From the NCBI GenBank assembly GCA_028282685.1, contig JANQHK010000025.1, forward strand, positions 1-64,000: a DNA stretch of 64,000 bases. Reading direction: 5' to 3'. Below the pieces are notes generated by a model that had not been told where the DNA came from, did no database searches, and saw only the letters and a program-made list of their open reading frames with translations. Position numbers and translations under genes: made by a program. Positions 1 to 64,000 of the stretch are shown piece by piece. Positions within the stretch are counted from its first letter, which is position 1, and each line of letters starts with the position of its first letter. Source of the DNA: Phycisphaeraceae bacterium (GTDB lineage Bacteria; Planctomycetota; Phycisphaerae; Phycisphaerales; Zrk34).

Positions 1-93
1 CGCCCAGAGTATGATAATACTCTGGGCGTTTTGCTGGAGCGCTACGGCTTCTCCGTCGAACCGCCCCGGACCACGAACGAAGAGGGTACCTGA
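1..93 (+). CDS. C-terminal end of an upstream gene, cut by the window edge
   Basis: The first reading frame is open from base 1 to a TGA at 91-93 and encodes about 30 residues ending in EEGT. The next gene starts 2 nt later, so this is probably the end of the preceding cistron in the same operon. An outer-membrane factor of the TolC type would fit before a HlyD-type adaptor, but the visible stub has no diagnostic motif. That identity is inference only. Confidence 0.55.
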   Translation, partial: RPEYDNTLGVLLERYGFSVEPPRTTNEEGT

Positions 94-95
94 AC

Positions 96-917
96 ATGCA
101 ACCGATTCCCCGATACACTTTACTCGCCTGCTTCCTGTGGGTCGGAATCTTCCCGGCGCTTGCTCTGGGACAAGTCGCCGCCGATCCGGTGCGCGGCCTG
201 GTGCAACCGGAACAACAGGTGCTGTTGAACGTAGAAATCGCCGGCAAAATCAAACAAATCAAAGCCGAGGAAGGGAATCAGGTTCTCCGCGGGCAACTGT
301 TGGTGGCCCTGGAAGACAGCGTACAGCAGCATGCCGTGGAAGCAGCGCAGTTACGCGCCGAATCGACCGCCGCGATACGCGAAGCCGAGTTGCAGAAGGC
401 CGAAGCCGAAGTGCAGTTGGATCAGATTATCAGCGCTTACGAAAAACAGGCCGCCAGCCAATGGGAGGTCCGCCGCGCCGCGTTGCAGGTGAAGCTGGCC
501 ATCGTCATGTTGGAAACCGCCAAGCAGGAGCACGAACTGGCCAAGGCCATGCTCAAGCTCGAACAGGCCCGGCTGGATCAACACCGCATTACCGCCCCGT
601 TCGACGGAACGATCGTGCGCATCCAGGGAGAACTCGGACAGACGCTCGGCCCCGATACCCCGGTATTGATGCTGATCGATCCGACCCAGCTCGAAGCCGT
701 TGTGCACGTACCGGTGGAATGGTACGGCCGCCTGGAAGTGGGAACAGAATATCCGTTGCACGCCGAAGCCCCGGTCGGTCGTGATTTGAATGCGAAACTG
801 CAATACATCGAACCGATGATCGATCCGGCGGCGCGCAGTTTTCGCTGTGTCTTCCTGATCGACAACACCGATCGCGCTCTGCCGGCGGGATTTGCCGTCC
901 AGATCAGTGAACCGTAA
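96..917 (+). CDS. HlyD/RND-type periplasmic adaptor (membrane fusion) protein
   Basis: The protein has 273 residues. An N-terminal signal peptide (about residues 1-26) is followed by a split lipoyl/barrel-sandwich domain: a first half with the motif VEIAGKIKQIKAEEGNQV and a second half with ITAPFDGTIVRI. Between them lies a long Ala/Glu/Lys-rich helical hairpin (about 80-160), and a beta-barrel segment follows. This is the layout of adaptors that link an inner-membrane pump to an outer-membrane channel. It is short for the family (usually 350 or more), with little C-terminal membrane-proximal domain. The start lies 2 nt after the preceding stop, indicating an operon. It converges on the SecA-like gene with an 18-nt gap. 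No pump ATPase or RND permease is visible nearby, so the partner is probably the facing operon. Confidence 0.85.
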   Translation: MQPIPRYTLLACFLWVGIFPALALGQVAADPVRGLVQPEQQVLLNVEIAGKIKQIKAEEGNQVLRGQLLVALEDSVQQHAVEAAQLRAESTAAIREAELQKAEAEVQLDQIISAYEKQAASQWEVRRAALQVKLAIVMLETAKQEHELAKAMLKLEQARLDQHRITAPFDGTIVRIQGELGQTLGPDTPVLMLIDPTQLEAVVHVPVEWYGRLEVGTEYPLHAEAPVGRDLNAKLQYIEPMIDPAARSFRCVFLIDNTDRALPAGFAVQISEP

Positions 918-935
918 ATATCAGCCGAGATCGTT

Positions 936-2936
936 TTACCCTTCTCGCCCGGCGAAGCCGAGATTCTCATCCAGCCAGTGATCGTGCTTCAGGACGTTCT
1001 TGCGCTGAAAGAGGGCGTGGTGTTCGGCCTTGCGCTGCGCCGCGTTGACCAACCAGTGGACGGGGAACCGTCCCTTCACGGCACGCCATCGCTTGATCCA
1101 CCAGGGGCAGTGGCGAACAATCACTTCATCGTCCAGTGAGACGAACATCACCGCGCTGCCCGGATCGCCCTGGCGCGCAGCGCGACCAAAAAGCTGGCGG
1201 TCGATGCGGCCCGATTCGTGCACATCGGTGGCGATCACGGCCAGTCCGCCCGCCTCCGACACGCCGCGTCCCAGTTTGATATCCGTACCTCGTCCGGCCA
1301 TGTTCGTCGCTACGGTGATGCGCCCCGGTTGGCCGGCCTCGGCGACGATCTGCGCCTCCTGCCGGTGCAGAACCGCGTTGAGCACCTGGTGCTCCAGTCC
1401 GGCTTCGGTTAAGCGGACTGAAAGTTGTTCGCTGTTGCGGACGTTTCGCGTACCGATGAGCACAGCCCGGCCGGCGTCGCGTAAACGGCGGGCGTGTTCC
1501 ACCACGGCTTCCCATTTCGATCCTTGGTCGGCGAAGTAACGGGACGGCTGGTGCTGACGGATGCAGGGCCGATGCGTCGGGATCCGCACGATCGGTCGAT
1601 GATAAATCTGCCACAGTTCGCTGCGCGCTTCCCAAGCCGTGCCCGTCATGCCGGCCAGCTTGGGATACATCCGGAAAAACCGCTGGAAGCTGAGCCGGGC
1701 GTAGGTGTCTTTCGGCGGGTTCACCTCGAGGCCTTCCTTGGCTTCCACGGCTTGGTGCAACCCCTCGCGCCAAGTGCGATCGGGCATCAGCCGGCCGGTG
1801 AACTCATCCACGATGACGATCTTGCCCTCGTCGACGACGTACTGTTTATCGCGATGGTAGAGTTCACGCGCGCTCAAGGCCTGCGTAATGAGTTCTTCGC
1901 TGCGACGGCGGCCGCGCCAGACGCCGTGTGAGGCGGCGGTCAATTCGGCGACGCGCTTTTTCCCCGCGCCGCTCAGTTCCACCTCGCGGTAACGCTGGTT
2001 GACACGATAATCGCGCCCCACTGTCAACTGCCGGGCGAATTCCGCAGCTTCGTTGAACGTGGCCACCTGCTCGTCGTTCGGGGCCTGGCCTGAAATGATC
2101 AGCGGCGTCACCGCCTCGTCAACGAGAATGGAATCGGCCTCATCGACCAGGCAAAACGCCAACCCACGCATCACCGTGCGTCGCAGACCCGGCCCGCCAT
2201 CGCCGGCCATGTCTTTCAGCAGCGCGGTCGAGAGCCCCTGCACAGGCCCCACCCCGAGACGATCGCGCAGGTAATCGGCGATCACTTCCTTGTTGGAGAC
2301 ATAGGTGATGTCGGCGTGGTAAGCGGCGCGGCGCTGGTCCGGCGGCATTTCGCCATGGATCGAAGCCACGGATAAACCGCAAAAGCGATAGACCGGCCCC
2401 ATCCATTCCGCATCGCGCTGGGCGAGGTAATCGTTAAACGTGACCACATGACAACCGCGGCCGCGCCAGCCGTTGATCACCACGGGCATCGTCGCCGAGA
2501 GCGTTTTGCCTTCACCGGTGGCCAGTTCAACGATGCAACCGTCCTCCATCGCCAGCGCCGCGGCAACCTGCACCGGATACGGCCGCATCCCCACCTGGCG
2601 TGCGGACACCTCACGGATTAATGCATACGCTTCGTCCACCTGCTCGGCACGGGCGCGGTTGAGACGAAACTGCTGCCGTAGTGTCTCGATCCGTTCGCGC
2701 AACCGCGCCTCGGACAAGTCGGAAAGCGTTTTCTCGGTTTCGCAGATCGCAGCCGCTCGGCGAAGAAACCGCCGACAGCGCGGCCGCTTGTTTTCAATCC
2801 AACCCACCAGGCGGTCCCATACCGCATCGGCACCGCGCGGCAAGGCATGATCCCCCGCGGCCTGGCTGAGCATGCGCCAGTCCGCGCTGGGCGGGCGGAT
2901 CACCGTTTCGGGTTGGGGTGGGTTGATCACCGTCAT
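936..2936 (-). CDS. SecA-like ATPase, shortened
   Basis: This 666-residue DEAD-type motor protein clearly belongs to the SecA family. The Walker A motif ATGEGKT is at 139-145 and the DEAD box at 265-268. An IVDEFTGRLMPDR segment lies near 374-386, AGMTGTA near 428, ATNMAGRGTDI at 543-553, and GRAARQGDPGSA at 584-595. All nucleotide-binding motifs are therefore intact. Only about 65 residues follow the last ATPase motif, whereas housekeeping SecA has roughly 200 or more, including the helical scaffold, wing and zinc-binding tail. It is therefore an accessory SecA-like protein rather than the main translocase motor. Its ATG lies 6 nt after the stop of the M50/HlyD gene, so it is the last cistron of that operon. 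A role in driving substrate export with its neighbours is inferred from context. Confidence 0.85.
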   Translation of the reverse strand: MTVINPPQPETVIRPPSADWRMLSQAAGDHALPRGADAVWDRLVGWIENKRPRCRRFLRRAAAICETEKTLSDLSEARLRERIETLRQQFRLNRARAEQVDEAYALIREVSARQVGMRPYPVQVAAALAMEDGCIVELATGEGKTLSATMPVVINGWRGRGCHVVTFNDYLAQRDAEWMGPVYRFCGLSVASIHGEMPPDQRRAAYHADITYVSNKEVIADYLRDRLGVGPVQGLSTALLKDMAGDGGPGLRRTVMRGLAFCLVDEADSILVDEAVTPLIISGQAPNDEQVATFNEAAEFARQLTVGRDYRVNQRYREVELSGAGKKRVAELTAASHGVWRGRRRSEELITQALSARELYHRDKQYVVDEGKIVIVDEFTGRLMPDRTWREGLHQAVEAKEGLEVNPPKDTYARLSFQRFFRMYPKLAGMTGTAWEARSELWQIYHRPIVRIPTHRPCIRQHQPSRYFADQGSKWEAVVEHARRLRDAGRAVLIGTRNVRNSEQLSVRLTEAGLEHQVLNAVLHRQEAQIVAEAGQPGRITVATNMAGRGTDIKLGRGVSEAGGLAVIATDVHESGRIDRQLFGRAARQGDPGSAVMFVSLDDEVIVRHCPWWIKRWRAVKGRFPVHWLVNAAQRKAEHHALFQRKNVLKHDHWLDENLGFAGREG

Positions 2937-2942
2937 GGCGTA

Positions 2943-5159
2943 TCACATCTGCACGCGGAAGCGACGCTGGACCAGTTGACGAAGCATGCGCCACCATTGC
3001 GCGATCAACGGCTTCTTCGGCAGATCGAACCGTGCAACGACGCGCTGACCGGGCAACACCTGCTCGGCGGCGTCCGACTCCAGGCGGATGCGCACTTCGA
3101 AGAACGGCTCGGCCGTCCGTCCGCCCTGAGGATCCTCCGGATCCAGCGCCACCGAACCGCCGGCCAGGTAACTGAGTGCCGGCGAGGGCAATTGTTGGTG
3201 TCCGCCCGGATCGATCCGATTGATGGCGCCGACCAGCTCCACATCGCTGCGCCCCATCAGGCGCAGGCGGACCGTGGCGTCTTCACCGGTACCGATTTCC
3301 GTATCGAGGCGCGGACCGAGAAACTGATCGGCCACGACACGTACTTCCAGTTCGCTCAGGTCAGCCACCAGACCCAACTCGGCGCCGCGAGGGATGTAAG
3401 CGCCGGCGAGTTCATCGGCCCGGGGGCAGAACCATAGGCCCGACCCACTCGATCGAACCACCAGGGCATCCACGCGTTTGCGCAACAAATCTTCACGCGC
3501 CTGAAACTTTGCGATCATCTGGTCGTACTTGCCGCGCGTCGCCGGGTCGTGAGGGGTGTAGATGTCGCGCATCGTTTCGAGCTTGCGACGCTGGGCGCGG
3601 CGCTCGTCCAGTTCCGCTTGCAGTTCATCGTTTGCGATAACCGCCAGGGGCGGGTCGGTCGGAGCGACGGCGATGTTCGTGGGGCGCACCTTCTCGATGA
3701 AGCCGCCCTCGCCCGCATGCACCACGGTGTATCGACACGGTACGACGAATCCCTCGGCGCGGCTGCGATCGGGCACACGGATCAACCCGATACTCACGAT
3801 CAGCACAACCAGGAAACCCGTCGTCACACCCACGGCGCGGCTGCGCGTCTTTTGCAACTCCGCATGGGTGGCCAGATAGTGAAAGAATTTGCCCAGCGGT
3901 ACAAAACCCCAGACGACGATTGCCGCCGCCGCCATCGCCACACCGACCACCGGAAGCGCCTCGGCGATAAACCACAGAATAGCCGCGAGAATGAACACGC
4001 GGTAGATCGTCGAGGCAATGGCATAGACGAACAACCAGAATCGCTCTCCACCGGTGTGCGCCACCGGACGCGCCTTCTTAACGCCAAAAACGTAACGCTT
4101 GACCAGGTAATACAGGTGCTGCTTGCTGCGCTGGGCGAGGTTGGGAATCTCCAGAAGGTCGGCAAGGATGTAATAACCATCGTAGCGCAGCAGCGGATTG
4201 CCGTTGAACAGTATCGTGGTGATCGAAGCCAGGAAGACCATGTTGTAGGCCAGCGCATTGATCGGCAGTCCCAGGACTTGCGAACCCTCGGAGGTGCGCG
4301 CCCAGACGATGGCGGCCACGGCGGCAACGGCCAGTTCGACGTACATGCCCGCCGCCGCGACAAACGCCCGCCGCCACTTGCTGCGAAACGCCCAGGAACT
4401 GGTGGCGTCCACGTACGGCACGGGCATCAGCACCAGCAACATGATGCCCATGGTGTGCACGTCACCGCCCGAGCCGTCCCTCTCGCCAAACCGCTTGCAG
4501 GCGAAGCCGTGGCCGAACTCATGGATCACCTTGATCAGTGCGAAGCTGACGTACAGCAGGATCAGGTTATCACCCTTCAGCATTTCCTGGGGATTGGCTC
4601 GGCTGATCAGATCGCCCCAGTGCCCGGCCATCTGCCATCCCGCCACCGCCAACAGCGCCACCCACAGGACCAAGCCCACCGGGCCGAACAACCAAGCGAC
4701 CGCTCCGATCCATCTGTCCAGAATACGCTGCGGATTGAACAGGGGAATGCGCAGAAAAAGAAAATTCGACAGGTAACCGCGCACTTCGCGCCCGACGCGC
4801 TTGCGATAACGTTCAAACAGTCCCCGTGCATCGCCGGGTAAATCGGCTTGAAGAAGGTTGGAGGTGTAAAGTTGGCCGAGTAACTGGATCACTTCGCCTT
4901 GCGTGGGCGCGGAATCGCCGAGCTTTTCGTTGGCGATCTCCCAAGCCCGCGCCACGGTGCGTCGGCCATCGAGCAGAGCGACGAAGAAGTAACTGGCATC
5001 GTTCAACCGGAAAAACTGGTTGCTCGACGGATCGCGAACCACGTGCCACGGCTGGCCGCGGAAGTGTTGGCGATAAATCTGCACCGCCGCACGCAACTTC
5101 GGCTTCAATTCCGTAACGCGGTACCAGTTCTCAGAGAATGTCGGCCGATCCACCGCCAT
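2943..5159 (-). CDS. PqqD-like / M50 site-2-protease-like / HlyD fusion protein
   Basis: The protein has 738 residues in three parts. Residues 20-105 look like a PqqD-type winged-helix domain (WHVVRDPSSNQFFRLNDAS, then DGRRTV). Residues 155-460 form a multi-pass membrane region with the zinc-protease motif HEFGH at 213-217 and a second motif NPLLRYDGYY at 321-330, as in M50 site-2 proteases. Residues 465-738 are a periplasmic HlyD-like arm with a coiled-coil hairpin near 510-565 and a beta-barrel. Proteins of this build are called putative peptide zinc metalloproteases of the YydH type. PqqD-like domains bind leader peptides in RiPP systems, so a peptide substrate is possible, but no precursor gene is visible nearby. 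The catalytic motif is intact. The gene starts 10 nt after the GAF-HlyD gene. Confidence 0.85.
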   Translation of the reverse strand: MAVDRPTFSENWYRVTELKPKLRAAVQIYRQHFRGQPWHVVRDPSSNQFFRLNDASYFFVALLDGRRTVARAWEIANEKLGDSAPTQGEVIQLLGQLYTSNLLQADLPGDARGLFERYRKRVGREVRGYLSNFLFLRIPLFNPQRILDRWIGAVAWLFGPVGLVLWVALLAVAGWQMAGHWGDLISRANPQEMLKGDNLILLYVSFALIKVIHEFGHGFACKRFGERDGSGGDVHTMGIMLLVLMPVPYVDATSSWAFRSKWRRAFVAAAGMYVELAVAAVAAIVWARTSEGSQVLGLPINALAYNMVFLASITTILFNGNPLLRYDGYYILADLLEIPNLAQRSKQHLYYLVKRYVFGVKKARPVAHTGGERFWLFVYAIASTIYRVFILAAILWFIAEALPVVGVAMAAAAIVVWGFVPLGKFFHYLATHAELQKTRSRAVGVTTGFLVVLIVSIGLIRVPDRSRAEGFVVPCRYTVVHAGEGGFIEKVRPTNIAVAPTDPPLAVIANDELQAELDERRAQRRKLETMRDIYTPHDPATRGKYDQMIAKFQAREDLLRKRVDALVVRSSGSGLWFCPRADELAGAYIPRGAELGLVADLSELEVRVVADQFLGPRLDTEIGTGEDATVRLRLMGRSDVELVGAINRIDPGGHQQLPSPALSYLAGGSVALDPEDPQGGRTAEPFFEVRIRLESDAAEQVLPGQRVVARFDLPKKPLIAQWWRMLRQLVQRRFRVQM

Positions 5160-5169
5160 GGCGGGTTAC

Positions 5170-7041
5170 CTAAAACCAGAGTTTCATCCGAAGCCAGTTC
5201 ACCAGTTTGCGCGTCCAGATTTCGACGTAGCGGCGTTTCTCCACGTCAATTTTCGCCAAACCGGTCACACTGGGTTTGAGCGGCGGCGACTCCGCGCCCC
5301 CCAATGTCAATCGGACACGCACCTTGAACACGTTCTTCTGATCCACCACCTCGGCCATGGGATCGATCCGCTCGACTTCGAACCGCACGTACACGCCGGG
5401 GTGTGAGGCGGAAGCCAGTTTCCCGGTCTGACCGACCTGCACATCGGCGATCTGGCCTTCGGTCACGTGCAACACGGCTTTCAACTCGGCCAGCGAGGCC
5501 ACTTCATAAAGCTCTTCGCCGACCTGAACTTCCTTGCCGACCTGGCGTGTCCAATCGCCTTTGAGCACGCGGCCGTCGATCGGCGCCGTCAGATTCGCAC
5601 GTTCGATACGCCCCTGGAGCAACTGAATGCGCGCGGCAACGGCCTCGGCGTCGGCCCGCGCCACACTCGCCTCGCCCTGCTTGCCGTCACGCAGCGCGAT
5701 GTCGGCCTCGCGCAGGTAGGCCTGATGACGCGACACCGCATCGAGCAATTCGTCCTCGAGTTCCGTGGTGTTCAGCCGCGCCAACACGGTTTGTCCGGCC
5801 TGCACGGTATCGCCCGGTAACGCCGGGGCTTCGGCCAGCATGCCCGTGTAGGGCGCCGAGATGGATCGTTTGAGGGTCGGCTCGATCACGAACGGCGCTT
5901 CCACGCGGTACATTCCGCGTGCGAACACGGTAAACAGCAGGAAGGCCGCCACCGCCGTGACACCGAGTTTCACCCAGGTATGTTTCGGCCCGACCAAAAA
6001 GCCGGCGCTCTTGCGCATGCCCGAAGCCAACCGTGCGCCGAACCAGCGATCGTGCTCGCGTAAATCTTCCAGACGCGCGGTGCACAATTCACAGATCAGC
6101 CGCAGCGATTCCACCTCCATGAGGGTCAGCGGCCGATCCGCCGCCCGCTCCACGCTCAGTGCGCCGATGACGCGCCCCTCGCTGCGCAGCGGCAGGACGC
6201 AAATCCAGTTGGGGCCGTGGCGTACTGACAATTCTTCACAGGCCCGATGGACGTAATCCGCCTCCGGCGGCGCCGGATGAATGATCTCGGTGTCCTGGTC
6301 GACGCATTCCTCCATCGCCGACTCGACATCCTGCACCAGCTTCACTTTTCGCGTGAACTTTTCGGTATGGCTGAGCGCCTGGAGTTTGACATACTGTCCG
6401 GACACCCAACCCAGCCCCACGCGCTCGGCCGACCAGCGCGCCGTCGTCTCGTTGCACAGCGCCATGGCGCTGGCCTTGAATCGGCGTTGCGCATTCACCG
6501 CCGCCAGCACTTCCATCGCCTCGCGCAGTCTCGCCAGGTCCTGGTTGCGCTGCTGCACGGTCAAGCGCATCTCGTACAGACTGAGCAGATTGACGGTCAG
6601 TTCAAGGCGCTGGCGTATCTGTTCCAGATGGGTCGGGTCATCCTGCGCCAGAAGAAACGCGTTCACCCCGCGTAATCCCGAGCCGCCCCGGATCGGCAAC
6701 AGCGCCAAGTGTTCGCCGACTTTCTGGCCGTACAGGGCGTCTTCGCGATGCAGCGGGACGAGCATGGATTTGGCCTGGCTCGCCACCTGCCCCGCCGCCC
6801 CCATCGCCACGGGCAGCCAGGGCGGCGCCTGATCATTTTGCAGAGGCGGGTGGATCGACGCCACCGACGGCCCCTGCGGCGTGAGGCGCAGAATCGCCGC
6901 TGCCTGCGCCGGTCCCAGCCGGCATTGGATCGCAAGCAACATCTGCAGAAAATGTTCCGGGGGACCGTCGTAAGCCAGGAGCTGATCGATCAACTCGGTA
7001 GGCGTATCGCCCGGGACGGTTTCGATCACGCGCTGGTCCAT
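5170..7041 (-). CDS. GAF-domain protein with a transmembrane helix and HlyD adaptor domain
   Basis: The protein has 623 residues. The N-terminal half is cytoplasmic with a GAF-like fold (about 165-325, including the stretch RHGPNWICVLPLRSEGRVIG). One membrane helix lies near 357-375 (LGVTAVAAFLLFTVFARGM). The C-terminal 245 residues are a membrane-fusion domain with two lipoyl halves (APYTGMLAEAPALPGDTV and LTAPIDGRVLKG) around a helical hairpin. A sensory domain on the cytoplasmic side of an adaptor is unusual and suggests that export is gated by a ligand; that is inference. The gene is second in the minus-strand operon, 40 nt after the DUF3467 gene and 10 nt before the M50 fusion gene. The start is the first ATG; no strong Shine-Dalgarno is visible. 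Confidence 0.82.
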   Translation of the reverse strand: MDQRVIETVPGDTPTELIDQLLAYDGPPEHFLQMLLAIQCRLGPAQAAAILRLTPQGPSVASIHPPLQNDQAPPWLPVAMGAAGQVASQAKSMLVPLHREDALYGQKVGEHLALLPIRGGSGLRGVNAFLLAQDDPTHLEQIRQRLELTVNLLSLYEMRLTVQQRNQDLARLREAMEVLAAVNAQRRFKASAMALCNETTARWSAERVGLGWVSGQYVKLQALSHTEKFTRKVKLVQDVESAMEECVDQDTEIIHPAPPEADYVHRACEELSVRHGPNWICVLPLRSEGRVIGALSVERAADRPLTLMEVESLRLICELCTARLEDLREHDRWFGARLASGMRKSAGFLVGPKHTWVKLGVTAVAAFLLFTVFARGMYRVEAPFVIEPTLKRSISAPYTGMLAEAPALPGDTVQAGQTVLARLNTTELEDELLDAVSRHQAYLREADIALRDGKQGEASVARADAEAVAARIQLLQGRIERANLTAPIDGRVLKGDWTRQVGKEVQVGEELYEVASLAELKAVLHVTEGQIADVQVGQTGKLASASHPGVYVRFEVERIDPMAEVVDQKNVFKVRVRLTLGGAESPPLKPSVTGLAKIDVEKRRYVEIWTRKLVNWLRMKLWF

Positions 7042-7081
7042 GGCTGGGGTAACCTGTACGAAAAAAGTGACGGCTTACCGA

Positions 7082-7429
7082 TCACCCTTTGGCGCGGTCG
7101 GCTACATTCATCTGCAACTCACCGAACTGTTCTTCGTGATTGCGGACTATCTGGCCGAGCGTGATCGCCAGGCGTTTGGCCGTGTAATAGTTCATGATCA
7201 CGCGGTCGTTGACCTTGAACAGCACATTATCGCCTTCGCCTTCGGAACCGCCGGCGGGACGCACGATATTCAATCCGCAGTCGATCATCACTTCATCGGC
7301 CGTTCCGTTGGTGCGAAACGCGTTGCAGTAGCTCGTGTCCATGTCGCGCTCATCCACGTGCACGGTAACCTTGCGTTGGCCGGTCTGCTGCTGGGCCTGT
7401 TCTTCGATCGGTTGTTCCTGGTCAGCCAT
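7082..7429 (-). CDS. DUF3467 family protein
   Basis: The protein has 115 residues with an acidic, Gln-rich N-terminus. The core (DEVMIDCGLNIVRP, then FKVNDRVIMNYYTAKRLAITL) matches the DUF3467 family, whose function is unknown. The ATG at 7429 is chosen over an upstream in-frame start because AGGAAGG lies just before it and because a TATAAT hexamer at 7481-7486 would put the mRNA start downstream of the longer start. It is the first gene of the operon that continues into the GAF-HlyD, M50-HlyD and SecA-like genes. The position suggests that it serves or regulates that system, but nothing in the protein itself shows how. It is soluble, with no signal peptide or membrane segment. Confidence 0.85.
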   Translation of the reverse strand: MADQEQPIEEQAQQQTGQRKVTVHVDERDMDTSYCNAFRTNGTADEVMIDCGLNIVRPAGGSEGEGDNVLFKVNDRVIMNYYTAKRLAITLGQIVRNHEEQFGELQMNVADRAKG

Positions 7430-7480
7430 GGTACGTCCTTCCTGCGTAAAAAAAGTGGGTATGAGATCCGCAAGAAAGTC

Positions 7481-7486
7481 ATTATA
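7481..7486 (-). promoter_or_regulatory. Probable -10 element of the DUF3467/HlyD/M50/SecA operon
   Basis: The minus strand reads a perfect TATAAT here. Transcription would begin near 7474, giving a leader of about 45 nt with an AGGAAGG ribosome binding site before the ATG at 7429. No good -35 box is seen 16-18 nt upstream. This supports an operon transcribed separately from the large surface-protein gene upstream. Confidence 0.5.
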
Positions 7487-7587
7487 CAGAATGTTTGAGA
7501 ATCTTCCCATGCGGCGGCCGTGCATACGACCGGCAGGACCAATCCCATATTCGCCCCTCACCGCTCAGCCGTGCCCGGGTGCGGGCA

Positions 7588-7609
7588 AGAAAAACGCCGT
7601 GCGGCGTCA
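7588..7609 (-). terminator. Rho-independent terminator after the large surface-protein gene
   Basis: On the minus strand the stem-loop ACGCC-GCAC-GGCGT is followed by a run of five T. It lies about 105 nt past the stop of the surface-protein gene and upstream of the DUF3467 promoter, so it separates the two transcripts. Confidence 0.6.
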
Positions 7610-7713
7610 GGGAGTTCGGACCTCGTTGACGCTGTACGGCGTTGAGAAACTCAATTATCCGGCCTGCTGGAATAATCCCTCCACAGGCCAACACACCTTC
7701 ACCGGCACCGCGT

Positions 7714-10677
7714 TCAGCAACGCGAGCCGCGCCGCCACCGGCGCTTCTTCTTCGTGTGACCGCCATCATCATTGCCGCGGTCATCTCCGCGTTCGCGATC
7801 GTCACCATCATCGTCGTGCTGGTAGGACGTGCCACAACGGCCGTCGTCGTCACCGCGACCGTCGTCGTCGTCACCGTGGCCACCGCCCCAGCTACCGCAA
7901 TGCGAACCCCACTTCTTGAACCACTTGAACAGGTACCAGAACATGTGGCCGCCGCAGTGGTGGTGCCGGCTCTTGGGACGTTCGCCGAAGTTGTAGTCCA
8001 TGGCCTGGTCGCCGGAGCCGAGCAGGATGTCCACGATCTTGTCTTTGTTGCTGATGGCCGTGCCGCCCAGGTTGCCGGCGGTGTCCTTGCCGTCCTTGTA
8101 ACCGCGGGGCTGCTTGGGCTGATACACCTTGTAGGTGCCGGGCTTGAGGTTCTCAAAGTGGTAGGCGCCGTTCGAGTCGGTGTAGGTGTACTTGCGGATC
8201 TTTTTGCCGCTTTCGGTCGTGCCGTACAGCTTGACCTTCACGTTCTTGATGCCTTCCTCGCCATCATCCTTGATGCCGTCGTTGTCTTCATCGACGTAAA
8301 CGTGGCCCCAGATGCTGGCCGGATCGGGTTTGGAATGGTCACCGTTACGGTAGTGGCTGGAATCGCTGTCGCTGACCTGGCCCGCCGTCACGGTGGCGGT
8401 GTTGCCGTAAACGCCCGGCTTGGGCTTGGGACAGCAGAAGCAGTAGCACCAGCAGCCGCCATGGCGGTCGCCGCCCAGTGCCTGGGCTACGGCGCTGACC
8501 TCGTAGGTCCAGGTTTCACCCGGCGAGAGGATTCCATCGGCGCCGACATCGCTTGAGGCCACAAAGTCCGGCGTGAAATCGTCGCTGGAGTCGCTGGGCG
8601 TGCCGTTGTCATCGACCACCTCGACCTGTTCAAACGTAAACGCCACTTCGCCGGTGTTGGTCACCAAATAGGTCCACGTGACCGTATCTCCCGCGGCAAT
8701 TTCGACCGCGTCCTTCTTCGTATCGGCGTCAACGCCGTTGGTCAGTTTCTCGATGTCAATTCCCTGCACGGGCGGCGGGACCACCGGGAACATGTGCATG
8801 TCCATCGCATCCAGGTCCGGCAGATCAAGGTCGCCCGGATCGCGCGGATCGCCGGTGACCACCGCGGTGTTCTTGATCTTGCCCTCGAGCGTTCCGAGAA
8901 TCAGATCGGCCACCGCACCGCTGCTGAGCAGGTGCACTTCCATCCGCGAGACGTTGTCGGTATTGATCATCACGCGCTGGTAGCTGTTGTTCGACAGGTT
9001 CAGCAGCGGGTTAACGCTCAGCAGAGTGCCGGACGCGTCGTAGGTCTTAATCGTGCCGCCCGGTTCGTTGTGATCGACGTCGATCACCGCGACGGACTCC
9101 ACGGTGCGCGGCGTGTCGAAGGTGAAAATCAATTTTCCACCCCGGGCGTTGTCGTCCGGATCCGATGAGTCGCCGTCTTCGGAGATAATCAGGATGTTGC
9201 CCAGCGACTGGCTGTTTTCACCCGGGGCGCCGCTGGAGCCGCCCGAACCAATGCCCGGACCACCGAAATCGATGTTCGGCGTGCCGAGGTCGGTATCGCC
9301 GCCGGTCGGATTCGCCGAATCGAAGATCATCGCAGGGTGCTTGGTCTGATTGTGCGACGACACCGTAATGCCGGCTCCGAGGAACTCGTCATCGATGATC
9401 TGGCCGGCCGTCAGCGGCGAACCACCGGCATCGGTCTCGAAATCAATCGTGGTGGTCCCGAACGACAGGGGGATGGTGTAATCGGCGGTGACGAGCTTCA
9501 TCTCGCCGGGATTCAGCGTCCCGGTGAACAGCGGATTCGACGGATCGATCAGCGGATCGTTCAACGTGGCCAGATCGATGGGCACGTCGCCGGTGTTGGT
9601 GATCTTGAAGGTGTAAGTGACGATTTGTCCCGGATAGCCCTGGTCGGGGCCGGTCTTCTCCAACTCGAGGCCGGTCGTGAAGAAACCAAAGTCGAGCGTC
9701 GGATCGAACTGATTTGCCGTCAGGGTGGTCTGATCGGATTCCGGCGCCGAGGTGCGGGCGCCATCGCTGTCGACGGCATCGTCGGATCCCTGATTCTGCA
9801 GTGTCGGGAAGAAGTTTTCCAGAGCGCCGCCGCCATTGAAGTTCGTCGAAGCCACGCGGGTGCTGTAGGTGCCCGGGTCCAGCTCGATGAACTGGTAGAA
9901 GCCGGTGTTGTCGGTGGTGGTGGTGCCGATCACCGATCCGCCGGCGTCCAGCAATTCAACCACCACGCTCTCAATGCCCGGCTCGTTATCGTCCTGAATG
10001 CCGTCGACATCCTTATCGTGCCAGACGAAATCACCGAGACCGGCATCGGACTGACCGGTGCCGCCGCGCGTCGAGCCAAGCGTTCCCTTCGCCCCGCCGC
10101 TGAAATCGACGGTGTAATCGCCGGCGTAGGTCGAGCTTTCGCTGGTCATGTTGATGCCCAAGCGGTTGGGATAGAACCCCGCGTCAAACAATTCACCACC
10201 GGTGGGTGTGAAGATGAAGTCGTAAGCATCGGTGGGGCCGCCGGAGTCTTGCGAACCGAACTGGAGAATCTCACCGGTCAGCAGAACGCCCGAATAATCG
10301 ACAACGAAATCACCGTCGACATCGGCCTGGCCGGTAACCACCAGATCATCGCCCGGCACGCCGCCGATCAAATTGCCGGCGTTATCCACCTTGATATCGA
10401 TCAGGAACTGGGCGGGCGAACCATCGGCGTTAACGAAAATAAAGCCGAGGGGACCGCCGACCGTTTGCTGGAAGTTCAGCGGCGTGGCGTCCACGCTCAG
10501 GGCCTGCGCGCTGGCGTCGTAGCTGATCGTGCCCTGGTTGTCATACTCGAGAAACGGCGCTTCGGGCGACACACCAATCAACGTGGTCGACAGTAGCATG
10601 CGCGGCTCGAGACCTTCAAACTGTGGGATGGCGGATTCCGATCGGTTCGGGGTTCTGGTCTGATGGGTATGCTTCAT
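7714..10677 (-). CDS. Large secreted/surface protein with LEPR motif, SdrD B-like and DUF11-like domains
   Basis: The protein has about 987 residues. The N-terminus carries LEPRMLLS at 23-30, the planctomycete LEPR-x-LL-S motif found on large extracellular proteins. Two SdrD B-like (Cna-B-type) beta-sandwiches carry calcium-type DxDxDG loops, one near 215-275 and one near 800-890. Between them lie conserved-repeat (DUF11-like) segments of the form GQIVTYTFKITNTG. A Cys-rich insert CWCYCFCC interrupts one such domain. The C-terminus is strange: a His/Trp-rich patch, then a long Asp/Gly-rich stretch, then a basic end KKKRRWRRG. The start at 10677 is chosen for its AGGAAGG site. An adhesin or matrix role is inferred. 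Position next to the export operon makes it a candidate substrate, unproven. Confidence 0.8.
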   Translation of the reverse strand: MKHTHQTRTPNRSESAIPQFEGLEPRMLLSTTLIGVSPEAPFLEYDNQGTISYDASAQALSVDATPLNFQQTVGGPLGFIFVNADGSPAQFLIDIKVDNAGNLIGGVPGDDLVVTGQADVDGDFVVDYSGVLLTGEILQFGSQDSGGPTDAYDFIFTPTGGELFDAGFYPNRLGINMTSESSTYAGDYTVDFSGGAKGTLGSTRGGTGQSDAGLGDFVWHDKDVDGIQDDNEPGIESVVVELLDAGGSVIGTTTTDNTGFYQFIELDPGTYSTRVASTNFNGGGALENFFPTLQNQGSDDAVDSDGARTSAPESDQTTLTANQFDPTLDFGFFTTGLELEKTGPDQGYPGQIVTYTFKITNTGDVPIDLATLNDPLIDPSNPLFTGTLNPGEMKLVTADYTIPLSFGTTTIDFETDAGGSPLTAGQIIDDEFLGAGITVSSHNQTKHPAMIFDSANPTGGDTDLGTPNIDFGGPGIGSGGSSGAPGENSQSLGNILIISEDGDSSDPDDNARGGKLIFTFDTPRTVESVAVIDVDHNEPGGTIKTYDASGTLLSVNPLLNLSNNSYQRVMINTDNVSRMEVHLLSSGAVADLILGTLEGKIKNTAVVTGDPRDPGDLDLPDLDAMDMHMFPVVPPPVQGIDIEKLTNGVDADTKKDAVEIAAGDTVTWTYLVTNTGEVAFTFEQVEVVDDNGTPSDSSDDFTPDFVASSDVGADGILSPGETWTYEVSAVAQALGGDRHGGCWCYCFCCPKPKPGVYGNTATVTAGQVSDSDSSHYRNGDHSKPDPASIWGHVYVDEDNDGIKDDGEEGIKNVKVKLYGTTESGKKIRKYTYTDSNGAYHFENLKPGTYKVYQPKQPRGYKDGKDTAGNLGGTAISNKDKIVDILLGSGDQAMDYNFGERPKSRHHHCGGHMFWYLFKWFKKWGSHCGSWGGGHGDDDDGRGDDDGRCGTSYQHDDDGDDRERGDDRGNDDGGHTKKKRRWRRGSRC

Positions 10678-10772
10678 GATGACTTCCTTCCTGGGGGAAT
10701 ACTCGTGTTGAAGTTCGCGTTCAGGCACCGCCAGTGAAGCGATGCCGCCGATCGCCGACGAAATCGTAATTC

Positions 10773-10798
10773 AAGCATAACCCACACGGGTTATACTT
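10773..10798. promoter_or_regulatory. 26-bp near-perfect palindrome upstream of the surface-protein gene
   Basis: The arms AAGCATAACCC and GGGTTATACTT flank a 4-nt centre, with one mismatch. It lies about 95 nt before the start of the surface-protein gene and contains -10-like TATGCT on the minus strand. It could be an operator overlapping the promoter. It has no adjacent T-run, so a terminator is less likely. Confidence 0.4.
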
Positions 10799-10910
10799 CG
10801 GTGTTCACTGGTCACTGCCGCGGCGCTGCGGCAAGCAACGCCTATCCGGGGACATGAGCAAACGCTGATCGTTCGCTGCCCTTCTCCCGTCAATCATCAT
10901 CGCGGCGCCC

Positions 10911-11573
10911 CTACGCCGCCATGGGGGCTTTTCGTCTCCGTCGGCCGGCCAAGGCCATCAGTCCGAAGATCGTCAACGAGGCCGGCTCGGGAACCTTGAA
11001 CGTATCCATGGTGGCCGATCCGTCGCTGTCATTGCCGGAAAAATCCGATGTAAAATCGACAAACGTCGTGCTGTTGCCCGGCCGGAGAATCACGCCGATC
11101 GTCGGCGAGAACTCATTGTTCAGCAAACCGGTCTCACTTTCCACCTCGGCGGGCGTTCCGAGAAACTCGAACAGGGTCTGCGAGCCCGTGCCCGAAAAAC
11201 CGAAGTCGGTCAGTGTCGCCGTCAGCAGCGTGCCTTCCAAGAAAATTCCTGGAGGCGGATTGTTAATGACCCGGCCCTGGATGACCAGCGTTCCTCCGAC
11301 AAGATTGCCGTTCTGGTCGATTTCCGCGTCAAGCGTGACAGAGACGCCGCCGCTTGCGGGACCAACCGCCGGGCGCGTCGTCCCATCGCCTTCGGTGTAC
11401 TGGTTCAATGTCGCGGTGACCGAGAAGGCATCGATCGTTGCGTCGTAAGTCGTCGTGATATCCACGCTCGAGTTCAAGTCCGGCAGCATCATCGTCAGAT
11501 TCAAAGGCGCTGCCTGGACCACACCTGCCATCAAAAGGATGGCACAAACACTCAGCCATTTCGCTCTCTGCAT
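10911..11573 (-). CDS. PEP-CTERM sorting-domain protein
   Basis: The protein has 220 residues with a clear signal peptide (about 1-21, ending VVQAA). The C-terminus has the exosortase recognition layout: VPEPAS, a hydrophobic stretch LTIFGLMALAG, then RRRRK. The middle is a predicted beta-rich extracellular domain with no motif I recognise. PEP-CTERM proteins are exported by Sec and then processed by an exosortase at the membrane; no exosortase gene lies in this window. A GGGAGC ribosome binding site precedes the ATG. The gene has its own unit, with about 180 nt to the next gene downstream. Confidence 0.88.
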   Translation of the reverse strand: MQRAKWLSVCAILLMAGVVQAAPLNLTMMLPDLNSSVDITTTYDATIDAFSVTATLNQYTEGDGTTRPAVGPASGGVSVTLDAEIDQNGNLVGGTLVIQGRVINNPPPGIFLEGTLLTATLTDFGFSGTGSQTLFEFLGTPAEVESETGLLNNEFSPTIGVILRPGNSTTFVDFTSDFSGNDSDGSATMDTFKVPEPASLTIFGLMALAGRRRRKAPMAA

Positions 11574-12042
11574 CGGGTTGCTCCCTCGCTCAAAGTGACC
11601 GGATCGTTACGTCCTGCCGTGACTCCCACAGTGCGCAGACGTGACTTCTTTTTCTACCCTCTGCCCGGCGACATCGCCGAACACATGCTCAATTAATATA
11701 CCACTACGCAAACGTAATACAAGATTGTCGACAAGAAAAAATAGAGTTAACGAAATATCAATGGTGCACTACGGCGTTTAGAGGGTCTTCCTGATTTTTC
11801 AAAATTGCCCAAATTGACAATTATTTTTTCTTAAACTTCTTATCGCATGCATGGCATCAATATCGGACTTAAATGAGTAGAACACAAGAAATGCGGGTAT
11901 ACGTACACCGGGAATACCCCTGAGAAAACACGGCAAAAACATGGCGACACCAAATTGTAGATATCATTACCGTATTATGGTTAATCCATTCTTACGCATA
12001 GAACATGCCGGGTTAAAATTTTGCAAGTGGCTCCATCCAAGT
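11574..12042. other. AT-rich intergenic block without a recognisable gene
   Basis: About 470 nt between the PEP-CTERM gene and the tRNA-Ala terminator hold no convincing reading frame. From about 11690 the base composition is far richer in A and T than the flanking genes. It includes poly-T/poly-A stretches near 11750 and 11820. I do not recognise any RNA family here. It may contain the PEP-CTERM promoter and remnants of transferred DNA. Confidence 0.5.
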
Positions 12043-12072
12043 AAAAAACCGCTGTCATTTCCATGACAACGG
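12043..12072 (-). terminator. Terminator after tRNA-Ala
   Basis: The minus strand reads the hairpin CCGTTGTCAT-GGAA-ATGACAGCGG followed by six T. It begins about 10 nt past the 3' end of the tRNA and is a textbook Rho-independent terminator for it. Confidence 0.75.
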
Positions 12073-12082
12073 TGCGGGAAAA

Positions 12083-12155
12083 TGGAGCGGACCGGGATCG
12101 AACCGGCAACCCCCAGCTTGCAAAGCTGGTGCTCTCCCAATTGAGCTACCGCCCC
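12083..12155 (-). tRNA. tRNA-Ala (anticodon TGC)
   Basis: The minus strand folds into a complete 73-nt cloverleaf. The acceptor stem pairs GGGGCGG with CCGCTCC (one G-U), the anticodon loop is TTTGCAA with anticodon TGC, and the T-loop is TTCGATC. The discriminator base is A. The 3' CCA is not encoded. A terminator follows directly. Confidence 0.97.
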
Positions 12156-12244
12156 GGCAAATCTTGAGTCCCAAAGCTTGAGGCTTGAGGGGAACGAAGC
12201 ATGCCAGCATGCTGCACCTCAGGCCTCAAGCATCAAGCCAATCA

Positions 12245-12712
12245 TTACGTTGTTGTGGCCTGCTCGTGCGCCCCGATAAGTTGGTAAACCTGCTGCGGTG
12301 AATCGGCGGACATCATCTCCGCACGGAACCCGTTGTCGGTCATCATCCGGGAAATCTGCGCCAGCGCCTGGATGTGCGGACCGGTCTGGTCGGCCGGGCT
12401 GATCAACAAGATGACCAGGTTGACCGGTCGGCCGTCGATCGAATTGAAATCAATCGGTTGCGCGGGCTTGCCAATGGCCATGGCCAGGGACTGGCAGCAC
12501 GCGCTCTTGCCGTGGGGGATGGCCAAGCCGTGCCCGATTCCGGTGGTGCGCGTTTCTTCGCGATGCCAGACGGCCTGCTTGATTTCATCGACCTGGCTGA
12601 TCATCTGGTTCCGGGCCAGCAGATCCACCAATTCAAAGATCACCGCCTGCTTGCCTGTGGCTTCCAGCGGTACTTTGACGCATTCGGGTTGAAGAATTTC
12701 GGTCAGGCGCAT
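12245..12712 (-). CDS. PTS EIIA-type (PtsN-like) phosphotransfer protein
   Basis: The protein has 155 residues and one domain of the fructose/mannitol-type EIIA fold (PTS_EIIA_2). The phospho-accepting histidine is in GIGHGLAIPHGK, at His67. The family takes phosphate from HPr or NPr. Stand-alone PtsN-like members mostly regulate nitrogen, potassium or stress responses instead of transporting sugar. No EIIB/EIIC permease is nearby, which favours the regulatory type. No clear Shine-Dalgarno precedes the ATG. The gene is divergent from the UbiA-type gene. Confidence 0.9.
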   Translation of the reverse strand: MRLTEILQPECVKVPLEATGKQAVIFELVDLLARNQMISQVDEIKQAVWHREETRTTGIGHGLAIPHGKSACCQSLAMAIGKPAQPIDFNSIDGRPVNLVILLISPADQTGPHIQALAQISRMMTDNGFRAEMMSADSPQQVYQLIGAHEQATTT

Positions 12713-12881
12713 GCCGTTACTCGGCAGGAAAGTTCAGATTCAGGCGGGGATGGAGCGATGCGCTCCGGGCCGCAGGTGGAATCTGGTATGCTAATGGTTT
12801 GGGCGATCCGGATCAAGGCATATATCCGTAATATCGACCGCTTCCGGCCCCGAATCCAACCGGACGCACGAGGCGCAGGCG

Positions 12882-13892
12882 ATGCCCGACAGCCGACGGA
12901 TCATCGTGTCCATGATGCAACTGACGCGTATCGCGTTGGTCTTCACCGCGATCTCCAACGCGTGGATGGTGATTCTGTTTTCCCGCGGGGCGACCGCCGA
13001 CGCGTTTGCCGAATCGATCGCCGACCTGCCCCCGGTCTGGGCGCTGGCGCTGGCGGCGGGCGTGGCGGCGGGCATGTATGTCTTCGGGATGACGCTCAAC
13101 GACCTGCTCGATGCGCGGCGCGACAAACTCTTTGCCCCCAATCGACCGCTGCCCTCCGGTCGGTTGACGGTGACCACGGCGATTGTGCTGTCGGTCGGTT
13201 CGCTGCTGGGTGCGATGATCTGTTCGGTGCCGTTGGGTCGCATGAGCACGATGCTCTGCCTGGGCTGCGCGATGCTGGTGTTGTTCTACGATGCGGCGGG
13301 CAAGTACATCCCCGCGGCGGGACTGGTCCTGCTGGGGCTGATCCGCGGCACCCACATGATGATCTTCAACCCGGAGTTGGCTTTCGGCTGGCCGGTCTGG
13401 TTGACGATGACGCACGTGATCGCAATCAGCGCCGTCTGCTACGTGCTGGAGCGCAAGCGACCCCGCCTGACCGCGCTGGGCATGGCGGGCGTGGTGGCGG
13501 GCTGGGGATTCTGGTCGATGGTGCTGATCGGCGTGATGGCGTGGCGCGAAGGATTGACCTTGAACATCCCCGGCCTCTGGCTGGGTCCGGCGATCACCAC
13601 GCTCGGTTTCGCGGCTTTGTGGATGTGGCGCATCAAGCCGATCAAGGACAGCCGCCTGGCCGGTCGCGCCCTGATGAAACTGGGGCTGTGCTGGTTGATC
13701 GTGCACGATGCCGGCTGGCTGGCGGCGGCGGGTCTGTGGTGGCAGGCCCTGCTGGTCAGCGCGCTATTGCTGCCGGCGTGGGGATCGATGGCGCTGATCC
13801 GCTGGATGAATGAAACGCTGGAGCAACCCGGCCAATTCCTCTCCGACTCCAACCCAACAGCGCAACGCGGCGAATTGCCGCCGCGGCGGTGA
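12882..13892 (+). CDS. UbiA-family prenyltransferase
   Basis: This integral membrane protein has 336 residues and about eight to nine predicted helices. The prenyl-diphosphate/Mg-binding motif NDLLDARRD is at 73-81 and is followed by NRPLPSGR, the typical UbiA-superfamily signature. The second region (FYDAAGKYI) is weaker than in UbiA itself, where an Asp-rich motif is usual. Members attach isoprenoid chains to aromatic or other acceptors in quinone, tocopherol, heme or lipid pathways. The acceptor cannot be told from the sequence, and no quinone genes lie nearby. An in-frame ATG pair at 12912-12917 is an alternative start. The last 35 residues are hydrophilic and Pro/Arg-rich. Confidence 0.85.
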   Translation: MPDSRRIIVSMMQLTRIALVFTAISNAWMVILFSRGATADAFAESIADLPPVWALALAAGVAAGMYVFGMTLNDLLDARRDKLFAPNRPLPSGRLTVTTAIVLSVGSLLGAMICSVPLGRMSTMLCLGCAMLVLFYDAAGKYIPAAGLVLLGLIRGTHMMIFNPELAFGWPVWLTMTHVIAISAVCYVLERKRPRLTALGMAGVVAGWGFWSMVLIGVMAWREGLTLNIPGLWLGPAITTLGFAALWMWRIKPIKDSRLAGRALMKLGLCWLIVHDAGWLAAAGLWWQALLVSALLLPAWGSMALIRWMNETLEQPGQFLSDSNPTAQRGELPPRR

Positions 13893-13959
13893 GAGACACC
13901 TTCTGTCTTATGTACTTCCTGGCCCCCGGTGAACACCCCGGCGGCCGTGGGGCCACGGG

Positions 13960-14104
13960 AATGACCAAAATCCAAGCATCAATGGCAAAGGAAGCACCAA
14001 GGACGAACGACCAAGTATGAGCGCAGAACGTGACCCACTGTTCTGCTTTGAACCTTGGTGATTGAACCTTACTTTGCCATTGGCGCTTAGTGGCTTGATT
14101 CTTT
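13960..14104. repeat. Intergenic inverted-repeat element (CAATGGCAAAG / CTTTGCCATTG arms)
   Basis: The left arm (about 13970-14005) contains CAATGGCAAAG and CACCAAGG. The right arm (about 14055-14104) contains CCTTGGTG and CTTTGCCATTG in mirrored order, with a small central hairpin CAGAAC...GTTCTG. The element fills the gap between convergent genes and has lower GC than either. It resembles short non-coding palindromic repeats dispersed in planctomycete intergenic regions; that kinship is from memory. Confidence 0.6.
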
Positions 14105-14147
14105 TTTGGCGGCGCGCCGATCCGGGTGTATTCACTCGGGCAAATGC

Positions 14148-14987
14148 TTAATTCCACCCAAGCGTATAGAACACGGCGGTGAACAGCAGGTCGGCGAAGA
14201 TGATGGAGACGATGGAGTGGACGACGGTGGTGGTGGTGGCGCGACCGACGCCGGCCGCCCCGCCGCTGACGCGTAGGCCGTTGTAGCAGGCGATCAGGCC
14301 GATGAGCATGCCGAACACGCCGGCCTTGGCCAAGCCGGTGAACACATCGGCCGCACCGACGGAACCGATGGTGTAGGCCTTATAAACCGACCATTGGATA
14401 TCGAGCAGTCCCACGCCCATCGCCGCCCCGGCCAGCAGCGCCGTGATGTCGGCGATCACCGCCAGCACCAGCATTGACAGCACCGTTGCTAACACGCGCG
14501 GCACCACGAGAAAACGCACCGGATTGAGCGCCATCGATTCCATGGCCTCGATCTCTTCGCCCACGACCATCGTGCCCAGTTCCGCGGCGATCGACGCCCC
14601 GGCGAAACCGGTCAGCACGATCGCGCTGATCAGCGGGCCCAACTCGCGCAACACGGCAATGGCGTTGATCGTCGAGACGCGGTTGACCATGCCGAAGTCC
14701 GCCAGCGGCGGCGCCATCTGCAACACCATGATCAGCCCGATACAACCGCTGACCAGCATGATGATGCCCGTGGAGCGCAGCCCCAGACGCACCAGTTGCG
14801 CGAAGAAGGCGCTGCGTCCGAAGCGCACGCGCTTCTGCACCAGCGCGCGGTAGTTCCATCCAAACACATTCAGCAACAGCCGCACGAGCCCGCCAAGGTA
14901 TTCGAGAATGCGCACGACCGGTGCGCCGAGCCGCTGCAGCAACGCGGCAAGGTGATGGGTTCGGGATGGACTGTTCTGTTCGGTCAT
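14148..14987 (-). CDS. MlaE-type ABC transporter permease
   Basis: The protein has 279 residues with five to six predicted membrane helices. It carries the family core GPLISAIVLTGFAGASIAAE and the conserved segment MESMALNPVRFLVVPR. MlaE permeases work with an MlaF ATPase, an MlaD substrate-binding protein and a STAS protein (MlaB) to move phospholipids between membranes. Here the ATPase and MlaD genes are absent from the window. The gene follows a STAS protein gene by 2 nt, so they are translationally coupled. That STAS protein could act as MlaB-like partner or as an anti-anti-sigma factor. Confidence 0.9.
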   Translation of the reverse strand: MTEQNSPSRTHHLAALLQRLGAPVVRILEYLGGLVRLLLNVFGWNYRALVQKRVRFGRSAFFAQLVRLGLRSTGIIMLVSGCIGLIMVLQMAPPLADFGMVNRVSTINAIAVLRELGPLISAIVLTGFAGASIAAELGTMVVGEEIEAMESMALNPVRFLVVPRVLATVLSMLVLAVIADITALLAGAAMGVGLLDIQWSVYKAYTIGSVGAADVFTGLAKAGVFGMLIGLIACYNGLRVSGGAAGVGRATTTTVVHSIVSIIFADLLFTAVFYTLGWN

Positions 14988-14989
14988 GT

Positions 14990-15331
14990 TCAGGCGGACG
15001 TGGCTTTTTCGCGGTCGTCGACGATGGTGAAAACCTGATCGAGCCGGGCGATTTCAAAGATGCTGCGCACCTTGGGCTGAAGCTGGCAGAGGATCATAAG
15101 CCCGCCGTGCGCGCGCTGTTTCTGCAGGGCTTCGACGAGCGTGGCCACGCCGGAACTGTCCATGTAGGGCACGTTGCTCAGATCGACGACCAACCGCGCC
15201 GGTTTGCGCTGGATATGGCGCATGAGGGCGGAGCGCACCGCGGGAGACTGGGAAAGATCGATTTCGCCGCCGAGCGCCAGGCAGATGCCGTCATCGAGTG
15301 TCTGCTCATCGCAAATGATTTCGTTGCTCAT
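14990..15331 (-). CDS. STAS-domain protein (anti-sigma factor antagonist type)
   Basis: The protein has 113 residues and one STAS domain. The conserved loop is VPYMDSSGVATLVEAL, with the Ser pair that partner-switching kinases phosphorylate (residues near 59-60). It lies 2 nt after the RsbW-like kinase gene and 2 nt before the MlaE permease gene. The kinase neighbour points to an RsbV-like partner; the permease neighbour points to an MlaB-like partner. The start is the ATG at 15331, preceded by AGGTTG. A longer in-frame opening runs into the kinase gene and is rejected. Confidence 0.9.
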   Translation of the reverse strand: MSNEIICDEQTLDDGICLALGGEIDLSQSPAVRSALMRHIQRKPARLVVDLSNVPYMDSSGVATLVEALQKQRAHGGLMILCQLQPKVRSIFEIARLDQVFTIVDDREKATSA

Positions 15332-15333
15332 GG

Positions 15334-15792
15334 TCAACCTGTTTTCTTGCTGGGGGCGGTTTGCTGCTCGCCCGGGTGGCAATATCGGATCATTTCCAGG
15401 CGCATCCCGCCGTCGGGCCGGGGGGTGTACTGCACCTCGTCCATGGCGGACTTGATGATGTGCACGCCCAGTCCGCCGGGGCGCACGTCTTCCAGGTTGC
15501 GCCCGCAAATGGTATCAGGTTCAACCTGTCTGGCGCGATCCTCGATCACGATGCGCATGCCGGGCGGATCGTCCATGCGCCCGATGTGCACCCAGATCGG
15601 CCGATCGGTCGCGCCTTCGTAGCCGTGGCGGATGATGTTGGTCATCGCCTCGTCGACAGCCAGCGTGATGCGCGTGCAATCCTCTTCGTCAAAGCCCAGC
15701 TTCTCGACCAGTCTGGCCACGGCCAGACGCACCACGCACAGGTAGTGGGGATCGCTGTTCAGCTGCAGTTGCATGATGTTCGCTTCGTCCAT
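15334..15792 (-). CDS. RsbW-like ATP-binding anti-sigma / serine-protein kinase
   Basis: The protein has 152 residues of the HATPase_c_2 (RsbW/SpoIIAB) type. The N-box is in LAVDEAMTNIIRHGY and the G-box in PGGLGVHIIKSAMDEV. Such kinases bind a sigma factor or other partner and phosphorylate a STAS antagonist. The STAS gene 2 nt downstream is the likely substrate, and the HEAT lipoprotein gene lies 8 nt upstream. No sigma factor gene is adjacent, so the final target is unknown. Confidence 0.88.
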   Translation of the reverse strand: MDEANIMQLQLNSDPHYLCVVRLAVARLVEKLGFDEEDCTRITLAVDEAMTNIIRHGYEGATDRPIWVHIGRMDDPPGMRIVIEDRARQVEPDTICGRNLEDVRPGGLGVHIIKSAMDEVQYTPRPDGGMRLEMIRYCHPGEQQTAPSKKTG

Positions 15793-15800
15793 GGCGTCGT

Positions 15801-16163
15801 TTACGGTTGTCGTCCTGCCTGAAGGGATTGCTGCAACCGCCCCGATTCCCAGGCCTGCACCCAGCGCTGTATGGCCTGCCTCCTCTGGTGCGGCGGCGCG
15901 TAGGGCGAATAGTCCATGCGCCGGCCGGTGATGCGCTCCAGGGCGTTGATCGCGTACATCCGGACGGCCGGATCGTCGCTGTTCAATTGCTCGATCAGGT
16001 GAGGCACGGCGTCGGCGTCGCGCGCCTGCCCGGCGTCATGGATGGCGTAAAGCTTGGCGGCGGGATTGGGTGAATCGAATCCCCCTTCTTCGGCGCGCGG
16101 GGCGCAGGCAGGGATCGCCGCGGTCAGGGCGAGTATCGCAATCGGCATCCAAACCATGCGCAT
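15801..16163 (-). CDS. HEAT-repeat lipoprotein
   Basis: The protein has about 120 residues. The N-terminus is a lipoprotein signal with lipobox IPAC near residue 20. Residues 40-85 form a HEAT/armadillo-like repeat (DADAVPHLIEQLNSDDPAVR, then YAINALERITG). It heads the operon with the RsbW-like, STAS and MlaE genes. The ATG at 16163 is chosen because a TAAGAT hexamer ends 7 nt before it, the leaderless arrangement seen elsewhere in this window. A role as an envelope-side partner of the switch proteins is possible but not shown. Confidence 0.75.
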   Translation of the reverse strand: MRMVWMPIAILALTAAIPACAPRAEEGGFDSPNPAAKLYAIHDAGQARDADAVPHLIEQLNSDDPAVRMYAINALERITGRRMDYSPYAPPHQRRQAIQRWVQAWESGRLQQSLQAGRQP

Positions 16164-16252
16164 GACGTGTATCTTATGGTGGTTGAAGCCGCCATGCCAT
16201 ATGGACCGCCCCACGATCGCACAGTATCATACGCGGTTTCGGATTTCCGCCC

Positions 16253-17806
16253 ATGTCCAACCTGCCCCACAATGAGGTTATCCCGGTCCTGGATTTCGGC
16301 TCGCAATACGCGCAGTTGATCGCGCGGCGGGTGCGTGAGGCCGGGGCCTTTTCCATTCTGGTCGATCCCGCGATCCCCGCTGACAAGCTGGCCGAACTCA
16401 ACCCCAAAGGGATTATTTTTTCCGGCGGCCCGGCCAGCGTCTACGACGACGGCGCCCCGCGATGCGATCCGGCCATCTTCGAGATGGGCGTGCCCCTGCT
16501 CGGGATCTGCTACGGCATGCACCTGGGCTGCCAGATGCTCGGCTGTACGATCCGCGCCGCCCAGCGCCGAGAATACGGCCGCGCCCAGATTCGCATCAAC
16601 GAAACGGCGGGCCTGCTCGATTCCCTGCCGCGCCAGACCACCGTCTGGATGAGTCACGGCGATCAGGTCGAACAGACCGACGAGCAGTTGACCGTTCTGG
16701 CCAGCACCCCCACCTGCCCCGCCGCAGCCGTAAAACACAACCGCGTGCCGTTCTACGGCGTGCAGTTTCACCCGGAAGTTACGCACACGCCCCACGGCAT
16801 CGACCTGCTGCGCAATTTCATTTACCAGGTCTGCCGCTGCCGCGACACTTGGCGCATGACCGATTTCCTCGAACACCAGGTCAAGCTGATCCGCGAGACG
16901 GTCGGCGCCGATCGCGTGGTGTGCGGGTTGAGCGGCGGAGTGGATTCTTCGGTCGTCGCGGCGCTGCTGGTCAAGGCCATCGGAAAACAACTGACCTGCA
17001 TCTTCGTGGACAACGGCCTGCTGCGGAAAAACGAAAAGGAACTGGTCGAATCCACGTTTCGCGATCATTGCGATGTGGACCTGCGCGTGATCGACGCCGT
17101 GCAGGATTTTCTATCCGATCTCGAAGGCATCGGTGATCCGCAGGAGAAGCGCCGCCGCATCGGTCATCGTTTTATTGAGGTGTTCAAACAGGCCTCAGCG
17201 GACATCCCCGATGCCCAGTACCTGGCACAGGGCACGCTCTATCCCGATGTCATCGAATCGGGCAAGTCACTGGCCGGAACCGCGGCCAACATCAAGCTGC
17301 ACCACAACGTCGGCGGATTGCCGGAGGAACTCGGTTTCGACCTGATCGAACCGCTGCGCGACCTGTTCAAAGATGAAGTCCGCCAACTCGGCGAGGTGCT
17401 GGGGCTGCCCACGCAGGTGGTCTGGCGGCATCCGTTCCCCGGGCCGGGCTTGGCGGTGCGCATTCTCGGGCCGGTGACGCCGGAGAAACTCGACCTGCTG
17501 CGCGACTGCGATGAAATTCTGCTCGAAGAGATCGTCGCCAACAATCTCTACCGCTCGACGAGTCAGGTCTTCGCGGTGCTGCTGCCGATCAAGGCGGTGG
17601 GTGTGATGGGCGACGGGCGGACGTACGAATCGGTGGTGGCGATCCGGGCAGTGGAAACGCAGGACTTCATGACAGCCGACTGGGCGCGCATCCCCTACGA
17701 TGTGCTGGCGACGATCTCCAGCCGCATCATCAACGAAGTGCGCGGCGTCAACCGCGTGGTCTACGACATCTCCACCAAGCCGCCGGCAACGATTGAGTGG
17801 GAGTGA
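16253..17806 (+). CDS. guaA: GMP synthase (glutamine-hydrolysing)
   Basis: The protein has 517 residues, normal for the family. It converts XMP, ATP and glutamine to GMP in purine synthesis. The N-terminal glutamine amidotransferase has its nucleophile in GICYGMHLG (Cys87), with FHPEVTHT carrying the partner His and Glu. The ATP-pyrophosphatase P-loop LSGGVDSSV follows in the middle. The C-terminal dimerisation domain ends [11 protein letters not shown], as is typical. A -10-like TATCAT about 20 nt upstream suggests a short leader. The gene stands alone on the plus strand, diverging from the HEAT/RsbW/STAS/MlaE operon. Confidence 0.98.
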
Positions 17807-17832
17807 TGTGTGGCGTGGTGATATGCGACGTT

Positions 17833-17889
17833 AAGCCGGGTACCTAGCGGAGCCCCGGCCCTTCGGCGAAGACGCCTCAGGACCGGCTT
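17833..17889. repeat. Hairpin between convergent guaA and rnd
   Basis: AAGCCGG at 17833 pairs with CCGGCTT ending at 17889, and the interior holds smaller GC-rich hairpins (GAGCCCCGGC, CTTCGGCGAAG). No T-run follows on either strand. It may be a weak bidirectional terminator or an extragenic palindrome. Confidence 0.4.
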
Positions 17890-17925
17890 GATTCACCACA
17901 GAACACGTTGCCAGTTCGCCAAATC

Positions 17926-19176
17926 TTACGCCCCGTTCACCTGCTCTTTGATCCACGCGCCGATGAAATCGTTTCGCCAGCCGGTAGTGAGGTTGTCGAA
18001 ATTCGGTCCGGATTTACTGTTGCGTGACAGGTAGAGCCGGGCGATCTGGGTGCGGCTTGCGACGAGAGCCGGATCGACCGAGCGGTCGTAACAGTATCCC
18101 TGCACGGCCACCCAGAGTTTATCGATATTGAAAAGATCGTCCGGTGCAGGTTCGCCGGACTTGCGCGAACGTTTTTCGGGCGGGCGCTCCAGGCCGCGCG
18201 CGATGGCGGTGAAAATATCCTCGGCGTGATCGCGCTTGTGGTAACGGGAGACGAAGCGCAAGTCGTGCAACTGCTCCATCGTTTTGGGCGGACGGCGCGC
18301 GATCTCCATCAGCACCTCATCCTTGCAGAACGTGCGCGGGGGCATATCGACATCGCGCGCGGTGGCGTCCCGCCAGATCACCAGTTCGCGCAGGACGTTC
18401 CGCTTGCGGCCTTCCAGTCCCTTGGCGCCGCGGATGCGGTCGTACACGGCGTCGGGATTGAAGGCGAAACGCTCCGGCCGGCACATGTCCTGTGTGGCGG
18501 CGAGGGCATAATCGAGATGGCCGAGCTCGGTTAGGCGCTCGTTCAGCACCGCATGAAGCGCCAGCCCGAAGCGCACGTCGTCGGCGGCGTACTGCACGTG
18601 GGCCTCGGACATCGGCCGTTCATCCCATTGGGTGAAAGTCAGCCCCTTGGGCGGTTTGACGCCGAGCAGCGATTTGGCCAGCCGCGCCAGCGAAACCGGG
18701 TAATGCAAGGCGGCAAAGCCCGCGGCGATCTGCGTGTCGAAGATGTTCCGCGGGGTTTTCCCGATCAGGCGAACCACCGGCTCCAGGTCCTGCTGACCGG
18801 CATGAACGACTTTGAGCACCTGCTCGTCGGCCAGTAACTGCCATACGCCGGTCAGGTCCAGATCGGCCAGGGCATCGATGACGGCAATGCGCTCGGCGGT
18901 GGCCAACTGCACGAGACAGAGTCGGGTGTGGTAGGTCTCCTCCCCGATGAACTCGGTATCGTAGGTGCAGCGGCCGATGCTGCGGATATGATCGAGCAAT
19001 GTTTGCAGCGCCTGCGGCGTGTTGATCCACTGCGGCGGAGATTGCGGAACCAGGTCGTGCTTGAAATGCACGCGGTTCGGCGGTTGATCGGGGAGGGCCT
19101 GGTGGGCGCGGCGACGACGGCTGGGAGGTCGGCCGGGTGGGCGTCGGTTGGGTTGTTTGTGAGTTGGGTTCATCAC
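17926..19176 (-). CDS. rnd: Ribonuclease D
   Basis: The protein has 416 residues. The DEDD exonuclease domain (about 50-230) shows its motifs: YDTEFIGEETY, VVHAGQQDLEPV and YAADDVRFGLAL. An HRDC domain follows at about 250-330. RNase D trims the 3' ends of tRNAs and other structured RNAs. The N-terminal 40 residues are Arg/Pro-rich and extend beyond the usual start. The C-terminal 80 residues form a second HRDC-like helical part. A TATAAA-type -10 lies about 30 nt upstream and there is no Shine-Dalgarno. Confidence 0.93.
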   Translation of the reverse strand: MMNPTHKQPNRRPPGRPPSRRRRAHQALPDQPPNRVHFKHDLVPQSPPQWINTPQALQTLLDHIRSIGRCTYDTEFIGEETYHTRLCLVQLATAERIAVIDALADLDLTGVWQLLADEQVLKVVHAGQQDLEPVVRLIGKTPRNIFDTQIAAGFAALHYPVSLARLAKSLLGVKPPKGLTFTQWDERPMSEAHVQYAADDVRFGLALHAVLNERLTELGHLDYALAATQDMCRPERFAFNPDAVYDRIRGAKGLEGRKRNVLRELVIWRDATARDVDMPPRTFCKDEVLMEIARRPPKTMEQLHDLRFVSRYHKRDHAEDIFTAIARGLERPPEKRSRKSGEPAPDDLFNIDKLWVAVQGYCYDRSVDPALVASRTQIARLYLSRNSKSGPNFDNLTTGWRNDFIGAWIKEQVNGA

Positions 19177-19261
19177 ATCTCGGGGGGTGACGGGCGTTCT
19201 ATTTATAACACATTCGTCAACCGCTTTCCGGATCGCGTTTGAGCCCGTTACAATGGCATGT

Positions 19262-20074
19262 ATGGTTTACCAACTCGGGATATTGGCTGGGGTGTTCCTC
19301 GCCGCTGTCTCCCCGTTGACTGAGGAGCAGTCGCAACGGCTGTCCGGAGCGACGGATCGCAGCGCCACCTTCGACGAAGCCGCGTTCTACGCTCTCCTGG
19401 AGAACGCCGGGGCCTGGGAGCCGACCCTCGCCGGCGCCACCGTACCGGATTACAGCGACTTGTACGCTGCTTCCGCTGACCATCGCGGCCGGTATCTGCT
19501 GATCGAAGGCAAGCTGACCTGCGAATGGGTTTTGCCTCGACTGGCGCGGGCGGGATGGGAAGACGTCCGCGCATTTCTGATCGAGTACCAGCCGGACCGG
19601 CAGCTGCTGGTGTTTCTGGCGCATCCGCCGGATGTCACGCGACTGGAGCAGTTGCGCGGCAATTACCGCCTTGCCGAGCAGGGAATGAAAGTCAAACTGG
19701 GGGCGCGGTTCTTCAAAACCATCAAGCTGACCAACGAGCAGACCGCCCAGGCGCAGGAGTACCTGGTCTTCGTCGGTCACAGTATCAACGAAATGCAGGA
19801 AGTCGACCGGAGCGGAGGCATCAAGGGTATGGCGGTGGCGTTACCGATCGTGCTGATCATCGCCCTGCTGGTGACGTACATGATGCTTCGCCGTTCGTCG
19901 TCGAACAAGGAAAGCCGTATCGACAAGTTCCACCGCGAACGTGCGATGCGGCGTGCGGCGGAATCCGGCGCGTTGCCGTCCAAAGACGAACCGGAAGACG
20001 AGACGCCGACCGATTTGCCGGACGATCCCGCCACAGCATTGCATACGCTCGACGAAACCAACCGGGAGACCTAA
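19262..20074 (+). CDS. Membrane-anchored protein of unknown function
   Basis: I do not recognise the family. The protein has about 270 residues. The N-terminus is hydrophobic and may be a signal peptide (LGILAGVFLAAVSPL). The middle (about 35-165) is a soluble, presumably periplasmic domain. One membrane helix follows near 185-205 (ALPIVLIIALLVTYMML), and the tail is charged and cytoplasmic. The ATG at 19262 is preferred because TACAAT ends 7 nt upstream; the ATG at 19253 overlaps that hexamer. It is 3 nt upstream of aroB and shares its transcript. No functional link to aroB is evident. Confidence 0.65.
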   Translation: MVYQLGILAGVFLAAVSPLTEEQSQRLSGATDRSATFDEAAFYALLENAGAWEPTLAGATVPDYSDLYAASADHRGRYLLIEGKLTCEWVLPRLARAGWEDVRAFLIEYQPDRQLLVFLAHPPDVTRLEQLRGNYRLAEQGMKVKLGARFFKTIKLTNEQTAQAQEYLVFVGHSINEMQEVDRSGGIKGMAVALPIVLIIALLVTYMMLRRSSSNKESRIDKFHRERAMRRAAESGALPSKDEPEDETPTDLPDDPATALHTLDETNRET

Positions 20075-20077
20075 ACG

Positions 20078-21166
20078 ATGGTGACCGTTCCGATCGACCT
20101 GCCCCACGACCGTTACGACATTACGATCGAGCCCGGCGTACTCGATCGGCTGGGCACGATCGTGCGTGGCATGGCGTCGCATGCGCGGTGCATGGTGATC
20201 GTGGATGAGCACGTCATGGAATTGCACGGCCACGAGGCGATCGAAACACTGCGCCATGCGGGATACGATCCGCTGGTTCACGAGATGTCCTCCGGCGAAG
20301 CGTACAAGACGCTGGAAACGGTGCGCCGGGCTTACGACGCGATGCTCGAAGCGCGTCTGGAGCGGGGCTCGCCGGTCGTCGCGGTGGGCGGCGGGGTGAC
20401 CGGAGACACCGCCGGCTTTATCGCCGCCACGTATCTGCGCGGCGTCCCTTTTTTCCAGTGCCCCACCACCCTGCTGGCCATGGTCGACGCGTCGGTGGGC
20501 GGAAAAGTCGGCGTGAACGTGCCGCAGGGTAAAAACCTCATCGGGGCGTTCTACCAACCCCGGGCGGTCATCATGGATCCGCTGGTTCTGCAGACGCTAC
20601 CGCAGCGGGAGTTGCTCTGCGGACTGGCCGAGTGCATCAAGCACGGCGTGATTCGCGATGCCGACCTGTTCGACTGGATCGAGCAGAACACCGCAGCCAT
20701 CCTCAAGCACAAACCCGATGAAATGGTGGAACTGCTGGCGCGCAACGTGCGCATCAAGGCGGCGGTTGTGATCGAAGACGAAAAGGAGGCCGGTATCCGT
20801 GCGCACCTGAACTTCGGCCACACCTTCGCCCACGCCATCGAAGCCACCAGCGGATACGGACACATCCTGCACGGAGAAGCGGTGGCGCTGGGCATGCTCG
20901 CAGCGGCGCATCTGGCCGCCGACCTGGGGCGTTGCGATCGTTCGGTTCACGATCGGCTGTTGGCCCTGCTGGAAAAGGTCGGCCTGCCCACGAAATCCGA
21001 GTTGGTAAGCACCGAGGAACTGATGAACGCCATGTTGCTGGATAAGAAAGTGCGCGATGCGAAGCTGCGCCTGGTGCTGCCGGAGAGGATCGGCGCAGTG
21101 AACATCATCGACGACGCCCCGGCCGAACGCATCGCCGCAGCGTGGGAAACGATCGGCACCTCGTAG
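20078..21166 (+). CDS. aroB: 3-dehydroquinate synthase
   Basis: The protein has 362 residues, the family's usual length. It catalyses the second step of the shikimate pathway, cyclising DAHP to 3-dehydroquinate with NAD and a divalent metal. Visible motifs are the NAD-binding VAVGGGVTGDTAGFIAATYL, DASVGGKVGVNVPQGKNLIG, and the metal ligands in LNFGHTFAHAIE and HGEAVALGM. It starts 3 nt after the preceding membrane-protein gene. A hairpin lies just past the stop. Confidence 0.97.
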   Translation: MVTVPIDLPHDRYDITIEPGVLDRLGTIVRGMASHARCMVIVDEHVMELHGHEAIETLRHAGYDPLVHEMSSGEAYKTLETVRRAYDAMLEARLERGSPVVAVGGGVTGDTAGFIAATYLRGVPFFQCPTTLLAMVDASVGGKVGVNVPQGKNLIGAFYQPRAVIMDPLVLQTLPQRELLCGLAECIKHGVIRDADLFDWIEQNTAAILKHKPDEMVELLARNVRIKAAVVIEDEKEAGIRAHLNFGHTFAHAIEATSGYGHILHGEAVALGMLAAAHLAADLGRCDRSVHDRLLALLEKVGLPTKSELVSTEELMNAMLLDKKVRDAKLRLVLPERIGAVNIIDDAPAERIAAAWETIGTS

Positions 21167-21174
21167 AATGACAA

Positions 21175-21213
21175 TTAAAAAACGGGCTGTCGCCCCCGGA
21201 GCAACAGCCCGTT
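21175..21213 (-). terminator. Strong hairpin after aroB, T-run only on the minus strand
   Basis: AACGGGCTGT (21181-21190) pairs with ACAGCCCGTT (21204-21213), ten perfect pairs. On the plus strand it is preceded by six A and has no T-run after it. On the minus strand it is followed by TTTTTTAATT. It could stop aroB transcription through the hairpin alone, but by rule it is a minus-strand terminator for which no minus-strand gene is visible. Confidence 0.6.
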
Positions 21214-21414
21214 CCAGAGAAGTTGCCTGTCGCGTATGATTATCGCCGCGGATGGCTTTCAGCAGTGCCATGAGTATGTCACTGGCATGACAGTTTTCCC
21301 GACTCTGCCCCCCGGGGAAACCGCGATAACGCCTGACCAGAGTTTGATTTGCGGCATTGCAGTCTCTCAGCCAAACTGTACCTGATCGACGGGCAAGACA
21401 GAAAGGTAATTCGC

Positions 21415-22290
21415 ATGAGCGAGCCGAGCAGGCCATTGCCTTCTTTGCCGGATCGACCGGATACCGCCCACAAGGGCGTGTACGGGACGGTCCTGGTGGT
21501 CGGCGGCCACAGTACGATGATCGGCGCCCCGGCGCTGGCGGCTTCCGCTTCGGTGCGCGGGGGCGCGGGACTGGTACGCATCGCCGCGCCGCGCCATATT
21601 CTCGCCTCCTGCCTGTCCGTGGAGCCGGCCGCCACCGGCATCGCGTTGCCGATCGATTACCATCCGAATGAGATACCTGACGCGCTGTCGGATTTACTGA
21701 ACCGCATTGATGAGCGCACCGTTCTGGCCATCGGGCCGGGCATGGGGATCGGGCCGGGCCAGCAGTCACTGATTCAGACGTTGCTGCGTTCGGGCCGGCC
21801 GGTGGTGCTCGATGCCGACGGTTTGAACAACTTGCCATCGATGGCCGATGCGCCGCACCTGTCGCGATTTCCTCTGGTGATGACACCGCATCCCGGCGAG
21901 TTCCGCCGTATCGCGCCGCTGGTAGACGTGCACGAAGACCCGACCGATCCCACCCAGCGTCTCACCGCCGCGGAAAAGATGGCGCGCGGATTCCGCGCCA
22001 CCGTGGTGCTCAAGGGTGCGCAGACCGTCATTTCCGATGGTACACAGACTACCGTCAACCAAACCGGCAACACCGTCCTGGCCACCGGCGGCAGCGGAGA
22101 TGTGTTGACCGGACTGATCGCTGCGCTGATGGCGCAAGGCATGACGCCGTTCGACGCGGCGCAACTCGGCGCGCACCTGCACGGTCTGGCAGCCGATTTG
22201 TGGATGCAGCAATACGGCCCGGTCGGTTTGCATCCACGCGACCTGGCCGATCTCATCCCCCGTGCCATGCAACAAATCCGTTCCTCCTGA
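21415..22290 (+). CDS. nnrD: ADP/ATP-dependent NAD(P)H-hydrate dehydratase (NnrD-type)
   Basis: The protein has 291 residues of the ribokinase-like carbohydrate-kinase-related fold. It repairs hydrated NADH and NADPH. Signatures are VLVVGGHSTMIGAPALAA near the N-terminus, AIGPGMG, VLDADGLNNL, TPHPGEFRR, VLKGAQTVI and the nucleotide-binding TGGSGDVLTG. The epimerase half (NnrE), often fused at the N-terminus, is missing here. The ATG at 21415 has AAAGG upstream. It lies close to bioD and probably shares its mRNA. Confidence 0.93.
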   Translation: MSEPSRPLPSLPDRPDTAHKGVYGTVLVVGGHSTMIGAPALAASASVRGGAGLVRIAAPRHILASCLSVEPAATGIALPIDYHPNEIPDALSDLLNRIDERTVLAIGPGMGIGPGQQSLIQTLLRSGRPVVLDADGLNNLPSMADAPHLSRFPLVMTPHPGEFRRIAPLVDVHEDPTDPTQRLTAAEKMARGFRATVVLKGAQTVISDGTQTTVNQTGNTVLATGGSGDVLTGLIAALMAQGMTPFDAAQLGAHLHGLAADLWMQQYGPVGLHPRDLADLIPRAMQQIRSS

Positions 22291-22299
22291 TTGAACCCC

Positions 22300-23067
22300 A
22301 TGCACCATCGCTTATCCAAACCCGGCCTGTTCATCACGGGAACCGATACCGGCGTCGGCAAGACCGTCATTACCGGCGCCATCGCTGCGCTGATGCGTCG
22401 AGCCGGAAAGAATGTGGGCCTCTGCAAACCCATTGCTACCGGATGTCGTTGCCAGGGTGATACGCTGATCAGTGACGATGGCTTGGCGCTCGCGGCCTGC
22501 GCCCGCTCGGACCTGCCGCAATCGCTCATCACGCCCATCACATACGAGCCGCCGCTTGCTCCCGCCGTGGCCGCGGAGAAGATCGGCCGCGCGGTCGACG
22601 ACCGTCGCATCTTTGGTGCACTGGCGGAGATCGACCGCGGCTGTGATGTGCTGCTCATCGAAGGCATCGGCGGCTGGATGGTGCCGCTCGATGAAAAACG
22701 CACCGTGGCCGATCTCGCCGTGGCTCTGGGCTATCCCGTGCTGGTCGTGACCCGGCCTAATCTGGGTACGCTTAACCACACCGCACTGACCTGCAATGCC
22801 ATTCAACAGGCCGGCCTGCCTATCGCCGGGTTGGTCGTCAACGGCGCGGCAGACGATCCGGATGATCCCTCCATCGCCGACAATCCGCGCTGGCTGGCTC
22901 AACAGACCAACGTGACAGTTCTGGCGGTGACGCCGCGCTGCGATCCGATCGAGCCGCTCAGCGGTTGTCTGCCCGAGCCGTTGTTGAAATCGCTCGACCC
23001 CGTGGATTGGCTGGGCCTGTGCGGGCCCGCTCACCCCTCACTTTGCCGCCGTACGCCAAACGGGTAG
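22300..23067 (+). CDS. bioD: Dethiobiotin synthetase
   Basis: The protein has 255 residues. BioD carboxylates and cyclises DAPA to dethiobiotin with ATP in biotin synthesis. The P-loop is GTDTGVGKT near residues 14-22, followed by CKPIATGC, and by the GIGGWMVPL stretch. The ATG at 22300 is chosen; an in-frame TTG at 22291 directly after the nnrD stop is an alternative. No Shine-Dalgarno is seen, so coupling with nnrD is likely. Other bio genes are absent from the window. Confidence 0.92.
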   Translation: MHHRLSKPGLFITGTDTGVGKTVITGAIAALMRRAGKNVGLCKPIATGCRCQGDTLISDDGLALAACARSDLPQSLITPITYEPPLAPAVAAEKIGRAVDDRRIFGALAEIDRGCDVLLIEGIGGWMVPLDEKRTVADLAVALGYPVLVVTRPNLGTLNHTALTCNAIQQAGLPIAGLVVNGAADDPDDPSIADNPRWLAQQTNVTVLAVTPRCDPIEPLSGCLPEPLLKSLDPVDWLGLCGPAHPSLCRRTPNG

Positions 23068-23100
23068 GATGGCGCGTTTCACATGACCCAAGGATCGCCA

Positions 23101-24096
23101 ATGTCCGAACGCATTTACATCAATCAACTCGAAGCCAACCAGCTCATCGATGGCGTCTACACCATCAACAACTGCCAGCTCGGCCTGACCCGCAACGGCA
23201 AGCCGTATCTCAAGTGTCTGGTGTCGGACAAGACCGGCCGCCTGCCCGCGCGCATGTGGAACGCTTCGGAAGATCTGTATGAATCGCTGCCGACCGATGG
23301 CTTCGTGCGCATCGCCGGACAGACCCAGCCCTACCAGGGCGAAATCCAGTTGATCATCCAGACGATCGCCCCGGCCACGCCGACCCGCGCCGAGTTGGCC
23401 GAGTTGCTGCCCAGCACGCCGTTCAGCATCGAGGAGATGTTCAACGAGGTGCGCCAGGTGCTCGGTTCGCTGACCAGCCCGGCGCTGCGCGCCCTGGCCG
23501 AGCAGTACCTCAACGACCGTGAGTTGATGGCGGCGTTCGTTCAGGCCCCCGCCGCCTCCACGTTGCACCATGCCTGCCTCGGCGGCCTGCTGGAACATAC
23601 CCGCGCCGTGCTGCGGTTGGCCAAGTCGGTCCTGCCGCACTACGAATCACTCAACGCCGATCTGGTCCTCATGGGCCTGTTCATTCACGATCTGGGCAAG
23701 TGCGTGGAACTGCAATGGGACAGCGGTTTCAGTTACACCGAAGACGGCCAACTCGTCGGCCACATCGGCCGCGGCATGCTCTGGCTGGAAGACAAAGCCG
23801 GGCAGGCAGCCGAAGCGGGACACGCCCTTCCCGAATCCGCCCTGCGCGTGTTGCATCACATCATTCTCTCGCATCATGGCGAGTTCGAGTACGGCGCGCT
23901 GAAGAAGCCCGCCACGCCCGAAGCGCTCATGGTCCACCTGCTGGATAACGTCGATGCGAAAATGTACCAGGCGCTGCAAGCGGCTCGCCGCGGGGAGATC
24001 GACGACACGCGCGGCGACTTCACCGAGAAAATCTGGGCACTGGACACACGCATCTACCGCCCCGATCCGCTGGCCGGGGAATCCAAAGCCGACTGA
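23101..24096 (+). CDS. YhaM-like 3'-5' exoribonuclease (OB-fold plus HD domain)
   Basis: The protein has 331 residues. The N-terminal OB-fold nucleic-acid-binding domain (about 5-90) includes KPYLKCLVSDKTGRLPARMW. A metal-dependent HD hydrolase domain follows, with HHACLGGLLEHT and LFIHDLGKC. This matches the YhaM/CBF1 family of Bacillus, which degrades RNA and single-stranded DNA from the 3' end. The ATG at 23101 is used because AAGGA lies 6 nt upstream; an ATG at 23083 is possible. A TAGGAT -10-like hexamer at 23065 gives a leader of about 25 nt. Confidence 0.88.
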   Translation: MSERIYINQLEANQLIDGVYTINNCQLGLTRNGKPYLKCLVSDKTGRLPARMWNASEDLYESLPTDGFVRIAGQTQPYQGEIQLIIQTIAPATPTRAELAELLPSTPFSIEEMFNEVRQVLGSLTSPALRALAEQYLNDRELMAAFVQAPAASTLHHACLGGLLEHTRAVLRLAKSVLPHYESLNADLVLMGLFIHDLGKCVELQWDSGFSYTEDGQLVGHIGRGMLWLEDKAGQAAEAGHALPESALRVLHHIILSHHGEFEYGALKKPATPEALMVHLLDNVDAKMYQALQAARRGEIDDTRGDFTEKIWALDTRIYRPDPLAGESKAD

Positions 24097-24130
24097 TTCT
24101 TGCTCGCCACCGGGGTGCTACAATACCCCC

Positions 24131-24682
24131 ATGAAACTCTACACGCGCAACGGCGACGACGGACTGACCGCCCTGTTCGGCGGCGGGCGCGTACCCAAAG
24201 ACCACCTGCGCGTGCAGACCTATGGCGCCGTCGATGAACTGAACGCGGCGCTGGGGCTGGCTGCTGCCACCTGCCCGTTCGACGACATGGCCGCGCAACT
24301 GCACCGTCTGCAATCGCGCCTGTTCGATCTCGGAGCGGATTTGTGTTGCCCGCGCAACAGCAAGCACACCGACAAAGTCAGCCGTATCGAGCAGGGCCAC
24401 ATCGACGAACTGGAACAGTTGATCGACGCCGCCTGTGCCGATCTACCCGAGATGAACTGTTTTATTTTACCCGGTGGCACGGAGACCGCCGCGCGGCTGC
24501 ACCTGGCCCGCTCCATCTGCCGGCGAGCCGAGCGTTGGACCGTTGCGCTTTCGCACGCCGAAGATATCGGCCCGGCCATCGCCATCTATCTCAACCGTTT
24601 ATCCGATCTGCTGTTCGCATTAGCCCGTCAGGCCAACCACCGCGCCGGCGTCGAAGACGTGCCGTGGAGGCCGGGGAAGTAG
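24131..24682 (+). CDS. Cob(I)alamin adenosyltransferase, PduO type
   Basis: The protein has 183 residues. It transfers the adenosyl group of ATP to cob(I)alamin to make coenzyme B12. The N-terminal TRNGDDGLTALFGGGRVPKD is the PduO ATP-binding motif. Later come VDELNAALG and the conserved helix ARSICRRAERW, plus YLNRLSDLLFALAR. TACAAT ends 6 nt before the ATG, with an extended TG, so the mRNA probably begins at or next to the start codon. Confidence 0.95.
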   Translation: MKLYTRNGDDGLTALFGGGRVPKDHLRVQTYGAVDELNAALGLAAATCPFDDMAAQLHRLQSRLFDLGADLCCPRNSKHTDKVSRIEQGHIDELEQLIDAACADLPEMNCFILPGGTETAARLHLARSICRRAERWTVALSHAEDIGPAIAIYLNRLSDLLFALARQANHRAGVEDVPWRPGK

Positions 24683-24708
24683 GTCCGGCCTAACCGTTTA
24701 CGACGCCT

Positions 24709-25107
24709 TCATCGAACTCGACGAACTTGAGGACGACGTGTCCGATTTTGATAATACGATTTCCCCTCCCATTCTTTGCATGTGAATAATACATGCCATG
24801 AATAATCCGGCGGCAAAGCAATCCATGCATCACCCAAGGTAATCCAATCGGGATTTTCGCCGTCCCAATCGATACTGACTTGGCCATTCACATCCGTGGC
24901 TGATTCAATTCTGGGCGAGGTTCTCGCACGCTCATTGTAATGGCGTGGGTCTAACCAACTGAATATTCGAAGATTAGCTCCGAGCACCACCTTCTCTCCA
25001 ACGATGGGTTTCTTGTCAGCATCACGGAATTGGTAGGTCAGCACCCTTGGGCCGGGTGTGCAACCCCACAGAACCATCGAAAATAAGAGTAACCATCGTA
25101 AGTTCAT
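24709..25107 (-). CDS. Small lipoprotein of unknown function
   Basis: The protein has about 132 residues. The signal ends in lipobox LWGC near residue 16. The rest contains a transthyretin-like stretch (FRDADKKPIVGEKVVLGANL), which hints at a small beta-sandwich domain. I do not recognise the family beyond that. GC content is visibly lower than in neighbouring genes, so it may have been acquired. The ATG at 25107 is the only start that gives a proper signal sequence. It converges with the cobalamin adenosyltransferase gene. Confidence 0.6.
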   Translation of the reverse strand: MNLRWLLLFSMVLWGCTPGPRVLTYQFRDADKKPIVGEKVVLGANLRIFSWLDPRHYNERARTSPRIESATDVNGQVSIDWDGENPDWITLGDAWIALPPDYSWHVLFTCKEWEGKSYYQNRTRRPQVRRVR

Positions 25108-25180
25108 TATGAATCGCACGGCTTGGGCTAAAGACCGAAGCCGTGGCATCCCAAATCAGAAATCATAAATCAAAATCCAC

Positions 25181-25633
25181 TTACCCGCCCGTCTCCGGGC
25201 GGCCCCCCGTATCGGACCCCGCGCCCATCAAACCCCGGCCGTCGTCTTTCCACAACTCAATCCCGCCCTTGAACTCCAGCACCTCGGCGGAGTATCCGCT
25301 GCGGATGATGGTCTTGGCGGCGGCGCGACTGAGCGGATCGTGCCAGTCGTCGCCGTAGGTGATGATCGTATCGGCCCGATCGAGTCGCTCGTCGCCGGGG
25401 TAGATCTCGCGCACGGGAATGTTCACCGCGCCGGGGATGTGGCTTTCCTGGAACTTCCTGGGGATGCGCACGTCGACGAGCAACGTGTCTTTCTTCTCAA
25501 CGTTCATCCGTTCGACCACCTCGGTAATATCGATCACGCGGATATCTTCATCGGTGGTCTTGACGGTCGTCAGGCAACCGGTCAGTGTGGAAATCGCCAT
25601 CAGATTCATCAACATCAGGCAGCGGGTCGTCAC
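25181..25633 (-). CDS. Rhodanese-like lipoprotein lacking the catalytic Cys
   Basis: The protein has 150 residues. The N-terminal lipoprotein signal has lipobox LTGC near residue 20. Residues 45-135 form a rhodanese fold: DTLLVDVRIPRKFQESHIPG and the following NIPVRE match CDC25/rhodanese motifs. At the active-site loop, ITYGDDWHDPLSRAAA replaces the usual Y-C-x-x-G-x-R. The sulfur-carrying Cys is therefore missing, so it probably binds rather than transfers sulfur. The GTG start at 25633 has AAGGAGA 6 nt upstream. It diverges from eno. Confidence 0.82.
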   Translation of the reverse strand: MTTRCLMLMNLMAISTLTGCLTTVKTTDEDIRVIDITEVVERMNVEKKDTLLVDVRIPRKFQESHIPGAVNIPVREIYPGDERLDRADTIITYGDDWHDPLSRAAAKTIIRSGYSAEVLEFKGGIELWKDDGRGLMGAGSDTGGRPETGG

Positions 25634-25746
25634 GGTAATCTCCTTGCGGGGGTGGTGTCAGGGATCATGGCGCTCCGCCCCGGCACCGGATTCAACGGGG
25701 ACAATTCTAACGCAATCTTTACGACCCGGCACACCCGCGCCCGGTT

Positions 25747-27115
<1,369 letters not shown>

Positions 27116-27249
27116 TCAGGTTCACCGGTTAAATTGGTTGATTGGTTAATTAGTGGATCGGTCAAGCCGGACCTGAGAAATCCCGAGCAAAATGAGGGAC
27201 TGTGAAGGTCCGGATCGAAAAAAGTCATACCCCTGCTACAATTAACATG

Positions 27250-27275
27250 CCCCGCCCTTGAAGGCGGGGGTTTTT
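27250..27275 (+). terminator. Rho-independent terminator downstream of eno
   Basis: CCCCGCC (27250-27256) pairs with GGCGGGG (27263-27269) around a six-base loop and is followed by G and five T. It is a strong terminator. A TACAAT hexamer at 27237-27242 directly upstream is noted separately. Confidence 0.85.
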
Positions 27276-27322
27276 CATGCTTCATTCCCCAGGTCCCTGG
27301 CCCTAGCCCCAGGCCCTACAAA

Positions 27323-27751
27323 TCACCCTTCCAGCGTTGCGGTTAACGTGATTTCCGCCGCGGCCAGGACCTTGGACACCGGGCAGCCGGTCTTGGCGGT
27401 ATTGGCCAGCTCCTGGAACTCCGCATTATCCAGGCCCGGCACGGTCGCCTTGCAATCCAGGGCAATGGTGCTGATCGCTGCGCCGCCTTCGCCCACCTCC
27501 ACGATCACCTTGGCATGCGTGGCGATACGTTCGGGCGTGTGTCCGGCATCGCCGAGGATTTTCGAGAAGGCCATCGAAAAGCAACCCGCGTGGGCCGCCC
27601 CGATCAATTCCTCCGGATTGGTTCCTTTCTCATCGCCGAAGCGCGTACCGAAAGAGAAAGGCATCTGCGGCCCGTCGACCCCGAACTTCATCGTGCCCTT
27701 GCCTTCCCTGAGCGTTCCGTTCCACTGTGCGTTGGCCTGTCGTACCGGCAT
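27323..27751 (-). CDS. OsmC/Ohr-family peroxide reductase
   Basis: The protein has 142 residues. The two redox-active Cys of the family are in GAAHAGCFSMAFS (near 57) and AKTGCPVSK (near 122). OsmC proteins reduce organic hydroperoxides and are induced by osmotic or oxidative stress. The N-terminal WNGTLREGKGTMKF fits OsmC rather than Ohr. AAGGAGA precedes the ATG, and a TATAGT -10 lies about 35 nt upstream. Confidence 0.93.
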   Translation of the reverse strand: MPVRQANAQWNGTLREGKGTMKFGVDGPQMPFSFGTRFGDEKGTNPEELIGAAHAGCFSMAFSKILGDAGHTPERIATHAKVIVEVGEGGAAISTIALDCKATVPGLDNAEFQELANTAKTGCPVSKVLAAAEITLTATLEG

Positions 27752-27892
27752 GGGCGTTCTCCTTGGGGTGATGGTGGAACCACACTATAGGCACGGCCAG
27801 CAGGAGCTGACCTCACGCCATCACGAAAAAACCCGAGCTCTGGCGAGCCCGGGGATGACTGCGAACGGCATCGCAGAGTCGGAGAAACCGGC

Positions 27893-30064
27893 TTAACGCC
27901 GAACATTGTAGACCTTTCCTTCCAGTTCAAGCATGACGTCCTCCTTGAAAACCAGGTACTGGCGCTCGTTGCCGATGCGGTCGATCAGGTCGTAGTATTC
28001 CTTGGAGAACTGCTTGATCTCGATGGCTTGATTCTGCCGTGCCTCCGACAGGTCGGATTGTATCCACTGCGAACTCTTGCGGAAGAAGCTGCGGTCAGCG
28101 ATGTTGCGCACGTTGGCTGAGCGATCCATTGCCTTTTTGAAACCTTTGGGATCGGCCGAGACGTTGATGCCCTCGGGCTGAATCGGTTGGGATGATATCT
28201 GAGGGGACAACTTATAATTTTGCTTGGCGGCGCGCTGGCCGACACCCGCCCTGCCCGTCACTTGCTGAAGTTGCTCGGTCTGTGCGCTGGCTATTTCCGT
28301 GTTTCGGGCTGTCGCGGTGAGTTCCGTTTCCTCATCGGCCAGGAAGGCCGTGTAGGGCGTGAGGATGCCATGCTTCTTGCTCAGTTCCACCAGCTCAGCG
28401 ATCAACTCCTGATTCTTTCCGTGCAGGTCGATCCGGTCGATGATGTGCCCGATGCGGCGCTGCACCCAGAGTTTCTCGACGAAGGCATACGCCGAGCCGT
28501 TGCCCGCATCGGCCAAGGTGGTCCGGTAGGTGAAACGCTCTTTCTCCCGGCCGACGGTCCCGTCGATGTGCACGCGCACCCGCCCCGGCGTGGTGTATCG
28601 CCCGACGATCACGCACTGCTGACCGGCAAACAGGTCCCCGGCATTGTCCGGATACATGCGGTTGATCCGGGCGCCCCCGAATAAAACCTCAATGTTCGAC
28701 ATCACCGGCGTGGTGATCCGTCCGTAAAACCGCGCCACCGCCGCCTCGATATCCTCATCCGGTGTCACGTACTCGCTCACCCCGCCGTTCTCATGGGTCA
28801 GCCGATCCAACAGGCGCGCGTTGACATCGTGACCCACGCCGAATGAGATCAGTCGCGATTGATACTTGTTCTTCCGTTTGCAATTGCGTGCGATGTCCAT
28901 CTCGTTTTGTTCGCCCGCGGTGGGCACGCCGTCACTGAGAAACAGCACATACGTCGGACGGGAGCCGTCATGGATCATCTGCATGGCGGTGGTGAGGGCC
29001 TGGTCGATGTTGGTCGAGCCGCCGGCGCGAATGCCCTCGACGTATTCCAGCGCAGCATCCCGCGTTTTCCGTGAATAACGCTGCAACTCCGGTTTGAAGT
29101 AGTCGACGCTGTCGTTGTAAGTCAGAACGTTGAACGTATCGTCTTCGTTGAGATTGCGCAGGACGAACTCCAGCGCGTTTTGCGCCTGCTCGATCTTTTT
29201 GCCGCGCATCGAGCCGGACTTGTCGAGAACGCAGATGATCGTTTTAGCCATCGGTTTCTCGCGTCCGGACGCAAAGCCGGGCGAAGCGAGCATCAGAAAG
29301 TAACCGTCTTCCTTGTGGTTCGGTCGATAGCTGAGCACCGTGGCGCCCACCTGCTCGCTGGCCAGGTCGTACATCAGGCGGAAATCATCGCCGGGCCGCC
29401 CGTCGTGCTCTGTATAGTGGACGTGCGCTTCGTTCGCGGACGTCCGCTTGATGTCGATGGCGTGCGACGGACTGTAGATCGATTTGATCGACTCGGCACT
29501 GACCAACCGCAAAGCGATTGAGAGCTTGCCGATGTTCTTGTCGGCATGCTTGTGTGTTGAAAGCGGATAGGCAAAGCGCACCATGCGTCCGTCGCGCTTG
29601 CACAGCTGCGTGTAGCGGAGTGTGACGGTGCGCGTCTGTCCGGCGGGAATCGGAAACACGCTCGTCTTCAGCACCCCGCGATCCATGTATTCCAGCAGGG
29701 CCGGGTCCTTCTTGGAGCGCACGATTTCGTCGTAGATGCGGCGGGCTTCCGTGGCCGTCAGCAGCTTGCCCGGCATCTCCTTGCCATCAACCAGCAGCGT
29801 GAAACTCTGCACCGCCCCGTCCTCGGGCAGAGGAAAGAGGAACTCGGCCTCGATCTGCCTGCGCTGCGGATTGCGGAAGGTCTGCGATACCTGAACCTCG
29901 GCCACCTGGTCGCGGATCGTGCTGTCGATCGCCACGGATTCCACGGTGTAAAACCCGTTAACCGGCATTTCCGGCCTACGATCGATGATCAACCCCTGCG
30001 CCCCCACGACACTCGACAACACCGACAGCAACAGCGCCCCAATGCATAGCGATACCCTGTTCAT
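27893..30064 (-). CDS. Secreted VIT and von Willebrand A domain protein
   Basis: The protein has 723 residues. A signal peptide (1-22) is followed by a VIT domain (about 30-165, with FRNPQRRQIEAEFLFPLPED). A VWA domain follows (about 270-440), with an intact metal-ion-dependent adhesion motif in VLDKSGSMRGKK and LSDGVPTAGE. A helical, Gln-rich C-terminal part completes it. This is the layout of inter-alpha-trypsin-inhibitor heavy-chain-like bacterial proteins (MarA-type VIT/VWA), which are exported and bind proteins or matrix. AAAGGGAA precedes the ATG. Its partner is unknown, and no MoxR ATPase is adjacent. Confidence 0.9.
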   Translation of the reverse strand: MNRVSLCIGALLLSVLSSVVGAQGLIIDRRPEMPVNGFYTVESVAIDSTIRDQVAEVQVSQTFRNPQRRQIEAEFLFPLPEDGAVQSFTLLVDGKEMPGKLLTATEARRIYDEIVRSKKDPALLEYMDRGVLKTSVFPIPAGQTRTVTLRYTQLCKRDGRMVRFAYPLSTHKHADKNIGKLSIALRLVSAESIKSIYSPSHAIDIKRTSANEAHVHYTEHDGRPGDDFRLMYDLASEQVGATVLSYRPNHKEDGYFLMLASPGFASGREKPMAKTIICVLDKSGSMRGKKIEQAQNALEFVLRNLNEDDTFNVLTYNDSVDYFKPELQRYSRKTRDAALEYVEGIRAGGSTNIDQALTTAMQMIHDGSRPTYVLFLSDGVPTAGEQNEMDIARNCKRKNKYQSRLISFGVGHDVNARLLDRLTHENGGVSEYVTPDEDIEAAVARFYGRITTPVMSNIEVLFGGARINRMYPDNAGDLFAGQQCVIVGRYTTPGRVRVHIDGTVGREKERFTYRTTLADAGNGSAYAFVEKLWVQRRIGHIIDRIDLHGKNQELIAELVELSKKHGILTPYTAFLADEETELTATARNTEIASAQTEQLQQVTGRAGVGQRAAKQNYKLSPQISSQPIQPEGINVSADPKGFKKAMDRSANVRNIADRSFFRKSSQWIQSDLSEARQNQAIEIKQFSKEYYDLIDRIGNERQYLVFKEDVMLELEGKVYNVRR

Positions 30065-30262
30065 GAGATTCCCTTTCGCAAGAATTTGGTTGTCACCCCC
30101 TCAGACGAATGAACGACCCGGCGGTTCCAAAAAATCAGAGAAGCGCCGGACCGACTTTCAGCTACCGCATGTACGACTGAACCCCAACCGCTACAATACG
30201 GACATCATGGGTCCAGTTATCCGGTCGCGGATCGATCCCCGGCCCCAACGGAGGAAAAGCAG

Positions 30263-31921
30263 ATGACCATTGAACAACCCAAGGTGTCGGTCAGCCCCTC
30301 GGGCGAAGAGTTTCCCATTCCCGTCCAGGCCGATTACGCCAAGGAAATGCAACGGCTGGAGGGCCTGGTCGATGCGGCCCGCGCCGAGGGTAAGGAAATC
30401 GTCGTCGTGATGGGCGTGGGCTTTGTCGGCGCGGTGATGGCGGCCATCGTCGCCGACACCACAGACGCCAACGGAAAAAACAGCAAGTTCGTCATCGGTT
30501 GCCAGCGTCCCAGCACGCGCAGTTATTGGAAGATTCCGATGCTGAACCGGGGCCAGTCGCCGGTCAAGGCCGAGGATCCCGAAGTCGACGAACTGATCGA
30601 ACGTTGCGTACACAAATCGAAAACACTCACCGCAACCTACAACAGCGATTGCCTTGCGCTGACCGATTGCGTGGTCGTGGACGTGCAATGCGATTTTGCC
30701 AAGCAGGATCTGGGCGACATGAAGACCGGCGAAGCCGACATGGCCGCGCTCGAAGCGACCATGCGCACGATCGGTCAGAAGATTCAGCCGCATTGCCTGG
30801 TGCTGATCGAAACGACCGTCGCACCGGGGACAACGGAGTTCGTCGCTTGGCCGATCTTACGCAAAGCGTTCGTCAAGCGCGGCATCGATTCCGATCCGGT
30901 CCTGGCGCACAGCTTCGAGCGCGTGATGCCGGGGCGGGAGTACGTTTCGAGTATCCGCGATTTCTGGCGGGTCTGTGCCGGATGCAATGAGGAAGCGCGC
31001 GGCCGCGTCGAAAAATTTCTGCATGAAGTTCTCAATACGAAAGACTTCCCGCTAACGGTCATGGACCGCCCCATCGAATCGGAAACCACCAAGATCGTCG
31101 AAAACTCCTACCGCGCCACCATCCTGGCCTACCTGAACGAGTGGAGCATTTTCGCCGAGCGTAACGGCGTGGACCTGATCAAAGTCATCCAGGCCATCAA
31201 GATGCGCCCCACCCACAGCAACATCATCTTTCCCGGGCCGGGCATCGGCGGGTACTGCCTGCCCAAGGACGGCGGGCTGGGCTACTGGGCCTACCGCCAC
31301 ATCCTCGGCTTCGAGGATGGCGACACTGTCTTCCACATCACACCCCAGGCCATCGATACCAACGACACACGCGCCCTGCACGTGTCGGAGCTGACGCGCG
31401 ACGCGCTGCGCAACATGGGCCGCTACATCGCCGGATCCGAAGTGCTGCTCTGCGGCGCCAGTTACCGGCAGGATGTCGGCGATACGCGCTACAGCGGCAG
31501 CGAACTGGTGGTCCGCAAGCTCACCGAAATGGGCGCCGACATGCGCGTGCACGATCCTTACGTCGACCACTGGTACGAATTTGAAAAACAGGACACCTAC
31601 CCCGCACCCGGACATTCCTGGGCACGGTTCTTCCGCAATCAGGATGAGTTGATTCACCTGCGCGTCGGCAAGGACTTGGCCGAATCGCTGCGCGGCGTGG
31701 ATGCGCTGATCCTCGCCGTGCCCCACGAACAATACCTGCAACTCGATCCGGCGCAGCTCGTCGAGTGGGCCGAAAATCCCATCGCCGTAATCGACTGTTT
31801 CGGCATGCTGTCCGATGAGACGATTCGCCGTTATTTCGAGTTGGGCTGCGAAGTCAAAGGCCTCGGCCGCGGCCACATTCAACGCATCAAAGAGCAGGTG
31901 CGGAAGGAAAGTAAGAATTAA
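30263..31921 (+). CDS. Nucleotide-sugar dehydrogenase (UDP-glucose/GDP-mannose dehydrogenase family)
   Basis: The protein has 552 residues, longer than the usual 400-450. The Rossmann motif is VVMGVGFVGAVMAA near residue 47. The catalytic Cys is in GPGIGGYCLPKDGG. The C-terminal UDP-binding half has LLCGASYRQDVGDTRYSGSE. It oxidises a nucleotide sugar twice to a uronic acid for polysaccharide synthesis. The extra length is an N-terminal extension (about 40 residues) and inserts. GGAGGA precedes the ATG, and TACAAT at 30191 gives a leader of about 60 nt. Confidence 0.9.
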   Translation: MTIEQPKVSVSPSGEEFPIPVQADYAKEMQRLEGLVDAARAEGKEIVVVMGVGFVGAVMAAIVADTTDANGKNSKFVIGCQRPSTRSYWKIPMLNRGQSPVKAEDPEVDELIERCVHKSKTLTATYNSDCLALTDCVVVDVQCDFAKQDLGDMKTGEADMAALEATMRTIGQKIQPHCLVLIETTVAPGTTEFVAWPILRKAFVKRGIDSDPVLAHSFERVMPGREYVSSIRDFWRVCAGCNEEARGRVEKFLHEVLNTKDFPLTVMDRPIESETTKIVENSYRATILAYLNEWSIFAERNGVDLIKVIQAIKMRPTHSNIIFPGPGIGGYCLPKDGGLGYWAYRHILGFEDGDTVFHITPQAIDTNDTRALHVSELTRDALRNMGRYIAGSEVLLCGASYRQDVGDTRYSGSELVVRKLTEMGADMRVHDPYVDHWYEFEKQDTYPAPGHSWARFFRNQDELIHLRVGKDLAESLRGVDALILAVPHEQYLQLDPAQLVEWAENPIAVIDCFGMLSDETIRRYFELGCEVKGLGRGHIQRIKEQVRKESKN

Positions 31922-31951
31922 GAAGAAATAAACCCGTAATCCAAAATTAAA

Positions 31952-31994
31952 AATGGGCGATACAGGACTCGAACCTGTGACCTCACGGGTGTGA
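31952..31994 (-). other. Displaced tRNA-Val 3' half, distal attachment site
   Basis: These 43 nt are identical to 33098-33140, the 3' half of the intact tRNA-Val gene from the anticodon loop to the discriminator base. There is no 5' half, so this is not a tRNA gene. With the intact copy it flanks a 1.1-kb segment holding one radical SAM gene. This is the expected distal att site left by a site-specific integration into a tRNA 3' end. Confidence 0.85.
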
Positions 31995-32022
31995 CGTTCT
32001 CCTGGTTTCGCTCTGCTGTTAA

Positions 32023-32985
32023 TCAGCCGCCAAATAATGTCGGAGCAATCACTTTCTTCATTGTTCGTGCAGTGGCTGACAGGTTGGTCAGATGACATTT
32101 ACTCGAGGTCATGTCGCTGTTCTTGCAACCACAGATGCACAAAGTCAGACCAAAGCGCTCGGCGATTTGGCGTATGCGATCCAAATTAGCTCGACGCACC
32201 TCAAGGGGTAACGATTTGCCGCCGCCCTCGCCTCCCCGCAGTGAGGCCGCATCTGCCTGATCAAATGGCACGAAGATTCTCTGTAATAATTCTTTATCTG
32301 CAAGGCTGCGTTTCAGTGAGCCGACGATAGCCGGGCGGAGAAAGAGATAGCTGGCGGAAACATCGCTGACGCCGCGCTCGGCCGCGGCGACAAACAGAGT
32401 TTCGAGATTCGCATCCCCATCGGTAACACCGCAAATCAGCGGGTCGGCCCGCAGCGAAGCGGTCGCACCGATATCAACCAATCGCCGCAGATCGTTCAGT
32501 CGCCGGTTAGCGGGTGCGGTGCCGGGTTCAATCGCTGCATTGAGCTGGTCATCTAACGTCGTCAGTCCGACTTGCCCTGCGATCAACTCCGGCTTTGCTG
32601 CAAACAGGTCGATGAATCGATCTGGTATTGCCCCCTTGGTTACAAACTGGACGCCAACGTCCTGCTCCAGCAACAGTTTCATTGTGCAATACGATTGCTC
32701 AAGAACTTCATCGACCGGCATAAACGCATCAGACGACGGGCAGAAATAAACCGCAACAGGCCTCTTGCGTTTGCGCTTCAGTTCCTGCTCGACCTGCTCT
32801 GCCGTATTGCGATAGACCACTACAGCATCATCGCCTGGATACTGCGAATAGCCGCGAATATAACAATACGCGCAGCCATGCATGCATCCCGCGGTCATGT
32901 TGATCGTGGGCAGATGCGATAAACACCGCAGCCGCGACGGTGTCAACGCTTTGCTCTTGCGATCGATCAGTTTCACATTCACCAT
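32023..32985 (-). CDS. SPL-family radical SAM protein, inside a tRNA-flanked insert
   Basis: The protein has 320 residues. The radical SAM cluster motif CMHGCAYC is near residue 35, followed by the arrangement seen in spore-photoproduct-lyase-like (SplB/Rv2578c-type) proteins. A second Cys group CICGCKNSDMTSSKC lies near the C-terminus and may hold an auxiliary cluster or zinc. The substrate is unknown; a DNA-repair role as in SPL is possible. The ATG at 32985 is chosen because GGGGGA lies upstream. GC content is lower than in neighbours. The gene lies alone between two copies of a tRNA-Val 3' half, so it is probably the cargo of a small integrated element. No integrase is present. Confidence 0.82.
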   Translation of the reverse strand: MVNVKLIDRKSKALTPSRLRCLSHLPTINMTAGCMHGCAYCYIRGYSQYPGDDAVVVYRNTAEQVEQELKRKRKRPVAVYFCPSSDAFMPVDEVLEQSYCTMKLLLEQDVGVQFVTKGAIPDRFIDLFAAKPELIAGQVGLTTLDDQLNAAIEPGTAPANRRLNDLRRLVDIGATASLRADPLICGVTDGDANLETLFVAAAERGVSDVSASYLFLRPAIVGSLKRSLADKELLQRIFVPFDQADAASLRGGEGGGKSLPLEVRRANLDRIRQIAERFGLTLCICGCKNSDMTSSKCHLTNLSATARTMKKVIAPTLFGG

Positions 32986-33060
32986 TTTTCGTCCCCCGGT
33001 CATGACATAATCAGCCAGACCGAGTAATTTATATTCTACAATGAAATCGAACAATCAAAT

Positions 33061-33090
33061 AAAAAACCCTGCCGATCATTTCTCGGCAGG
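33061..33090 (-). terminator. Terminator after tRNA-Val
   Basis: On the minus strand CCTGCCGA pairs with TCGGCAGG around a seven-base loop, followed by six T. It begins about 10 nt past the tRNA 3' end. It lies on the element side of the tRNA junction, so the present terminator came with the insert if the att model is right. Confidence 0.8.
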
Positions 33091-33099
33091 AGCTTTGAA

Positions 33100-33173
33100 T
33101 GGGCGATACAGGACTCGAACCTGTGACCTCACGGGTGTGATCCGTGCGCTCTAGCCAACTGAGCTAATCGCCC
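33100..33173 (-). tRNA. tRNA-Val (anticodon CAC)
   Basis: The minus strand folds into a full 74-nt cloverleaf. Acceptor GGGCGAT pairs with ATCGCCC. The anticodon arm CACGG/CCGTG encloses the loop ATCACAC with anticodon CAC. The T-loop is TTCGAGT and the discriminator is A. CCA is not encoded. Its 3' half is duplicated at 31952-31994. Confidence 0.96.
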
Positions 33174-33275
33174 GGCGGGGTTGTCAGCGCCGTCCACCGG
33201 TCGACTCATTGCGGGCAAGCCGGGGCGGCGGGCCGTATTCAATGTATCGGCCGGAGGCCGGGGGTCAACCGGGGG

Positions 33276-33605
33276 TCAAGAAGTCGTATCGGTCTGGCGC
33301 GGCTGGGTCTGGGGTTCGGCCCCTTCGTGGTCGCCGGACGGTTCGCCATCGTAGGCCATTTCGTCGTAGCCGGCATCGGCTTCCAATTGGGCCGGGTCCT
33401 TGCTCGCGGTGCGGTCGATATCGCGGTCGACCCCGTCCATGTCGTCCTCAATGCCCTTCAGACCTTTCTTGAACTCGACAATGCCTTTGCCCAGCGACTT
33501 GCCCACCTCGGGCAGACGACGCCCGAAGATCAGCAGCGCAACAATCAGAACGATCAGCAGTTCATGCCAACCGATCCCGCTGAAGAATGCCAGTGTCTCG
33601 GCCAT
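33276..33605 (-). CDS. tatA: Twin-arginine translocase subunit TatA/TatE
   Basis: The protein has 109 residues. One N-terminal membrane helix (GWHELLIVLIVALLIFG) is followed by the amphipathic helix RRLPEVGKSLGKGIVEFKKG, the TatA signature. A long acidic tail (about 60-109) completes it. TatA polymerises to form the pore for folded proteins. No tatB or tatC is adjacent. A TATAAG -10-like hexamer lies about 20 nt before the ATG, with AGAAGG as ribosome binding site. Confidence 0.93.
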   Translation of the reverse strand: MAETLAFFSGIGWHELLIVLIVALLIFGRRLPEVGKSLGKGIVEFKKGLKGIEDDMDGVDRDIDRTASKDPAQLEADAGYDEMAYDGEPSGDHEGAEPQTQPRQTDTTS

Positions 33606-33745
33606 GGGGCCACCTTCTTTCCGGTCTTATAGTGACTCGGTTATGGGTAATGCAACATCTTAGCATAGACGTCGGACAGGTTCATCTTCGGTCAGGCGGG
33701 CCCGGTGCGGTTGAGCGGGTCCGGTAAAAATGGACAATCGCCCCC

Positions 33746-34942
33746 ATGTCCAGCGCTCCTTCGATTCAATCGGTTCCGCCGTCGCGCGTGATCACCGTGG
33801 CCGACGGTCACGAACTGGCCGAAGCGGTGCGTGCGTGCGGGGAATCGGGACAGGCGATCTGCGATTACGGCAACGGCTGCGGCGGGCTGGGACACGCCCC
33901 ACCGAGTGATTACGTGCGCATCGAAATGCCGGGCGGGGTGATCGCCCACGACCGCGCCGACTTCACACTGCGGGTGCGCGCCGCCACGACCATTGCCGAG
34001 TTGCGCCGGACACTGCAAACCACGGGACAGTTTCTCCCGCTCGACGGCCTGCACGATCAACAGACGATCGGCGAAGCCGTCGCACACAACCTCTACGGGA
34101 CGCTGCGCCTCAGCTACGGTGCGCTGCGCGACTTGCTGCTGGGGTTGAGTTTCGTCGACGGTACGGGGCGACGGGTCCGCGCCGGTGGGCGGACGGTAAA
34201 AAACGTGGCCGGACTGGACTTGGTGCGGTTGATGGTCGGCTCGATGAACACGCTGGGGCTGCTGGAGGAGTTGACACTGCGGACCTATCCCCAGCCGCCG
34301 GGCATCACGCAAATCGCCCTGGTTGATTTCGATCCCACCCTGCTGGATGAACATGCCAACGCCCTGCTGACCGGCAACGGCGCCCCGTGGTATCTCGATT
34401 GGCACAACGCACCGAACGAAACGGGCACGTTGCACATCGCCTATGCCGGTTCATCCGCAGCGCGCAATGCCGGATGCGCCGGGCTGATCAAATGGCTGAA
34501 ATCGGTCGGCTGGCCCACCGATCACCTGGACAGTCGCGATGTTTCGCCGCAGGAAGATGAAGCGATCCGCAACGCACGGCGGACCTGGCGCCAGTCGGCC
34601 GAGGCCGTGGTCAAATTGATCGTCCCGCCGGCACAAACCGGCGCCACGTTGGCCCGATTGGGTGAGCCGGCTCGCGGAGAATGCACCCTCAACGCCTTGC
34701 CGATCCACGGCGTGATCCACATGGGCGGATCGGTTTCCCTCAATCGCGCGCGGCGCTGGCACCAGGCCATCGAAGAATCCGCAGCGCTGTGGTTGTGGTT
34801 CAAGCGTCCGCAGGACAGCCCCAAGCTGCCGTCGATCGGCCCGCGGCAGAACGATTGGCCGATGCTGGGGCGGATCAAGCAGGAGTTCGATCCAAAGCAT
34901 ATTCTGAATCCGGCAAGGACGCCGTGGGCGTCAAGTGACTAG
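33746..34942 (+). CDS. glcE: Glycolate oxidase FAD-binding subunit
   Basis: The protein has 398 residues. The N-terminal FAD_binding_4 (PCMH) domain contains CDYGNGCGG and the later GGRTVKNVAGLDLVRLMVGS, typical of GlcE. Together with GlcD and GlcF it oxidises glycolate to glyoxylate. GACAAT ends 7 nt before the ATG and no Shine-Dalgarno is visible, so the mRNA may be leaderless. glcF follows after a 170-nt gap filled by an inverted-repeat element. No glcD is present in the window. Confidence 0.92.
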   Translation: MSSAPSIQSVPPSRVITVADGHELAEAVRACGESGQAICDYGNGCGGLGHAPPSDYVRIEMPGGVIAHDRADFTLRVRAATTIAELRRTLQTTGQFLPLDGLHDQQTIGEAVAHNLYGTLRLSYGALRDLLLGLSFVDGTGRRVRAGGRTVKNVAGLDLVRLMVGSMNTLGLLEELTLRTYPQPPGITQIALVDFDPTLLDEHANALLTGNGAPWYLDWHNAPNETGTLHIAYAGSSAARNAGCAGLIKWLKSVGWPTDHLDSRDVSPQEDEAIRNARRTWRQSAEAVVKLIVPPAQTGATLARLGEPARGECTLNALPIHGVIHMGGSVSLNRARRWHQAIEESAALWLWFKRPQDSPKLPSIGPRQNDWPMLGRIKQEFDPKHILNPARTPWASSD

Positions 34943-34955
34943 GCCCTAAGAAAAT

Positions 34956-35092
34956 TTAACCACAGAGACACAGAGGTGCAGAGAAATATGGACAGAATGA
35001 GCAGGACAAGAAATCAATTTTTAAATCCGATTCATCCTGTTCATCCTGTCAAAAAGATTTTTTCCTCTGTGTCTCTGCGTCTCTGCGGTTAA
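34956..35092. repeat. Inverted-repeat element, ACCACAGAG family, copy 1
   Basis: The left end TTAACCACAGAGACACAGAG is mirrored by the right end CTCTGTGTCTCTGCG followed by GGTTAA. Inner arms GACAGAATGAGCAGGA and TCCTGTTCATCCTGTC also pair, so the whole 137 nt can fold into one long hairpin. It carries no gene. It separates glcE from glcF. A related element lies at 62797-62953. Confidence 0.85.
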
Positions 35093-35111
35093 GCTCTTAC
35101 CCGATGCCCTC

Positions 35112-36398
35112 ATGACGACAGGCAATGAATCCAATCCGAAATTGTCCTTATCCACGCGCACCTACTCCCGTGCGTTGGATTGCATCCAGTGCGGGCTGTG
35201 TTTGCCCGGTTGTCCCACGTACACGCAGAGCGGCCTGGAGACCGACTCGCCGCGTGGGCGCATCCGGCTGATCAAGGCGGCGGCGGACGGACGCATCGAA
35301 CTGGCCGACCCGGCGGCGCAACACCTCGACCTCTGCCTCGACTGTCGATCGTGCGAGACGGCCTGTCCGTCGGGCGTGGTCTATCACGAACTGATCGAAG
35401 CGGCGCGCGTTCACCTCGATGCCGGACGACCTCGGCGATGGAGCGATCAAATCGTCGAGTGGTTCTTCTACCGCGTGTTCGCATTTCCCAAGCGATTGCG
35501 TGCGGCCTTGTTCCCGGTTCGATTGCTGCAGCGCGTCGGCCTGTGGCGTGCGGCGCTGTGGCTGGGCGAAAAACTGCTGCCGGATCGACTGGCGAAAATG
35601 GCGCAGATGCTGCCGAAACAGGGAATGCTCTGGCCCCGGTCCCCGGCGCAGCGCCATGCACCGCAGGGGGCGCACCAAATGACGGTCGGCTATTTCACCG
35701 GGTGCATCGGTTCGGTGATTCAGCCGCGCGTCCAGCGATGTACGATCGAACTGCTGCAATATCTCGGATGCGAGGTGGTGGCGCCGCGAACCCAATGCTG
35801 CTGCGGCGCGATCCACCATCACGGCGGCCGCCTCGACCCGGCCCGCGCCATGGCCAGGCAGAACATCGACGCTTTCGAGGGGCTCGATGCCGTGGTGACC
35901 GACATCGCCGGCTGCGGCGCGATGCTCAAGGAATACGCCCGCCTGCTGGACGATGACGATCGCGCGCTGCGCTTTGCCGAGCGCGTGTGCGATATCAGCC
36001 AGCTACTTGAAACGCTCCGGTTACCCATCCCGAAGCATCCGGTGGCAATGCATGCGACGTACCACGATGCGTGTCATCTGGTGCACGGACAGGGCATCAC
36101 CGCCGCCCCCCGCCGCCTGTTGCGCATGATCGACGGATTGAAACTGATGGAAATGTGCGAATCGGACATCTGCTGCGGATCGGCGGGAACGTACAACCTG
36201 ACGCAACCGGACATGTCGCGCAAGCTGGCCGAGCGCAAGCTGGCGCACATCCGCGAAACCGGCTGCGGGGTGTGCATCACGGCCAACGTCGGCTGCGCCA
36301 TGCAGATTGAAAGCGTTGCGCGCCAGGCGAAGATGAAATTGCAGGTCCTGCACCCGGTCGAACTGCTGCACCGGGCATACCTGGGATCACACGACTGA
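35112..36398 (+). CDS. glcF: Glycolate oxidase iron-sulfur subunit
   Basis: The protein has 428 residues. Two 4Fe-4S ferredoxin motifs lie near the N-terminus: CIQCGLCLPGCP and CLDCRSCETACP. The C-terminal part has two CCG (heterodisulfide-reductase-like) domains with CCCGAIHHHGG and CCGSAGTYNL. It passes electrons from the flavin subunits of glycolate oxidase. The downstream VOC gene begins 14 nt after its stop and is likely co-transcribed. Confidence 0.95.
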   Translation: MTTGNESNPKLSLSTRTYSRALDCIQCGLCLPGCPTYTQSGLETDSPRGRIRLIKAAADGRIELADPAAQHLDLCLDCRSCETACPSGVVYHELIEAARVHLDAGRPRRWSDQIVEWFFYRVFAFPKRLRAALFPVRLLQRVGLWRAALWLGEKLLPDRLAKMAQMLPKQGMLWPRSPAQRHAPQGAHQMTVGYFTGCIGSVIQPRVQRCTIELLQYLGCEVVAPRTQCCCGAIHHHGGRLDPARAMARQNIDAFEGLDAVVTDIAGCGAMLKEYARLLDDDDRALRFAERVCDISQLLETLRLPIPKHPVAMHATYHDACHLVHGQGITAAPRRLLRMIDGLKLMEMCESDICCGSAGTYNLTQPDMSRKLAERKLAHIRETGCGVCITANVGCAMQIESVARQAKMKLQVLHPVELLHRAYLGSHD

Positions 36399-36412
36399 CA
36401 AAGGGTTACCGC

Positions 36413-36889
36413 ATGTCAAACGAGCCATCTCAATTTGAACCGCGTATCAGCATCATCTGTCTCGGCGTAGCCGACATGAAGCGGGCCATCCGTTTTTATC
36501 GCGACGGTTTAGGTTTTCCGACCCGTGCGAAGGATGAGGCCGACTGGGCCATCTTCAATACAGCCGGTACGCGCTTTTCCGTTTATTCTCGCGACAAACT
36601 CGCCGCGGATATCGGTCCGGATGTTGATCCCGGCCAGCCGGGCTTCGGGGGGATCACACTCGCCCACAACGTCCGCCGACGCGAGGATGTCGATGCTCTG
36701 CTCCAACAGGCCGAGCAAGCAGGCGGTCGTATTCTCAAGACAGCACAACCGGCGAACTGGGGCGGCTATAGCGGATACTTCGCCGATCCGGATGGACATC
36801 CCTGGGAAGTCGCATGGGGACCGGGCTGGCAGTTCACCGAGGACGGTACGCTGTGGGGCGGTTCATTGGGCGAATTACCGAAAAGCTGA
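36413..36889 (+). CDS. VOC-family (glyoxalase/bleomycin-resistance-like) protein
   Basis: The protein has 158 residues with two beta-alpha-beta-beta-beta modules. The first begins ISIICLGVADMKRAIRFYRD and the second includes GYFADPDGHPWEVAW, typical of the vicinal-oxygen-chelate fold. The metal-ligand Glu near the end (WEVAW) is present. The substrate cannot be deduced. It is 14 nt after glcF and probably shares its transcript. Confidence 0.9.
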   Translation: MSNEPSQFEPRISIICLGVADMKRAIRFYRDGLGFPTRAKDEADWAIFNTAGTRFSVYSRDKLAADIGPDVDPGQPGFGGITLAHNVRRREDVDALLQQAEQAGGRILKTAQPANWGGYSGYFADPDGHPWEVAWGPGWQFTEDGTLWGGSLGELPKS

Positions 36890-36913
36890 ATCAATACATC
36901 GGACAGTTTGCGA

Positions 36914-37705
36914 TCACCCATCCGGCTGGTTCATCGGCAGCAGGCCCAGGCGGATGAGTGTGATGTCGATGTCGTAGAAGGCGTGTGTGGCGGCGACGAT
37001 GCCGAAGCCGCGCAGCAGATAGATCACGGCCAGGTACACCCCGGCCATGAAGTAGAAGACGATGCGCGGCAGGGAGACCGGATTTGCCTGGCCCTGCGTG
37101 TCCTCGCCGAAGAAGTGATACGCACTGAACAGCCCGGCCGAAAGCACCACCGCCAGGATCGTGCCCGGCTGGTTCGCCACGCCCAACACGTCCACCAACA
37201 GCAGGTGCGCCACGGCGATGATCATCAGACGGAAAAACAATTCCTCGTATACACCAGCGCCGATGTCGAACATCAATTCGGCGGTCCACCCGGGAGGCGC
37301 CCCGGCCTCGACGGCCTGCGCCTTGTGCGCGCCCCAGATCAAAGCCAGCACCAGCAGCGGAATCGCCAGCGCAATGGATTCGACGGCCATGCCGAGGTAG
37401 AGCCCCGGTTCGAAGCGCCATTTGTGCCGCGCCACGATGTGCCAGCTCAGCAGGATCACCACCACGGCCAGTCCGGGCAGGAAGACGCCGCCGGCGCCGA
37501 AGAGGTCGAGAATATCGGCCAGGAGCGACCGGGCGAGAATATGGCGGGCCGAGTTCTGCGCCTGCTCGGCATACCACCAGACGCCCACCTCGTAGGCCAG
37601 GATGAACGGCAGAAGAAACACCAGCGCGGCGAGGGGACGTCGTGCCCGGTGGAAGTAATCTTCGCCGAGCGTCGAGGGCGCGGTCATTGGGGGTTTGGAT
37701 GGCAT
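36914..37705 (-). CDS. CPBP-family intramembrane metalloprotease
   Basis: The protein has 263 residues and about eight membrane helices. The family motif EExxxR is present in GVYEELFFRL, and a second His is in YHFFGED and a third in THAFYD. CPBP (Abi/Rce1-like) proteins cleave or bind peptides within the membrane. The gene follows the YdjY-domain gene by about 12 nt in the same direction, suggesting an operon. In-frame ATGs at 37705 and 37687 are both possible starts. Confidence 0.9.
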   Translation of the reverse strand: MPSKPPMTAPSTLGEDYFHRARRPLAALVFLLPFILAYEVGVWWYAEQAQNSARHILARSLLADILDLFGAGGVFLPGLAVVVILLSWHIVARHKWRFEPGLYLGMAVESIALAIPLLVLALIWGAHKAQAVEAGAPPGWTAELMFDIGAGVYEELFFRLMIIAVAHLLLVDVLGVANQPGTILAVVLSAGLFSAYHFFGEDTQGQANPVSLPRIVFYFMAGVYLAVIYLLRGFGIVAATHAFYDIDITLIRLGLLPMNQPDG

Positions 37706-37717
37706 CGGCCGAAAGGT

Positions 37718-38542
37718 TTACTCGGTATCGTTCCCGCGGGTCTTACGGGTTTTCTTGCTCGGAGTTTCGGCTTTCGAATCGCCCTCGTCTTTTTTCTCCG
37801 GCGGTGTGTAGCCCACCGGGCGCATGCGCAGCGTCGCGGCCGATCCCGTTCTCGGCAGCTTCTCCGCATCAATCTCCCAGATCAGTTGGTCATTGGCATT
37901 GCTGGCCGGTTCGGGCAGACAGAGCGTTTCATCGCCGAACGACGACACCGAAACAATATTTCCATCGACATCGGCCATGTAGTTTTTCTTGCCGTCATCG
38001 GATTGGGCAATGCGTGAACCGGCGAAAATGAAGTCGCTGGTCGTCAGTTGTTCGCCTTCGCGGTTCTGGATAAATTCGCTGATCGGCGTTTCCCGCTCTT
38101 TGCCTTCGCCATCGCGATAGACCAACGACAAACGAACCAGATCGCCCTTCGGCGGGATGCCGAGCCAGCGATCCTGCGCCTCGATGTATTTCCAATGCGG
38201 CGGCGTACCCGGCTTGGCGCCGAGCATCAACAGCGCCAGGTGGATGTGCTTCGCCTTGGCCTTCAGGGCAATGATCGACTCGTGCTCTTTGCCGCCTTCG
38301 TTGGTGGCGATCAACTCGAGCATGCCCTCGTCGAGGCATATCTTCCCCGCCGCATCGACGTAGCCTTGCTTCAGGTTGACTTCGATACCGGGCAGGGCAT
38401 TGAGTTTTTCCTGCACCTGCTCGGCGGTGGAACCGTCGTTCTTCGCTTCTTGCGGCGACGAAGAGGCCTTCTCGGCGGCGCAGGAAACAGCGGGTACGGA
38501 GGCGATGGCGAGCCAGAGCAGACCAATCAGTGAGGTACGCAT
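37718..38542 (-). CDS. Secreted YdjY-domain protein
   Basis: The protein has 274 residues. A signal peptide (about 1-22, AIASVPAVSCAAE) is followed by a YdjY-like domain (about 45-200) with LPGIEVNLKQGYVDAAGKIC, typical of planctomycete and myxobacterial proteins of unknown function. The C-terminal tail is Lys/Glu/Thr-rich. AGGAG precedes the ATG at 38542. The next gene downstream is a CPBP protease. Function is unknown. Confidence 0.8.
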   Translation of the reverse strand: MRTSLIGLLWLAIASVPAVSCAAEKASSSPQEAKNDGSTAEQVQEKLNALPGIEVNLKQGYVDAAGKICLDEGMLELIATNEGGKEHESIIALKAKAKHIHLALLMLGAKPGTPPHWKYIEAQDRWLGIPPKGDLVRLSLVYRDGEGKERETPISEFIQNREGEQLTTSDFIFAGSRIAQSDDGKKNYMADVDGNIVSVSSFGDETLCLPEPASNANDQLIWEIDAEKLPRTGSAATLRMRPVGYTPPEKKDEGDSKAETPSKKTRKTRGNDTE

Positions 38543-38645
38543 CGTCGAAAACTCCTGGGACAACAGACCAGCGCATTGTATCGCGATCCGAGGCGGCGAG
38601 CATACCTTGCACACAAAACAGGCGGGAGTCGGTAAGATGGACAGC

Positions 38646-40022
38646 GTGAAACTGTCCGGCAACCAATCCGACCGCCCGGCCCCGACCGATCCGGCTGATC
38701 CGGTTTTCGGGCTGATCCTCGTCGGTGGTGGGCTGAGCGGCGCTCTGATCCGCGATATCCGCCTGGCCAACGAACTGGCCGACCGGGGCTTTGCCGTGCA
38801 CGTCTGGTGGGTGATGGACAAGCCGGAGAAATCTCCGTTGCGTCCGCAGATCCGGCAATCCCTGCTCTTCAACGGTTATCGTTACCGCTTCGGGAGGGGC
38901 AAGGCACTGTGCGAGGCATTCGGCCGCGCCTTTTGCACCATCTACGGCCCGCAGACCAAGCGCACCCGCACCCTTCAAAGACATCCCTATCTGCTCCAGG
39001 CCATGATGGGCAACCTGTTCCGCATGATCGTGGACGGCGTGGAGTGCGACATGCCGATTGTTCGCCGTCTGGCGCAGGATATTCGCAACGGCGGCGTGAC
39101 GCACATGCTGCCGATGCTGGCGATGCTGTGTCCGTTCGTTGAAGCGGCGCGCCGGCTGGTCAATCACCGTGTGCAATACCTGGTGACGTTCCAGGGGTAC
39201 GAGCTGTACGTCAACTACGCCCGACGCGCCAAACTGGAGCAGGAACTGTACGCCCGACTGCGCGAAACCGCCGCCAACAGCGATTACACCGCCATTGCCG
39301 TCAGTGAAGATTACCGCCGGCGTGTGATCGACGACATCGGCGTGTCCGAGCAATCGCTCAGCGCCCTGCCGCCCGGCGTGCCCGTCCTCGAGCCGATGGA
39401 CAGCGACCGGGCAAAGCAGGTCCTAGCCGACGGCCTGCGTCGCTATGCGCCCGATCTGCCGATCGTCAGCTACCTCGGCCGACAGGACACCGAAAAAGGC
39501 ATCGATCTGCTGCTCTACGCGGCGCGTCAACTGGCGCAGCGCGACAGGGAGTTTCAATTGGTCATCTGCGGACCCACGTTGTTCGGTTCGCATTACGCGG
39601 CGGTGATGAAACAGCTCGCCGTCGATCTGCAACTGCCGGTCTGCTGGATGAAACACGTTTCCGATGAATTGCGCCATGCCCTGTTCAGCGCCAGTCGATG
39701 CTTCGTGTATCCCTCGATCCACCGCGAGCCGTTCGGCATGGCGCCGGTCGAAGCAATGGGTTGCGGCGCACCAGCGGTGGTGCCGGACTACGGCGGCGTG
39801 GCGGGCACGATTCATGCACCGGGCAAATGCGCCGGCGTGCACTTCCGCGTCTGGGACAGCGGAGACCTGACCGAACAAATCGACCGATTGCTCACCGACG
39901 ATGCCTTGCACGCCAAACTGCGCGCCGACGGACCGGCCGTGGCCGAGCATTATTCCGTGGCCAACCTCGCCGACCGCATCCTGAAACACATGAACCTGCC
40001 GACCCATCCGCCCAACGCCTAA
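38646..40022 (+). CDS. Glycosyltransferase family 4 protein
   Basis: The protein has about 458 residues with a GT-B fold. The donor-site half carries YLGRQDTEKGIDLLLYAARQL and HREPFGMAPVEAMGCGAP, the EX7E-type motif of GT4 enzymes. It adds a sugar from a nucleotide or lipid donor, probably to an exopolysaccharide or glycolipid. The GTG at 38646 is preferred since TAAGAT (38633-38638) ends 7 nt before it; the ATG at 38637 overlaps that hexamer but is the standard choice. It is divergent from the YdjY gene and 15 nt before an RbsD/FucU gene. Confidence 0.87.
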   Translation: MKLSGNQSDRPAPTDPADPVFGLILVGGGLSGALIRDIRLANELADRGFAVHVWWVMDKPEKSPLRPQIRQSLLFNGYRYRFGRGKALCEAFGRAFCTIYGPQTKRTRTLQRHPYLLQAMMGNLFRMIVDGVECDMPIVRRLAQDIRNGGVTHMLPMLAMLCPFVEAARRLVNHRVQYLVTFQGYELYVNYARRAKLEQELYARLRETAANSDYTAIAVSEDYRRRVIDDIGVSEQSLSALPPGVPVLEPMDSDRAKQVLADGLRRYAPDLPIVSYLGRQDTEKGIDLLLYAARQLAQRDREFQLVICGPTLFGSHYAAVMKQLAVDLQLPVCWMKHVSDELRHALFSASRCFVYPSIHREPFGMAPVEAMGCGAPAVVPDYGGVAGTIHAPGKCAGVHFRVWDSGDLTEQIDRLLTDDALHAKLRADGPAVAEHYSVANLADRILKHMNLPTHPPNA

Positions 40023-40037
40023 ACGGAGACGCGTGAC

Positions 40038-40487
40038 ATGCTATTGCACGACCTGATCCACCCGGAAATTCTGGCGATCCTGGGCCAGGCGGGTCACTCC
40101 TCGAGGGTGCTCATCGCCGACGGTAACTATCCTTCCTCGCACACACTGGGCCCGAGCGGAGCGCTGGTGTCGCTGAACCTGTCGCCCGGCGTGGTTTCCT
40201 GCACCGATGTCTTGAAAGCGCTGGTGACGACGATCCCGATCGAAAAGGCGAACGTGATGGATTACGCACGGACCGGCCCCTACGGTCTGTCCGAAGACCC
40301 GCCGATCTGGACTGAATTCCGCCGGATCTTTGCCGACAACCGGTCCGATCTCGAGTTGGAAACGATTGAGCGGTTCGAGTTTTACGATACGGTGCAGGCA
40401 CCGAACCACGTGTTGACGATCCAGACCGCCGATCAGCGCATCTACGCCAACCTGCTGCTGACGGTCGGCGTGCGCATGCCGGAGTAA
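40038..40487 (+). CDS. RbsD/FucU-family sugar mutarotase-like protein
   Basis: The protein has 149 residues of the RbsD/FucU fold. It starts LLHDLIHPEILAILGQAGHS, which carries the catalytic His of the family, followed by LIADGNYPS. RbsD and FucU interconvert sugar anomers (ribopyranose, fucose). FucU-like is more likely here from the length. GGAGAC precedes the ATG. It follows the glycosyltransferase by 15 nt, so a role in supplying an anomer such as fucose is possible. Confidence 0.9.
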   Translation: MLLHDLIHPEILAILGQAGHSSRVLIADGNYPSSHTLGPSGALVSLNLSPGVVSCTDVLKALVTTIPIEKANVMDYARTGPYGLSEDPPIWTEFRRIFADNRSDLELETIERFEFYDTVQAPNHVLTIQTADQRIYANLLLTVGVRMPE

Positions 40488-40518
40488 ACCGGGCGCCCCG
40501 CCGCACCCCGACAAAAGA

Positions 40519-40547
40519 AAAACCCGAAACGATGCGTTCCGGGTTTT
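40519..40547. terminator. Bidirectional terminator between convergent genes
   Basis: AAAACCCG and CGGGTTTTT flank a hairpin with AACG/CGTT arms. It has an A-run on one side and a T-run on the other, so it can terminate the RbsD/FucU transcript on the plus strand and the Bax1 transcript on the minus strand. Confidence 0.85.
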
Positions 40548-40569
40548 TGTGTATCCCTGTAAACAGCGA

Positions 40570-41313
40570 CTAATCTTCGCTGCGCATGTAGAACCAGAGG
40601 GCCAGCCGCAGGATATACCAGAACAGCAGGGCCAGCGAGGCGAACAGCGCCAGCGACGCCACGACGTATTGATCGGTGCGGTAGTCGTGCAGCACCTTGG
40701 AGGTGTCGTACAGGACCCACAGCGAGGCGAAGCCGATCATCGCGACGGTGAAGATGTAGCCCAGTTCAAAATTGAAAACGATGCTGCAGACGATCAATCC
40801 CAGCGCCACGAAACCGCCCATCCACAAGGCGCTGCGGAGAAAGGAGAAATCCTTGCGTGTGAGGAACACGATCACCGTCAGGGCGCCGAACATGGCGATC
40901 GTGGCGACCGCGGCGGTGGCGATGATGTTGACGCCGATCTGCCGCCCCAACTGCTGGGCGACGTAGATGAGCGGCAGGAAGATCACCGCCTCAGCAAGGA
41001 TATAGATCGCCAGCCCGGCATATTGACTGGACAACGACACGGCACGGCGCGCCATCCGCTCCGCGACATAGCCAACCACCAGAAACAGGCCGAGCACGAT
41101 CAGCCAGTTGTAGCCGCTGACCATGGTCTCGATCAGACCCCGGATACCCGGCACCTGCAGGAGCAGTGCCTCAAGCAGCGCGAAGACACCGATCGCGCCG
41201 GCCAGGTGCAAGTAGGTTTTTTTGATGAACTGGGCACGTGCATCCTCCGCGGCAAACTCGGCAAAGGACTGCTCGGGCATCGGCATCTGACCGTACGGGG
41301 GCGACTGTTGCAT
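40570..41313 (-). CDS. Bax inhibitor-1 / YccA family membrane protein
   Basis: The protein has 247 residues with seven predicted membrane helices. The N-terminus is Gln/Pro/Met-rich. The family stretch FGALTVIVFLTRKDFSFL and the C-terminal DTSKVLHDY match BI-1/YccA proteins. These are pH-sensitive calcium-leak or FtsH-linked membrane proteins. GAGGAAAA precedes the ATG. It stands alone, with a terminator downstream. Confidence 0.92.
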   Translation of the reverse strand: MQQSPPYGQMPMPEQSFAEFAAEDARAQFIKKTYLHLAGAIGVFALLEALLLQVPGIRGLIETMVSGYNWLIVLGLFLVVGYVAERMARRAVSLSSQYAGLAIYILAEAVIFLPLIYVAQQLGRQIGVNIIATAAVATIAMFGALTVIVFLTRKDFSFLRSALWMGGFVALGLIVCSIVFNFELGYIFTVAMIGFASLWVLYDTSKVLHDYRTDQYVVASLALFASLALLFWYILRLALWFYMRSED

Positions 41314-41477
41314 GGTATTTTCCTCGCGGTGAATTGCCCTGTATGGGACCCCAAATGTGTAGTTCAGAATACGTCAATAGGGACTCGCCGACAAGTTAAA
41401 AAACGGTCAACTTCCACGATCACAGAAGGCGATTCGACATTGACCGCGGACCCGGCCGGCCCTAGATTGAATCGGTC

Positions 41478-42557
41478 ATGCATCCCAGCCCGCTGCAACA
41501 CGCGCACGATGAACAAGGCGTCGTCTACCTGCCGTTCGGCGATCGGGTGCGGATCGTCAGCGGATTCGATGCAATCGAATTGGAATACGCCGCGGTGCGC
41601 AAGGCCGCGGGACTGATGGATCGGCCGGAGCGCGGCTTGCTGCAAGTGCACGGCGGGGATCGGCTGGACTTCCTGCACCGGATGGTCACCGCCGACTGCA
41701 ACGGGTTGCAACCCGGCCAAAGCCGCCGATGCTTTCTGCTCAACGCCAAAGGACGCATCCTGGCGGACCTGCTGATCCTGCATAAAGCGGAGCGTACATG
41801 GATCGGACTTGATGAACCGACGGCCGCCACCGTCATCGACGAACTCGATCAACTGTTGTTCGGCGAGGATGTGCAAATCGAAAATGCCGAACGGCGAATG
41901 CACTGCCTCTCGCTGCACGGCCCCGGAGCCGGCGCGTTGATCGGATTGACGCTGGAGCCGATGCATCACGTCACCACCGAATTGCACGGCCACGAGGTGC
42001 TGATTCACCGATTCGATGAATGCGGCGTGCCGAGCTATCACCTGTGGATGTCGGGTGATGCGGCGTCGCCGATCTGGGAGGAGCTGTGCCGGGCCGAGGG
42101 ATGCAAACCGATCGGTTGGGCGGCGTTCAACACGCTGCGCGTTGAGGCGGGCCAACCGATGTTTCACATCGACTTCGGCCCGAATAACCAGCCGCACGAA
42201 ACCGCCTTGCTGCGGGAGACGGTCGATTTCACCAAGGGCTGCTACCGCGGGCAGGAGATCGTGGCGCGGATCGAAGCCCAGGGCCACCCGGCCCAAGTGA
42301 TCGTCGGCTACCGCGCCGAGGGCGAAGCGTTGCCCGAGGCGGGAGCGCCGATTGCCGTATCGCATGAAGCCGGCGCCGCGGAGGTCGGCGTGGTGACCAG
42401 TTCCACCCCCTCGCCGATGTTGGGCAACGCGAACATCGGCCTGGCGATGGTCAAGTGGGCCCACCGCGAACCGGGCACGGTGCTGAGCAGCTACGCCGAG
42501 GGCAGTCGGTGCAAATTGACGGTGACCGAGTTGCCGTTCGTGGAAGCAATCCGATAG
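41478..42557 (+). CDS. ygfZ: Folate-binding protein YgfZ / GcvT-like
   Basis: The protein has 359 residues. The YgfZ signature is present as KGCYRGQEIVAR. The N-terminal part resembles GcvT, with RGLLQVHGGDRLDFLHRM. YgfZ helps repair or assemble certain iron-sulfur enzymes, including MiaB, whose gene lies 6 kb away. The catalytic residues of true aminomethyltransferase are not expected. TAGATT ends 9 nt before the ATG, with no Shine-Dalgarno. Confidence 0.93.
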   Translation: MHPSPLQHAHDEQGVVYLPFGDRVRIVSGFDAIELEYAAVRKAAGLMDRPERGLLQVHGGDRLDFLHRMVTADCNGLQPGQSRRCFLLNAKGRILADLLILHKAERTWIGLDEPTAATVIDELDQLLFGEDVQIENAERRMHCLSLHGPGAGALIGLTLEPMHHVTTELHGHEVLIHRFDECGVPSYHLWMSGDAASPIWEELCRAEGCKPIGWAAFNTLRVEAGQPMFHIDFGPNNQPHETALLRETVDFTKGCYRGQEIVARIEAQGHPAQVIVGYRAEGEALPEAGAPIAVSHEAGAAEVGVVTSSTPSPMLGNANIGLAMVKWAHREPGTVLSSYAEGSRCKLTVTELPFVEAIR

Positions 42558-42625
42558 GACGATTGCGGCGGTGCTGGCATCCATGCCGATCTGCTACAAT
42601 GTATGAATCACACAAGGAGAACACC

Positions 42626-42985
42626 ATGCGCGCAATGTGGATACTTCTGCCATTGGTTCTGCTCGTCCTGGTCGGCTGCACAACCAAGGTCGACCGCAAC
42701 GACCTGTACGAAATGACACAGAATCCCGTCGGGCAACAGTCCCAGTATTTCTACATGGGCAGTTGCGGTGACTACGATTACATCCGTATGGTCGGCCCCG
42801 GCCCCGAGCACACCTACCGCATCCCCTGCGAGCAGGTGGAAGCCGCATGGCGATATAAACTGACCTACGACCGCCAGCGCTGGACGCCCGTCGAGGTGAT
42901 GGGCGATCATCACGGCCCGATCGCCACCGAAGGGACCAACCGCGTCGTCCTCGTCCAGCCCATGCTGTATCACTTTGAAGATTAG
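42626..42985 (+). CDS. Small lipoprotein of unknown function
   Basis: The protein has 119 residues. The signal sequence ends with lipobox LVGC at about residue 18. The mature part is small and soluble, with a Tyr/Asp-rich middle (YFYMGSCGDYDYIRM) and a C-terminus suited to a compact beta fold. I do not recognise the family. AAGGAGA precedes the ATG, and TACAAT lies at 42594, giving a leader of about 20 nt. It follows ygfZ but has its own promoter. Confidence 0.8.
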   Translation: MRAMWILLPLVLLVLVGCTTKVDRNDLYEMTQNPVGQQSQYFYMGSCGDYDYIRMVGPGPEHTYRIPCEQVEAAWRYKLTYDRQRWTPVEVMGDHHGPIATEGTNRVVLVQPMLYHFED

Positions 42986-43056
42986 ACCCATCGCCATCCT
43001 GCATCGGGCAGGTCGTCTTGCTGGCGCGGAGCGCCGGTGGGATGAAACGGCCGGTT

Positions 43057-43320
43057 CTAGAATCGGATGGTGGCTTTGACCAGGAACAACCGCTCGACTT
43101 CACTGATATTAAATCGGGTGACGGCGCCAGGTCCTGTCTGGCGCCTGTAGCAGGCGGTGGCATCGCTGGATCACGGCACGCTGGACATGGCCAGGCCGCT
43201 CTTGTCGAGCTTCTCGTAACCCTTGTCGCCGGCCGTGGCGTTGGGCCAACGCCGACGAGGTGCGTCCTTCGCTTCCATGCGATACCCGTTGCCAACCCAT
43301 CCTTGGTATGACCATTCATT
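43057..43320 (-). pseudogene. Decayed outer-membrane beta-barrel remnant
   Basis: On the minus strand a frame ending at 43057 reads VTRFNISEVERLFLVKATIRF before its stop, a typical outer-membrane porin or receptor last strand ending in Phe. The frame breaks at about 43171. Another frame upstream carries WSYQGWVGNGYRM, which could be an earlier strand. No intact start is visible. I interpret the stretch as the 3' end of a frameshifted barrel gene. Confidence 0.4.
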
Positions 43321-43646
43321 GGACCTACCCTGTTTTGTTTGTTCCCCGGAAAGGCGGAATGTCAGCGGTCTCAAATGGAGTTGTACAGAATTCCCTTCGG
43401 CCGTTGATCGCGACGCGTTTAATGAAACACAGCATATTTCCCTGGCGCCCCGGCTGCGGAATTGGCCCAATGGAGTCTGTTTTGGGGCCAATAAAGTCCG
43501 CAGAATTCTCCCCGGGGATATACGTATTGGGTTAATCCTTCCTGACAAGCTGCCGATGAAAATCCCAGTGCAGTGTTGCGGGACGCTGATCAGACGCGCC
43601 ATCTGCCCTGCTCCGGGAGGGAACGGCTGCCAGACCAGTCCACGCC

Positions 43647-44282
43647 ATGAAGCCCACAGGAGTGATTCCGGCTGTAGTCACCATGTCGGCCTGTCTGCTG
43701 TTTTCGGGTGGGTCGCAGATTGCCGGAGCTGCGCGCGAGAATAATGACGAGCAGCGTATCAAGCTGGCCAAGATCAAGTCCGCCTATCTGCTGAACTTCC
43801 TGAAATACACCCACTGGCCGAACGAGGCCTTCCCGGAGAAGGGAACGCCCATTCGATTGGCCGTTCTGGGCAACGATCCGCTCGGCAAGATTCTCGATCT
43901 GACCATGCAGGGGAAAACGGTGGCCAAACGCCCGATTCAGATCTCGCGCATGCACTGGCCCGAGAAAGACCGATACCGGGAAAAACAGGATCACGAAAAG
44001 GCACTGCAACAGTGTCTGGAACACCTCAATCAGCAACACATGCTCTTTCTCTGCGCTTCCGAGCGGGAGCGTATCGAAACCATTCTTTCGCGTCTTGATC
44101 CGAAGCACCTGCTGACCGTCGGGGATCACTATGACCTGGTCGACGCGGGGACAATGATCGGCCTGACCCTGGAAAAAGGACGCGTGGTGTTTTACGCCAA
44201 CACTCGGGCCATGGAGCAAACCCGGGCCAAAGTCAGCTCCAAGGTTCTGAGACTGGCACGATTGATTCACAAGGAGGATTGA
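43647..44282 (+). CDS. YfiR-family periplasmic regulator (DUF4154)
   Basis: The protein has 211 residues. An N-terminal signal peptide is followed by a YfiR domain: [21 protein letters not shown] and [20 protein letters not shown]. YfiR is the periplasmic repressor of the diguanylate cyclase YfiN in Pseudomonas. Here the following genes are a hybrid histidine kinase and a REC-GGDEF-EAL protein, so YfiR may act on the kinase's sensor domain instead. The next gene starts 2 nt after its stop. Confidence 0.92.
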
Positions 44283-44284
44283 CC

Positions 44285-46660
44285 GTGACATACCGGATTC
44301 GATCCATTGGCACGAAGGTGCTTCTCCTGCTGGTGCTGACCTGCGCGGGGGCGGTGTTTCTCGTGGTGACCATCCTGGCCTGGCATACCCTGACGACGTT
44401 CAAACAGAATACGATCAACCACATGCTCTTGGAAACACAGATGCTGGCGAGCAACAGCACCGCCGCCCTCAGCTTCGACGACAAGGAAAGCGCCGGGGAA
44501 ATTCTCAGTGCCCTCAAGCACGAAAAGGACGTGCTGGGTGCCTGGGTCTTTGATGCTCAGGGAAATATATTCAAGCACTATTGCAACCAACCGGATCATC
44601 ACCGCGAGGCGCCGCCCCTTGGCCAGGATGGTTATACGCTGGATGACCGTACGCTCGGGACACAAGCATCCATCGTTCATGACAGCGAGAAGCTGGGCAC
44701 GCTGGCGATCTTGTTTGACATGAAACCGACCTACCAACGGCTGGCGCGCATGATCCTGGTCGCGGTGAATACGAGTCTGGTCGTGATCGGTCTGGCCACT
44801 CTTGCCGCCATACGGCTCAGACGTTTCGTCTCGCAACCCATTGCCGAACTGGTGAAAACGGCGGATCAGGTCTCGCACAACAACGATTACAGCATCCGGG
44901 CCAAGCGCTTCTCCAATGACGAACTGGGGCGGATGACCGACCAGTTCAACATCATGCTCGACCGGATTCAGGAGCGCGACCAGACGATTTCCGCAGCGCA
45001 GGATCAACTCGAACAGCGGGTTCGTCAGCGCACGGCGGAACTGGAGCAGGCCACCCGCCGCGCCGAGGCGGCCAGCCGGGCCAAGAGCGCCTTCCTGGCC
45101 AACATGAGCCATGAGATTCGCACCCCGATGACCGCCATCATCGGCTTCAGCGACATGCTGCTCGATCCCGAACAGACCAACAGCGACAAACTCGACTGCA
45201 TTCAGACCATCCGGCGCAACGGGCAGCACCTGCTGAGCATCATCAACGACATCCTGGACATCTCCAAGATCGAAGCGGGGCGGATGACGGTCGAGAAGAT
45301 TGAAACGCCTCTGGTGGACACGATGGCCCACGTCTGCTCGCTGATGCGGATGCGCGCCGGGGAAAAGGGCATCAATTTCAAGGTCGATTACCTGGGGAGT
45401 ATGCCGAAGTTCTTGCGCACCGATCCAACGCGTCTGAAGCAGATGCTGATGAACCTGCTGGGCAATGCGATCAAGTTCACCGACAGCGGCGGCAGCGTCC
45501 GTCTGCTCATTCAACTGGAAGACCAATCCGATCGGCCGCCACGTATCCGATTCGATGTCATCGATACCGGCATCGGTATCCCCAAGAATAAACTCAGCCA
45601 CCTGTTCCAATCGTTCAAGCAGGTCGACCAGGCGATGACCCGGAAATACGGGGGAACGGGCCTGGGGCTGATCATCACCAAGCGCCTGGCGCAAATGCTG
45701 GGCGGCGATGTGAACGTCAAGAGCCAGGAAGGGATCGGCTCCACATTCACGTTGACGTTGGAAACCGGTCCGCTGGAGAACATGGAAATGCTTACCGACC
45801 CCAACGAGGCCTACTGCCAGGCCAGCGAGGCCTGCCAGCGGTCGCAAGAAGAGGAGAGGCCCCCGAGCGGGGGACGTCTGCTGCTGGCGGAAGACGGCCC
45901 GGACAACCAACGCCTGATTCGAAGTCTGCTTCAAAAGGCCGGTTTTGACGTGGACCTGGCGGACAACGGCCGCATCGCTTGTGAAAAGGCGTGGACGAAG
46001 GATGGCCGGCCTGCGTACGACGTGATCCTGATGGACATGCAAATGCCCGAGCTGGACGGCTACGAGGCCACGCGGCTGCTGCGTGACGAGGGATACAAAT
46101 CGCCGATCGTGGCGCTGACCGCGCACGCCATGGCTGGAGATCGGGATAAATGTATCGAGGCCGGCTGCGATGATTACGCCACCAAGCCGATCGATCGCGC
46201 CAAATTGCTGGAGATCATCGGCCGCCTGATTGGTTTCGAGCAAGTCGCCGAAGTGACAAAGCAAAGATCGCAATCAGAGGAGGCCACAAGTTCAAACACT
46301 CAACCCGCTGCGTTCCCATCGTCCGGCAAGGACGATGAATCGCCCCTTTGGAGCGAATACGCGAACGATCCCGACATGCGGGAGCTGGTCGTTGAGTTCG
46401 TCGGTGAATTGCCGAATCGAGTCAGCCAAATTCAAAATCACCTGACGAACCAGAATCTGTCGGAATTGGTTGTCTTGGCGCATCAACTGAAGGGGGCCGC
46501 GGGAGGATACGGTTACGGCTCCATCACCGACGCCGCCCGCGAACTGGAGAAATGCGCCAAGGCAGGCAACGATCTCGAAGGAATCAAACAACAAGTGAAC
46601 GGTTTATCCCGTTTGTGCGAACGCGCCATTCAAGGCCTGCAAACGCAACCGACCGAGTGA
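44285..46660 (+). CDS. Hybrid sensor histidine kinase with REC and Hpt domains
   Basis: The protein has 791 residues. Two membrane helices (about 10-32 and 155-180) bracket a periplasmic CHASE8-like sensor. A HAMP segment and coiled coil follow. The HisKA motif has His276 ([10 protein letters not shown]), and HATPase motifs include [11 protein letters not shown] and [13 protein letters not shown] receiver has Asp584 in [12 protein letters not shown]. The Hpt domain has His733 in [13 protein letters not shown]. The GTG at 44285 is chosen for AAGGAGG 7 nt upstream, inside the end of the YfiR gene. It probably senses through YfiR and passes phosphate to the next gene's receiver. Confidence 0.93.
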
Positions 46661-46665
46661 AAAAC

Positions 46666-48456
46666 ATGAAGCGCAAACAACAGGTTTTTATCGTTGACGA
46701 CGATTCGATGACCCGCAAACTGCTGGAGGTCCGTCTGAAGCGTCTGAATGTCGAAATCCAGTCGGCCAGCAACGGCCCCGACGGGATCGCGCACATTCGA
46801 GAGCATCAGCCCGATCTGGTGCTGCTCGATGTGTCCATGCCCGGCATGGACGGCTTTGAAGTCTGCCGCTCGTTGCGCAACGATCCCCTGACGCGCGACA
46901 TTCCGGTGATCTTCCTGACCGGCAGTGACGAATCCAGCGAGAAAGAGCGCGGCTTTGAATTGGGCGCCGTGGATTACGTCACCAAGCCCTACGATTCAGC
47001 CGAACTGTGCGCGCGCGTGAGAGCGGCGTTGCGCACCCAGTCGCTCGTGCTCGCCCTGGAAACCCAGGCGGAAACCGATGCGCTGACCGGCCTGCCCAAT
47101 CGAAAGGGATTCTACAAGGCCATCGGACGCGCCCTCGACCGCATGAAGCACGAGGAAGCCGCTCCCTTTGCGGTCATCTATCTCGACCTCGACGGCTTCA
47201 AGATTATCAACGACAGTCTCGGCCATCACATCGGTGACGAATTGCTGGTGCACGTATCGCAGACCTTGCAGGAAATACTTGACAACAATCCGCCCGAATT
47301 CTCGTCGCGCGGGACGGTTGCGCGATTGGGTGGAGATGAGTTCACCATCCTGGTCGAGTCCATCGCCAGCCAGGAGTCGGTGACCGAGATGTCCGAGCGC
47401 ATCCTCCAGCAGATCAATCAGACCGTGGTGATCCAGGGATACCACCTGACCGTTCAGGCCAGCATCGGCATCAAGGTCTGCAAGAATCAGTCCCAGGGCG
47501 CCGAGGAAGTGCTGCGCGACGGCGATACCGCCATGTACAAAGCCAAGATCGCCGGCAAGAACCGGTTTGTGGTTTTTGACAAGAAAATGCACGAGGAAGC
47601 AATGGAGCGCCTCGAGCTGGAAATCGAATTGAGGAAAGTCCTCGAGCGCGAACAACTGACCCTGCAATACCAGCCCGTGGTGGATTTGTGTCAATCCTCC
47701 CTGGCCGGCTTCGAGGCGCTGATTCGGTGGAATCATCCCGAGCGCGGCGTGATCGGGCCGGACAAGTTCATCCCCATCGCCGAAGAAACCGGTTTAATTA
47801 TCCCCATCGGGCAATGGGTGATTGAAAAAGCGATCACGCAATTGATCACCTGGCGTCAAAGTTCCCCAGCGTGGTCCGATCTCAGCATGAGCATCAACCT
47901 GTCGCGCGTGCAGTTCCGCGCCGAGGATCTGGTCGAATTCATTACCTCCATGCTCGAGAAGTATGCGCTGCCCGCCGAGGCGTTGGTGTTCGAAATCACC
48001 GAGAGCGTGATCGTGCACGACTCCCGCACGGTGGTGCCCATGATGGAGCGCCTGCGTGCGCTGGGCTGTCGACTGGCCATGGACGATTTCGGCAAGGGAT
48101 ACTCGTCTCTGTCGAGCTTACACTGCTTCCCGCTGGATTACCTGAAAATCGATCGCCAGTTCATTGCGAGCATGACCGAAACACGGGCCCACTCGGCGGT
48201 GGTCTATACGATCATCAACCTCGCGGAAAATCTCAACATGCAGGTGATTGCCGAGGGATTGGAAACACGCGAGCAGGCCGTTCAGTTGCTGGCCATGGAC
48301 TGCCGATACGGACAGGGTTATTTCTTCAGTCGGGCCAAAAACGCGGAACAGGCCACAGCGATGCTGACGGACCCGCAACAGTTCACCGGGTGCCTCGAAC
48401 ACTCCGATGACTCCGCCCCCTTCTCCAAAACGGCACTGCAAGCAGCCAGCAGGTGA
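46666..48456 (+). CDS. REC-GGDEF-EAL response regulator (c-di-GMP metabolism)
   Basis: The protein has 596 residues. The receiver has phospho-acceptor Asp55 (LLDVSMPGMDG). The GGDEF motif is intact at 222-226. The EAL motif is intact at 350-352 (FEALIRW), with the later TESVI, DDFGKGYSSL and DRQFI all present. Both cyclase and phosphodiesterase may be active, or GGDEF may regulate EAL. The gene follows the hybrid kinase by 5 nt. This suits a YfiR-kinase-effector chain that sets c-di-GMP. Confidence 0.95.
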   Translation: MKRKQQVFIVDDDSMTRKLLEVRLKRLNVEIQSASNGPDGIAHIREHQPDLVLLDVSMPGMDGFEVCRSLRNDPLTRDIPVIFLTGSDESSEKERGFELGAVDYVTKPYDSAELCARVRAALRTQSLVLALETQAETDALTGLPNRKGFYKAIGRALDRMKHEEAAPFAVIYLDLDGFKIINDSLGHHIGDELLVHVSQTLQEILDNNPPEFSSRGTVARLGGDEFTILVESIASQESVTEMSERILQQINQTVVIQGYHLTVQASIGIKVCKNQSQGAEEVLRDGDTAMYKAKIAGKNRFVVFDKKMHEEAMERLELEIELRKVLEREQLTLQYQPVVDLCQSSLAGFEALIRWNHPERGVIGPDKFIPIAEETGLIIPIGQWVIEKAITQLITWRQSSPAWSDLSMSINLSRVQFRAEDLVEFITSMLEKYALPAEALVFEITESVIVHDSRTVVPMMERLRALGCRLAMDDFGKGYSSLSSLHCFPLDYLKIDRQFIASMTETRAHSAVVYTIINLAENLNMQVIAEGLETREQAVQLLAMDCRYGQGYFFSRAKNAEQATAMLTDPQQFTGCLEHSDDSAPFSKTALQAASR

Positions 48457-48493
48457 TGGAGCAGGCCTGACGCCCTCGCGGACGTGGGTGAGT

Positions 48494-50062
48494 TTAAAGG
48501 GAGGTCAACGCCAGCCGGCCAAACAACGTCAGGGGTTGAGAGCCGGTGATCGTCACCGGCAGAATCTGCCCGACCAGGGCATCGGCGCGGACATCCCGGG
48601 CATCGAACATCACGATCAGGTCGCCCCCGGTGCGGCCGGATAGCTGCGTGAAGGTTTCCGCCTTCTCCCAGCCCAATTCGACGCTTGAACCCGTCCCCGC
48701 TCCACCGAAATGGGACGAACCCACGGCCTGCTTGCGAGCGCGGGCGCTGATGCCTTCGACAAACACATCCAGCGTCCGCCCCACCTGTTCAGCATGAACC
48801 TCGCCCGACACCGCCGCCTGCGCTTCGAGCAGTTCGACGTTCCGCCGTCGCTTGGTTTGCTCGGGCACATCGTCGGGGAACTTGTCGATCGCCACCGTTC
48901 CGGGCCGGGGGGAATACTTGAAGATGAAGCTGTTCTTGAAGCGCGCCCAGCGAAGCAGTTCGACGGTCTGCGCGAAGTCGTCATCGGTTTCCGTGGGAAA
49001 ACCAACGATGAAATCGGAAGCGATCATCACGTCGGGCAGCATGGCGCGCGTACGCTCGATGAAATCGCGATACGCACCGACGGTATAGCCGCGGTTCATC
49101 CGCTCCAGAATGCGATCGGAACCGGACTGTGCGGGCACGTGCAGATAGCGGCAGATGCGCGGGCAGTCGGCCATGGCCTGAAGAATGTCATCGCCGAAGC
49201 TGCGCGGATAACTGGTGACGAATCGCAGCCGCTGAACGGCCGGAACCCGGTCGTGAATGCGCCGCAACAGATCGGCGAAGGTGGTGATGCGCGAGCCGGC
49301 CGGGAGAACCCCGCGGTGCGCCGCGACACCCGGACCGATCTGCGGTTGCTCGCGTCCGTCGACCAGGGCCGCCGCGCCGTGGTCGTAGCGGTAGTGGTTG
49401 ACGGTCTGACCGAGCAGGGTGATTTCAATCACCCCGGCGTCGGCCAGCTTTTTGCATTCCTCGACAATGTGATCGGGCGGGCGATGGACTTCCGCCCCGC
49501 GCGTGTTGGGTACGACGCAGTAGGTGCAGAACTTGTTGCAGCCGCGCGTGATCCGCACATACGCCGAACCACGGTGCGCTTCGGGCTGTAAGGATCGGCC
49601 CAGATCGAGCAGTTCCAGTTGATCGGCGGCGGCGCTGAGCGTTCCACTGCGACGGTGGGTATGACCGGCCAGAGCGATCTGGGACAGGTGCGTTTTCACC
49701 GCGTTGTCGATCAGCATCGGGATTTTGTCCAGTTCGCCGGGTCCGCAGAGCAGGTCGATCTGCGGGTATTGCTCGACCAGATGCCCGCCGTCGCGCTCGG
49801 CCATGCACCCGATCACACCGAGAATGGCGTCGGGCCGCTGCTTCTTGATCTGCTTGAAATCGCCGACGCGTCCGTGCACCTTGTTTTCTGCGTTCTCACG
49901 CACCGAGCAGGTGTTATACAGCACGACATCGGCTTCGCGGCAACTGCCGACGAAGCGATAGCCCAGCGCGCGCAGCCGATCCCCGATCAGCTCGCTATCC
50001 AGCTCGTTCATCTGGCAGCCGAAGGTTTCAATATAGACGGTCTTTCCGTTGGCTTGCGACAT
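48494..50062 (-). CDS. miaB: tRNA-2-methylthio-N6-dimethylallyladenosine synthase
   Basis: The protein has 522 residues, somewhat longer than the usual 440-475. The N-terminal cluster uses Cys in TFGCQMNE, NTCSVREN and IGCMAER. The radical SAM motif is CNKFCTYC. A TRAM domain follows at the C-terminus. It adds a methylthio group to A37 of tRNAs. An insert of about 35 residues follows LLGQTVNHYRY. TACAAT ends 7 nt before the ATG at 50062, with an extended TG, so the mRNA may be leaderless. Confidence 0.97.
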   Translation of the reverse strand: MSQANGKTVYIETFGCQMNELDSELIGDRLRALGYRFVGSCREADVVLYNTCSVRENAENKVHGRVGDFKQIKKQRPDAILGVIGCMAERDGGHLVEQYPQIDLLCGPGELDKIPMLIDNAVKTHLSQIALAGHTHRRSGTLSAAADQLELLDLGRSLQPEAHRGSAYVRITRGCNKFCTYCVVPNTRGAEVHRPPDHIVEECKKLADAGVIEITLLGQTVNHYRYDHGAAALVDGREQPQIGPGVAAHRGVLPAGSRITTFADLLRRIHDRVPAVQRLRFVTSYPRSFGDDILQAMADCPRICRYLHVPAQSGSDRILERMNRGYTVGAYRDFIERTRAMLPDVMIASDFIVGFPTETDDDFAQTVELLRWARFKNSFIFKYSPRPGTVAIDKFPDDVPEQTKRRRNVELLEAQAAVSGEVHAEQVGRTLDVFVEGISARARKQAVGSSHFGGAGTGSSVELGWEKAETFTQLSGRTGGDLIVMFDARDVRADALVGQILPVTITGSQPLTLFGRLALTSL

Positions 50063-50134
50063 CGGCTGTATTGTAGCAGGCCGATGGTCGGGGGCACTTG
50101 CGACGACACCACACCTCGATGACAATGGCCCCCG

Positions 50135-50536
50135 ATGCCGGTCCAGATGGAGTTATCCCGGATTCTGATCACCGAAACGCGCGACTACCAGCTCATTGAG
50201 TTGCGCGAGGTGGACGGGGAGCGCCGCCTGCCGATTGTGATCGGATTGTACGAGGCCGCCGCCATCGAGCGCCGCCTCAAGGGCATCGTCATCAAGCGCC
50301 CCCAGACACACGACCTGCTGACGAACACGATCGAAACCCTGGGTGGCCGGCTCGACCGCATCTTCATCAACGACCTGCGCGACGATACCTTTTTCGCTCA
50401 ACTGATCATCCACTGCAACGGCGAAGAGATCGAAGTCGACAGTCGCCCGTCCGACGCCATCGCCCTGGGCGTGGCGACCAGCGTGCCGATCTTCGTGGCC
50501 GATCACGTCCTCGACGCCACGAATCCCGAAGGGTGA
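50135..50536 (+). CDS. Bifunctional nuclease family (BFN/DUF151) protein
   Basis: The protein has 133 residues and matches the BFN domain: LPIVIGLYEAAAIERRLKG, RPQTHDLL and VDSRPSDAIALG. Plant and mycobacterial members bind or cut nucleic acid; bacterial function is not settled. GACAAT ends 8 nt before the ATG. An in-frame ATG at 50147 is an alternative. It diverges from miaB. Confidence 0.9.
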   Translation: MPVQMELSRILITETRDYQLIELREVDGERRLPIVIGLYEAAAIERRLKGIVIKRPQTHDLLTNTIETLGGRLDRIFINDLRDDTFFAQLIIHCNGEEIEVDSRPSDAIALGVATSVPIFVADHVLDATNPEG

Positions 50537-50728
50537 AGCCCCTTTAATCATGTCGCAAAATCATCTTATTTCATCTTGATCCGCCATTTCCGCGTGGATT
50601 ATCGCCCCCATTCATCCCAGCCGATACAGACCGACCCCGTTCATTCCCTGATCCGTATTACGGGTTAATCTCCCGCCCTGAGCGGTCGATTCATGGGGTG
50701 GACCTCAGTAGTGAAAGGACGTGTGCGG

Positions 50729-51211
50729 ATGAATTCTCAGACCCCTCGTATCGGCGAATTACTGGTCCGAATCGGCGCACTCAGCGAACAGCAACTTCAG
50801 GCCATCCTCGAACATCAGAAACAAACCAACCGCCCCTTCGGCGACTTGGCCGAGCGCATGTACGGCGTGCGGCCCGATCAGGTGGAGCAGGCCTGGGTCG
50901 AGCAGTATCTGTCTTTCTCGACCGCCGTCGATCTGCAAACCCAAGGCGTCGATGCGGAGGTATTGCGTGTGTTGAACCGGCGTCAGGCCTGGCAGTTCCG
51001 CCTGCTGCCGTTGCGTCGGGAGGATGACGAAGTGGTCATGGCGACCTGCAGCGAGAAACTGCCGCGCGCCGTCAACTTCGCCTGGAACCGCATGTCCGAT
51101 CCGGTCTACTTTCTGATCGCTCAACGGCCGCAACTCGAACAATTCCTTCAGGAACATTACCCCTGGCCGGCCATGGAAGACCTGCCGGACTGGCATCAAC
51201 TGGCCGGGTGA
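50729..51211 (+). CDS. Type II secretion GspE N-terminal (MshEN-like) domain protein
   Basis: The protein has 160 residues and looks like the isolated N-terminal domain of type II secretion/pilus ATPases: RIGELLVRIGALSEQQLQAI and DLAERMYGVRPDQVEQAW. In MshE this domain binds c-di-GMP. Here there is no ATPase domain. AAAGGA lies 9 nt before the ATG. It overlaps the end of the converging GGDEF gene by 16 nt. A c-di-GMP-binding role is inference. Confidence 0.75.
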   Translation: MNSQTPRIGELLVRIGALSEQQLQAILEHQKQTNRPFGDLAERMYGVRPDQVEQAWVEQYLSFSTAVDLQTQGVDAEVLRVLNRRQAWQFRLLPLRREDDEVVMATCSEKLPRAVNFAWNRMSDPVYFLIAQRPQLEQFLQEHYPWPAMEDLPDWHQLAG

Positions 51212-52527
51212 TCGTCGTCCGCCTCGCCGTTGTGAGCCCGCAGCGCCCCCGGCCCCAGCGCGATCACGTTCTTGCCCTGCTTCTTGGAGTGGAGCAACAT
51301 GCGATCGGCGATGGCGATCAATTCCTCGGCGGTACGTCCATCCCACGGAAACGCGGCCAACCCTCCCGAAATCGTCAGCGTTCCCGGTGCATGATCGGCG
51401 AGCTTGGGAAAGTTGTGCTCGCAGATGGCTTTCTGGAACCGCCGGGCCACCTGGCTGACCTGGTGGGGATGTTCGCTGTTTTGACGGCGCGGGGCTTCGG
51501 CATCCCAGAAGATCACCGCAAACTCATCACCGCCGATCCGCGCCACCACATCGTGCTTGCGCACCTGCTGCTGAATCAGCCGGGCGGTTTCGGTGAGCAC
51601 CTCGTCCCCGGCCGGATGGCCGTAGCGGTCGTTGTAGATCTTGAAGTCGTCGATGTCGAACAGCAGCAGCGTCACGCGGAAGCGATCGCGCTGCGCCCGG
51701 CGAAGCACCGCGGCGAAAAACCGATCGAAGTATCGGCGATTCCACAGGCCCGTCAGTTCATCGCGCAACGCCATGCGATGCAGGGAATTGATCTGAAGCT
51801 CCAGCGCCAGCCAGTGGCCCAGCCAATCGGCATGCGCCGTCAAAGCCGCTGAGCCCGCCGCCTCGCCGTCGACATACAACCAGCCCAGCAACTGCCCGTT
51901 GCGCTGGACGGGCACGGTCGGTCGATCGATCGGCTGCGTCCGATTGGCGAATTGCAGATCGGCCCGGCCGGTTCGGCGACGCAGAACACCCAGGGCCAGT
52001 TCGGCCAGATCGCCGCGCGGATGCATCAGCCGTTCGATGAGTTTGGCTTCATCATCCCCGGTTTGCCAATCCCCTGCCGGCGCGGACTGGAGAGCCGGGA
52101 TTCGCTGCGGTTGCGGTTCCTCGGGCGGGAGATCTTCGGCCGGGGACGGTTCACGGGCCGGCTTTTCGGGAATGTGGTGAATGGCGTACCACAATTCACC
52201 GGGGCGCAGGGGTTCGACCAGGTAATCATCGAAACCCGCCTCCACGGCGGCGATGGCTGCCGGCTCCAGCGCCGGATCGACCACCAGCAACAATCGCGCC
52301 TGCGGCGCCAATTCACGCAACGCAGCGGCAATGGTTTCGCTGCGCCCGCCCATGGGATCGAGACTGCCGACGATGCACTCGGCCGTACGATGCGCCAACT
52401 CGCCCAGCGCATCGAGCCAGTTATCGACCGAGGTGATATGTCGGCTGTGAACGCTGAGCGACTCGGCCAGGGCCGCATCACCCACCACCAGCACTTCGAT
52501 CGGACTGGTCAGCAGCGGCGCGGTCAT
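51196..52527 (-). CDS. GGDEF diguanylate cyclase with degenerate receiver domain
   Basis: The protein has 443 residues. The first 125 resemble a receiver but lack the phospho-Asp (CIVGSLDP) and have Glu instead of the usual Lys in YLVEPL, so it is probably a pseudo-receiver. The middle is a GAF-like stretch. The GGDEF domain at the C-terminus has an intact RIGGDEF and the metal-binding FDIDDFK. It is likely an active cyclase. It starts inside the end of the preceding gene, so the two are translationally coupled. Confidence 0.88.
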   Translation of the reverse strand: MTAPLLTSPIEVLVVGDAALAESLSVHSRHITSVDNWLDALGELAHRTAECIVGSLDPMGGRSETIAAALRELAPQARLLLVVDPALEPAAIAAVEAGFDDYLVEPLRPGELWYAIHHIPEKPAREPSPAEDLPPEEPQPQRIPALQSAPAGDWQTGDDEAKLIERLMHPRGDLAELALGVLRRRTGRADLQFANRTQPIDRPTVPVQRNGQLLGWLYVDGEAAGSAALTAHADWLGHWLALELQINSLHRMALRDELTGLWNRRYFDRFFAAVLRRAQRDRFRVTLLLFDIDDFKIYNDRYGHPAGDEVLTETARLIQQQVRKHDVVARIGGDEFAVIFWDAEAPRRQNSEHPHQVSQVARRFQKAICEHNFPKLADHAPGTLTISGGLAAFPWDGRTAEELIAIADRMLLHSKKQGKNVIALGPGALRAHNGEADDDHPAS

Positions 52528-53060
52528 GGCTGATCCTCTCCCATATCCTCGAGATCGAGAAGCATGGCCAGTTCTTCGTCGCTGATCAGCGGAGCGGACG
52601 AGATATCTCCGTCCGGCGGGAGAAACGATTCGGCAGTGATATTCTTGATCTCCACGGTTCCATCGATCGTGGAGTGTCGTTGCTCAGCGGGCTGCTCGAG
52701 GGAAGGCGGCGAAGCGGCGGGCTCCACGGGGACACGGGGCGGCTGAATCACCTGCAGGATCGGCTCCGGCCCCTCCGCATATCGCCAAAGCACCGCACCG
52801 GGATGATAACGCTGCACGGCATCGATCAAACGCCCGCTCTGGGGCAGGGTGTCGGGTTCGATGAGAATCACCGCCTGCGACGGGTGGCGCGCCAGTTCCA
52901 CCATCATTCGGATCGGCCCGTCGATCTGGCGGCAAATCACCGACCGGCTGCGCAGGCCGTCGCGCAGGGCAGACGGCACCGAACGGCCCGCGGCTGCCAG
53001 AATCAGGCATTGAGCCGATCGGTCGAATGAGGGCGGTATGGTGATGTCGGTCTGACTCAT
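52524..53060 (-). CDS. Pseudo-receiver-like protein of unknown function
   Basis: The protein has about 178 residues. The first 90 or so have the alternating hydrophobic pattern of a receiver (ILAAAGRSVPSALRDGL, QAVILIEPDTLP) but no phospho-acceptor motif. The rest is Pro/Glu-rich, ending in acidic DLEDMGEDQP. The stop overlaps the GGDEF gene's start by 4 nt, so it is probably a regulatory partner. The start may be the ATG at 53060 (TAGAAT ends 9 nt upstream) or the one at 53066. Confidence 0.6.
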   Translation of the reverse strand: MSQTDITIPPSFDRSAQCLILAAAGRSVPSALRDGLRSRSVICRQIDGPIRMMVELARHPSQAVILIEPDTLPQSGRLIDAVQRYHPGAVLWRYAEGPEPILQVIQPPRVPVEPAASPPSLEQPAEQRHSTIDGTVEIKNITAESFLPPDGDISSAPLISDEELAMLLDLEDMGEDQP

Positions 53061-53219
53061 CTTCATCTAATTCTACCACACCGTAACGCAACGTCACGGC
53101 CATGTTTGGTTATCACACCCAAACCCGTCCCTGGAATGCCGATTCCTCATCGTTCACCACCCTCCGGCGAATCCCAACAGCGCAGGACTGGCTGCGGGAC
53201 CTTACAATCCGGAGTCCGC

Positions 53220-54038
53220 ATGATTGCCCAGCTTCTCCCGTTTACCGATCAGACGCACCCGTGGCTGAGCTGGCTGCTGGCCGGCGCGGCGGTGGTGATC
53301 GTCGGCATTGCCAAAAGCGGATTCGGCGGGGGCGTGGGGATCGTCGCCGTGCCCCTGATGATCTTCGCGTTCGATAAACCGGCTGAAGCGATCGGCACCC
53401 TGCTGCCGCTGCTGATTGCCGCCGACACCCTCAGCGTCTACCACCATTTCGGCACGTGGGATCGGCGCAACCTGATGCTGATCGCCCCGGGCGCATTGCT
53501 CGGGTTGCTGATCGGAACGGCGGGATTGTGGTACATGATGCACCTGGCCGACGGCAGCAATCTACAGACCGAATCGCAACGCTGGATGAAACTGGCCATT
53601 GGGACGATCTGCGTGTTGTACGTGGTTGCCGAGGTAATCAAGACGCGCTATGCGCCGCGCTGGCACATGCGCCCCGGCTGGGGCGGCGCTTCTCTGATCG
53701 GCGTCGGCGCGGGCATCGCTTCCACCTTCGCCCATGCCGCCGGCCCCATCACCGCCATCTACTGGCTCAGCCAGCACCTGCCCAAGCAGCGATTCATCGG
53801 CACCGCGGTCACGTTTTATTTCGTGCTCAACATCACCAAGCTGCTTCCCTACGCCCTGCTGGGACTGATTGACGGACACACGCTGATCTGGGGATTGTGG
53901 CTGCTGCCGCTGGCGCCGCTGGGAACGGCGCTGGGCGCGCGGCTGAACCGCATTATGAGCGAAACGCTGTTCCGCGCAATCATCATGCTGATCGTCTTCC
54001 TTTCCGGCGTGCAGTTCATCGTTAAACAGCTGATGTAA
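53220..54038 (+). CDS. TauE/SafE-family sulfite/organosulfonate permease
   Basis: The protein has 272 residues and about eight membrane helices. The repeated family segments are VGIAKSGFGGGVGIVAVPLM and later GAGIASTFAHAAGP. TauE/SafE proteins export sulfite, sulfoacetate or related anions. GGAG lies 5 nt before the ATG at 53220. The substrate is not determinable. A second family member lies at 57205. Confidence 0.88.
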   Translation: MIAQLLPFTDQTHPWLSWLLAGAAVVIVGIAKSGFGGGVGIVAVPLMIFAFDKPAEAIGTLLPLLIAADTLSVYHHFGTWDRRNLMLIAPGALLGLLIGTAGLWYMMHLADGSNLQTESQRWMKLAIGTICVLYVVAEVIKTRYAPRWHMRPGWGGASLIGVGAGIASTFAHAAGPITAIYWLSQHLPKQRFIGTAVTFYFVLNITKLLPYALLGLIDGHTLIWGLWLLPLAPLGTALGARLNRIMSETLFRAIIMLIVFLSGVQFIVKQLM

Positions 54039-54142
54039 GCGTGAACAGATATCCACGGCTCCACTCACTTCGTTCGCTGCGCTCGTGGCTTATGCCGGGT
54101 GCAGAGCGAGTGAAGCGAACGTAGCCCCGGTATAATGACCCG

Positions 54143-55336
54143 ATGCCTCAAAACATGCGTACCTACTTCGATAATGCGGCGACGAGTTTTCCCAAACCCC
54201 CTTCCGTGCAACAGGCGATGGCCCGTTACGCTACGGAACTGGGCGCTTCGCCGGGCCGCGGCGCTTACGCCGAATCCCGCGAATCCGACCGTTTGCTGCA
54301 ACGGTGCCGCCGCCGCATCAACACGCTGATCCACGGTGAAAGCACCGATCACGTCATCTTCACGCTCAACTGCACCGATGCGCTGAACCTAGCCATCCGC
54401 GGCGCGGTGCGACCGGGCGATCACGTGATCACCACCGAGTGCGATCACAACTCGATCCTGCGCCCGTTGAACCGGTTGCAGAAGGACGGCGTCATCACGT
54501 TCACGCGCGTGGCGGTCGATCCGGCAAGCGGACGTGCGGACCCCGAAGACATCCGCCGTGCCATCACCCCCGCCACACGGATGATCGCCCTGCTGCACGG
54601 CTCCAACGTCACCGGCGGCATGCAGGACCTGGCGGCCATCGGGCGAATCGCGCGCGAGCACGATTTGCTGTACCTGGTGGACGCGGCTCAAACGCTGGGA
54701 CACCATCCGATGGATGTGCAGGAACTGGGCATCGATCTGCTCGCCGCGCCGGGGCACAAGGGATTGCTCGGCCCGCTGGGCACGGGCCTGCTTTACATTC
54801 GACCCGGCGTTGAGAAGCACCTGGACACCGTCCGCGAAGGCGGCACCGGATCGCTCAGCGAACGCGATGTTCAACCCGACTTCATGCCCGATCGCTTCGA
54901 GGCCGGCTCCCACAACACCATCGGACTGATCGGCCTGAGCGCCGGCGTGGAATGGATACTGGAGCGCGGCGTGGAAAGTATCCGCAAGCACGAGTCCGCC
55001 CTCATCGCCACCATGATCGAATCGCTCACCGAATGGGGCGACATGCCCGGCTTCACCCTCCACGGCCCGGCGACCGTCAAGCACCGCTGCGGCGTGTTCT
55101 CCATCACCATCGACCGTTTTGACGATCCAACGCCACTGGCCACATTACTGGAAACCGACTACGGCCTGCTCACCCGTCCCGGCCTGCACTGCGCTCCCGG
55201 AGCCCATCGAACCCTCGGCACGCTCGAGCGCGGCGGAACGGTGAGATTCAGCTTCGGCCCCTTCCTCAGCACGCAGGATGTGAAATACGCCGCCGACGCC
55301 ATCGGGCAAATTTGTCTGCAGGCCTCCGCGGTGTGA
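54143..55336 (+). CDS. Class V aminotransferase (cysteine-desulfurase-like)
   Basis: The protein has 397 residues. It begins with YFDNAATSFPKPPSV, as in SufS/IscS-like class V enzymes. PLP contacts are LVDAAQTLGHH and the lysine in AAPGHKGLLGPLGTG. The C-terminal Cys (RPGLHCAPGAH) is in the place of the SufS active-site Cys, so it may act on cysteine or a related amino acid. TATAAT ends 6 nt before the ATG with no Shine-Dalgarno, so the mRNA is probably leaderless. A hairpin made of direct and inverted TCACTTCG/CGAAGTGA-like motifs lies just upstream (54060-54115). Confidence 0.9.
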   Translation: MPQNMRTYFDNAATSFPKPPSVQQAMARYATELGASPGRGAYAESRESDRLLQRCRRRINTLIHGESTDHVIFTLNCTDALNLAIRGAVRPGDHVITTECDHNSILRPLNRLQKDGVITFTRVAVDPASGRADPEDIRRAITPATRMIALLHGSNVTGGMQDLAAIGRIAREHDLLYLVDAAQTLGHHPMDVQELGIDLLAAPGHKGLLGPLGTGLLYIRPGVEKHLDTVREGGTGSLSERDVQPDFMPDRFEAGSHNTIGLIGLSAGVEWILERGVESIRKHESALIATMIESLTEWGDMPGFTLHGPATVKHRCGVFSITIDRFDDPTPLATLLETDYGLLTRPGLHCAPGAHRTLGTLERGGTVRFSFGPFLSTQDVKYAADAIGQICLQASAV

Positions 55337-55455
55337 TATAATCCGCATCAACGGGTTCATATTGCGTTGCGGCAGTGGCGCGGAGCCCGATTTTGTTCGA
55401 TCCACAACAAGGCAGTCCGGATAAAGCCATCCTGCACTTGGCATCGGAGATTGGT

Positions 55456-56376
55456 ATGACCGCACGGCATTTACCCTTTGCACTTCTGGTCTTGGCGATT
55501 TTGTTCATCGCCCCGCATGCCCCCGCTGCAAAAAAAAATCGGGCCGAGGATGTATACCAGCGACAGATCGATGAAAAGCAGAAACTGCTTGACGCATGCA
55601 ACAAGAAAATCGAGGAACAGAAGCCCATCGTAGATGAAGCGAAAACCCGGCGCAACGAAACGCATCAAACCTACAACGAGATCGTTGACGAGCAGCGGAA
55701 GACGGGACAGGCCGCCCGTAGCACCGGCAGTAAGCTTCAGGTCCTGATCGACGCGAAGCAGGCCGATTATGAACGGTCCGATGAAATGATGGGGCTGAAA
55801 AAAAAGCACGAAACCTGGCTGAAGCGTAAAAACGAAATCCAGGCCCGGTTGCTCCAGCCGCTGCGTGCCGATCCCAGATACAAGCAGCTCGAATCGCACG
55901 TCGCCCAACTCCGCCGGCAGCACCGGAAATTCAAGTCTCAGCCGATCCAGGATGAAGCGGAAATACAAAAAATCAACCAGCGCGTTGTCGATCTGGAACA
56001 GCAGATCACCAGGATGCGTGAAGAGGCCTTCGGCGCCGATCCCGAATACCTGCTGGCCCGCGATAACGTCAAAACGTACGGCCGGGAAATTCACGACAGG
56101 CGCAAAGCGTTTGAGAAACAGGTGTGTGAAACCGGCGAGGCGTCGATCTTGCACAGCGCACTCGAAAAAGCCAACAAAAAATACCGAAACATCACCACCA
56201 AGAAACTTCCCCCCGCCCTCAGTCAATACCGCAAGGCCGACCAGAACTACCGAAAGCAGGCGGCCCTCTACGATCGGTGCAACAATCAGAAAAAGAAGTA
56301 CGAGAAGGAAATCGAGAATCTGAAGAAGGCCAAAGAGCAAGCTCGCAAACAGCGAAAAAAACGAAAACGGCGTTGA
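55456..56376 (+). CDS. Secreted coiled-coil protein
   Basis: The protein has 306 residues. The signal peptide (about 1-25) ends APAAKKN. The rest is almost all charged helix: heptads of Lys, Glu, Gln and Arg with long coiled-coil stretches, ending in a Lys/Arg-rich tail. No catalytic motif is visible. GGAGA lies 5 nt before the ATG at 55456, and a TATAAT at 55337-55342 gives a leader of just over 100 nt. A structural or envelope-spacer role is likely but unproven. Confidence 0.75.
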   Translation: MTARHLPFALLVLAILFIAPHAPAAKKNRAEDVYQRQIDEKQKLLDACNKKIEEQKPIVDEAKTRRNETHQTYNEIVDEQRKTGQAARSTGSKLQVLIDAKQADYERSDEMMGLKKKHETWLKRKNEIQARLLQPLRADPRYKQLESHVAQLRRQHRKFKSQPIQDEAEIQKINQRVVDLEQQITRMREEAFGADPEYLLARDNVKTYGREIHDRRKAFEKQVCETGEASILHSALEKANKKYRNITTKKLPPALSQYRKADQNYRKQAALYDRCNNQKKKYEKEIENLKKAKEQARKQRKKRKRR

Positions 56377-56409
56377 TCCCGGCCCGACATCGCCGCTATG
56401 CTTGCATGC

Positions 56410-57108
56410 ATGAGCACCCGGGCCTCCCCGCTTGAACGCATCCATCCCATCGCCGCCGAGGCCCTGGCCACCTTCATGCTGGTCCTGGCCAGCGCCGGCG
56501 CCGTGGCCATCGAACAGACCCATCCCGGGACACTGGGCCATGCCGGTTGCTGCATCGCCGCGGGCCTGATCGTCATGGCGATGATCTACAGCATCGGCGA
56601 TGTCTCGGGGGCACACATCAATCCCGCCGTCACCCTCGGCTTCTGGATTTCCGGGCGGTTTCCGCTGCGGCGCGTTCCGGCGTATGTCACGGCGCAACTG
56701 GCCGGCTCGCTTGCGGCGGCGGCGCTGTTGGGAGCCATCTTTCCCCAAGCCCCCACCCTGGGTGCGACCGTCCCGACCGGTGCGCTCTGGCAATCGTTCG
56801 TCCTGGAAATCGTGCTCACCTTCATGCTCATGTACGTGATTCTCTCCGTCGCCACCGGCGCCAAGGAAAAAGGAATCATGGCCGGCATCGCCATCGGCGG
56901 CATCGTCCTGCTCAATTGCCTGTGGGGCGGTCCCATCAGCGGAGCCGCGATGAATCCCGCACGCACCTTCGGCCCCTCCCTGCTCGGCGGCGCCGGCGAT
57001 ACCCTCTGGATTTACCTTGTGGCGCCGGTCATCGGCGCGGCCCTGGCCGTTCCCGCATGCCGCATCTCTCATCCCTGCCAGGGTTGCTGCGAACCGATTT
57101 CCGAATGA
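56410..57108 (+). CDS. Aquaporin-family (MIP) channel
   Basis: The protein has 232 residues and six predicted helices plus two half-helices. The NPA motifs are SGAHINPAVTLG and SGAAMNPARTFG. Compared by eye with AqpZ, the selectivity filter reads Ala, Cys, Ala, Arg rather than Phe, His, Thr, Arg. The pore is therefore wider and more hydrophobic than in a water-specific channel. TATGCT ends 7 nt before the ATG at 56410, which is preferred over an ATG at 56398 that overlaps it. Confidence 0.9.
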   Translation: MSTRASPLERIHPIAAEALATFMLVLASAGAVAIEQTHPGTLGHAGCCIAAGLIVMAMIYSIGDVSGAHINPAVTLGFWISGRFPLRRVPAYVTAQLAGSLAAAALLGAIFPQAPTLGATVPTGALWQSFVLEIVLTFMLMYVILSVATGAKEKGIMAGIAIGGIVLLNCLWGGPISGAAMNPARTFGPSLLGGAGDTLWIYLVAPVIGAALAVPACRISHPCQGCCEPISE

Positions 57109-57204
57109 TGCGATTCCCTCTCCTCCACTTTGGCGGACAAGCGTAAAGCACGCACCCGCGCCTCCACCTATACGCCGAACGCTTCAGCCACTACGCTATG
57201 GTTC

Positions 57205-58050
57205 ATGTTTGAACCGTGGATCATCGCGGTGATTGCGCTGGTCGGACTGGGCGCGGGACTGCTGGGCGGAATGCTCGGTGTGGGCGGGTCAATCATCATG
57301 ATCCCCGTGATGGTCATGCTGTTCGGCCAAAGTGAGCGGCCCGGTTTTAACCAGCACCTCTACCAGGCCGCGGCGATGATCGTGAACGTCGCCGTGGTGG
57401 CGCCGGCCACGGTGCGCCATGTTCGGGCCGGGGCGCTGGTGCCGGCGGCATTCAAGAAAATCCTGCCCATCGCTATGGCGTTCATCGCCGTCGGCGTCCT
57501 CGCCAGCAACCTCGCCATCTTCGATCCCGATCGCCAATGGTGCGGCGCCAACGGACCGACCTGGCTGGGTCGCGTGCTGGCGGTGTTCCTGGTTTATGTC
57601 ATCGTCGTCAACATCCTGCGTCTGTTCGGCCCGCAACTGGCCGCGGTGGAGCCGGGCGATCGCACCCACGGCGGACGCATCACCTGGCCGCGCTGCTCGA
57701 TCGTCGGTTCGGTGATGGGATTCTGCGCCGGACTGATGGGCATCGGCGGCGGGGCCATCGCCACCCCCCTGCAACAGATCACCATGAAACTGCCGCTGCG
57801 CAGCTGCATCGCCAACTCCGCGGCGATCATCTGCCTCACCGCCGCGTTCGGGGCCGTCGTAAAAAACGCCACGCTTCCGCCCGAGGTGCAATTGTCCGCC
57901 AGTCTGACGCTGGCCGGGCTGTTCGCACCCACGGCCATCATCGGGGCGCTGGTCGGCTCACGCCTGACGCACGTCCTGCCGCGCCAGGTGGTGCGATCGA
58001 TCTTTATTCTGGTGCTGATCGCCGCCGCCTGGAAAATGGCGGGGTTGTGA
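57205..58050 (+). CDS. TauE/SafE-family permease, second copy
   Basis: The protein has 281 residues and about eight membrane helices. The family motifs are LLGGMLGVGGSIIMIPVMV and GFCAGLMGIGGGAIATPL. It is a distinct paralog of the permease at 53220. TACGCT ends 7 nt before the ATG at 57205, with no Shine-Dalgarno. A TTG start at 57130 is unlikely. Confidence 0.87.
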   Translation: MFEPWIIAVIALVGLGAGLLGGMLGVGGSIIMIPVMVMLFGQSERPGFNQHLYQAAAMIVNVAVVAPATVRHVRAGALVPAAFKKILPIAMAFIAVGVLASNLAIFDPDRQWCGANGPTWLGRVLAVFLVYVIVVNILRLFGPQLAAVEPGDRTHGGRITWPRCSIVGSVMGFCAGLMGIGGGAIATPLQQITMKLPLRSCIANSAAIICLTAAFGAVVKNATLPPEVQLSASLTLAGLFAPTAIIGALVGSRLTHVLPRQVVRSIFILVLIAAAWKMAGL

Positions 58051-58071
58051 TGTGCGGGACTCATGGGGCGC

Positions 58072-58149
58072 CACACTTTCGCGGCGAAGCCGTAAAGTGT
58101 GCTTCTTTACACCATCAACCAACCCACCTTGCCTGACGGCGAAGGTGGG
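58072..58149. repeat. Two adjacent extragenic hairpins
   Basis: CACACTTT (58072) pairs with AAAGTGTG (58094), and CCCACCTT (58123) pairs with AAGGTGGG (58142). The two loops share a GCGGCG/GACGGCG core with opposite orientation. They lie between the second TauE/SafE gene and the small lipoprotein, with no T-run, and may be extragenic palindromes. Confidence 0.5.
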
Positions 58150-58247
58150 GCACCCCGCCAATCACGCAGGCGCGTCTCGATGACTCGACGCACCCTACCC
58201 CGGCTGCGCCAGAGCCGTAGCACCCCAGTTCTCGCGAATCTTTAGAT

Positions 58248-58378
58248 TCACGTTACCCCCCGCAGGAGGTGCAGGCCGGTCTTGGCGGTGTAGCAACCCT
58301 CGCAGGACACCTTCTTGGAATCGACGTAGCCCGCGTTGTCGGTCTGCTGTACAGGCCATCCGTACCGCAGCGCGCGTA
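58248..58378 (-). pseudogene. Possible out-of-frame continuation of the Cys-rich lipoprotein
   Basis: On the minus strand, past the lipoprotein's stop, another CGTDG-like unit appears in the same frame. A different frame then reads YVDSKKVSCEGCYTAKTGL before a stop. This suggests that the lipoprotein once continued for another repeat and a C-terminal CxxC region, and was cut by a stop and a frameshift. It could also be chance. Confidence 0.35.
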
Positions 58379-58537
58379 CTACTCTGTCTTGCAGCAGGAA
58401 CCGTCCGTACCGCAGCAAGCTGTCTTTTCTGTATTGCAGACGGAACCGTCCGTGCCGCAGCCGCCGTTCTTGCTGCAACCGGCCACGGCCAATCCGAGCA
58501 GGCCCGCCAACGCCAAAGTCAATAGCACGTGTCGCAT
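58379..58537 (-). CDS. Small Cys-rich repeat lipoprotein
   Basis: The protein has 52 residues. The signal sequence LALAGLLGLAVAGC gives a lipobox near residue 20. The mature 30 residues contain two copies of a CGTDGS-x-C motif. Eight Cys could bind metal or form disulfides. The ATG at 58537 is followed by a proper lipoprotein signal. Further copies of the repeat continue beyond the stop in other frames. Confidence 0.6.
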   Translation of the reverse strand: MRHVLLTLALAGLLGLAVAGCSKNGGCGTDGSVCNTEKTACCGTDGSCCKTE

Positions 58538-58758
58538 GATGGGTCTCCTACAAAAGTTGATACTCAACACAATAGTTCCCGTCGGACACGATTTATTCGC
58601 CGGCCCGGCATTTTTCCCGCATCGCTCCTCGCCGAGACGGCCTGCCCGGCCTGTCAGACCCGGAACACCCCCCCTGCCAGCATGGCAGCCCCCGGAATTG
58701 CACCATCGGGAACACAAACACGGAAAATGATGCAATGCACTGCCAGACAAGTGTTTAA

Positions 58759-60594
<1,836 letters not shown>

Positions 60595-60684
60595 AGCGTC
60601 TGGCAGTCGATCGAGTGGAATGTTCAGCGGTCGATCGAAGATCGACATGAAATCAAACAAACACGAACCGGAGAACATACGACC

Positions 60685-60972
60685 ATGAAAGTCAAGCCCC
60701 TGGAAGATCGCGTGATCGTCAAGCCCGAGGAGGCCGAGGAAAAAACCTCTTCCGGCATCTACCTGCCCGACAGCGCCCAGGAGAAGCCGCAACACGGCAA
60801 GGTGATCGCCGTCGGCCCCGGCAAGATCAACGACGACGGCAAACGCACCGCCCTGGAAGTCAAGAAAGGCGATACCGTCCTCTACTCCAAATACGGCGGC
60901 ACCGAGATCGACATCGACGGCAAAACACACCTGATCCTGCGCGAGAGCGACCTGCTCGCGGTGATCGACTAA
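60685..60972 (+). CDS. groES: Co-chaperonin GroES
   Basis: The protein has 95 residues, the usual size. It begins [22 protein letters not shown], with the mobile loop near residues 17-32 ([11 protein letters not shown]), and ends with the conserved [13 protein letters not shown]. It caps the GroEL ring. It lies between two groEL copies, opposite to the usual groES-groEL order. CGGAG precedes the ATG. Confidence 0.97.
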
Positions 60973-60992
60973 ACATATCGTTGATTCGAGAA

Positions 60993-61077
60993 CGCGTTAA
61001 CTCGGTAAGTCGGCCCGTTTTCAAAACCCGGCCGACCGCAAACCAAGTCACGAGTTAACGAATGAACGAGTTAACGA
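60993..61077. repeat. Nested inverted repeat between groES and groEL2
   Basis: CGTTAACTCG at 60994-61003 is the reverse complement of CGAGTTAACG at 61051-61060, which recurs at 61068-61077. Inside it lies GTCGGCC...GGCCGAC with a TTTT/AAAA core. The whole can form one hairpin. It is not a CIRCE element. It might tune the groES-groEL2 ratio or be an extragenic palindrome. Confidence 0.7.
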
Positions 61078-61101
61078 AATAACGAAATTCAGGAGCCCAC
61101 C

Positions 61102-62715
61102 ATGGCAAGCAAGCAAATGATGTTCGACGCCGATGCGGCGATGCAACTGAAGCGCGGTCTGGAGCAGCTAACCCGCTCCGTCGCCGTCACCCTCGGCCCC
61201 ACCGGCCGCAACGTCGTGATCGACAAGTCGTTCGGCGGACCCAAGGTCACCAAGGACGGCGTGTCCGTGGCCAAGGAAGTCGAACTGCCCGAGCCGTTCG
61301 AGAACATGGGCGCGAAGATGGTGAACGAGGTCGCCAAGAAGACGGCCGACAAGGCCGGCGACGGCACCACCACCGCCGCCGTCCTGGCGCGCGAAGTCTT
61401 CGGACAGGGGCTGCGCCACGTGACCGTCGGGGCGAATCCGATGCTGGTGCAGCGCGGCATCCTCGCCGCCGCCGAGGTCGCCACCGGGGCCATCCAGGAC
61501 CAGGCCAAAAAGTGCAAGGGCAAGGAAGACCTGCAGAAGATCGCCACCGTCTCGGCCAACCACGATGCCGAAGTCGGCGCCCTGATCGCCGAGGCGATCG
61601 ATCACGTCGGCTCCGAAGGCGTGGTCGAAGTCGAAGAGGGCAAGGCCAGCGAAACGCATCTCGAATACGTCGAGGGCATGGCCTTCGACAAGGGCTACCT
61701 CTCGCCCTACTTCATGACCGATCCCAACACCACCGAGTGCGTGCTGGACGAGCCGCTGATCCTCATTCACGAGAAGAAGATTTCCAACCTGCCGGACCTG
61801 CTGCCGCTGTTGAACAAGATCGCCGGGGCGGGCCAGCCGTTGATGATCATCGCCGAGGACGTGGAGAACGAGGCGCTGGCGGCGTTGGTGGTCAACCGTC
61901 TGCGCGGCGCACTGAAGGTGTGTGCGGTCAAGGCCCCGGGCTTCGGCGACCGCCGCAAGGCCATGCTCGGCGACCTCGCCACCGTGACCGGCGGTACGTT
62001 CATTTCCGAGGACCTGGGCCTCAAGCTGGAAAACCTCGAACTGAACCAGCTCGGCAAGGCCAAGAAGATCATCGTCTCCAAGGACGACACAACGATCATC
62101 GAAGGCGCCGGCAAGAAGAAAGACATTGCCGCCCGTACCGATCAGATCCGCAAGCAGATCGAATCCACCACCAGCGATTACGATCGCGAGAAGCTTCAGG
62201 AGCGGCTGGCGAAGCTGACCGGCGGCGTGGCCGTCATCAACGTCGGCGCCGCCACCGAAACCGAAATGAAGCAGCGCAAGGATCTGGTGGACGATGCCCT
62301 GCACGCCACGCGCGCTGCCGCCGCGGAGGGCTACGTGCCCGGTGGCGGGGTGACATTCGTCCGCGCGATCGAGGCCGTCAACAACGCCCGCGGCAAGGCG
62401 CGCGGCGATGAGAAGATCGGCTACGACATCGTGGCCGCGGCACTGGAAGCGCCGCTACGTCAGATCGCCACAAACGCCGGCGTGGACGGCGACGTGGTTG
62501 TCGAAAACGTCAAGAATCACGCCAACGCCTACGGATACAACGCCGCCACCGGCGCATACGAAGACCTGGTCAAGGCCGGGATCATCGATCCAGCGCTGGT
62601 CGCCCGGACCGCGTTGCAGCACGCCGCTTCCGTAGCGGGACTGATGCTGACGACCAACGTGATGGTCAGCGACTTGAAGGACGACACCGAACCGGTGGAA
62701 GGCGCGGTGGCGTAA
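61102..62715 (+). CDS. groEL: Chaperonin GroEL, copy 2 (no Gly-Met tail)
   Basis: The protein has 537 residues. ATP-site motifs [14 protein letters not shown] and [17 protein letters not shown] and the hinge YVPGGGVTF are intact. It differs widely from copy 1 and ends [11 protein letters not shown] without a GGM tail. The missing tail usually affects the cavity, so its clients may differ. CAGGAG lies upstream of the ATG. The dnaJ gene follows after a hairpin and an inverted-repeat element. Confidence 0.97.
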
Positions 62716-62746
62716 ATCCGTCCCGCCCACCGATTGAAAAAACGCT

Positions 62747-62776
62747 GGCCCAGGGGCGGGAAACCGCTCTTGGGTC
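62747..62776 (+). terminator. GC-rich hairpin after groEL2
   Basis: GGCCCAGGGGCGG pairs imperfectly with CCGCTCTTGGGTC around a four-base loop. There is no T-run. It may slow or end transcription of the groE genes before dnaJ, but the prediction is weak. Confidence 0.4.
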
Positions 62777-62796
62777 ATTCATCGAAACGCACGGAC

Positions 62797-62953
62797 TTAA
62801 CCACAGAGGCGCAGAGACGCAGAGTTCATGTATAGAAAGCATGAAAACTGAAAAGTAGAAAATGCTGGAGTCTGTAATGGCAGTGCATCCTTTTCAGCTT
62901 TCCTGTTTTTCAGATTTCCTGTTTTCCTCTGTGCCTCTGTGTTTTTGTGGTAT
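62797..62953. repeat. Inverted-repeat element, ACCACAGAG family, copy 2
   Basis: The left end TTAACCACAGAGGCGCAGAG is mirrored by CTCTGTGCCTCTGTG near 62937-62951 and GTGGTATT at the end. The inside is AT-rich and contains repeated TTTCCTGTTTT-like tracts. The ends match those of the element at 34956-35092, but the centre differs. No gene lies inside. It separates groEL2 from dnaJ. Confidence 0.8.
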
Positions 62954-62975
62954 TCCTTTTCGGTGTTGATGTCCC

Positions 62976-64000
62976 ATGGCCACGCAGCGCGACTATTACG
63001 AAGTGCTCGGCATCGAACGCGACGCCTCCGCCGAGCAGATCAAGAAGGCGTACAAGCGCTGCGCCATGAAGTACCATCCCGATCGCAATCCCGGCGACGC
63101 CGAGGCCGAAGCGAAATTCAAGGAATGCGCCGAGGCGTTTGAAGTCCTCAGCGATCCCGACAAGCGCCAGCGTTACGATCGCTACGGCCACGAGGGGCTG
63201 CGCGGCGCGGGGATGCACGATTTCTCCGGAATGAACGCCGGCGATATCTTCTCCATGTTCGAGGATCTCTTCGGCGACATCGGCCTGGGCGACATCTTCG
63301 GACGCGGCGGCTCAGCGCGCGGCGGCAACCGGCCCCGGCGCGGCTACGACCTGGAAACCGCCGTCGCCATCACGCTCAACGACGTGCTCACCGGCGCCCG
63401 CGAGGAAGTTTCCTTCACCCGCCAGGACAACTGCGACACCTGCTCCGGCAGCGGCTGCAAACCGGGCACCCATCCCACCGCCTGTTCGACCTGCGGCGGA
63501 CGGGGACAGGTCGCCATGCGACAGGGATTTTTCCAGATGGTGCGCCCCTGCCCGGCCTGCCAGGGCACGGGCACGTTCATCGAACACAAGTGCCCCGATT
63601 GCGGCGGCAGCGGCCGACGACCCAAGCATCGCGTCATTGAAGTTCAGATTCCGCCGGGCATCCACGACGGCCAAGTTGTCCGCGTCCCCGGGGAAGGCGA
63701 ACCGGGCACACCCGACGGACCGCGCGGCGATCTGCACGTGCTCGTACGCATCAAGGAGCACGAATTGTTCCTGCGCGATGGCGATCACCTGATCCTGCAC
63801 ATGCCCGTCAGCTTTTCGCAGGCGGCGCTGGGCGCCGGCGTCGAATCGCCCACGCTCGAAGGCAGCGAGCCACTGACCCTGCCCCGCGGCACGCAGAACG
63901 GCGACACCCTCACCCTGCGCGGCAAAGGTTTACCCAACCTGCGCAGCGGGAAGCCGGGCGACCTGGTCGTGCAGGTGCTCGTCGAGATTCCCAAGAAACT
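62976..64000 (+). CDS. dnaJ: Chaperone protein DnaJ (3' end beyond window)
   Basis: About 341 codons are visible. The J domain has the HPD motif in [11 protein letters not shown] near residue 34. A Gly/Phe-rich segment follows. The zinc-finger region has four repeats: [25 protein letters not shown] and CPDCGGSG. The peptide-binding domains follow and the window ends inside the second. DnaJ stimulates DnaK; no dnaK or grpE is visible. The ATG at 62976 lies right after the inverted-repeat element, with no Shine-Dalgarno. Confidence 0.95.

Follow-up and report, generated by a model that had tools for sequence, protein, structure and literature searches.

Proteins of 5,000 to 15,000 residues abound in planctomycetes and their relatives, and it is largely unexplained how bacteria export them. 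The question is raised by the window analyzed here, the first 64,000 nucleotides of a contig of a Phycisphaeraceae bacterium (JANQHK010000025.1), in which a cluster of genes for adaptors, a membrane protease and a SecA-like motor lies next to the gene for a LEPR-XLL surface-type protein. An earlier note, made from the sequence alone, had described four coupled minus-strand genes that face a HlyD adaptor gene, and this holds for all five genes including their positions (Table 1), though its label GAF-TM-HlyD is only partly correct since there are two GAF domains in this protein. Gaps of 6, 10 and 40 bp separate the four minus-strand genes, while the HlyD gene, whose product begins with an N-terminal hydrophobic export signal, and the SecA gene converge with 18 bp between them. 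The contig begins at base 1 of the window, and the region upstream of the HlyD gene therefore lies outside our data; a TolC-type outer-membrane partner is encoded on another contig of the source genome, beside a second LEPR protein. We consider it likely that this cassette is a dedicated export machine for LEPR-XLL proteins in which the pump of a type I or tripartite exporter has been replaced, a function that we infer without experimental evidence.

Table 1. Features of the cassette and of the neighboring LEPR-XLL gene, in window positions
Feature	Position	Strand	Remarks
HlyD/RND-type periplasmic adaptor (membrane fusion protein)	96..917	+	273 aa; TIGR01730 5.9e-40, HlyD_3 3.7e-18
Short SecA-family ATPase	936..2936	-	666 aa; SecA_DEAD 1.3e-99, SecA_PP_bind, P-loop_SecA (Pfam)
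RRE(PqqD)-M50 site-2 protease-HlyD fusion	2943..5159	-	738 aa; seven hydrophobic helices
Tandem-GAF-TM-HlyD adaptor	5170..7041	-	623 aa; AF2 model, structure matches
DUF3467 small cytosolic-looking protein, accessory	7082..7429	-	about 115 aa; PF11950 6.4e-14
LEPR-XLL surface-type protein, likely substrate	7714..about 10677	-	NF012209 21.9 bits, cut-off 17
LEPR-XLL leader motif QFEGLEPRMLLSTTL	10558..10623	-	near the N-terminus of the likely substrate; family match and consensus of 38 N-termini

Gene content and order across genomes

The core of the cassette, composed of the tandem-GAF-TM-HlyD, RRE(PqqD)-M50-HlyD and short SecA genes, recurs in dozens of genomes of Planctomycetota, Verrucomicrobiota, Proteobacteria, Desulfobacterota, Nitrospirota and other phyla, usually with a further HlyD adaptor and often with DUF3467 and a TolC-type channel. 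Gene order is kept as well as gene content: across a set of 80 public loci, SecA directly follows M50 in 68 of 72 and GAF-HlyD precedes M50 in 68 of 71. Many loci have a HlyD-type gene next to the cassette, and in the relatives L032 and L037 it converges on SecA as in the window. DUF3467 adjoins the cassette in 16 of the 80 public loci. TolC-family genes at cassette loci (with an OEP domain in 27/27 clustered neighbors) were found in only 20 of the 63 public loci with room, a count that rests on a weak profile, and the channel may be encoded elsewhere. On a Methylosinus plasmid, all seven genes stand in a row in the order LEPR giant-DUF3467-GAF-HlyD-M50-SecA-HlyD-TolC; further carriers include Roseateles, Bradyrhizobium and rhodobacterial plasmids. 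Roseateles cellulosilyticus P8, Methylosinus sp. C49 and Pseudosulfitobacter sp. DSM 107133 are examples of carriers that are in culture and non-pathogenic.

An accidental neighborhood can be rejected because the arrangement is conserved across dozens of genomes, and a phage or plasmid artefact of the window because copies occur in contigs of many phyla, some of them on plasmids. The earlier note had conceded that its idea would fall if the genes did not co-occur in related genomes, a check that it survived in two independent genome groups. Its count of three adaptor domains, a membrane protease and a SecA-type motor without any ABC or RND pump fits the conserved gene content, in which HlyD domains are found in three proteins and no ABC gene is included (ABC-type genes lie near few loci only). 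Besides M50, the cassette encodes no conserved polytopic inner-membrane channel, and the pore is thus unidentified. No description of a SecA/HlyD/M50/PqqD/TolC/LEPR system was found in the open-access literature searched, which did not cover preprints and subscription journals, and open-access searches on giant proteins as well as a daptide-directed search likewise yielded none. The cassette is a widespread, phylum-spanning and apparently undescribed gene set. The earlier note had missed the TolC-type outer-membrane channel and did not see that the PqqD domain has an RRE-like fold for leader binding, that the LEPR motif sits at the N-terminus or that the set spreads far beyond planctomycetes.

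LEPR-XLL proteins as likely substrates

The LEPR-XLL protein of the window, one of four LEPR proteins in the source genome, carries SdrD_B and DUF7507/DUF11 domains, a Cys-rich patch and a His/Asp-rich tail. N-termini of LEPR-XLL proteins are basic, lack a hydrophobic signal and end in [LM]ExR-x-LL[SA], the leader as a whole having [FL]ExLExRxLL[SA]. For 38 of them, from which a consensus was drawn, the median maximal hydropathy is 1.18 compared to 2.29 for the N-termini of TolC proteins. The motif lies at the protein N-terminus in 18 of 19 cases. Physical linkage to the cassette is shown by LEPR motifs clustered just after SecA, by LEPR giants of up to ~14,400 aa that abut the cassette and by LEPR ORFs within 10 kb of 18 of the 37 strong Burkholderiales M50 loci (17/18 on the same strand). 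The likely substrates include proteins that rank with the largest known from bacteria. Many other LEPR genes are not adjacent to a cassette.

At the level of genomes, the link is near-total in two unrelated groups. M50 is present in 26 of 27 LEPR-positive Planctomycetota genomes versus 67 of 294 overall (p=5e-18) and in 26 of 27 LEPR-positive Burkholderiales genomes versus 42 of 200 (p=1.3e-20), with odds ratios of 143-255; these counts were replicated across two groups and 15 families but are otherwise uncorrected for phylogeny. A generic effect of genomes rich in surface proteins can be rejected, since the PEP-CTERM control gave odds ratios of 3.0 with LEPR and 2.0 with M50, far below 143. 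In the opposite direction, a LEPR match is missing at the E-value used from about 60% (41/67) of M50-positive planctomycete genomes. We note that these LEPR-less planctomycetes carry distant M50 paralogues, often without SecA, that may do something else. The earlier suggestion that the LEPR neighbor is a possible substrate is strongly supported because of the twofold 26/27 co-occurrence with M50, the adjacency and the common N-terminal motif.

Alternatively, LEPR proteins might carry C-terminal signals and leave the cell by an ordinary type I route (ABC/HlyB-HlyD-TolC), with the M50/SecA cassette next to them serving another purpose, for instance processing or regulation. This reading can point to the RTX-like GGxGxD repeats of many LEPR giants, to a Vibrio LEPR-XLL giant with C-terminal RTX and serralysin domains (PMC10868602) and to the HlyD and TolC parts that the cassette shares with type I systems. 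However, LEPR shows no association with the RTX type I ATPase LssB in Burkholderiales (8/27 versus 59/200 genomes, odds ratio 1.0), the common feature of LEPR proteins is N-terminal, and an ABC gene is not part of the conserved cassette. Nearly all cassette-linked giants examined also lack RTX repeats in their last 300 residues (L138 has them), though a C-terminal signal cannot be excluded from sequence. We therefore regard this alternative as very unlikely.

Folds of the cassette proteins

The AF2 model of the M50 fusion (pLDDT 92.5) matches lasso-peptide B1 leader-binding proteins over residues 20-105 (Z 9.8; TbiB1 and another lasso B1 with leader peptide, Z 9.7-9.8), the site-2 protease mjS2P (3b4r) over residues 136-339 (Z 9.1) and MacA over residues 460-724 (Z 16.3). 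Top-ranking Foldseek hits were adaptors only, and the RRE and S2P matches come from the VIA second look. The model thus predicts a single polypeptide in which a site-2 protease core is flanked by an RRE fold and an adaptor, and a PqqD Pfam match is seen in 10 of 21 members. H213, E214 and H217 of the HExxH motif and the distal D327 lie in membrane helices and are invariant in 64 sequences. The nearest named family is the daptide (RiPP) maturation protease NF041824 (1e-44), with a score of 153 bits that falls below the curated cut-off of 300 bits. From fold and genome association, we infer that the RRE domain likely serves leader recognition, for which there are no binding data.

These similarities also support another alternative, in which a small RiPP-like peptide is what the cassette makes or exports and LEPR proteins are simply inherited along with it: both the PqqD/RRE domain and M50 have relatives among daptide and epipeptide maturation proteins, and the RRE fold resembles lasso-peptide B1. 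Yet neither the small precursor gene that the earlier note had proposed to look for nor a tailoring enzyme was seen as a conserved gene among the clustered neighbors of at least 100 aa, a negative result that does not extend to ORFs under about 60-100 aa (no systematic search). Long LEPR proteins, in contrast, recur in these neighborhoods, and together with the near-total co-occurrence described above this makes the RiPP alternative very unlikely.

The short SecA runs from NBD1 through the preprotein cross-linking domain and NBD2 into the beginning of the scaffold helix, and its profile aligns to about residues 10-611 of the 841 residues of B. subtilis SecA. Walker A GEGKT, DEAD and GRAARQGD motifs are all present, while the wing/scaffold, two-helix finger and C-terminal linker are lacking. 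Among its relatives, 57/57 have the DEAD, PP_bind and P-loop domains and only 2/57 have SecA_SW. Three loci encode short SecAs that are far from any cassette and adjoin LESRTLLS/LEDRTLLS proteins.

SecA2 systems serve special substrates, and the short SecA might accordingly be a SecA2-like accessory motor on SecYEG, with M50/HlyD only releasing or handing over the chain. Its clear SecA ancestry and SecA domain order through the cross-linking domain and NBD2 speak for this view, in which the use of SecYEG is itself inferred. Against it, the wing, the scaffold and the finger region that enters SecY are missing in 55 of 57 relatives, neither SecY2 nor Asp genes were seen in the conserved neighborhood, the substrates have no Sec-type hydrophobic signal and a fully supported branch of the tree separates the short SecAs from 11 canonical planctomycete SecAs. 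We thus consider an accessory role on SecYEG unlikely.

For the GAF protein, the AF2 model (pLDDT 92.9) matches MacA-type adaptors and the GAF-A/GAF-B segment of PDE2A, and its relatives have HlyD domains in 51/51 and a GAF domain in 41/51 cases. No solved structural relative of DUF3467 was found, and a known chaperone fold was rejected for this protein on that ground without a structure prediction.

Proposed mechanism and relation to known systems

In the export machine that we favor, the RRE domain of the M50 protein would bind the basic, non-hydrophobic LEPR leader in the cytosol, and the short SecA, encoded beside M50 in one operon, would spend ATP on threading the long, unfolded polypeptide into the membrane, either through a ring of M50/HlyD or through borrowed SecYEG, between which we cannot decide. 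M50 would act as an intramembrane protease that cuts the leader or a stalled end, and the tandem GAF domains may gate the machine upon binding of a cytosolic ligand. Both the M50 and the GAF protein would contribute their periplasmic HlyD domains, alongside the stand-alone HlyD, to a conduit that leads to the TolC-type channel; for this step, folds and gene content are shown while the assembly is inferred. Transport, leader cleavage and complex formation are without experimental data. The earlier proposal of a SecA-like motor and a site-2-type protease in place of the pump is supported and was right in outline.

A bolder reading, toward which we are inclined to be skeptical, would have M50, GAF, HlyD and TolC form a self-contained trans-envelope conduit that is independent of SecYEG, driven by the finger-less SecA and passed in one go by chains of up to about 14,000 residues whose N-terminal LEPR leader is bound by the RRE domain; our reservation applies to these elements as one joint claim. 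The favored export machine would likewise be a case in which SecA acts without its finger and leader recognition of the RiPP type serves very large proteins. Since named strains carry the cassette as a candidate machine along with a signal-like motif, the question of giant-protein export becomes directly testable.

Among known systems, the NCBIfam entry NF012209 (LEPR-8K, LEPR-XLL domain) already names the N-terminal motif of the likely substrates, but it is catalogued as a domain, and no link to an exporter was found in the literature searched. RiPP systems such as daptide NF041824 and lasso B1-B2 similarly join a PqqD/RRE fold to a HExxH membrane metalloprotease, whereas the cassette M50 has an extra HlyD domain and does not reach the daptide cut-off, its likely substrates measure 400 to about 14,400 aa and no modification enzymes were seen. 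With SecA and SecA2, the cassette SecA shares NBD1, the cross-linking domain, NBD2 and intact ATPase motifs, but it lacks the C-terminal quarter and sits on a separate branch of the tree, and the accessory Sec system differs further in that the cassette has no SecY2 and its likely substrates no Sec signal peptide. Type I and tripartite exporters (HlyB-HlyD-TolC, MacAB-TolC and EmrAB-TolC) resemble the cassette in their HlyD/MacA-fold adaptors, TolC-family channel and large surface substrates of the RTX, Big or cadherin type. Unlike them, the cassette has a SecA relative as motor instead of an ABC, RND or MFS pump, adaptors that carry a fused protease or fused GAF domains, and a signal-like motif that is common to its likely substrates and N-terminal.

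Genes at the start of the contig

The earlier note had read positions 1-7429 as four coupled minus-strand genes facing a HlyD-type gene, and this reading held: all are real open reading frames with clear family matches. The window begins with the contig, which hides whatever precedes the HlyD gene.

Cassette genes and neighbouring genes of the window
Feature	Position	Strand	Basis
RND-type adaptor (HlyD)	96-917	+	family match
SecA-like	936-2936	-	family match
PqqD-M50-HlyD	2943-5159	-	family match
GAF-TM-HlyD	5170-7041	-	family match
DUF3467	7082-7429	-	family match
LEPR-XLL protein	7714 to about 10677	-	family match
PEP-CTERM protein, adjoining LEPR gene	10911-11573	-	

The genome holding the window (2.94 Mb) has its closest named relatives among the Phycisphaerae. 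Its best TolC match follows a second LEPR gene at a distance of 130 bp. It also contains at least 27 PEP-CTERM matches, so PEP-CTERM surface sorting and the LEPR set coexist there. At 7714-8500 (minus strand) the window's LEPR protein has a patch rich in Cys (GCWCYCFCCPKPKPG) and a tail rich in Asp and His, which suggests metal binding.

Conservation of the cassette and its association with LEPR-XLL proteins

The M50 protein (PqqD-M50-HlyD) has matches in 67 of 294 Planctomycetota genomes. For 40 of the matches the surroundings (up to 20 kb) show adjacent GAF-HlyD and M50 genes; HlyD and DUF3467 are frequent too, and closer relatives add the short SecA beside them. The best 80 loci returned by a public-genome scan with alignment A1 span Planctomycetota, Verrucomicrobiota, Alpha-, Beta- and Gammaproteobacteria, Desulfobacterota, Nitrospirota, Elusimicrobia, Omnitrophota and others, though these are record names and some belong to possibly mislabelled metagenome bins. 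SecA directly follows M50 on the same strand at 68 of the 72 public loci with room (57 by script plus 11 whose annotated start only extends further upstream), GAF-HlyD precedes it at 68 of 71 (66, and two more whose starts overlap), and clustering revealed a TolC-family outer-membrane protein as a further recurrent neighbour (PF02321 in 27/27 members). M50 persists at nine distant planctomycete loci, usually accompanied by GAF-HlyD and HlyD. No SecA lies in their vicinity, and they could depend on another motor or on a SecA encoded elsewhere. Within about 10 kb, the cassette repeatedly has response-regulator genes (ten fetched loci) and sulfatases (eight) as neighbours.

Proteins with the catalogued LEPR-XLL motif (NF012209) occur in 27 of the 294 phylum genomes, drawn from 15 families, and 26 of these 27 carry the M50 gene (p=5e-18). 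Among 200 Burkholderiales genomes the picture is the same (27 with LEPR, 26 of them with M50; p=1.3e-20), and the sole exception owes its LEPR match to a 23-residue frame. LEPR proteins are found in 21 of 24 Burkholderiales genomes with a strong M50 match versus 5 of 18 with only weak paralogues. As controls in the same genomes, PEP-CTERM gave odds ratios of 3.0 with LEPR and 2.0 with M50, and LEPR was not associated with the type I secretion ATPase LssB (odds ratio 1.0).

The two are also physically linked: a LEPR frame lies within 10 kb of M50 at 18 of 37 strong Burkholderiales loci, 17 times on the same strand, and these frames of up to 14,414 aa end just upstream of the cassette or begin just after it. 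Across fetched loci the motif sits near the protein start in 18 of 19 cases, with positions clustering 2-6 kb after M50. A Methylosinus plasmid shows the full row of LEPR giant (about 8,850 aa), DUF3467, GAF-HlyD, M50, short SecA, HlyD and TolC, and a Pseudosulfitobacter plasmid that of LEPR-XLL gene (38.8 kb), GAF-HlyD, M50, short SecA and HlyD. At three examined loci of other planctomycetes, cassette-distant short SecAs adjoin LESRTLLS or LEDRTLLS proteins. Two genomes each carry a head-to-tail pair of LEPR giants (8,400-14,000 aa) separated by about 1 kb or less.

The 38 N-termini compared share a mostly basic stretch followed by [FL]Ex[LM]ExR-x-LL[SA][AG] and contain no hydrophobic stretch: their median best hydropathy is 1.18, versus 2.29 for TolC N-termini. 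The remainder comprises Ig-like, PKD, cadherin, laminin-G, SdrD_B, DUF4347 or protease domains, a repertoire that fits secreted proteins. In several proteobacterial giants upstream of the cassette, a short [ILV][DEA]W motif (mostly IDW) precedes the C-terminus by 17-37 residues and is conceivably a second sorting or anchoring signal.

Protease-adaptor, GAF adaptor and motor

The M50 protein was modelled with AlphaFold2 from 64 sequences (pLDDT 92.5). By VIA comparison the model resembles leader-bound structures of lasso-peptide B1 proteins over residues 20-105 (5v1u, Z 9.8; 6jx3, Z 9.7), the Methanocaldococcus site-2 protease 3b4r over 136-339 (Z 9.1) and MacA-type adaptors over 460-724 (Z 16.3). 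Another protein, GdmN, matches the same N-terminal stretch (Z 10.3), and the RRE assignment therefore relies on the fold together with the PqqD match in Pfam. Residues H213, E214, H217 and D327 are invariant; leader cleavage is inferred from these conserved catalytic residues and the protein's relatives, of which the daptide protease is the nearest named family, with a score below the family cut-off. From seven hydrophobic helices we infer that RRE and HlyD domain lie on opposite membrane sides. The GAF adaptor (pLDDT 92.9) is built from a pair of GAF domains, one transmembrane helix and an adaptor domain. Its structure matches MacA as well as PDE2A, the latter in the GAF-A/GAF-B segment.

The DEAD, preprotein cross-linking and P-loop domains of SecA are present in every one of the 57 short SecAs, and the ATPase motifs are intact; only 2 of 57 show a wing/scaffold domain. 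Aligned with the 841 residues of Bacillus subtilis SecA, the family profile covers about positions 10 to 611; the wing, the scaffold and the two-helix finger of full SecA come after that point. In a tree of 78 sequences, a single branch (SH-aLRT 100) separates 67 short from 11 canonical SecAs, the latter all from Planctomycetota and the method a quick one without bootstrap. RefSeq labels the short SecA of two plasmids (fetched loci L213:15074-17098 and L214:17222-19138), the Methylosinus plasmid among them, 'prepilin peptidase', and the profile is clearly SecA. The SecA-position gene of another locus (L045:11156-13105) shares only 25% identity with the window SecA across 426 aa, in contrast to its neighbours, and may be a different motor.

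A putative export line compared with known systems

The earlier note had proposed an exporter with a SecA-like motor and the neighbouring LEPR protein as possible substrate, and we consider export of LEPR proteins by the cassette likely, though inferred. Together the parts would span the envelope as a line that lacks a conventional pump: the RRE would read leaders in the cytosol, the short SecA would be the ATP motor, M50 the membrane protease, HlyD-type proteins the periplasmic adaptors and a TolC-type protein the outer-membrane channel. The motif was already catalogued, and we found no description of the machine in searchable literature; since preprints and most subscription journals lay outside this search, an earlier one cannot be excluded. 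The absence of the finger and of signal peptides speaks against the standard Sec mode, and SecYEG as inner-membrane pore is neither shown nor excluded. The cassette lacks the pump that defines type I systems, and cassette and likely substrates fall short of the domain and signal features that define Sec/SecA2; we therefore file it under neither.
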